Source: a virus
Virus record (IMG/VR): IMGVR_UViG_3300044701_002888
Coordinates: 1-27,850 of that record
DNA length: 27,850 nt
Strand: one strand, 5' to 3'
The position numbers were made by a program, and so were the translations under genes. Of this stretch, positions 1 through 27,850 are shown one piece after another. The first letter of the stretch is position 1. The number at the start of each line of letters is the position of its first letter. The notes under the pieces are model-generated. The model saw nothing but the letters and a program-made list of their open reading frames with translations, made no database searches and was not told where the DNA came from.

Positions 1-1
1 G

Positions 2-1978
2 TCGGAGCTCGAGGACACCACCGCAGCCGCAGGTGTCACGTTCGGCGACTACTCCCAGCAGGTCGAGGACTTTGCCGAGTCGGCCGCCCAGAACTACGGC
101 ATCTCGACCCGTGCCGCACTTGACGCGGCGAACCGTTTCGCTGCGCTCGGCTCTGCGGCCGGCAAGTCCGGACAGGACCTGGCTTTGTTCTCAACGGAGA
201 TGGTTGCCCTTGCCGGCGACTTGTCTTCCTTCAGCGGCGCTCCCATTGAGGAGTCGCTTGCAGCGATCGGGTCTGGCTTGCGAGGTGAGGCAGAACCCCT
301 CCGAAGGTTCGGCATCTTGCTCGACGACGCCACCCTGCGGGCTCGTGCGATGTCGATGGGCATCTATGACGGCACGTCGACTTTGACGTCGCAGCAGAAG
401 GTGCTTGCCGCGCACGCCGAGATTCTTGACCAGTCGACCAAGGCGCAGGGCGACTTTGCTCGTACTTCGGAGTCGACGGCGAACTCGCTGAAGATTGCGT
501 CAGCAGAGATGGAGAACGCCAAGGCTGCTGCTGGTGAGGCGCTTGCCCCGGCAATGACCGCAGTTGCCCAAGCGCTGACGCCGGTTCTTGAAGGTTTTGG
601 TCAGCTGCCAAAAGAGGCGCAGACGGTCATCACCCTGTTTGCGCTTGCTTCCGCCGCATTTGTGTCTAGTTCCAAGGCGTTGCAGGGACTTGGCGTTGCA
701 GCCAAGACTGCCAACATTGCAATGGGTGCAATTGTTGGGACGATTGCGATTGCCGCGACTGCGTACTCGATTTACTCGCAGAAGAAAGAAGACGCCACCC
801 GCCGCACTCGCGAGTTCATCGACGCACTCAAGTTGGAGAGCTCCGAGCAGGAGGATGCGCTGCTCGCGTTGTACGAGAGTGACCCCGCGTACAAGCGGCT
901 GATCGACAATCTCAACGCGGTGGGCCTGTCGATGCAGGACGTCGAGCAGTTCACCCGTGATGGCACTGGTCCGGCCGCAGATTTCCTCCGCCTTTACCAA
1001 GGCTTTTTTGACCAAAGCCTGACCTGGGATCAGTACGCACAAAAGGTGGGCGTGGGCAGTCAGGCGTTGCAGCAGCTGGGCCTAGAACTTGAGCGTCTTC
1101 GCGGTGAAAGTCTTGCGCAGGCAGACGCGCAACGTGCTCTCACTTCCGCAACAGCCGACGGTCTCAGTATGGAGAACCTTCGCGCACAGGGCATGCGGGA
1201 TGCCGCCGAGGCAGCGCAGGTCAACATCGGTGCAACCGACGACCAAACCGAGGCGATCAAACGGCAGCGCGACGCATTTGCTGCCGCTAACGAAGCGATG
1301 CAAGCGCAGATCGACCTCGAGCGCGAACTGTATGGCGATCAGCGCGAGGCGATCGAACGGCAACGCGACTACGCCGACTCGCAGAAGTCGCTGATGGAAA
1401 CGATGGCGGATACGTCTTCGTCGGTCGACGACCAGATGGACGCCATCATCGGCCTGTCCGAGGAGTACGGGACCCTCAACGGTGCCACCCTCGATTCCCG
1501 TGAGGGGACGTTTCGGCAGGTTGAGAAACTGCGCGAACTCACCTCGACCCTTGACCCGAACTCGCCGCTCGCGATGGCGTTGCAGGCGTATATCTCCCAG
1601 TTGGAATCCATCCCCCGGGTGGTCGACACCCAGCTGAAACTGCATGTGCTCGGCGCAGTGATCAACCGTGACGGCGACTTCATCGGCATGCGGGACGGTG
1701 CACGCGCCCTCGGCGGGCCGGTGTCGAAGGACGGCATGTACCAGGTCGGCGAGGGTGGAAACCCTGAGCTGCTGACCGACGGCAAGGGCCGCACGTTCCT
1801 TATCCCCGGCAGCGACGGCGTGGTCACCCCGATCTCCGGTGTCGGCAGCGTCGGCGGCGCGGGCGGTGGACCGCAGACTGTGAACATCACGATCACGAAT
1901 CCGGTGATGTCGGGTGAGCAGCTGGCGAACGAACTGAGGGCGTACATCGCCCGTAACGGGAACAGCTGGTTGCAGTGA
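2..1978 (+). CDS. Tail tape measure protein, 5' end outside the window
   Basis: The frame is open from base 2, so the N-terminus lies upstream; 658 residues are visible. Tape measure proteins line the tail tube, set its length, and often help DNA cross the host membrane. The visible part has Ala/Gln/Glu-rich helical stretches typical of this role, a hydrophobic segment (about bases 620-775, including ANIAMGAIVGTIAIAATAY) that could span a membrane, and charged coiled-coil-like regions around bases 1240-1400. The C-terminus turns Gly-rich and ends in a short beta-like segment with TVNITITNP. The segment with EESLAAIGSGLRGEAEPL and LTSQQK resembles the conserved part of actinophage tape measures. 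The stop overlaps the next gene's GTG start (GTGA). Position directly before a minor tail protein fits. Family call is confident; exact length is unknown. Confidence 0.88.
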   Translation, partial: SELEDTTAAAGVTFGDYSQQVEDFAESAAQNYGISTRAALDAANRFAALGSAAGKSGQDLALFSTEMVALAGDLSSFSGAPIEESLAAIGSGLRGEAEPLRRFGILLDDATLRARAMSMGIYDGTSTLTSQQKVLAAHAEILDQSTKAQGDFARTSESTANSLKIASAEMENAKAAAGEALAPAMTAVAQALTPVLEGFGQLPKEAQTVITLFALASAAFVSSSKALQGLGVAAKTANIAMGAIVGTIAIAATAYSIYSQKKEDATRRTREFIDALKLESSEQEDALLALYESDPAYKRLIDNLNAVGLSMQDVEQFTRDGTGPAADFLRLYQGFFDQSLTWDQYAQKVGVGSQALQQLGLELERLRGESLAQADAQRALTSATADGLSMENLRAQGMRDAAEAAQVNIGATDDQTEAIKRQRDAFAAANEAMQAQIDLERELYGDQREAIERQRDYADSQKSLMETMADTSSSVDDQMDAIIGLSEEYGTLNGATLDSREGTFRQVEKLRELTSTLDPNSPLAMALQAYISQLESIPRVVDTQLKLHVLGAVINRDGDFIGMRDGARALGGPVSKDGMYQVGEGGNPELLTDGKGRTFLIPGSDGVVTPISGVGSVGGAGGGPQTVNITITNPVMSGEQLANELRAYIARNGNSWLQ

Positions 1979-4485
1979 CCGTCCCGTCGTTGCGTGTTGA
2001 GATCGCGTTCGCCGCAGACCCGCTGGCGGCGACCTCGGCGTACATGGTGCTGACCGGGGCGTCGAACAGTTACGCCTCAACCCCCGACGCCGCAGCGTTG
2101 GATGTCACCGGCGACCTCGAGATGGTGGCCCGTGTTTCCTTCGATGATTGGACGCCGGCGTCGACGCAGACGATCGTGTCGAAGTGGAACACGTCCGGTG
2201 ATCAGCGTTCGTACCGGTTGAGTGTCACCACCGGCGGCCTGCTGCGGTTGTCGTACTCGACGGCCGGAACCGCCGCGGTGGACATCGTGTCGACCGTTGC
2301 CGCCCCGTTCACGAACGGTGTCGCCTACTGGGTGAAAGCCACCCTTGACGCGAACAACGGTGCGTCCGGCCATGACGTGAAGTTCTGGTGGGCTGCCGAC
2401 GCCGAGGTGGAACCGCAGGCGTGGACGCAGCTCGGGTCTACCGTCACCACCGCTGGCACCGTGTCGGTGTTTGCGTCGACGGCGTTGCTGCTGGTCGGTG
2501 CCGAGAGCGGTGGCGCGTCGGGCCTTCTGGCCGGTGACGTGTACCGAGCGATCGTGCGCAACGGCATCGACGGCACGACGGTCGCCGACTTCGATGCGTT
2601 GGATGCGTTGTCGGCGTCGTCGACGACGGTCGGGTCAAGCCAGGTGTCGGGTCAGACGTGGACGTTGGGGTCGGCGGCCAGCCTGTCGATCGCTCCGGCA
2701 TGGACCGACGTGTCGTCATATGTCCGTGACACGGGTGTGCGGATCTCGCGAGGCAAAGGGTCGGAGATCCCGACCTATGCGACCAGTTCGTTGTCGTTGA
2801 CGTTGAACAACCGTGACCGCCGGTTTGACCCCGAGTACACGGCGGGCCCGTACTACCCGAACGTGGAGCCACGGAAACGGATCAGGGTGCGTGCCGTGTA
2901 CGACGGGACGGTGTACACGTTGTGGACCGGCTATGTGGAGTCGTGGCCGCAGGCGTACCCGAACACCAACTTTGATTCGGTCGTCGAGCTGCAGGCGTAC
3001 GACGCCCTGTCCTTGTTGAACGACGTCGTGCTCGAGGACGCCGCCTACCTGTACGCCCGTGACGTGATCGGCGACCTTGTGTTGGCGGCACGCACGATGG
3101 CGAACGGGGTGTGGCGCGACGAGGTGTCAGGTGCAGCGTTCCGTCGACGCCGAGGTGTGTCAGCGATCGGGTCGCCGATGGCGGTCGGTCCTGCCACCGC
3201 AGTCGACTTCGATGGCGGCACCTACTACTCGTTCGGGCCTGCCGGTTCGACAGGTCTCGGTCAGACCTCGGGTGACCGCACCTACAGCTTGTGGTTCACC
3301 GCTGAGACCGCACCGTCGTTGCGTGGGGTGATGTTGCGGATGGATTTCCGCAACACGTACCTCGACGTGTCGTTGACCGCTGACGGCAACATCTACTACC
3401 TGTTCGACGCGAGCAAAACCGTTGAGTCGGACGGAACGTTCCTTGATGGGGCGCCGCACCATCTGGTGATCACCCATTCGGGAACGACACCGAAGATCTA
3501 TGTGGACGGCCAGGACGTCACCGGTACCGGTGACACCGGCGCACCCAGTTCGATCTTCGGGATCAACATGATCGGCGCCTACAAGTCGGCGTCTGCGAAC
3601 CCGACGAACTATTTCACCGGCACACTTTCCGACCTGTATGTGTGGTCGGTTGCGTTGACCGCCGACCAGGTCAAAACCCTGTACGGCCTGTCGTCAGGTT
3701 CACTGCAGGAAACGTCAGCGGCTCGCGCCGACCGCATCTTGGACGCCGCCGGGATACCGGCCGGCTTGTCTGCGGTCACCGACATCCCGCGTGGTGTGGT
3801 CGCCGAGATCGACGTGTACGACACGTCGGCACTGTCATCAATCCAAGCGGTCGCCGACTCGGAGTCTGGGTCCGGTCGTTTGTTCGTCGACGTGAACGGG
3901 CGTGTCACCCTGCACGACCGGTACTGGTGGCAGTCGTCGAAACGTGGGTCGACGGTGCAGGCCACGTTTTCCGACGACCTCGCCGACCTGTACTACGTCG
4001 ATGTGCGCGCCGACCGCAACCTGCGTGACGTGCAGAACTCGATCACTGTCACCGGTTCCGCCGGGGCGGCAAGCACACAGTCCGACACCACCAGCGTCGC
4101 CCACTACGGGACACGGTCGGCGTCAATCTCCACCCTGTTGTCCACACAGGGCCAGGTGGAGAGCCTCGCCTACGGGTTGCTGCAGTTACGTAAGGACCCT
4201 GTGACCCGGCTGGATGCGATCACGGCACGGCCTGCGGCGCAGCCGTCGAAATGGCCGCAGGTGTTGCGGTTGGAGCTCGGTGACCGTGTGGTGCATGAGC
4301 TGATGCCGGCCCGTGGTGTGGCGTCGACGTCGCAGCTGGTGCGCACGATGCTCGTCGAGCGGCTTGATTGGGCGATCACCGTGTCCGCCTGGCAGGTGCA
4401 GGTGACCGGTTCACCGGTGCCGACAATGTCGATCTTCACCCTTGACGAGTCGGTGCTCGACGGCACCGACGTGCTCGGCTTCTAG
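1975..4485 (+). CDS. Minor tail protein with two LamG/concanavalin-like domains
   Basis: An 836-residue protein starting at GTG, overlapping the tape measure stop. Residues about 20-215 and 405-572 look like LamG-type jelly rolls, with the typical HHLVITHSG, KIYVDGQ and LSDLYVWSVALTADQV patterns of the second copy. Between them, residues about 245-345 carry a phage minor-tail signature (DVSSYVRDTGVRISRGKG, LTLNNRDRRFDP, WTGYVESW). Residues from about 590 resemble the C-terminal half of actinophage tail-tip proteins. LamG folds commonly bind glycans, so this is probably a structural tail-tip component that also contacts the cell surface. Being directly after the tape measure supports a distal tail role. 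Glycan binding is inferred from fold only. Confidence 0.85.
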   Translation: MTVPSLRVEIAFAADPLAATSAYMVLTGASNSYASTPDAAALDVTGDLEMVARVSFDDWTPASTQTIVSKWNTSGDQRSYRLSVTTGGLLRLSYSTAGTAAVDIVSTVAAPFTNGVAYWVKATLDANNGASGHDVKFWWAADAEVEPQAWTQLGSTVTTAGTVSVFASTALLLVGAESGGASGLLAGDVYRAIVRNGIDGTTVADFDALDALSASSTTVGSSQVSGQTWTLGSAASLSIAPAWTDVSSYVRDTGVRISRGKGSEIPTYATSSLSLTLNNRDRRFDPEYTAGPYYPNVEPRKRIRVRAVYDGTVYTLWTGYVESWPQAYPNTNFDSVVELQAYDALSLLNDVVLEDAAYLYARDVIGDLVLAARTMANGVWRDEVSGAAFRRRRGVSAIGSPMAVGPATAVDFDGGTYYSFGPAGSTGLGQTSGDRTYSLWFTAETAPSLRGVMLRMDFRNTYLDVSLTADGNIYYLFDASKTVESDGTFLDGAPHHLVITHSGTTPKIYVDGQDVTGTGDTGAPSSIFGINMIGAYKSASANPTNYFTGTLSDLYVWSVALTADQVKTLYGLSSGSLQETSAARADRILDAAGIPAGLSAVTDIPRGVVAEIDVYDTSALSSIQAVADSESGSGRLFVDVNGRVTLHDRYWWQSSKRGSTVQATFSDDLADLYYVDVRADRNLRDVQNSITVTGSAGAASTQSDTTSVAHYGTRSASISTLLSTQGQVESLAYGLLQLRKDPVTRLDAITARPAAQPSKWPQVLRLELGDRVVHELMPARGVASTSQLVRTMLVERLDWAITVSAWQVQVTGSPVPTMSIFTLDESVLDGTDVLGF

Positions 4486-4493
4486 GAGGCTTG

Positions 4494-4988
4494 ATGACCC
4501 GCGGCATTTTCACCCCCACCGAGTTGAGTGCGGCAGAGCTGAACGACTGTTTCGATGTGCCGCGTTGCCGGTTGACGAACTCGGCGGCGATCTCGCTGAC
4601 CACCGGGATCAACACCACCCTGACGTTCGACACCGAGGTGTTCGACGACGGCGGCATGCATTCGACGTCAACGAACACGGCACGGATCACTGTCCCGACC
4701 GGCGGGTCAGGCCTGTACATCATCGGTGGGAACGTCGAGTTCGCTTCGAACTCGACCGGTGTGCGGTCGGCGTTCATCGTGCTCAACGGGTCGACATCGC
4801 TCGCGATCGTCAGTTCACCGGCGGCGTCAGCATCGGTGACCCGCCTTTCGGTGTCGACGATCTACGCGTTGAACGACGGCGACTACGTCGAACTGAAGGC
4901 GCAGCAGTCGTCGGGTGGTGCGTTGAACCTGAACAGTTCGAGCGACAACAGCCCGATCTTCTGGGCGTGCTGGCTGGCTGTCCTGTGA
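4494..4988 (+). CDS. C1q-like beta-sandwich tail protein
   Basis: 164 residues. ATG 4494 is preferred because AGGAGG lies at 4484-4489; the TTG three bases earlier would be too close. The order of motifs (LTFDTEVFDDGGMH, then RITVPTGGSGLYIIGGNVEF, then RSAFIVLNG, then STIYALNDGDYVEL) is the pattern of short C1q/TNF-like jelly-roll modules found at the ends of phage tail proteins. These usually trimerise and serve as adhesins or baseplate decorations. It follows the minor tail protein and precedes the lysis genes. No catalytic site is visible. The stop overlaps the next GTG. Confidence 0.7.
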   Translation: MTRGIFTPTELSAAELNDCFDVPRCRLTNSAAISLTTGINTTLTFDTEVFDDGGMHSTSTNTARITVPTGGSGLYIIGGNVEFASNSTGVRSAFIVLNGSTSLAIVSSPAASASVTRLSVSTIYALNDGDYVELKAQQSSGGALNLNSSSDNSPIFWACWLAVL

Positions 4989-5098
4989 CCCGCCGGTTCA
5001 CCCTCGCAGCGTTCGGTGCTGCGCTTGCCACCGTCGTCGGTGTCGTCGTCTACCTGATCGACACGTACGACACGATGACCGGAAAGGGCCGTCGATGA
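4985..5098 (+). CDS. Small single-pass membrane protein before the endolysin
   Basis: 37 residues from GTG 4985, overlapping stops on both sides (GTGA upstream, ATGA downstream). The N-terminus is basic (MTRRFT), followed by one hydrophobic helix of about 20 residues (LAAFGAALATVVGVVVYLI) and a short polar tail. It is too short for a classical holin but sits immediately before the endolysin, so a holin-like, antiholin or pinholin-like role is plausible. No family is recognised. The tight overlaps at both ends are the main evidence that it is translated. Confidence 0.6.
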   Translation: MTRRFTLAAFGAALATVVGVVVYLIDTYDTMTGKGRR

Positions 5099-5901
5099 CC
5101 GTCACCTACCGCACCGGGTACTCCACCACCCGGATGACGTTGGAGCAGCTGAAAGGCTGGTTCCGGTTCGCCGGGCTGCACCCCGAGTTCCAACGCCGGC
5201 TGATCTGTTTGATGGACCACGCCCGTGTCGCCGGTGTCGACCTCGGGATCGGTGGCGGCCTGCGCACCACCGCCGAACAGTTCGCCCTGTTCGACTCACG
5301 ACACAACCCGGTCGCCTCCGGTGGGTGCTGCTCCTATGACGGGAAACGTTGGGCGCTCGTCACCGGCGCCCACGCCGCACCACCAGGGCGTTCGTACCAT
5401 GAGCCGACGGTCCCGTTGAACGGCAAGCTGTGGGCGGTCGCGGTTGACGTGGTTGGTTGGGAGAACGGGTGGGTGAACACACCGGGACGGTTGGACCGGT
5501 TCGGGTTGCGGTCGTTCGCCGGGCTTGCCGGGAACGATGAGCCGTGGCATCTGCAACCGTGGACGAACGAGATCCCGACCGCCCGTGCGAACTTCAACCC
5601 GACGATGCACACGCTGAAGACCTTCGCCCTGCCGGCTGTCCCTGTTGCGTCGACGGCGGTCACCGTCCCCGACCCGACCATCCGTCTCGGGTCGACCGGC
5701 ACCGAGGTACGTGAGCTGCAGTCCGAGATGCGGTTCTTCGGGTGGTACACGGCAACGATCGACGGGTCATGCGGGCCTGTCACCGTCGACGCGATCAGAC
5801 GCCTGCAGGCTGCGGTGAAGGTCGGTGCCGACGGCGTGTACGGCACGGTGACCGCTGACGCGTACAGGCGGTGGAAGACGACGCTGGCGGCGCTCGCATG
5901 A
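5095..5901 (+). CDS. Endolysin: M15 (VanY-like) peptidase with C-terminal peptidoglycan-binding domain
   Basis: 268 residues. The N-terminal part (about 20-160) has the M15 zinc peptidase pattern: S100-Y-H102 for the first zinc ligand, A-V-D118 for the second, and E149-P-W-H152 for the catalytic Glu and third ligand. The family cleaves D-Ala-containing or L-Ala-D-Glu peptide bonds of peptidoglycan. Residues about 195-262 form a PG_binding_1 domain (IRLGSTGTEVRELQ, then GPVTVDAIRRLQ, then GVYGTVTADAYRRW). There is no signal peptide, so release to the wall needs a holin; two candidates lie downstream and one upstream. The ATG overlaps the previous stop. Confidence 0.88.
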   Translation: MTVTYRTGYSTTRMTLEQLKGWFRFAGLHPEFQRRLICLMDHARVAGVDLGIGGGLRTTAEQFALFDSRHNPVASGGCCSYDGKRWALVTGAHAAPPGRSYHEPTVPLNGKLWAVAVDVVGWENGWVNTPGRLDRFGLRSFAGLAGNDEPWHLQPWTNEIPTARANFNPTMHTLKTFALPAVPVASTAVTVPDPTIRLGSTGTEVRELQSEMRFFGWYTATIDGSCGPVTVDAIRRLQAAVKVGADGVYGTVTADAYRRWKTTLAALA

Positions 5902-6209
5902 ACTGGTACCAAACCCTGCTGGTGATCGCCGGTGCGGTGGGTGCGGCAGGGGTGATCTGGAAGTCGCCGGTCGGGAAGGTGATCCGCTGGCTGGCCCGCA
6001 AGAACATCGTGGAGCCGTTGAAAGCGGCGTCACGTTCACTGATCCGCGAAACCGTCGCACCGCTCGTGGATGACGTGAAGGCTGCGGCACGGTCGCAGCA
6101 CGACGAGCAGAACTCGAAACTGGAAGACATCTCCGACCGGTTGACCGACCATTCGCGTCGCTTGTCGCTGATCGAGGACCACATCACACGCCCGAAAGGT
6201 GACTCATGA
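5898..6209 (+). CDS. Membrane-anchored coiled-coil protein of the lysis cassette (XhlA-like)
   Basis: 103 residues from ATG 5898, which overlaps the endolysin stop. The N-terminus is a transmembrane helix (TLLVIAGAVGAAGVIW), followed by a basic amphipathic stretch and a C-terminal coiled coil (QNSKLEDISDRLTDHSRRLS). This arrangement, one membrane helix plus a soluble coiled coil beside an endolysin and a holin, resembles XhlA-type haemolysin or accessory lysis proteins, though with the opposite domain order to classical XhlA. It probably modulates holin action or links membrane and wall steps. The function is inferred from context and topology. Confidence 0.6.
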   Translation: MNWYQTLLVIAGAVGAAGVIWKSPVGKVIRWLARKNIVEPLKAASRSLIRETVAPLVDDVKAAARSQHDEQNSKLEDISDRLTDHSRRLSLIEDHITRPKGDS

Positions 6210-6394
6210 TGGATTGGGATCTGCTGGCCTGCTGGTTGCGGCAGCGCCGCAAAGCGGTCGTCGCACTGGTCGTGTCGATCGTGGTGGCAACGGTGACCCG
6301 CCAAGGGCTGGACATGTCGTCCGCCGACGTGGAGCTGCTCACCGCGATCGTCACCGCTCTCACCGTGTACGCGGTGCCGAACGAGGTGAACTGA
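6206..6394 (+). CDS. Probable holin, two transmembrane helices
   Basis: 62 residues. Two ATG codons lie in tandem at 6206 and 6209; the first overlaps the preceding stop. A short polar N-terminus leads to a basic RQRRK cluster and two hydrophobic helices (AVVALVVSIVVATV and LLTAIVTALTVYAV) joined by a loop containing SSADVE. Holins assemble in the cytoplasmic membrane and open at a set time to release endolysin. Size, topology and position after the endolysin make this the best holin candidate of the three small membrane proteins here. The tandem ATG start could give two forms differing by one Met. Confidence 0.68.
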   Translation: MMDWDLLACWLRQRRKAVVALVVSIVVATVTRQGLDMSSADVELLTAIVTALTVYAVPNEVN

Positions 6395-6747
6395 TGACCG
6401 TCCCCGGTGAGCATCATGTGGTGTCACGCACCAACGCGGCGTTCAACGACGTGTGGACCTACTACGACGACACGAACACGGTGGTCCCGATGGCCGGCTG
6501 GTCCGGTCTGCTCGAGGTGAAGGCGGAACCGTCGGACACGGCGGCGTTGTTGACGTTCACCACCTCGAACTCGACGATGGTGCTCGGCACCGCTGACGGC
6601 ACCATCACCCTCGCGCAAGGGACCGCTGTGATGGCGGCGCTCACCCCGGGCGTGTACGTGTACGACCTGCGGCTGTCGGCGTCCCCGTCGCTACCGGATG
6701 TGATCGTCGAGGGTTCGTGGACCCACAAGCAGGGGGTGTCGGACTGA
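6394..6747 (+). CDS. Small tail/baseplate beta-rich protein
   Basis: 117 residues from ATG 6394, overlapping the holin stop by one base. The sequence is beta-rich (VVPMAGWSGLLEVKA, then AALLTFTTSNSTMVLG, then GVYVYDLRLSASPSLPDVIVEG). The closing pattern, YDL followed by VIVEGSW, resembles short baseplate or upper-fibre attachment domains that come just before a collagen-like fibre in actinophages. It lies immediately before such a fibre. It may form the connection between the tail tip and the fibre. The family is not firmly recognised. Confidence 0.5.
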   Translation: MTVPGEHHVVSRTNAAFNDVWTYYDDTNTVVPMAGWSGLLEVKAEPSDTAALLTFTTSNSTMVLGTADGTITLAQGTAVMAALTPGVYVYDLRLSASPSLPDVIVEGSWTHKQGVSD

Positions 6748-7952
6748 TGGCCCGTGTGACGACATCGAAGCCGAACAAGGTGGTGGTCGATTCGACCACG
6801 GTGAAGATCACCGCCGGTTCCGGCATCCCCGGCGCGCAAGGTGACACCGGCCCGCAAGGCCCCACCGGTACCGCAGCGACGATCACGGTCGGCACCACCA
6901 CCACCCTGTCACCAGGTGCTGCTGCCACGGTCGCCAACTCGGGTACCGCCGGTGCGGCTGTCCTCGACTTCGGCATCCCGCAAGGCGCCACCGGTGCGGC
7001 CGGTACCGCTGCGACCGTGTCGGTCGGGTCGGTCACCACCGGCACCGCCGGCTCGACCGCAGCGGTCACGAACTCGGGCACCAGCTCGGCTGCCGTCCTC
7101 AACTTCACCATCCCACGTGGCGACACCGGCGCGACCGGCAGCACCGGTGCGGCAGGCCCCGGTGTTGCTACCGGCGGCACCGCAGGGCAGGTGCTCTCCA
7201 AGGTTTCGGGCACCAATTACGACACGACCTGGACCACCCCGTCGGTCGACATTCCGCAGTCGTTGCTCGATGCGCGCGGCGATCTGATCGTGGCGTCAGC
7301 TGCGGACACCGCCGCACGACTCGCAGTCGGCACCGACGGTTACGTCCTCACCGCAGATTCAACCGCCACCAATGGGGTGAAATGGGGCGCAACCCTTCCC
7401 ACCACAGGCGTCCTGATCACCGCTACGACGACGCAGTCAATGCTGCCCGGAGTCGGCATTATTGGCGCAACATTTGGATATGCCGCAATGGCCGGATATA
7501 CGGGCTTTTCGCCGATCTACGTCGACAAGGCGTTCACGGTCTCTGAGTTCCATTGCTACGTCAGTTCTGCCGTTGCTGGAACAATCACATTCGGCATTTA
7601 CAACGCGTCCGAAACATGGGTGCCTACTACCAAGGTCGCTGGCCCCACGACTGGCGTCTCATCCGGTAGCACAGGATTCAAAACCGAGGCAATCACACCT
7701 GTGACTCTTCAGCCCGGCCGCTATCTGATCGCAGTCGCTACCACGGCAGCGTGCCAGTTGTGGGTCTACAACGCCGCATTCTGGGGAACTGTCAACATTG
7801 CCAGTGGCGCAAGCGGAATCCCCCGAGCCGGTTGGGTGAACAGCACAACCATGCCTGATAATCCCGGCACATTCACCATTGCCACTGGCGGATATGCCAA
7901 CGGAAGTGTCGGCACCACGTACCTCGCCCTGCTGAAAGGCACGTTTGCATGA
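6747..7952 (+). CDS. Collagen-like tail fibre with distinct C-terminal domain
   Basis: 401 residues from ATG 6747. After a short N-terminal attachment region, residues about 25-150 hold collagen-like G-X-Y runs (IPGAQGDTGPQGPTGTA) alternating with two copies of a beta module (TVG..TT......VTNSGT..AAVLDFGIPQG). A linker with YDTTWT and RGDLIVASAADTAA, common in phage fibres, follows. From about base 7400 to the end the protein becomes an aromatic, beta-rich head (FHCYVSSAVAGTITFGIYN) and the DNA is clearly more AT-rich than before. Such fibres bind the host receptor through the C-terminal head. The composition change suggests the head was exchanged from another source. Confidence 0.8.
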   Translation: MARVTTSKPNKVVVDSTTVKITAGSGIPGAQGDTGPQGPTGTAATITVGTTTTLSPGAAATVANSGTAGAAVLDFGIPQGATGAAGTAATVSVGSVTTGTAGSTAAVTNSGTSSAAVLNFTIPRGDTGATGSTGAAGPGVATGGTAGQVLSKVSGTNYDTTWTTPSVDIPQSLLDARGDLIVASAADTAARLAVGTDGYVLTADSTATNGVKWGATLPTTGVLITATTTQSMLPGVGIIGATFGYAAMAGYTGFSPIYVDKAFTVSEFHCYVSSAVAGTITFGIYNASETWVPTTKVAGPTTGVSSGSTGFKTEAITPVTLQPGRYLIAVATTAACQLWVYNAAFWGTVNIASGASGIPRAGWVNSTTMPDNPGTFTIATGGYANGSVGTTYLALLKGTFA

Positions 7953-8251
7953 TCCGTAACGAGATCTATAGGGATGGCGTGGTCGTCGCCGCAGACTGCT
8001 ACTCCCTCAGCACGCGCACCTACACCCGCGAGGAAATGGGCACCGTTGTGGCGACACGTCCGATGACTGCCGAAGAATGGCTCCAGTACGGCCCGCAACC
8101 GTTGAACGAAACCGGTGCCCTTGCCACCCTGCTCGTCGTGAACGGGCACGCCACCCTCACCGACGCTGCGAACGCCGTGAACCTCACCGAACAGCAGCTC
8201 GTCGACGAGGCGCAGGCGTGGTATTTCGTGGAGCAGGAAGGCCCGCTCTGA
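7949..8251 (+). CDS. Small tail-tip-associated protein, unknown function
   Basis: 100 residues, starting at an ATG that overlaps the fibre stop, so expression is coupled to the fibre. The first 25 residues alternate as beta strands (IYRDGVVVAADCYSL), and the C-terminal half is helical (HATLTDAANAVNLTEQQLVDEAQAW). A partner or assembly chaperone of the fibre is likely from position alone, because chaperones commonly follow their fibre gene. No catalytic motif or membrane segment is visible, and no family is recognised. It is the last gene of the late run. Confidence 0.5.
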   Translation: MIRNEIYRDGVVVAADCYSLSTRTYTREEMGTVVATRPMTAEEWLQYGPQPLNETGALATLLVVNGHATLTDAANAVNLTEQQLVDEAQAWYFVEQEGPL

Positions 8252-8264
8252 CCTGTGATGGTCC

Positions 8265-8348
8265 CCGGCACCTGACGCGTCGCGTGCCGGCATAGCGGCC
8301 CAGAGCCGCGCAAGCCACCCGCCGTGACGCCACGGCCGAGCGGGTGGC
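8265..8348 (+). other. Two consecutive hairpins after the late operon
   Basis: CCGGCAC (8265-8271) pairs with GTGCCGG (8284-8290). GCCACCCGC (8314-8322) pairs with GCGGGTGGC (8340-8348), with a smaller CCGTG/CACGG helix (8322-8326 with 8331-8335) inside it. No coding frame with good support covers the interval. It may end late transcription, protect the 3' end of the mRNA, or be part of a small structured RNA together with the stronger hairpin that follows. Confidence 0.45.
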
Positions 8349-8356
8349 GCGAACCC

Positions 8357-8397
8357 GCCCCGGCATCGCGCGAACCCTCCGCGCGCGATGCCGGGGC
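8357..8397 (+). terminator. Perfect 16-bp stem hairpin, probable terminator
   Basis: Bases 8357-8372 are the exact reverse complement of 8382-8397, with a 9-base loop. The stem is almost all G/C. There is no T-tract after it, as is common for actinobacterial intrinsic terminators. It lies about 105 bases after the last tail gene and 35 bases before the next start codon, so it could equally act as an mRNA-stabilising element in the leader of the next operon. Confidence 0.5.
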
Positions 8398-8431
8398 GTT
8401 CGACACCAACGGAGGGAACGGAGGAACCCCC

Positions 8432-8689
8432 ATGGCATTACTTGACGACGCCCGGCAACTCACCCAACGACCCGGACCAACCTGCAGCGTCCTCCGCCTC
8501 GAGGCCGACAACCCGAAACTGTTCGCCGAAGTCGCCGACGCGATCCGCGACAGGTCCGTCACCGCATCCGCCATCGGCCGTGTCTGCGCCTCCGACCGGT
8601 ACCAGCTCGACGACATCACCGCACACACCGTGTCCCGGCACCGCAACAACCTGTGCTCGTCATGCAAGCAGCGGGGGATCACCTGGTGA
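8432..8689 (+). CDS. Small HTH-like protein with C-terminal Cys pair
   Basis: 85 residues from ATG 8432 with GGAGG at 8420-8424, a strong site that fixes the start. The middle (LFAEVADAIRDRSVTASAIGRV, read in two parts) and the following HTVSRHRNN segment look like a helix-turn-helix with a basic recognition end. The C-terminus carries C-S-S-C, which could bind a metal or form part of a zinc knuckle. A DNA-binding role is likely. It is the first gene of a four-gene run with a phosphoesterase, overlapping it by GTGA. The family is not recognised. Confidence 0.55.
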   Translation: MALLDDARQLTQRPGPTCSVLRLEADNPKLFAEVADAIRDRSVTASAIGRVCASDRYQLDDITAHTVSRHRNNLCSSCKQRGITW

Positions 8690-9696
8690 GCCTCGGCGAC
8701 GACCTCCGCAACGACGACGAACTCACCGAGCTCCGCCACGCGCTCGCACGCGCCCAACGCGCCGCCCGCAAAAAAGAACTCGCCACCGACGAACTTGTCG
8801 CCGCTGTCGAACGCGCCGCGAAGGACGCGTTCCTCGCCCACGGGCCCGCACCCGTGATCACCGCACCGGCACGCGACAAGCGCAGCAAGCAGCCCGAGGT
8901 CGCACTCGTCCACCTCACCGACTGGCAGGTCGGGAAACGGACCCGCACCTACGACATGGTGAAGGCCGCCGACCGTGTCCGCCAGGCGGTGCAGAAGACC
9001 GCGCAGTTGGCCGACATCCAACGCTCCCATCATCCGGTGAAGGAATGCCATGTGATGCTCGGCGGCGACATGGTCGAAGGCACCAGCATCTTCCCCGGGC
9101 AGGCGTTCGAGGTCGAAGCAGCCGGGTTCGAGCAGCTGGTCGCCACCGCCGCGATGATCGAATCAGCGGTGTCGTACCTGCTCACCCAGTTCGAGACGGT
9201 GACGGTGTGGGAAGAGATCGGCAACCACGGTCGCATCGGCCGCAAAGGTGACAGCCCGCACGGCGACAACGTCGACCGGATGGCGTACACCCTCGCGCGT
9301 GCCCGGATGAACGACCGGCGGCTCACATGGAACCCGTGGGCTGGCGGGCTCGGCTCACACGTCACCATCGGCGGCTACCGTGCCCTCCTCGTCCACGGCG
9401 ACGAAATCAAATCGTTCGGGGGCAACACCCCAGCGTTCGGCATCCTCCGCAAATGCAACGCCTGGGCGACCGGTGTCGTCGACAAGTTCACCGACGTCTA
9501 CATGGGGCACTTCCACCATTCGATGGCGTTGTCGATGGCGAACGGTGGGCGCGTGTTCGTCACCGGGTCACCTGAATCCGACAACGAGTACGCCCGAGAG
9601 TTTGTTGCCGCCACCAGCCACCCCTCCCAGCGGCTCCACTTCGTTGACCCCGACCGCGGCCGTGTCACGGCCGAATACCTCCTCTGGTTGGACTGA
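8686..9696 (+). CDS. Calcineurin-like metallophosphoesterase
   Basis: 336 residues from GTG 8686, overlapping the previous stop. A helical N-terminus (about 1-65) precedes the metallophosphoesterase core: LTD79WQ (usually DxH), GGD128, GNH181, a later VHGDE and GHFHH. These are the metal ligands of the calcineurin-like fold; enzymes of this type hydrolyse phosphomonoesters or diesters, including DNA ends or nucleotides. Related proteins are frequent in actinophages, but their substrates are mostly unknown. The second residue of the first motif pair is Gln where His is usual, which may alter the metal site. A DNA exonuclease or nucleotide phosphatase are both possible. Confidence 0.8.
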   Translation: MSLGDDLRNDDELTELRHALARAQRAARKKELATDELVAAVERAAKDAFLAHGPAPVITAPARDKRSKQPEVALVHLTDWQVGKRTRTYDMVKAADRVRQAVQKTAQLADIQRSHHPVKECHVMLGGDMVEGTSIFPGQAFEVEAAGFEQLVATAAMIESAVSYLLTQFETVTVWEEIGNHGRIGRKGDSPHGDNVDRMAYTLARARMNDRRLTWNPWAGGLGSHVTIGGYRALLVHGDEIKSFGGNTPAFGILRKCNAWATGVVDKFTDVYMGHFHHSMALSMANGGRVFVTGSPESDNEYAREFVAATSHPSQRLHFVDPDRGRVTAEYLLWLD

Positions 9697-9905
9697 TGCG
9701 CGTCTACAAATGCGACTCCTGCGACGAGGTCATCGACGACGTAGTCCCTGTCACCGCCACGCTGCTCGAGGAGATGACGACGGACTTCGACGAGGACGAC
9801 GACGTCGACGACTACGAGATGGTCGAGTACCAGTTCTGCTCCCTGCCATGCCTCGCCGCATGGGCGATGCAAGAGGCGCTGAACACCAACGAGGTGACAC
9901 CGTGA
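9696..9905 (+). CDS. Acidic zinc-ribbon-like small protein
   Basis: 69 residues, ATG sharing one base with the phosphoesterase stop (TGATG). The N-terminus has C5-D-S-C8 and the C-terminal half F-C-S-L-P-C, which together would make a four-Cys zinc site, with a very acidic linker in between (DFDEDDDVDDYEMVEY). Proteins of this sort can mimic DNA or bind regulators. The family is not recognised. The tight packing between its neighbours supports translation. Confidence 0.6.
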   Translation: MRVYKCDSCDEVIDDVVPVTATLLEEMTTDFDEDDDVDDYEMVEYQFCSLPCLAAWAMQEALNTNEVTP

Positions 9906-10054
9906 GAGCCCCCGTGACCGTCCCCGCCCACGTTATCTGGGAAGCCGCACAGTCCATCAAACGGGTCACCCCGAGAGGACAGGTCGACGCCGACCACCTC
10001 CACGCCCTCGTCGTCCTGCTTGAACGGCTCGCCGCACCCGACCGCGACAGGTGA
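9902..10054 (+). CDS. Small hypothetical protein at operon end
   Basis: 50 residues from GTG 9902, overlapping the previous stop (GTGA). The content is helical (VIWEAAQSIKRV and DADHLHALVVLLERLAA). No known motif. It ends just before the terminator at 10072-10099, so it is the last gene of the run. A longer frame continuing from GTG 10051 through the terminator and tRNA is not credible. Confidence 0.5.
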   Translation: MRAPVTVPAHVIWEAAQSIKRVTPRGQVDADHLHALVVLLERLAAPDRDR

Positions 10055-10071
10055 CCGAACCCGACTACTGG

Positions 10072-10099
10072 AAGGCCCCCCGCACTGTCGGGGGGCCTT
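10072..10099 (+). terminator. Strong bidirectional-type hairpin terminator
   Basis: AAGGCCCCCC (10072-10081) pairs perfectly with GGGGGGCCTT (10090-10099) around an 8-base loop. The A/T pairs at the base of the stem give a short T-run on either strand. It closes the 8432-10054 operon and would also stop leftward transcription from int after the tRNA gene. Confidence 0.82.
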
Positions 10100-10152
10100 C
10101 ACCCGTTTTCGTGCGGTGCTCGCGTCGGGTGCGCCGCTACCGTGGCGGCGTT

Positions 10153-10224
10153 GCCCCTCTAGCTCAATGGCAGAGCAGTGGGCTTTTAACCCATTGGTTC
10201 AGGGTTCGAGTCCCTGGGGGGGCA
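10153..10224 (+). tRNA. tRNA-Lys (anticodon UUU), probable attachment site
   Basis: A full cloverleaf can be drawn: acceptor GCCCCTC/GGGGGGC (10153-10159 with 10217-10223, one G-U), D-stem GCTC/GAGC (10162-10165 with 10173-10176), anticodon stem 10178-10182 with 10190-10194, loop CTTTTAA with anticodon TTT at 10185-10187, T-stem CAGGG/CCCTG (10200-10204 with 10212-10216) with loop TTCGAGT, and discriminator A10224. CCA is not encoded. The leftward integrase gene ends inside the T-arm, the usual sign that the phage integrates into a tRNA gene. A weak promoter-like TACCGT sits at 10138-10143. The gene is complete, not just the 3' half expected at a minimal attP. Confidence 0.93.
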
Positions 10225-11374
10225 CGCCAGACAGGACACGGCCGATCGCTTCGGCTGCCATCCGGTCACGCCCGACGTCGCTGTGTGCGTAGATGTTCAT
10301 GGTGGTCGACACCTGCGAATGGCCGAGCCGTTCACTGACCGCCATGATCGGGATGCCGGCGTTCAACAGCTGCGACGCATGCCAATGCCGCAGGTCATGC
10401 AACCGCATCTTCACCCCCACCGTGTCGCACAGGTCGGCGAACTGGTGCGACACCGTGTTCGGCCGTTGCGGTGTCCGCCCGCTCGCATCGACCCGCAGGT
10501 TCGGGAACATCCACACGCTGTCACCCCAACGGCAACCGGTGTCGCGAATCACCTGCATCAGACGCCCACGGTACGCCTCCACCACCTGAAGGGTTGCCGG
10601 GTCGAGCACCACCCGGCGGACCGTCTCGTTAGGGTTCTTCAACGAGTCCTTCACCAGCACCCCACGGCCCTTCGCCTCGTAGACGGTGCGCTGAAACGAC
10701 AGCACGTCCCCCTCGAGGTCTCCCCACCGCAAGGCCAGCACCTCCGACCTGCGGGCACCGGTGGCGGCATAGACGCGCAACAGAACCGCCAGCTCTCCCG
10801 GTGCGGCGTCGAGCAGCCTGGTGACGGCGTCGTCGGTCGGGATCGCCACCCGCTTCGTCCGCGGTGACGGGGCGGTCACCCGTTCGATCACGCTGCGCTC
10901 GATGAACCCCCACCGGTGCCCTTGGCGGATGATGGACCGCAGGATGCGGTGGTAGTGGTGCACCGTCGACTCGCTGATCAACGTCTTGTCACGCTTCCGA
11001 CGCCGCCTCAGGTGGGCGTAGAACTGTTCGATCATCGTCGGGGTCAACCGGTCGAGCCGCACCTTGCCGAGCTCCCGCTTGATCTCCGCACCCATGCCCC
11101 GTGCGCTCGCCAACGTGGTCGGCGACCCGCCCGGCGTCGACGCCTTGTGCTCCAACCATTCGTCAACCAGCCAGCCGACGGTGCGGTCCTCGGTGTCGAC
11201 GACACGACCCGACATGCGGATCTGCACCTCGATCGCCGGGGCCTTACGTTTCGCCTCGCGTTCGCCTGACGCCTCGAACGTCTTCGACACGCGCCGTTGA
11301 CGGCCGGCGCTGTCACGCCCTGCGAACACGGTGACCTGCCAGCGGTTCCCACCGACGTGCCTGATGCTTGCCAT
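10199..11374 (-). CDS. int: Tyrosine integrase
   Basis: 391 residues from ATG at 11374, chosen because GGGAGG lies just upstream; a longer frame to 11407 lacks this. N-terminal residues 1-55 form an arm-type DNA-binding domain (IRHVGGNRWQVTVF), residues about 65-170 the SAM-like core-binding domain, and 175-385 the catalytic domain with R208 (TGARRSE), H326 and R329 (HDLRH), H352 (LGHS) and the nucleophile Y362 (NIYAH). The C-terminus PPQGLEP is encoded by the tRNA T-arm and acceptor read backwards, with the stop inside the tRNA. It catalyses integration and excision at the tRNA-Lys site. It is transcribed against the structural genes. Confidence 0.95.
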   Translation of the reverse strand: MASIRHVGGNRWQVTVFAGRDSAGRQRRVSKTFEASGEREAKRKAPAIEVQIRMSGRVVDTEDRTVGWLVDEWLEHKASTPGGSPTTLASARGMGAEIKRELGKVRLDRLTPTMIEQFYAHLRRRRKRDKTLISESTVHHYHRILRSIIRQGHRWGFIERSVIERVTAPSPRTKRVAIPTDDAVTRLLDAAPGELAVLLRVYAATGARRSEVLALRWGDLEGDVLSFQRTVYEAKGRGVLVKDSLKNPNETVRRVVLDPATLQVVEAYRGRLMQVIRDTGCRWGDSVWMFPNLRVDASGRTPQRPNTVSHQFADLCDTVGVKMRLHDLRHWHASQLLNAGIPIMAVSERLGHSQVSTTMNIYAHSDVGRDRMAAEAIGRVLSGVPPQGLEP

Positions 11375-11408
11375 CGTCCCTCCCACCGTGGAGCCTACGG
11401 CGAACAAC

Positions 11409-11645
11409 CCTTAGGTCGCTCGGCAGGTCGCTAGGCACAATTTAACGACACCATCAAACCCTTACGGCACAAAGATCACAGACCATTTTGGACCGTTGAT
11501 TCACAGCATCCTTTTAATAATTGGACCGGGGTACGAACTCAAGCGGATACCGCCGGAAACCCAATGAAATCAACGCACGCTTGAGTCCACTTGAGCGCCG
11601 CTGAGACGCCAGAAGGGGCGTTAGGTCGCTTTTTGAGGTCGCTCG
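11409..11645. other. Repeat-rich attP-like / int control interval
   Basis: The 388 bases between int (11374) and the small ORF at 11763 contain no supported gene. AGGTCGCT occurs four times in the same direction as two pairs: 11413-11420 and 11425-11432, then 11623-11630 and 11636-11643. The first copy of each pair is extended to TTAGGTCGCT. The pairs flank a more AT-rich interval with a 9-bp inverted repeat (ACTCAAGCG 11537-11545, CGCTTGAGT 11578-11586) and a direct repeat TTGGACCG (11488 and 11521). Paired direct repeats flanking a core resemble arm-type integrase sites. It must also carry the int promoter, which I cannot place. Confidence 0.5.
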
Positions 11646-11762
11646 CGAAAATTAAGGAACCACCCCCCTGACGTGGCAGGTGGTGCTGCCAGTAACAGTT
11701 GGCGGCACGGTGACATTCAGACGTCAGCGGGTCGGCGGACCACAACGACGGAGGGTGTCTCA

Positions 11763-11939
11763 GTGACATTGCAGCACGGGGGGGGGGGGGGTTCTGACAG
11801 CCTCGACGAGGCTCAGATCACCCTCCTGGAGAACGAGCTCAGCGACGTGAAGGCGAGGCTGGCCGCTTTGCGGCAGCTCGTTGCGACGCTGCAAGCAACT
11901 CTTCCACCAGCACCGTCAACTCCGACAACTGCCGCTTGA
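11763..11939 (+). CDS. Small coiled-coil ORF containing a G14 tract, possibly phase variable
   Basis: 58 residues from GTG 11763, with GGAGGG at 11750-11755 and an ideal 7-base spacing. Residues 6-10 are five Gly encoded by the G14 run. The rest is a leucine-zipper-like helix (EAQITLLENELSDVKARL continuing with leucines at heptad spacing) and a Pro/Thr tail. It is convergent with the repressor and overlaps its 3' end by 101 bases. Losing one G would give a stop after 20 further codons; gaining one G gives a stop two codons on. It could pair with the coiled coil of the repressor, but that is inference, and the ORF could also be non-coding. Confidence 0.4.
   Translation: MTLQHGGGGGSDSLDEAQITLLENELSDVKARLAALRQLVATLQATLPPAPSTPTTAA
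11778..11791 (+). repeat. Homopolymer of 14 G
   Basis: Fourteen consecutive G inside the start of the small ORF at 11763. It is the longest homopolymer I saw in the window and a likely slippage site in vivo or during sequencing. Confidence 0.95.
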
Positions 11940-12195
11940 TGTCCGACATCTCGGTCTGAAGGACCTCGAGACGTGACTCGGGTGCCGGCTGCAGGTCGCC
12001 GTGCGACAGGCCGAGGAGCTCGGCGAGCTGCCACCGCAACCGAGGCGACAGCTGGTGCCGGCCGCGTTCGAAGTTGCTGATGTGCTGCGGGGTCACCCCG
12101 AGCTCGACCGCGACCTGGAACTGGGTCATGCCGAGGCGTTCACGCGCTGTGCGTGCGTCATCCCCGTCGAACCCGTCGACCGCTCCCGTGGCCAT
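11839..12195 (-). CDS. XRE-family repressor with C-terminal coiled coil
   Basis: 118 residues from ATG at 12195; a GTG three codons earlier is possible. Residues about 14-65 are a helix-turn-helix of the XRE/Cro-CI type (ARERLGMTQFQVAVELGVTP, then HISNFERGRHQLSP). Residues about 74-104 form a coiled coil (LEVLQTEMSDIKRQLSELTV) that probably dimerises it, followed by a basic tail. There is no LexA-type peptidase domain, so induction would not be by RecA-stimulated self-cleavage. It is divergent from the early operon and separated from it by three inverted repeats, the classic position of an immunity repressor. Confidence 0.8.
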   Translation of the reverse strand: MATGAVDGFDGDDARTARERLGMTQFQVAVELGVTPQHISNFERGRHQLSPRLRWQLAELLGLSHGDLQPAPESRLEVLQTEMSDIKRQLSELTVLVEELLAASQRAAAKRPASPSRR

Positions 12196-12201
12196 GCATC
12201 C

Positions 12202-12303
12202 CACGATAACCCCGTAAATCGTGCGATCAAGGGCGAAAGACTCAGGTTTTCGTACACCATTTGTCTATGGTGCTTGACTCTGGTCACTTGAGTCAACCAT
12301 AGT
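12202..12303. promoter_or_regulatory. Divergent immunity switch: three inverted repeats and early promoter
   Basis: Three dyads lie between the repressor and the early operon: CACGAT/ATCGTG (12202-12207 with 12218-12223), CACCAT/ATGGTG (12255-12260 with 12267-12272) and TTGACTC/GAGTCAA (12274-12280 with 12290-12296). On the plus strand TTGACT (12274-12279) and CATAGT (12298-12303), 18 bases apart, form a good promoter whose start would fall at about 12310-12311. The last dyad also supplies TTGACT on the minus strand. A repressor bound at the last dyad would cover the early promoter. Confidence 0.65.
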
Positions 12304-12310
12304 TCCCCGC

Positions 12311-12511
12311 ATGGAGGGAACCAAGACACCAGCACTGCTGTCCTCGAGGGCGGCAGCGAGGCACCTCGGCATCGGCGTCGACCGGTTCCGTCGGATCGTG
12401 CAGCAAGGCCACGGGCCGCGCTCATGGAACCCCGACGGTGGTCGCCCCATGTACGCGGTGCGGGTGCTCGACGAATGGGCAGCAGCCCGCGACGACAGCC
12501 GGGCCGCATGA
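12311..12511 (+). CDS. MerR/excisionase-like small DNA-binding protein
   Basis: 66 residues from ATG 12311. The pattern LLSSRAAARHLGIGVDRFRR followed by IVQQGHGPRSWNPDGGRPMYAV and VLDEWAAAR is that of a winged helix of the MerR/HTH_17 type used by excisionases and Cro-like regulators. It is the first gene right of the repressor. There is no purine-rich site upstream (GTTCCCCGC precedes the ATG) and the predicted transcript starts at or next to the ATG, so it is probably a leaderless mRNA. Roles as Xis, directing integrase to excision, or as early regulator are both possible. The stop overlaps the next ATG. Confidence 0.7.
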   Translation: MEGTKTPALLSSRAAARHLGIGVDRFRRIVQQGHGPRSWNPDGGRPMYAVRVLDEWAAARDDSRAA

Positions 12512-12684
12512 GCGACCTGTTCTGCATCCGCTGCGTCCGCTGCCTGTGGTCGATCACCGGGACCGAGCCCCGTGACCTGGCGTACGGCATCGGTCAGCAC
12601 CGCTGCAACCCGGCCGACGAGCGCGCCTTGGCCGCCTTCTACGCAGCAGCCGCATGGCTCGACAACAAGGGAGACAACCAGTGA
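12508..12684 (+). CDS. Small Cys-rich protein
   Basis: 58 residues, ATG overlapping the previous stop. The N-terminus has C6-I-R-C9-V-R-C12 and later H31-R-C33, a plausible zinc site, followed by a helix (ADERALAAFYAAAAWLD). No family recognised. Position in the early operon suggests a small regulatory or takeover protein. Confidence 0.55.
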   Translation: MSDLFCIRCVRCLWSITGTEPRDLAYGIGQHRCNPADERALAAFYAAAAWLDNKGDNQ

Positions 12685-12911
12685 ACACCGACACCATCTA
12701 CTTCGCCCTCGCCGCATGGACCGTGGGCCTCATCGTGTGGACCGAAGTGATCAACTTCCGGGCACGGAACATCACCCGACTGATCCGCCGTGAAGCCGCC
12801 CGCCGTGCCAACGGCAAGCGCCGCCAGCCGCGCATGACCCGCAAGACGGTGCAGCCCGCCAAGCAGCTCCACATCGAGATTGAGCAGTGGCTGAAGGACG
12901 GTGCCCGGTGA
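12681..12911 (+). CDS. Small membrane protein with basic tail
   Basis: 76 residues from GTG 12681, which overlaps the previous stop and has AGGGAG upstream. Residues about 5-24 form one transmembrane helix (IYFALAAWTVGLIVWTEV). The remainder is highly basic (RARNITRLIRREAARRANGK), so it would face the cytoplasm and could touch nucleic acid or phospholipid. Early-expressed membrane proteins of temperate phages are often superinfection-exclusion factors, but nothing here proves that. Confidence 0.55.
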   Translation: MNTDTIYFALAAWTVGLIVWTEVINFRARNITRLIRREAARRANGKRRQPRMTRKTVQPAKQLHIEIEQWLKDGAR

Positions 12912-14395
12912 CGTTCAAGCGTGACGCCAACGGCACCCCGCTCGTCGCCCACCCGACCCGCCGCACCAAGGACGGCACACCGGCACAGGTGCGGTACAGC
13001 CGGCCGTCGTCGTTCACGAAGCAGATCGAGAACACGTACAACCTGCAGAAGTGGTCGGAGCGGAACGTGGTGACCGGCATCGCCCACGCGTTGCACCACC
13101 CGTTGGAGTCGCAGCGTGTCGAAGCGATGCTCGAGGCGATCCGCTACCCGGGCGACAACCCTGCCGCCGGTGACATCGCCGCCGACACGGTGATCGTCAC
13201 CGCGAAGCAGTTCGCCAACGCATCGCTCGCCGCCGACCGTGGCACCTGGGTGCACGCGCTGACCGAGCTCGTCGACGACGAGAACGCCGACATTGACCAG
13301 GCGTTCTTGTTGCAAGGTGCACGGCTCGGCATCGACGCCGACACCGTCGACCGGTTGGTCGCCGCATGGGAGCAGTCACGGGCCCGCTACGGCCTCGACA
13401 TCCTCGCCGTTGAACTACCGGTCGTGAACGACGAGTTCGCCACCGCAGGCACCTGCGACCGTGTCGTCCGCCTGCGCAGCACCCTGCGGTTCCTCACCGC
13501 CGACAGCGAGATCGTCGAACTCCCTGCGGGCACCGTGTGCGTGCTCGACCTGAAGACCGGTGAGATGAAGTCGCTCGCATGGTGGAACGCGTACGCCGCA
13601 CAGATCTACCTGTACGCCGACTCGTGCGGGTACGACACCGCCACCGACAGCCGCCTCGCACACCCGTGGCCGGTCAACACACGATGGGGGCTCCTCGCCC
13701 ACCTCGACGTCAAGGCGGCAATCGCCGGTGCCGACGACATCGCCAACCTGTACCTCGTCGACCTCCACACCGGTCGCACCGCCTGCGAGATCGCCGCTGC
13801 GGCGAAGGCGTGGTCGACACAGGCCGGTGTGTTCCACCAGCTGTACGAGATCGCTGAACCGGTGGACGCTCCCCCGACCACCGGCCAGCCGCCCGCCGGG
13901 GATGACACCCCCAGTTCACGCCCCGGCGGGCACCTCACCCCCGCCCAACAGGTCGCCGTCGTCCCCACACCCGACGACCGTGCCGACACCCGCACCGCGA
14001 AGGACTGGGTCGACCTCGAGCACCGGTACGTGCAACTCAACGCCACCGGCAAGGAGCTCATGAAGATGCTCATGCGCGAGTCGATGCAGGCCGGCGTGTC
14101 GTGGCACAAGAAGGAACTGACCTCCGATCGCAGGTGGCACCTGTACGACGCTGCGATCGCCCTCGCCGAACAGCGCCTCGACCTCGACTGCGCCACCGAG
14201 GCACTCCGGGCGCTCATCGCGTACGCGATCGACGCCGACTGGCCGCTCTACCCGTCACTCACCTGCGGGCACATCTTTGGCGCACTCAACGCACGAGAAG
14301 CGGCCGCAGTCGCCGCAGCGGTGCGTGCCCTCGACAACGGCGAATTCGTCGCCGACATCTCTCGCGACGTGCTCGAACTCAAGCGCGCCGCCTGA
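12908..14395 (+). CDS. PD-(D/E)XK nuclease, RecB/Cas4-like, with C-terminal extension
   Basis: 495 residues from GTG 12908 (GTGA overlap); an ATG at 12887 would overlap the upstream gene more. Nuclease motifs are in the right order: R-G112-T-W-V-H116 (RecB motif I), G-T-C-D184 (first acidic metal ligand), D214-L-K216-T-G (DxK) and Q232-I-Y-L-Y236 (QxxxY). This set defines RecB/AddB/Cas4-type exonucleases that degrade or resect DNA. After a Pro-rich linker (about 305-345) comes a helical domain of about 150 residues of unknown role. With the SSB-like protein next to it, it suits a recombination or end-processing pair. No cas genes are nearby. Confidence 0.8.
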   Translation: MTFKRDANGTPLVAHPTRRTKDGTPAQVRYSRPSSFTKQIENTYNLQKWSERNVVTGIAHALHHPLESQRVEAMLEAIRYPGDNPAAGDIAADTVIVTAKQFANASLAADRGTWVHALTELVDDENADIDQAFLLQGARLGIDADTVDRLVAAWEQSRARYGLDILAVELPVVNDEFATAGTCDRVVRLRSTLRFLTADSEIVELPAGTVCVLDLKTGEMKSLAWWNAYAAQIYLYADSCGYDTATDSRLAHPWPVNTRWGLLAHLDVKAAIAGADDIANLYLVDLHTGRTACEIAAAAKAWSTQAGVFHQLYEIAEPVDAPPTTGQPPAGDDTPSSRPGGHLTPAQQVAVVPTPDDRADTRTAKDWVDLEHRYVQLNATGKELMKMLMRESMQAGVSWHKKELTSDRRWHLYDAAIALAEQRLDLDCATEALRALIAYAIDADWPLYPSLTCGHIFGALNAREAAAVAAAVRALDNGEFVADISRDVLELKRAA

Positions 14396-14431
14396 CACCA
14401 GCAACCAAGCCAACACACAAAGGAGCAACCA

Positions 14432-14971
14432 ATGGGCATCGAACTCGGTAGTTCACGCACCGCCACCCCGTCCGTCAAGCTGCGCAACATCGGCGACAAG
14501 GTGATCGTCGCCGTCGTCGACGTCACCGCAGTCCCCTGGCTGGAGTACGGCACCAACGAACAGAAGGTCGGCAAGGACGGCAAGGCCCGCTCCCAGGACA
14601 AGGTGACCGCACTGGTCGTCGCCGGCAACGGGGTCATCACCGACAACGAAACCGACCGCGAAGTCGTGCCCGGCGAGATCGTGTCGATCTACCTCGCCGG
14701 GCACAACCGGTGGGAGTTCATCGAGGCGAAGCGCAAGCTGACCCGACCCCTCAACGTCGGCGACGTCATGCAGTGGCGTTACGACCGTGACGAGAAGTCG
14801 TCGGTGGCGTCGAACCCGAAGAAGGTCCGCACCGTCGCCATCCGCCCGCCGAAGGCTGAGGAGGGCGAGCAGACCCGCCGCTGCGAGCAGCTGCACCACC
14901 AGCTCCGCAACGAGGGCATCGCACTCGACCAGTCGAACAGCGTCGACGTCGACGACATCGACCCGTTCTGA
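14432..14971 (+). CDS. Probable single-stranded DNA-binding (SSB-like) protein
   Basis: 179 residues from ATG 14432, with AAAGGAG at 14419-14425. The first 130 residues are beta-rich (VKLRNIGDKVIVAVVDV, GNGVITDNETDREVVPGEI, RTVAIRPP), compatible with an OB fold. The last residues, VDVDDIDPF, closely match the acidic tip ending in PF by which bacterial SSB recruits partner proteins. It follows an exonuclease and precedes the replication helicase in the same run. No clear sequence family is recognised, so the call rests on tip, size, fold pattern and context. A small hairpin, GACCC/GGGTC, lies over its stop (14970-14983) and the next 90 bases hold no gene. Confidence 0.55.
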   Translation: MGIELGSSRTATPSVKLRNIGDKVIVAVVDVTAVPWLEYGTNEQKVGKDGKARSQDKVTALVVAGNGVITDNETDREVVPGEIVSIYLAGHNRWEFIEAKRKLTRPLNVGDVMQWRYDRDEKSSVASNPKKVRTVAIRPPKAEEGEQTRRCEQLHHQLRNEGIALDQSNSVDVDDIDPF

Positions 14972-15074
14972 CCCTTACGGGTCCGTCCGCCTGCCACGAC
15001 AGCGCAGGCCCCCGGCGACCCGACGGCGGGACGCACGGCATGCATCAGTCAGTTCGACTCTGACCGCCGGGGCT

Positions 15075-15233
15075 ATGTCAACAACCGACGAAGACATCCA
15101 CAGCACCCTCGACGCGATCGAGAAGATCCTGCAAGAGACCAAGCAGATCCTCATCGCCCGCAGGGCAACCCTTCAGGAACTGCACCGTCAGCTCATGCAA
15201 CTCGAGGCGCCCGAGGTGCCCCACGGTGAGTGA
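15075..15233 (+). CDS. Small coiled-coil protein
   Basis: 52 residues from ATG 15075. It is nearly all helix with regular leucines and isoleucines (IHSTLDAIEKILQETKQILI, then RRATLQELHRQLMQLEAP), a good coiled coil. The stop overlaps the WhiB-fusion start by eight bases, so the two are coupled. No family recognised. Confidence 0.5.
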   Translation: MSTTDEDIHSTLDAIEKILQETKQILIARRATLQELHRQLMQLEAPEVPHGE

Positions 15234-15735
15234 CGACGCGTTCTTCACCGACCACGGCACACGCGCCCGCTACAAGATCGGGTGCCGCTGCACCATCTGC
15301 GCCGACGCCTACGCCAGGTACAAGGAGTCGAACCGCCCCGGAGGCGACGATCTCCCGACCGCACCCGACCTGCCGACAGGGTGGATGGCCGACGGCGCCT
15401 GCAAAGGGATGGACACCATGGTGTTCTTCCCCGAGAAGGGCGACCACGCCGGCCTGCGCCACGCACGCGAAGTGTGCGGCCGTTGCACCGTCACCGAACA
15501 ATGCCTCGACTACGCGCTGCGAACCGGCACCCGGTTCGGGGTGTGGGGCGGCACCTCCGAACGGCAACGACGCGCCCTACGCCGAGACATCGGCGAGATC
15601 AGAGTCCGTCAAAGCACCCACGGCACCGACGGCGGCTACCGGCAACACCTCCGTGCAGGCACCACACCATGCTCGGCGTGCCGTGAAGCACACGCAGCGG
15701 TCAAGCGCCGTGAACGGCGAGGTGACGCCGCATGA
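15226..15735 (+). CDS. WhiB-family iron-sulfur protein flanked by two CxxC modules
   Basis: 169 residues from GTG 15226. The centre (about 54-120) is a WhiB domain: C59, then C84-G-R-C87, C93 as the four [4Fe-4S] ligands, followed by G105-V-W-G-G and a basic SERQRRALRR tail. WhiB proteins bind the primary sigma factor and redirect transcription, and a phage WhiB (TM4) is known to interfere with host WhiB2. Unusually, the domain sits between an N-terminal module H10-GT-RARY-KIG-C20-R-C22-TI-C25 and a C-terminal one H132-GT-DGGY with C149-SA-C152. These look like related small zinc modules. A host-transcription or superinfection function is likely. ATGA overlap joins it to the next gene. Confidence 0.88.
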   Translation: MSDDAFFTDHGTRARYKIGCRCTICADAYARYKESNRPGGDDLPTAPDLPTGWMADGACKGMDTMVFFPEKGDHAGLRHAREVCGRCTVTEQCLDYALRTGTRFGVWGGTSERQRRALRRDIGEIRVRQSTHGTDGGYRQHLRAGTTPCSACREAHAAVKRRERRGDAA

Positions 15736-15884
15736 CCGTCCAGGTCGACTCCGAGATGCTCCGCAAGTCGATCGAGGACCTGCTGGCGTTGGCGTTCCGC
15801 AACAGGGAAACCATCGCATCGCTCCGCCGCCAGATCCTTGACCTCACCGTCGAGCTCGAGATGGAACGGGCACGGCGGCAGTGA
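15732..15884 (+). CDS. Very small coiled-coil protein
   Basis: 50 residues from ATG 15732, overlapping the WhiB-fusion stop and the next GTG. It is one continuous helix (SEMLRKSIEDLLALAFRNRE, then a run of RQILDLTVELEMERARRQ) with heptad hydrophobics. Possibly an oligomerising partner of a neighbour. No family recognised. Confidence 0.5.
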   Translation: MTVQVDSEMLRKSIEDLLALAFRNRETIASLRRQILDLTVELEMERARRQ

Positions 15885-16222
15885 CCGGCACCGCAAAGCG
15901 CAAAGGCGACCGTGCCGAACTCGAAGCCGCCGAACTCCTCACCGGCCTGCTCGGCACACCGGTACGCCGCAAGCTCGGCGCAGGCCGCACCGACGACACC
16001 GGCGACCTCGACGGGGTACCCGGACACGTCATCCAAGTCGCCAACTGGACCGACCTCACCCAGGCGGTCCGTATCAAACCAGTCGCCGCAGAACAGCAGC
16101 GCATCAACGCCAATCAACGGCACGCCGCAACCCTGATCCGCCTCCGAGGCGGCCAATGGCGTGTCGTCCTCACACCCGAACAGTGGTCGACCTACCTCGA
16201 CCACGGGAAGGACCCCCAATGA
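15881..16222 (+). CDS. Hjc/VRR-like PD-(D/E)XK family protein with altered active site
   Basis: 113 residues from GTG 15881. The opening K-G-D-R-A-E13-L-E followed by VRRKLGAGRTDDTGDLDGV matches phage resolvase-like endonucleases (E in helix 1, then G-D42-x-D44-G). In these families the next strand is usually E-x-K followed by N; here it reads V-I-Q52-V-A54-N-W, so the Glu and Lys are replaced. The C-terminal part (ATLIRLRGGQWRVVLTPEQW) is conserved in style. It may be a catalytically altered, DNA-binding-only form or use other residues. Context (nuclease, SSB-like, helicase) suits DNA processing. Confidence 0.6.
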   Translation: MTGTAKRKGDRAELEAAELLTGLLGTPVRRKLGAGRTDDTGDLDGVPGHVIQVANWTDLTQAVRIKPVAAEQQRINANQRHAATLIRLRGGQWRVVLTPEQWSTYLDHGKDPQ

Positions 16223-16743
16223 GACACCGACACAACCCGAACTGGATCGCCGCAGCCAGCGTCCTCACCGCCATCGCCCTCGCACCCGTCGTGTTCGCCG
16301 ACAGCCCCGAAGCAACCGCACCGGCCACCGTGCCATCGACGACGCTGCCGACCACCACCACCGCTCACGTCGCGACCACCACCACCCAGGTCGTGACAAC
16401 CACCAGCACCACCACCACGACCACCACCATCCCGGCGGGCGACTGGTCGTGCCCCGACTGGCTCACCCTCGCCATCGAAGTCGGGTTCGCCGTCGACGAG
16501 CTCCCGATCGTCGACCGGCTCATCTTCCGCGAATCCAGATGCCAGCCCGACGCCTACAACGGTGACGACCCCAACGGCGGCAGCCGAGGCCTGATGCAGA
16601 TCAACGGCATCTGGTGCGAGTGGTACCTCCAGTCCCTCGACATCGTCGACACCTGCGACCAGCTGTACGACCCCGCCACCAACCTGCGCGCAGCGTTGGC
16701 GATCCGCAACCGTCAAGGCGGCTACGGGGCGTGGGGCCTGTGA
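16219..16743 (+). CDS. Secreted lysozyme-like / lytic transglycosylase protein
   Basis: 174 residues from ATG 16219, overlapping the previous stop. Residues 1-27 are a clear signal peptide (RHRHNPNW, then AAASVLTAIALAPVVFA). A Thr/Pro-rich linker covers about 32-72. The C-terminal domain (75-174) has the SLT/lysozyme-like pattern with F-R-E105-S-R-C (catalytic Glu) and GSRGLMQIN, plus several Cys that could form disulfides outside the cell. It would be exported and cut peptidoglycan glycan strands. Its place in the early operon, not the lysis cassette, suggests a role during lysogeny or early infection, such as wall remodelling or superinfection control. Confidence 0.75.
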   Translation: MRHRHNPNWIAAASVLTAIALAPVVFADSPEATAPATVPSTTLPTTTTAHVATTTTQVVTTTSTTTTTTTIPAGDWSCPDWLTLAIEVGFAVDELPIVDRLIFRESRCQPDAYNGDDPNGGSRGLMQINGIWCEWYLQSLDIVDTCDQLYDPATNLRAALAIRNRQGGYGAWGL

Positions 16744-17033
16744 ACACCAACACCGAACACCACGCCACACAACTCGCCGACGAGCTGCGGTTCATCGCCG
16801 GCGGGATGCGCACCGAACCCGCCGCACTCCACATCGCCGCCGACCTGCTCCTCGAGCTCACCGCCGAGAAGAACCGGCTTAAAGACGAACGCGACGAGCT
16901 GCGCCGCCTCCTCATGCACATGGTCAAAGCGTGGGCACGGTGGACCCCGACGCGCGGCTGCATCCGCATCGAGGAACAAGAACGGGCACTCGCTCGCTTC
17001 GACGAGCTATCCGCCAACTGGTGGAAAGGATGA
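16740..17033 (+). CDS. Small helical hypothetical protein
   Basis: 97 residues from GTG 16740, overlapping the previous stop. It is helical throughout with a central coiled coil (LLLELTAEKNRLKDERDELR). The C-terminus has several Trp (AWARWTP, ANWWKG). Similar-looking short proteins are common in actinophage early regions, but I do not recognise the family. It ends in an ATGA overlap. Confidence 0.5.
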   Translation: MNTNTEHHATQLADELRFIAGGMRTEPAALHIAADLLLELTAEKNRLKDERDELRRLLMHMVKAWARWTPTRGCIRIEEQERALARFDELSANWWKG

Positions 17034-17290
17034 CCATGACAATCGGGCTTGATTCGGTGCTGTGGCACATTGAGAGCGCAAAGGCGCTGGTCCGCAAGGC
17101 GAACGACGTCATCGATTCGCAGGCTGAAGAGATTGAGCGGCTACGCAAGGCAGGCGACGATGTCGTCCGGCAACTGCGGGAGATGATCGACCGAACGCTT
17201 GTTGAACAAGCGGCAATGCACGGGTCGATTGCCGTTGATGTCAAACCAATGAGAGCGGTCGCTAAATGGGAAGAGGCCCGCCGTGGCTGA
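17030..17290 (+). CDS. Small coiled-coil hypothetical protein, less GC-biased
   Basis: 86 residues from ATG 17030; a second ATG at 17036 has better spacing from AAGG (17026-17029) and may be used. The middle is a coiled coil (SQAEEIERLRKAGDDVVRQL). The codons are visibly less GC-biased (for example att, gat, aag, cgt) than those of the neighbours, hinting at separate origin. No family recognised. Confidence 0.5.
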   Translation: MTMTIGLDSVLWHIESAKALVRKANDVIDSQAEEIERLRKAGDDVVRQLREMIDRTLVEQAAMHGSIAVDVKPMRAVAKWEEARRG

Positions 17291-17798
17291 CACCCGAAAC
17301 GGTAGGGCACACACGCCCGAACCAGTAGCGCAAGAACACCCCGAGCGAAACCCAGTCACCGACAGGCTCCACACTGCAGCCGATACAGGCGACACGTCGC
17401 AGGCGTCGACCGTGACCGACCTAGTGACCAGGTTGGAGAAATGGGCGCACCACGCCCGACAGGCCGCCCAAGCCTGCAACGGCAACTTCACCACCGACCT
17501 CGAGGCCACCCTCACCGCCGCGGCCCACCACCTCAGCGGGCACACCACCAGCAGCGGAAACGGGAGCCCGAGACGTGCGGTTTCGGTAGCGCAAAGCAAC
17601 GACATCACCAACCGGCTGTGGCGCATCGCCGCCGACACCCAATGCGACTGCCACATCTGCGACACCGCCACCATCGCCGCCACCGTCATCGAACAACTCC
17701 GCGAGATCGGCGACGAGCTCGTCGCCGCCATCGAAGACCACGCATGGCTCAACGTCGACCGGCTCATCGGGCAATGGGACAACGCACGGCATGGCTGA
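17283..17798 (+). CDS. Hypothetical early protein with Cys/His cluster
   Basis: 171 residues from GTG 17283. The N-terminal 40 residues are polar and probably disordered, followed by a helical region (VTDLVTRLEKWAHHARQAAQ) and, around residue 122, C-D-C-H-I-C, a possible metal site. The C-terminal 40 residues are helical (VIEQLREIGDELVAAIEDHA). It overlaps both neighbours by eight bases. No function can be assigned. Confidence 0.5.
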   Translation: MADTRNGRAHTPEPVAQEHPERNPVTDRLHTAADTGDTSQASTVTDLVTRLEKWAHHARQAAQACNGNFTTDLEATLTAAAHHLSGHTTSSGNGSPRRAVSVAQSNDITNRLWRIAADTQCDCHICDTATIAATVIEQLREIGDELVAAIEDHAWLNVDRLIGQWDNARHG

Positions 17799-18405
17799 CC
17801 GGTCAACCCCTACCACCGAACCTTCAACCGGCACCGAAACCGTTCAAGGAAACAGGCCGGCAGCACCACGCCCCACACGCACCAGGCACGGCACACGGTC
17901 CCGCTACATGATCGGATGCCGCTGCCGTGATTGCACCCGAGCCAACACCGACTACGCCCGGCAACGAGAACGCCGCCAAGCACGCATCCGGTACGGCATC
18001 GAACCACCAGCGCCGCCACGGCTCGTCGACACCACCGAAGCCCGCGAACACATCCACTGGCTCCGCACCCAACGCATCGGGCTACGCACCATCGCCCAAC
18101 GCACAGGCCTCGGGCGGTCCGCACTCCAACAGATCGCCAACGGCACCCGCCAGCAAGCCCTCCGCAGCACCGTCAACGCCATCCTCGCCGTCAACAGCAC
18201 CCGCAAACCCGGGCACACCCTCGTCGACGCAACCCGCACCCTCCAACAACTCGACCAGCTGCTCCACCTCGGACACACCAAAGCCGAACTCGCACGCCGC
18301 CTCGGCGTCGGACGCACCCTCCAATACCGGCCCGGGCTCATCACCGAAACCACCCGCCGCAAAGTCGACGCACTCCACCAGGCGCTCACCGACCCGAACC
18401 GATGA
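17791..18405 (+). CDS. HTH protein with N-terminal HGT..GCRC..C module
   Basis: 204 residues from ATG 17791. Residues 33-60 carry H-G-T-RSRY-MIG-C43-R-C45-RD-C48, the same small module as in the WhiB fusion upstream, here followed by a basic RQRERRQARIR. Residues about 70-120 (RTQRIGLRTIAQRTGLGRSA) form a helix-turn-helix of the kind in resolvase-like or sigma-like regulators, and about 165-200 (HTKAELARRLGVGRTLQY) a second one. It is therefore a probable DNA-binding regulator with two HTH units. The first module may be a zinc site. Confidence 0.65.
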   Translation: MADRSTPTTEPSTGTETVQGNRPAAPRPTRTRHGTRSRYMIGCRCRDCTRANTDYARQRERRQARIRYGIEPPAPPRLVDTTEAREHIHWLRTQRIGLRTIAQRTGLGRSALQQIANGTRQQALRSTVNAILAVNSTRKPGHTLVDATRTLQQLDQLLHLGHTKAELARRLGVGRTLQYRPGLITETTRRKVDALHQALTDPNR

Positions 18406-18551
18406 TCGAACCCGTCCGCGTCCGCTGCCCCCGCTGCAACAACTGGGCCGACATCCCCCGCATCGCAGCCGCCACCGCCACCTGCAACAACCACACCGCC
18501 CACCACCACACCCGCGGCGAACACATGACCATCGAGGAGCACCCGAAATGA
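18402..18551 (+). CDS. Mini zinc-ribbon protein
   Basis: 49 residues from ATG 18402, ATGA-coupled on both sides. C9-P-R-C12 near the start and C-N-N-H then HHH later suggest a one-metal ribbon. No family recognised; coding is supported mainly by overlap with both neighbours. Confidence 0.45.
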   Translation: MIEPVRVRCPRCNNWADIPRIAAATATCNNHTAHHHTRGEHMTIEEHPK

Positions 18552-19126
18552 GTATCGAACTTGGCGGAACAGCCGACTGGCGCGACAACCCCACGTTCGA
18601 CCGAGTCGAAGACGTTGCCGGGACATTCGCGACAGAAGAAGAAGCTGCCAACTGCTTCGATTCAATCATCGAGGCGTCAGGTCTGTTCGATGTCGAACAC
18701 GAAGTGTCATCTTCTAGCGGGCGCTTTCGCATTGACCGTCTGGTCTACCCAAACGATGTCGCCCGCCAATTCGGCTGGACAATCGGTGCTGTCGGCGTAG
18801 AACTCAAGCGCGGTGGAATCAAGATTGGTCCCGCGCTATGCCAAGCACTCGACTATCGAGACGCTGACTTTCATTCAGCCACCAACGGTCTCATCCGCCC
18901 ATCGTTTGTCTTCGTATTCCCGTACATGGCAGATGCGAGTGGCGCATTCCAATCGGTACTCCTACACAAGCGCATCGGCGGTGCATTGCCAGTGCGAAAC
19001 GGGATTCGCTTCCGGTGCGGAAGCAGAACAGTTGCGTACGTCGATGCCGGCGGTTGGTTGGAGTTCGGCAACGTCAACTTCGGCCTCAAACAGGGCAGCA
19101 GATCATCACGGAGGTGGGACGAGTGA
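18548..19126 (+). CDS. PD-(D/E)XK nuclease-like protein, lower-GC insert
   Basis: 192 residues from ATG 18548. The order of E50 (DVEHEV), R-I-D63, then V-G-V-E85-L-K87 and Q99-A-L-D-Y fits the restriction-endonuclease-like core (E, D, ExK, Q). It therefore probably cleaves or nicks DNA. Base composition drops visibly compared with the very GC-rich genes either side, with codons such as att, aaa, tct and ttt, suggesting recent arrival as cargo. Neither a methylase nor a specificity domain is near, so a restriction-modification pair is not supported. It could be a self-contained defence nuclease, a Vsr-like enzyme or a replication nuclease. Confidence 0.6.
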   Translation: MSIELGGTADWRDNPTFDRVEDVAGTFATEEEAANCFDSIIEASGLFDVEHEVSSSSGRFRIDRLVYPNDVARQFGWTIGAVGVELKRGGIKIGPALCQALDYRDADFHSATNGLIRPSFVFVFPYMADASGAFQSVLLHKRIGGALPVRNGIRFRCGSRTVAYVDAGGWLEFGNVNFGLKQGSRSSRRWDE

Positions 19127-21399
19127 CCGCCGACCCTGCACCGGAGCTCCTCGACTGGGCGCTCACCTACAGCCGACGCGGAATGGAACTGTTCCCCGTC
19201 AACCCCAACACCAAAGCCCCCCTCACCGAGAACGGCTTCAAAGACGCCACCAGCGACCCCGACCGCATCCGCGACTGGTGGCACCAGCACCCACGCGCCC
19301 TCATCGGCTGCCGGGTACCCGAACACACCGTCATCCTCGACATCGACCCACGCCACCACGGGCACACCACCTGGGCCGCCCTCGAGAAAGAAATCGGGGC
19401 CATCCACACCGGACGCGAACACCGATCCGGGCGCGGCGACGGCGGCCGCCACCTCTGGTTCAACCACCCCGGACAACAACTCAACACCAAAGCCCTCAAC
19501 GAATGGGCACGCGACCACGGCGTCGGCGAACCAGTCGGCAACACCCGATGGACATGCGGCATCGACATCCTCCACCACGACCTCCGCTACACCATCCTCC
19601 CACCCTCACCACACCCCGAAACAGGAAGCCCCTACCACTGGCACCAAGGCGGCGAACCCGCCACCATGCCACGCCCCCTCATCGACCTCCTCTCCCAACA
19701 AACCACCCACGCACCACGCCCCATCCCCGGCGTCCGCATCGCCGACGGCGACGGCCCCGCCGACTGGTACTCCGCCAACCACTCCTGGCACGACATCCTC
19801 ACCCCCGCAGGCTGGGTCCTCGTCCAAGGCGACGGCGACAGCGACGGCTCCAAATGGCGGCACCCCAACGCCTCCGCCCAATCATCCGCCAGCGTCCGCC
19901 ACGGCACCCTGTTCGTCTACAGCCCCAACACCGACTTCGACACCACCGAACCCGGCAGCCCATCCGGCTACACCCGGTTCCACGCCTACGCAGTCCTCGA
20001 ACACCGCGGCGACATGAAAGCAGCCGCCAGCACCGTCCGACGCGCCATGCAACCCGCCGCACCAGCAACTGTGCGCACCCCACCCACCAACATCAACCCC
20101 GACACCGGCGAAATCCTCGTCCCCGGACACCTCGACGACACCTTCTGGGAAGCACGCCCCGCACTCACCCACATCCGACAAGCAGCCCGCTCACGGCTCG
20201 TCGCACCAGCAGCCGTCCTCGGCTGCGTCCTCGCCCACGTCGCCGCCTTCACACCACCCTCCACCTGCCTCCCACCCACCGTCGGCTCCCACGCCCCACT
20301 GTCCACCTACATCGCCCTCAGAGGCCGCTCAGGGGCCGGCAAATCATCCCCAGCAGCCTGCGCCCGAGACCTCCTCCCACACACCCCACCAGGACGCATC
20401 GGACCCATCGCCCTCGGCTCCGGCGAAGGCCTCGTCGAAGCATTCATGGACCTCACCGAAGAACGCGACGACAACGGCAAGACACGCAAAGTGAAACGCC
20501 AAACCCGCCAAGGCGCCCTGTTCAGCCTCGACGAAGGACAAGCCCTCGCCGAGCTCGCAGCCCGCAAAGGGTCCACCATCATGTCCGTCCTCCGCACCGC
20601 ATGGTCCGGCGGCGACCCCGGGCAAGCCAACGCATCCATCGAAACACGACGCAGCCTCAAACCCGGCAGCTACCACGTCGGACTCATCAGCCTGTGGCAA
20701 GACCGCGCCGCCGGCCAGCTCCTCGCCGACGTCGACGGCGGCACCCCACAACGCTTCGTGTGGCTCACCACCGACGACACCGACGCCACCGACAACACCC
20801 CCGAATGGCCCGGGACGCTCAACTGGGAACCAGCCAACGGCATCCTCCTCGGCGGCGACTGGGGACGCCACGAAATGGGCGTCGACCCCGCCATCACCAC
20901 CGAAGTCAAAGCCGCACGCATCGCCGAACTACGCGGCGAAACCACCCCCGACCCGCTCGACAGCCACCGCCGGCTCGTCAAGCTCAAAGTCGCCGGGCTC
21001 CTCGCCCTGCTCGACATGCGCCACAACATCACCCTCGACGACTGGGAACTCGCCGAACGCATCATGGGCTCCTCCGACGACACACGCCGGTGGATCATCG
21101 CCGAGAACGCACGCGCCGCCGCCCACACCGACACCGCAGCAGCCGAACGAACCGCCCAACGCGACTCCATCGTCGAAGACGCAGCCCGGGCCCGATCGCT
21201 CGACAACGCCATCCGAGCCGTCATCAAAGTCGCCCGCAAACACGCACCCGGAACGTTCACTCGGCGTGAGGTTTCGCGGGCCATCGCATCGCGTGACCGG
21301 GAACGAATCACCGTCGACGAAGCCCTCGAGCACGCCGAAACCAGGGGACAGATCCGCAAAGTCGACGCCAACGAATGGGCCCTCAAGGACCCCAAATGA
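19123..21399 (+). CDS. Primase-polymerase / helicase fusion
   Basis: 758 residues from GTG 19123, with GGAGG at 19110-19114. Residues about 8-190 are a bifunctional prim-pol domain of the archaeo-eukaryotic type: the GMELFPVNPNTKAPL opening, catalytic D73-I-D75, and later GGRHLWF. The second half holds a P-loop ATPase with Walker A G401-RSGAGK407-SS and Walker B LFSLD470-E471, typical of phage/plasmid primase-helicases. The last 90 residues resemble a winged helix (TRREVSRAIASRDRERITVD). It would unwind DNA and make primers, the core of phage replication. The repeat arrays directly after its stop make a likely origin. Confidence 0.87.
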   Translation: MTADPAPELLDWALTYSRRGMELFPVNPNTKAPLTENGFKDATSDPDRIRDWWHQHPRALIGCRVPEHTVILDIDPRHHGHTTWAALEKEIGAIHTGREHRSGRGDGGRHLWFNHPGQQLNTKALNEWARDHGVGEPVGNTRWTCGIDILHHDLRYTILPPSPHPETGSPYHWHQGGEPATMPRPLIDLLSQQTTHAPRPIPGVRIADGDGPADWYSANHSWHDILTPAGWVLVQGDGDSDGSKWRHPNASAQSSASVRHGTLFVYSPNTDFDTTEPGSPSGYTRFHAYAVLEHRGDMKAAASTVRRAMQPAAPATVRTPPTNINPDTGEILVPGHLDDTFWEARPALTHIRQAARSRLVAPAAVLGCVLAHVAAFTPPSTCLPPTVGSHAPLSTYIALRGRSGAGKSSPAACARDLLPHTPPGRIGPIALGSGEGLVEAFMDLTEERDDNGKTRKVKRQTRQGALFSLDEGQALAELAARKGSTIMSVLRTAWSGGDPGQANASIETRRSLKPGSYHVGLISLWQDRAAGQLLADVDGGTPQRFVWLTTDDTDATDNTPEWPGTLNWEPANGILLGGDWGRHEMGVDPAITTEVKAARIAELRGETTPDPLDSHRRLVKLKVAGLLALLDMRHNITLDDWELAERIMGSSDDTRRWIIAENARAAAHTDTAAAERTAQRDSIVEDAARARSLDNAIRAVIKVARKHAPGTFTRREVSRAIASRDRERITVDEALEHAETRGQIRKVDANEWALKDPK

Positions 21400-21400
21400 G

Positions 21401-21620
21401 GGTGTCGGACGGTGTCGGACGCGTCGGACGGTGTCGGACGCTGTCGGACGGAAAGCGTCCGACACTTTCTCACACAGAGTGTTCAGCACTCACAGAATCT
21501 CACAGAGAGTATAAAAAATGAGCATTTAATAACTTCGCGTGCGAGGTCCGACAACAGAAAGCGCCACAGCGTCCGACAAGCGTCCGACACCGTCCGACGC
21601 GTCCGACACCGTCCGACACC
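21401..21620. other. Candidate replication origin: two inverted iteron arrays flanking an AT-rich core
   Basis: Left array: GTCGGAC at 21404, 21414, 21423, 21433 and 21443. Right array: the complement GTCCGAC at 21571, 21582, 21592, 21601 and 21611. Extra inverted copies lie at 21457 and 21546. Bases 21401-21450 are the reverse complement of 21570-21620 with a single extra A at 21580 or beside it, so the arrays form a 50-bp near-perfect inverted repeat. The roughly 120 bases between are AT-rich, with agtataaaaaatg at about 21508 and catttaataact from 21523. Ten-base phasing puts protein sites on one DNA face. This is the usual make-up of an iteron origin, next to the primase-helicase. Confidence 0.72.
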
Positions 21621-21644
21621 CCAACCAACCAAGACAGAGGAACG

Positions 21645-22118
21645 ATGCGCAAACTCACCGACACCATCACCCGGCTCGACGCCAACGTCCGCCACATCAC
21701 CCGACACGCCACCACAGCCGACCGGCAAATCCGAACATCACTCTCCGTAGCCGACGGCTACCCCACAGCCACCAGCCTCGGCCGCACCAGCGGCGGCGGC
21801 AGCGAACTCACCTCCGTCGAAGCAGCCGCCGACAAACGACTCGCCCTCGGCGACGCACGCACCGAACACCTCCGCCAGCTCCTCGAGCAAGCCGAACAAC
21901 TCACCTACAACATCGTCAACCTCGTCAACAGCTGGCTCCCCACCCCCGAACGATCCACCAACGACCGGTGCTCCGGCGGCGGATCACTCCCAGGCGCACT
22001 CGACTGGGGTCGCCCGGACTGCACCAACATCGGCACCTCAAGACGTGCCGGCCTGTGCGACGCCTGCTACATGCGCTGGAAGCGGTGGGAACGCGACGAC
22101 GGGCCGAGCGCCGCGTGA
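21645..22118 (+). CDS. Hypothetical protein with C-terminal Cys cluster
   Basis: 157 residues from ATG 21645, with AGAGGAAC upstream. The N-terminal two thirds are helical (VEAAADKRLALGDARTEHLR, then LLEQAEQLTYNIVNLV). The C-terminal third has C104, C121 and then L-C-D-A-C-Y-M-R-W, likely a zinc finger. Similar proteins appear in actinophage early regions; I cannot name the family. Being the first gene after the iteron arrays, it could be an origin-binding or replication accessory protein, and this is only position-based. Confidence 0.6.
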   Translation: MRKLTDTITRLDANVRHITRHATTADRQIRTSLSVADGYPTATSLGRTSGGGSELTSVEAAADKRLALGDARTEHLRQLLEQAEQLTYNIVNLVNSWLPTPERSTNDRCSGGGSLPGALDWGRPDCTNIGTSRRAGLCDACYMRWKRWERDDGPSAA

Positions 22119-22133
22119 CCATCCACGTGCGTG

Positions 22134-22161
22134 TTACCACTTTCTGCTAGAACGCTGTAGT
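22134..22161 (+). promoter_or_regulatory. Weak promoter candidate before the packaging genes
   Basis: TTACCA (22134-22139) and TGTAGT (22156-22161) with a 16-base spacer match four of six consensus bases each. It lies in the 72-base gap before the HNH gene, where late transcription could start. No other strong promoter was seen here. Confidence 0.22.
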
Positions 22162-22190
22162 TCCCAGCAGTGGGTCGAGCGGGGTGCACG

Positions 22191-22469
22191 ATGAAACCAT
22201 CGCACCGCCGCGGTTCCCACGGGCAGAAAGCTGCCAAGCGGGTCGTCGACGCCGCTAAGGCCAACCCGCACACACTGTGCTGGCGCTGCGGTCGCACCCT
22301 CGAGCAGCACCCACCGCACAAGTCGGGGCGGCCAGCGTTCTGGACGGCCGGGCACACCGTCGACACGTCGTCAACCTGCCCGCTGCTGCCGGAGGCAAGC
22401 GTGTGCAACTTCTCCGCTGGCGGCCGGATGCAGCGTGCTCACGGCCTGGACTCGACGAGGAGCTGGTGA
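22191..22469 (+). CDS. HNH endonuclease of the packaging module
   Basis: 92 residues from ATG 22191. The signature is C-W-R-C-G near residue 30, then W-T-A-G-H, and PEASVCNFSAGG with the Asn and Cys that complete a zinc-stabilised HNH site. Small HNH proteins just before the terminase genes of HK97-type phages are known to stimulate cohesive-end cleavage by terminase. That is the likely role. The N-terminus is basic (KPSHRRGSHGQKAAKR), fit for DNA binding. Confidence 0.72.
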   Translation: MKPSHRRGSHGQKAAKRVVDAAKANPHTLCWRCGRTLEQHPPHKSGRPAFWTAGHTVDTSSTCPLLPEASVCNFSAGGRMQRAHGLDSTRSW

Positions 22470-22620
22470 CGGTCACGGTTTCATGCAGTCGATTCTGCAT
22501 GATCATGCACCGAGTTTTTCACTCTCCGTGACATCACGGAAGACCCAGCGAACTTCTCTCTCCCTCCCCAGCACGGAGGGGGCTGGAAAGCCCTGTGCCG
22601 CAAGGGTTTGCGAGCGGCAC
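22466..22620. other. Palindrome-rich interval, candidate cos/pac site
   Basis: The 243 bases between HNH and terS have no gene. They hold GTGAC/GTCAC (22466-22470 with 22472-22476), CATGCAG/CTGCATG (22482-22488 with 22495-22501), CCGTGA/TCACGG (22526-22531 with 22534-22539), GGGCT/AGCCC with a GGAA loop (22580-22593), and GTGCCGC/GCGGCAC (22595-22601 with 22614-22620). TGCATG recurs near 22688-22702. Dyads between HNH and terminase genes are where cohesive-end phages have their cos site. Confidence 0.45.
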
Positions 22621-22712
22621 CGGTCAAGACGGCCGGCTGGCGGCGCACAAGCGCACGACACGCTGCGTGACATCGGCTGGCGTGGTTGCATGACTTTGCA
22701 TGGGTGGTGAAT

Positions 22713-22985
22713 GTGTCGAACCTTGAGGCGGCCCGCAGCAGTGACCGACGCCGGGCGCTCGAGGTGTTGCGTGACACGTTGGCGGCGGCGCTCGATGTGG
22801 CGGAGCCGAACGTGCAGGCGCAGATCGCTGCGCAGTACAGGGCGGCGCTGGCCGAGTTGGCTGGCCTGCCTGACACCGGGAGGGTTAACAAGCGTGACGA
22901 GCTCGCGGCACGCCGTGCGGATCGGCAATCAGCGGCCAAGGCTGTGCAGCCTGCCCGAAAGAAGGGCGGCAAGCGCGGGGCCTGA
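22713..22985 (+). CDS. terS: Terminase small subunit
   Basis: 90 residues if started at GTG 22713; GTG 22704 or 22707 in the same frame are alternatives. The sequence (NLEAARSSDRRRALEVLRDT, then LAAALDVAEPNVQAQIAAQY and AALAELAGLP) matches the short helical actinophage small terminase, which ends in a basic KKGGKRGA tail. It recognises the packaging site and brings the large subunit to it. Its 3' end overlaps the large subunit start by about 90 bases. Confidence 0.72.
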   Translation: MSNLEAARSSDRRRALEVLRDTLAAALDVAEPNVQAQIAAQYRAALAELAGLPDTGRVNKRDELAARRADRQSAAKAVQPARKKGGKRGA

Positions 22986-24336
22986 CGCCGTCGAGTTCGC
23001 CGAGTCGTTGGGCATCGTGCTCGACGACTGGCAGGCGTGGGTGTTGGACGGGATGCTGTCCGAGGATGAGAACTCCCGGCTGTGTGCGTCGACGTCGGTG
23101 CTGGTCGTGCCACGGCAGAACGGCAAGAACGCGGTGCTCGAGGCGTTGGAGCTGTACGCGTTCTTCGTGCTCGGCCTGCGACGCATCCTGCACACCGCCC
23201 ATCTGACGGACACGTCGGCGGAGCACATGCAACGCCTACGTGACGTGATCGACGACAACCCTGACCTGCGGTCGTTGTGCGAGTTCCACACGGCGAACGG
23301 CAAGGAACGGATCACCCGTACCGACACGGGGGCGACGATCAAGTTTGTGACCAGGTCGAAGAAGACGGGTCGTGGTTCGTCGCCGCAGCTGGTGGTGTTC
23401 GACGAGGCGTTGCAGCTGACCGAGCAGCATGTGCAGGCGATCGTGCCGGCGTTGTCGGCGCAGTCGATGCGTGACGACAAGCCGTTGACGGTGTACACCT
23501 CGAGCGCACCGTTGCCGGAGTCGTCGGTGTTGAACCGGTTGCGCCGGTCGTGCATCGACGGGTTCCCGTCGGCGTTCTTCGCCGAGTGGTCGTGCGACGA
23601 CGAGGGTTTGGATCACCGTGACCGTGAACGGTGGTACGAGGCGAACCCTGCGTTGGGTATCCGCATCTCGGAGGAGTACATCGCCGAGAACGAGCTGGCG
23701 GTGCTGTCACGTGAGGCGTTCCTGATCGAACGTCTCGGGGTGGTGCCGGGCGACCAGGCGGAGACGGGTGTGATCCCGTTGGACAAGTGGCGTGCCCTCG
23801 TTGACATGACACCGCCACCGGTGCAGGGTGTTGCGTCGTTGGCGGTCGGCCCGGGTGGGATGTGGGCAGCGTTGGGTTTCGCAACGGTCCGCCCGGACGG
23901 GTTGCTGCACGTCGAGGTGGCACGGCATGAGCCGGGCACGGCGTGGGTGGTGGAGTCGGCTCGGCGTGCGTTCGAGGAGACGGGGCTGCCGTTGGTGGTG
24001 GACCCGAAGACGGAGACCGCTGGCCTGATCGACCGACTGGTCGATGCCGGTGTCGAGGTGCGGAAGGTGTCGGGGCCCGAGTGGGTGGCGGCGTGTCTGG
24101 CGTTCCAGTCGGATGTGCAGAACCTGCAGTTGCGGCACCGTGATCAGGCACCGTTGAACGCGTCGGTGCTGGCCGCCGACATTCGTCCTGCGGGCGAGGC
24201 GTGGGTGTTCCGCCCACGGGTCGCGTCGATGGACATGACCCCGTTGTTTGCGGCGGTGCTGGCTGCGTCGAGCGCCCGTCGGGGTGACACGCCGGCCGAG
24301 GCTGCGCCGATGTTCTTCAGTCTCGCCGACGTCTAG
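22894..24336 (+). CDS. terL: Terminase large subunit
   Basis: 480 residues from GTG 22894, chosen because GGGAGGG lies nine bases before it; the open frame extends further upstream only as an Arg-rich shadow of terS. The ATPase has V-P-R74-Q-N-G-K78-N (Walker A-like) and L-V-V-F-D170-E171-A (Walker B). The C-terminal half is the RNase H-like nuclease; its first strand reads S-L-A-V-G-P where an Asp is common (AVD), so the catalytic set may be shifted or the nuclease partly altered. The protein cuts concatemeric DNA and pumps it into the head. Confidence 0.9.
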   Translation: MTSSRHAVRIGNQRPRLCSLPERRAASAGPDAVEFAESLGIVLDDWQAWVLDGMLSEDENSRLCASTSVLVVPRQNGKNAVLEALELYAFFVLGLRRILHTAHLTDTSAEHMQRLRDVIDDNPDLRSLCEFHTANGKERITRTDTGATIKFVTRSKKTGRGSSPQLVVFDEALQLTEQHVQAIVPALSAQSMRDDKPLTVYTSSAPLPESSVLNRLRRSCIDGFPSAFFAEWSCDDEGLDHRDRERWYEANPALGIRISEEYIAENELAVLSREAFLIERLGVVPGDQAETGVIPLDKWRALVDMTPPPVQGVASLAVGPGGMWAALGFATVRPDGLLHVEVARHEPGTAWVVESARRAFEETGLPLVVDPKTETAGLIDRLVDAGVEVRKVSGPEWVAACLAFQSDVQNLQLRHRDQAPLNASVLAADIRPAGEAWVFRPRVASMDMTPLFAAVLAASSARRGDTPAEAAPMFFSLADV

Positions 24337-24358
24337 TCGGTTCCGAGGAGTGGTGTCG

Positions 24359-24505
24359 ATGAGCCGTAAGACGATCACCGACGCCGTGGAGGCGGTCGGG
24401 GCTGCCCTGTTCACCGTCGGTGTGGCAGCGATCTATGTGCCGGCCGGTGTGATGGTCGCCGGGGTGCTGCTCGTGTTGGGTGCGTATCTGGCCGGTGACG
24501 AGTGA
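24359..24505 (+). CDS. Small two-helix membrane protein between terminase and portal
   Basis: 48 residues from ATG 24359, with GAGGAG at 24344-24349. It is almost wholly hydrophobic (AVGAALFTVGVAAIYVPAGV, then MVAGVLLVLGAYLAG), compatible with two membrane helices joined by a Pro turn. The stop overlaps the portal start. Small membrane proteins at this place are seen in some actinophages; the role is unknown. Confidence 0.6.
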   Translation: MSRKTITDAVEAVGAALFTVGVAAIYVPAGVMVAGVLLVLGAYLAGDE

Positions 24506-25683
24506 GCCTGCTGCGTAACGCCCGCCAGGCGGCGTCGTTCGAGTCGCTCGAGGAGCGGATCGAGCAGGCTGTGGAGCAGCGTGTAGTCCGCGACCCGGGC
24601 TGGACGGCGTGGGCGAACTCGAACGGTGGCGTGCCCGGTTCGTCAGCGGTTGACGGTGACCGTGCGATGCAGCTCCTCGCCGTGTACGGGTGCGTGCAGT
24701 TGATCACCGATTCGATTGCGACGTTGCCGATCGACGTGTACCGGCAGAACCCGGACGGGTCGAAGGTGGAGTTGCCGTTGCCGCGGTGGATGGCGTGGGA
24801 GTCGTCGCCCGGTGTGGACCGTGTCGACTTCCTGTCGCGGGTGCTGGTGTCGTTGCTGTTGGACGGCAACGCCTACCTGGTGCCGGGCAGGAACGCGAAC
24901 GGTGTCGTCGTCGAGGTGTACGTGCTGGACCCGGCGGTGGTGGAGGTGCGGCGTCACAGCGACGGCCGTGTCGCCTACATCGTCGACGGCCGTGAGGTCG
25001 TCGGGCTGGATGTGTTGCACGTGCGTGGCATGTGCGCCCCCGGCGAGCTGAAGGGCGTGAACCCGATCGAGGCGGCACGCCAGATGCTGGCGATGGGGTT
25101 GGCGGCGAACGCGTCGGCGGAGAAGTTCTTCACCCAGGGGGCGGTGATCCCCGGTGTGATCGAGGCGCCCGGGTCGATGACCCGTGAGCAGATGCGCGAC
25201 ATGCGTGACAACTGGGTGGTGTCGCACGGCGGTGTGAAGCGCTCGCACCTGCCGGGCATCCTGACCAACGGGGCGACATGGCGGTCGGTGTCGATCACCG
25301 CCGAGCAGGCCCAGTTCCTGCAGACCCGCCGCTACACGGACGCGCAGATCGCCGGCCAGTTGTTCCGTGTCGACCCGACATTGCTCGGCATCCCGGTCGA
25401 GGGCACCTCACTCACTTACAACAACGTGGAATCCCGTGGGATTCACCTTGCGCGTCACACGCTGATGCCTTGGGTCGTCAGGGTCGAGCGTGCCCTCGGC
25501 CGGCTGCTACCAGCGAACCAGTACGCACGGTTCAACATGGACGGCCTGATGCGTGCCGACCTGTCGACCCGCTACGCCAGCTACAAGACCGGCCTCGAGG
25601 CGGGGTTCCTCACGGTCGACGAGGTTCGCCGCCTGGAGGACCTTGAGCTGTTGCCTGACATCCCGGCGGCGACCGATGCGTGA
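24502..25683 (+). CDS. Portal protein (HK97 family)
   Basis: 393 residues from GTG 24502. Diagnostic HK97-portal patterns are AVYGCVQLITDSIATLPIDV, LLDGNAYLVPGRNA, VLHVRGMCAPGELKGVNPIE and TSLTYNNVESR followed by PWVVRVERALGRLL. Twelve copies form the ring at one head vertex through which DNA enters and to which the tail joins. Its length is normal for the family. It overlaps the HAD-protease gene by eight bases. Confidence 0.92.
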   Translation: MSLLRNARQAASFESLEERIEQAVEQRVVRDPGWTAWANSNGGVPGSSAVDGDRAMQLLAVYGCVQLITDSIATLPIDVYRQNPDGSKVELPLPRWMAWESSPGVDRVDFLSRVLVSLLLDGNAYLVPGRNANGVVVEVYVLDPAVVEVRRHSDGRVAYIVDGREVVGLDVLHVRGMCAPGELKGVNPIEAARQMLAMGLAANASAEKFFTQGAVIPGVIEAPGSMTREQMRDMRDNWVVSHGGVKRSHLPGILTNGATWRSVSITAEQAQFLQTRRYTDAQIAGQLFRVDPTLLGIPVEGTSLTYNNVESRGIHLARHTLMPWVVRVERALGRLLPANQYARFNMDGLMRADLSTRYASYKTGLEAGFLTVDEVRRLEDLELLPDIPAATDA

Positions 25684-26707
25684 ACGTCGCGCACCGGGCG
25701 ACCCGCTGGCGCTGATCGTCGACATCGACAACACGTTGATCACCTTTGACGGTGACGCCCGCACCGAGGTGATCGACTGGGTGAACAGCGCCGAGGGTCG
25801 CCTGTTCGTCGTCACGGGCCGTGTCGAAGCGGAACGTGACCGCACCGAGCAGGTGCTGCAGGCGATCGGCCTGCGCGCTCACCGCCTGTACATGAAGCCT
25901 GATTCTTCTTCGGAGACGCCTGCGTTCAAGTACGCGCTGGCCGAGGAACTGCTCGACGAGTGGGACATCTGGATCGCCGTCGACGACAACCCTGACAACC
26001 GTGCCGAGTTCCGTCGGCTCGGCATCGACGCGGTCGCCCCTGACGACCTGCCCGCATCGAAAGGTGCCCGCATGATACCCACCGATATCGCGCCCGAGCT
26101 GCGCGCCGCACTCGACCGGGCGAAGGAGTTCCGTGCGTTCGCCCGGTTCGACGACGTCGAGGAACGCGCAGCGAACGGTGACGTCGTGTTCCGCGGCTAC
26201 GCGTCGGTGTTCGACGCCCCGTACGACATTGCCGGCGCGTTCACCGAGACCGTGAAGCGCGGTGCGTTCGCCCGCACCCTCGACCATCGCGAGTGGCGAA
26301 TCCACCTCCTCGTCAACCATGACGAGTCGTCGATCCCGCTCGCCTCCGTCGAGGCCGGCACGATGCGCCTGTCAGAAGACGCGCACGGCCTGCGTGTCGA
26401 AGCGGCACTCGATCCGACGTCACCGTACGCACAGTCGGTCATCTCCGCGGTCCGCCGAGGCGACCTGGCAGAAATGTCGTTCGCATTCTCAGTGGTTCGC
26501 GACAACTGGTCGCAGGACTACACCAAGCGCGACCTTCTCGAGGTCCGCCTGTACGAAGTCTCGGTGGTGCGCAACGGGGCGAACCCGGCAACCACCGCCG
26601 AATTGGCGTCGGCCGTCACGGTCGACACCGAGGCTGCACCCAAAGTGCAGCGCAACAAGCTCGACGAGGTTGAGCTTGAACTCCGTCTGCGGCTTCTCGC
26701 CGCCTGA
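25676..26707 (+). CDS. HAD-like phosphatase fused to HK97 prohead protease
   Basis: 343 residues from ATG 25676. Residues 11-125 are a HAD-type domain: D16-I-D18-N-T, V-T-G-R near 47, K74/K85, and V-D-D-N at 102-105, like the 3' phosphatase part of polynucleotide kinases. Residues about 145-310 are a prohead protease of family S78: V-N-H215-D, M-S268-F-A-F and Y-E294-V supply the His-Ser-Glu triad. The protease matures capsid subunits during assembly. An in-frame ATG at 26072 (M133) with AAAGGTG at 26060-26066 could give the protease alone. The HAD domain is an unusual partner; a DNA 3'-end phosphatase is one possibility. Confidence 0.87.
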   Translation: MRERRAPGDPLALIVDIDNTLITFDGDARTEVIDWVNSAEGRLFVVTGRVEAERDRTEQVLQAIGLRAHRLYMKPDSSSETPAFKYALAEELLDEWDIWIAVDDNPDNRAEFRRLGIDAVAPDDLPASKGARMIPTDIAPELRAALDRAKEFRAFARFDDVEERAANGDVVFRGYASVFDAPYDIAGAFTETVKRGAFARTLDHREWRIHLLVNHDESSIPLASVEAGTMRLSEDAHGLRVEAALDPTSPYAQSVISAVRRGDLAEMSFAFSVVRDNWSQDYTKRDLLEVRLYEVSVVRNGANPATTAELASAVTVDTEAAPKVQRNKLDEVELELRLRLLAA

Positions 26708-26796
26708 CGACACCGCACGCTAAGGCCCGCTCGCCCCGTCGATTCCTGTCGGCACGCCCGAGCACCCGACCCTGCACCCCTCAATCAACACTTACC

Positions 26797-26818
26797 GCCC
26801 CGATGGGGCAGGAAGGAC
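26797..26818 (+). promoter_or_regulatory. Hairpin and ribosome-binding site before the capsid gene
   Basis: The 118-base gap before the capsid gene contains the hairpin GCCCC-GAT-GGGGC (26797-26809) directly followed by AGGAAGGAC (26810-26818). The hairpin may tune the strong translation the capsid protein needs. Nothing else was seen in the gap. Confidence 0.45.
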
Positions 26819-26825
26819 GTGGGTC

Positions 26826-27850
26826 GTGAATTACGACAACCACATCAAGGGCGTGCACGAGCGCAAGCTCCGCGCCTACCACCAGATGACCGAGATCCTC
26901 GACAACGTCAAGGCCGGCGAGGAACTGTCGGCCGAGGCCCGCGCCTCGTTCGACCGCGCCGAGGCCGACTTCAAGGCGTGCGCCGACGAGCTCGCCCGCT
27001 TCGAGCGCACCGCCGCCTACGGCGAGGCACGCGACGCCGAGCTCGCCCGCATCACCGCACCCGCCGCCCCGGCAGTGCAGGAGCAGCGCACCGACGCCGA
27101 CATCCTCCGCGCTCTCGCCCTCGGCGACACCCGCGCAGCCCACTTCGAGAAGCGTGACGTGGTGAAGACGTCGACCGGCGCCCCGGTGCCGACCTCGTTC
27201 TACAACCAGCTCGTCGAGCACCTCGTCGTCGTCGGCCCGATGCTCGACGCCAGCATCTCGACGGTCATCACGACCGCCGGTGGCGAGAACCTCCAGATCC
27301 CCCGCACGTCGGCGTACAGCACCGCTGCCATCGTCGGCGAGGGCACCGCGATCTCCGAGTCCGACCCGACGTTCCAGGCGTTCACCACGCTCGGCGCGTT
27401 CAAGTACTCGGAGCTGTTCCAGGTGTCGCGTGAGATGATCGAGGACTCGGGTGTCGACCTCCTCGGCTTCGTCGCACGCCAGGCCGGCATCTCGCTCGCC
27501 ACCGCCGTCAACAGCGGACTCACGACCGGCACGGGCACCGTGCAGCCGTGGGGCATCGTGTCCCGCGCCTCGTCGGCGTCGGTCACCGGCGGCACCGGTG
27601 TGGCGGGCGTCCCGACGTACGAGAACCTCGTCGATCTCGCCTACTCGGTGAACTCGGCGTACCGCCGTCAGGGCGCCTCGTTCATGGGCAACGCCAAGGC
27701 AGCGGCCGCGGTCCGCAAGATCAAGGACGGCTCGGGTGCCTACATCTGGCAGCCGGCTTTCCAGATGGGCCAGCCCGACATGCTGCTCGGTCACCCGTGG
27801 ATCGAGAACCCGGACATGGCCGACCCGGCGGTCAACGCCAAGTCGATCAT
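26826..27850 (+). CDS. Major capsid protein (HK97 fold), 3' end outside the window
   Basis: 341 residues are visible from GTG 26826; the end lies beyond 27850. Residues 1-100 are a charged coiled coil (KGVHERKLRAYHQMTEILDN), the delta domain that acts as an internal scaffold and is removed by the prohead protease encoded just upstream. From about residue 115 the shell fold begins (GAPVPTSFYNQLVEHL, then IPRTSAYSTAAIVGEGTAIS, then FKYSELFQVSREMIEDSGVD), a typical HK97-type capsid. A strong AGGAAGGAC site precedes the start. The likely cleavage is near residues 95-115, between the coiled coil and the shell. Confidence 0.93.
   Translation, partial: MNYDNHIKGVHERKLRAYHQMTEILDNVKAGEELSAEARASFDRAEADFKACADELARFERTAAYGEARDAELARITAPAAPAVQEQRTDADILRALALGDTRAAHFEKRDVVKTSTGAPVPTSFYNQLVEHLVVVGPMLDASISTVITTAGGENLQIPRTSAYSTAAIVGEGTAISESDPTFQAFTTLGAFKYSELFQVSREMIEDSGVDLLGFVARQAGISLATAVNSGLTTGTGTVQPWGIVSRASSASVTGGTGVAGVPTYENLVDLAYSVNSAYRRQGASFMGNAKAAAAVRKIKDGSGAYIWQPAFQMGQPDMLLGHPWIENPDMADPAVNAKSI

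Follow-up and report, generated by a model that had tools for sequence, protein, structure and literature searches.

Does the block of mirrored short repeats that directly follows a primase-helicase gene in this virus mark the place where its genome begins to be copied, and, if so, which protein reads the repeats? The window considered here is the whole of an IMG/VR virus record, 27,850 bases in length. From comparison of the array with those of its relatives, copying of the phage genome very probably begins here, and the helicase protein itself is the likely reader.

The array lies between the stop codon of the primase-helicase gene (at 21399) and an open reading frame (ORF) that begins at 21645; its first iteron is 5 bp past the stop, so that, as in SaPI/PICI-type systems, iterons occur directly downstream of the gene for the initiator helicase. 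The left arm (21400–21450, plus strand) contains five GTCGGAC iterons at steps of 9–10 bp, with starts at 21404, 21414, 21423, 21433, and 21443 (the last copy ends at 21449). The right arm (21570–21621, minus strand) repeats the left arm as its reverse complement apart from one inserted A, and contains five GTCCGAC iterons with starts at 21571, 21582, 21592, 21601, and 21611 (the last ends at 21617). The arms are 100% complementary over 43 nt (21400–21442 with 21579–21621), and complementarity reaches 51 nt once the inserted A is allowed, against the 50 bases of the original prediction. Two extra inverted GTCCGAC copies are present between the arms, one belonging to the left cluster (21457–21463, minus strand) and one isolated at the right edge of the core (21546–21552, minus strand). 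The AT-rich core (21464–21545), presumably the DNA-unwinding region, has a GC content of 40%, where the record as a whole has 65%, and no 30-mer in the record is poorer in GC than the one that starts within this core, at 21506. The GTCGGAC word has 12 copies within 214 bp, whereas the remaining 27.6 kb has nine, which are scattered; no second region of the record reaches 12 copies, and in 2000 first-order Markov shuffles of the array region no 7-mer exceeded six. All of the repeats, the inverted arms, the AT-rich core in a GC-rich genome, and the position directly behind the primase-helicase gene are thus as originally described.

The gene preceding the array (19123–21399, plus strand, GTG start) encodes the proposed initiator, a protein of 758 amino acids. 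It contains a Pfam Prim-Pol domain (E 2e-32), and DUF3987 is matched by 43 of the 52 members of the family of its helicase half. In an AlphaFold model based on 52 sequences (mean pLDDT 89.8), the C-terminal end consists of a long helix followed by a winged helix, with predicted helices at residues 714–720, 723–726, and 731–740, and strands at 744–748 and 751–754. The C-terminal winged helix (residues 712–758, with S723–E727 at the recognition helix) is encoded by 21256–21396 on the plus strand, an assignment based on the model, on a weak profile match, and on the covariation described below. The top Foldseek matches for the model in the PDB are MCM helicases, and the pRN1 prim-pol (1rni) is also found; whole-chain TM-scores are low because several domains are compared together, and “MCM-like” is therefore a fold-level statement. 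The C-terminus has weak sequence-profile matches to the C-termini of RPA32 and MCM4, both of which are winged helices. By predicted fold, the 758-residue protein is a prim-pol combined with an MCM-like AAA+ helicase (DUF3987 family) and a winged helix. AlphaFold and Foldseek thereby predict the AAA+ helicase with C-terminal DNA-binding domain that characterizes SaPI/PICI-type initiators, and the protein has the prim-pol, helicase, and winged helix of the pRN1 type.

Direct protein searches of viral contigs with the record’s own proteins found no relatives, and a distant prim-pol profile, built from annotated distant relatives, was needed to reach them. A first profile yielded 80 virus loci; a second yielded 80 genome loci, the record titles of which are all actinobacterial (Actinomycetota), together with 79 virus loci, some of which were already in the first set. 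After removal of proteins more than 80% identical, 142 loci with downstream sequence were retained. An array was called under a strict rule (a 7-mer with at least four copies in two clusters, at least two per side, directly after the stop codon), and this rule was passed by 83 of the 142 non-redundant relatives compared with 2 of 710 shuffled versions. Among these 83 arrays, the first copy begins a median of 13 nt after the prim-pol stop, same-strand steps are mostly 8–10 bp, the two clusters lie a median of 113 bp apart, and core GC is below arm GC in 72. In 76 of them the outermost copies face opposite ways and in seven they run in parallel, and the most frequent layout is >><|><<. Mirrored copies had been predicted to set this locus apart from ordinary iterons; they are uncommon among classical plasmid iterons but are the norm in this phage family. 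The array of the record, with an arm-symmetry score of 48 (the top of a first set of 63 clusters; best control window, 11), is an enlarged example of the common family layout: the inverted copy at 21457 matches the “<” of the left cluster, and the right cluster is without the inner forward copy of the consensus.

The remaining 59 of the 142 relatives fail the strict rule; among those read, L065, L077, L140, and L187 have weak arrays and others run straight into the next gene. The array is absent from Corndog-type phages (L034/L088) and from the Arthrobacter/Microbacterium prim-pol phages L038 and L039, which are related in the primase domain only. A search for the same unit downstream of prim-pol genes in related phages had been suggested: the array layout does recur there, but the words mostly differ, GTCGGAC itself being present in L050. 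GTCGGAC was also considered as a word common to unrelated phages, and this was rejected because a scan of viral contigs gave 22 stretches, most of them repeats within reading frames or further repeats for which no adjacent prim-pol gene was seen. Separately, GTCCGAC repeats with a 9-bp period occur in environmental virus contigs (L010, L011, L015, L019, L022, and L025), mostly in reading frames that code SDPSDP-like stretches, and none was seen beside a prim-pol gene. A shared core motif (an AT tract followed by a CGCGTGCGAG-like piece, or CAGGTCAG) was a by-eye impression that holds in few loci, and is not claimed.

The iterons could instead be operators, that is, sites at which the prim-pol protein itself or another phage protein regulates the downstream genes, with no role in replication. 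The array does precede a same-strand ORF at 21645, and plasmid initiators often autoregulate at iterons. However, the genes downstream differ among relatives, whereas the array keeps its place at the prim-pol 3' end, and a symmetric layout about an AT-rich core is typical of origins. A sigma-70 scan, which is a weak test, detected no promoter-like site, and a terminator scan was empty. We regard a purely regulatory array as very improbable.

Within the family, iteron words vary between loci around the theme GGTGGACA, with versions that include TTGGACA, TCGGAC, GTGTACA, and GGGGTAC, and this variation can be set against that of the protein. In a pairwise test, how far the iterons of two loci differ was related to how far their proteins differ in each 8-residue stretch, with whole-helicase distance regressed out. 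The best stretches correspond to residues 718–730 (partial r 0.35), compared with a mean of 0.00 (sd 0.06, maximum 0.22) for the 320 stretches before residue 690, and a maximum of 0.19 for label permutations; shared ancestry could partly inflate these values, despite the regressed-out helicase distance and the rest-of-protein background. A smaller peak occurs near residues 690–695. When 405 alignment columns were scanned against nine iteron positions, R726, at the beginning of the recognition helix within an SRDRE stretch, ranked first (z 9.4; next 5.1), and K726 is paired with G at iteron position 3 in eight of nine loci. Residue 723 (Y/H/A) occurs with T at iteron position 5 in 8/8 loci vs. 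6/62 (p 3e-7), an association that is post hoc, having first been spotted by eye. Although the L050 protein is just 27% identical to the 758-residue protein, its locus shares the GTCGGAC word and its IASRD stretch is similar. In two further sets of loci, copy positions in the downstream region are alike despite different words (GGTGTCA in L097, L098, and L112; CCTCCAC/CGCCTCC in L099, L103, L104, L106–L108, and L117), which provides a natural comparison for a specificity switch.

Because word differences track residues 718–730 better than any stretch of the helicase, the prim-pol protein is indicated as the reader of the repeats. The original prediction had named two possible binders, this winged helix and the Cys-cluster protein encoded at 21645. 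The former is strongly supported by comparative evidence, namely the layout after the stop codon in 83 of 142 relatives together with the covariation between iterons and recognition region, so that a C-terminal domain as iteron reader, as in SaPI/PICI-type systems, is here suggested by statistical covariation at 718–730 and R726 across the sequences compared. An origin or partition-type site bound by another protein, for which the adjoining 157-residue ORF with its Cys-containing C-terminus would be a candidate, has little to commend it and is the least probable of the readings: no relatives of that protein were found, widespread as the arrays are, the annotated genes that occupy this position in array-bearing relatives are different ones, and the covariation points to the winged helix of the prim-pol protein.

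The symmetry of the arms raises the question of whether DNA structure, rather than sequence, is recognized. In the archetype, the prim-pol plasmid pRN1, replication depends on a 100-nt stem-loop immediately behind the gene; the authors state that there are no iterons, and suggest that similar phage proteins also recognize stem-loops (PMC4234260). By analogy, the mirrored arms would extrude a large cruciform (stem of ~43–51 bp) that is recognized by the prim-pol protein or on which it assembles, with the repeats being secondary; such a reading overlaps with the favored one in that both make the array an origin. The window strand has stem-loop potential, folding with a z-score of about −14 (−14.3). 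Furthermore, arms of the same locus, spacers included, match each other better than they match arms with the same iteron at other loci (mean score 22.0 vs. 15.1), and an arm’s own partner is its best match in 27 of 47 cases. Under this same-iteron control, spacer columns are identical in 84% vs. 78%, and matched spacer columns per comparison number 3.55 vs. 1.86; an earlier arm-symmetry control (87% identical spacer columns) was set aside as biased by local alignment, the excess being smaller against same-iteron arms. The greater likeness of own-locus arms implies that whole-arm symmetry is kept by selection or homogenization; arm matching can also arise by template switching or gene conversion. 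Several relatives (L048, L056, and L062) have iteron clusters but little complementarity between the arms, and a signal of structure only would not need iteron words to covary with DNA-reading residues. A structural role of the arms is possible, yet the covariation argues that sequence reading is central, and we consider recognition of the stem-loop in its own right unlikely, if less so than an operator array.

The preferred reading, an iteron origin served by its own helicase, has close counterparts. SaPI Rep and SCCmec Cch2 each use the C-terminal domain to bind iterons that immediately follow the gene encoding the protein (PMC7581432), and E. coli PICIs always have two iteron sets that flank an AT-rich region, with rep-ori plasmids that replicate (PMC6092414). 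The arrangement here is similar, with the proposed origin directly downstream of a self-loading helicase gene and the helicase C-terminal domain as reader (PMC7581432; PMC6092414), the reader here being predicted. SaPI/PICI rep-ori modules are carried on satellites, whereas the present arrays are on phages and prophages (genome matches all Actinomycetota), the helicase, a member of the DUF3987 family, is joined to a prim-pol, and, within the family examined here, the arrays are mirror images (>><|><<). A PICI is a satellite without the full structural gene set; this record carries terminase, portal, head protease, and tail genes, and thus the locus works like a PICI origin but is not part of a PICI. 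SCCmec Cch2 also has iterons downstream of the helicase gene, bound by the C-terminal domain (PMC7581432), but these are three 5-nt direct repeats, and the primase is separate; here there are two opposed arrays. The pRN1 protein (ORF904) has the same combination of prim-pol, helicase, and winged helix, and its gene is closely followed by an inverted-repeat origin that is essential (PMC4234260), but pRN1 is reported to lack iterons and its helicase is of the SF3 type, whereas here 12 clear iteron copies accompany an MCM-like helicase. No Rep_3/RepA-type initiator was detected among the ORFs scanned against Pfam and PHROGs, which were a subset of those in the record. In classical iteron plasmids of this type, winged-helix initiators bind tandem repeats next to an AT-rich region; by comparison, the units here are short (7–9 bp conserved) and opposed, and the initiator carries its own helicase and primase.

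Taken together, we propose, with a probability of about 0.86, that the array region serves as the replication origin of the phage and operates as follows. The winged helix of the 758-residue protein would bind the GTCGGAC iterons, and the two arrays, which face each other across the AT-rich core, would nucleate two opposed helicase rings. The core would then melt, the fused prim-pol would prime synthesis on the exposed strands, and forks would leave, probably in both directions. The dyad-symmetric form of the array would suit the loading of two opposed hexamers, and bidirectional firing fits its symmetry. GC skew, which had been suggested as a check on the origin, gives no consistent support: the cumulative minimum of the record is at 22574, ~1 kb to the right of the array, and relatives have no consistent turn at their arrays. 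More tentatively, the DUF3987-family prim-pol proteins may be self-contained MCM-like initiators for which dyad iteron clusters load two opposed hexamers (cf. the MCM double hexamer), with specificity conferred by a short, readable winged-helix code, and with arms that also extrude a cruciform to start melting; if true, the SaPI and pRN1 modes would be combined in a single origin.

To our knowledge, few actinobacterial phages have a known replication origin. A literature search, in which coverage of subscription papers was thin, found no description of this origin family, and no iterons were reported in the regions studied of extrachromosomal mycobacterial prophages (PMC7157519). Relative to SaPI/PICI origins, the apparent novelty is the occurrence on full phages, the fused prim-pol/MCM-like initiator, and the mirror symmetry. 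The array pattern allows origins to be pointed to in many phages and prophages from sequence alone, and a function can be proposed for a family still named DUF3987. The correspondence between residues 718–730 and iteron bases would be a first recognition code, open to testing with small domains and short DNA, and, given the strict mirror symmetry, it can be tested directly whether a single-protein initiator loads a double hexamer.

Elsewhere in the record, a divergent arrangement at 11839–12510 (a minus-strand, repressor-like ORF at 11839–12204 and a short plus-strand ORF from ~12312) resembles a temperate-phage switch, which suggests a candidate temperate phage. Beside the repressor-like gene there is a run of ~13 G (11778–11792) that may represent either a phase-variable tract or a feature of the assembly. 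The N-terminal half of the ORF at 25553–26704 matches polynucleotide kinase families and the C-terminal half matches head maturation protease, which may reflect a fusion or an effect of the reading frame. An SLT lysozyme-like protein with a Thr-rich linker encoded by ACC repeats (15838–16743) is present in addition to an endolysin-like ORF (5095–5901), and a tRNA-Lys (TTT) gene, possibly phage-borne, is located at 10153–10225.
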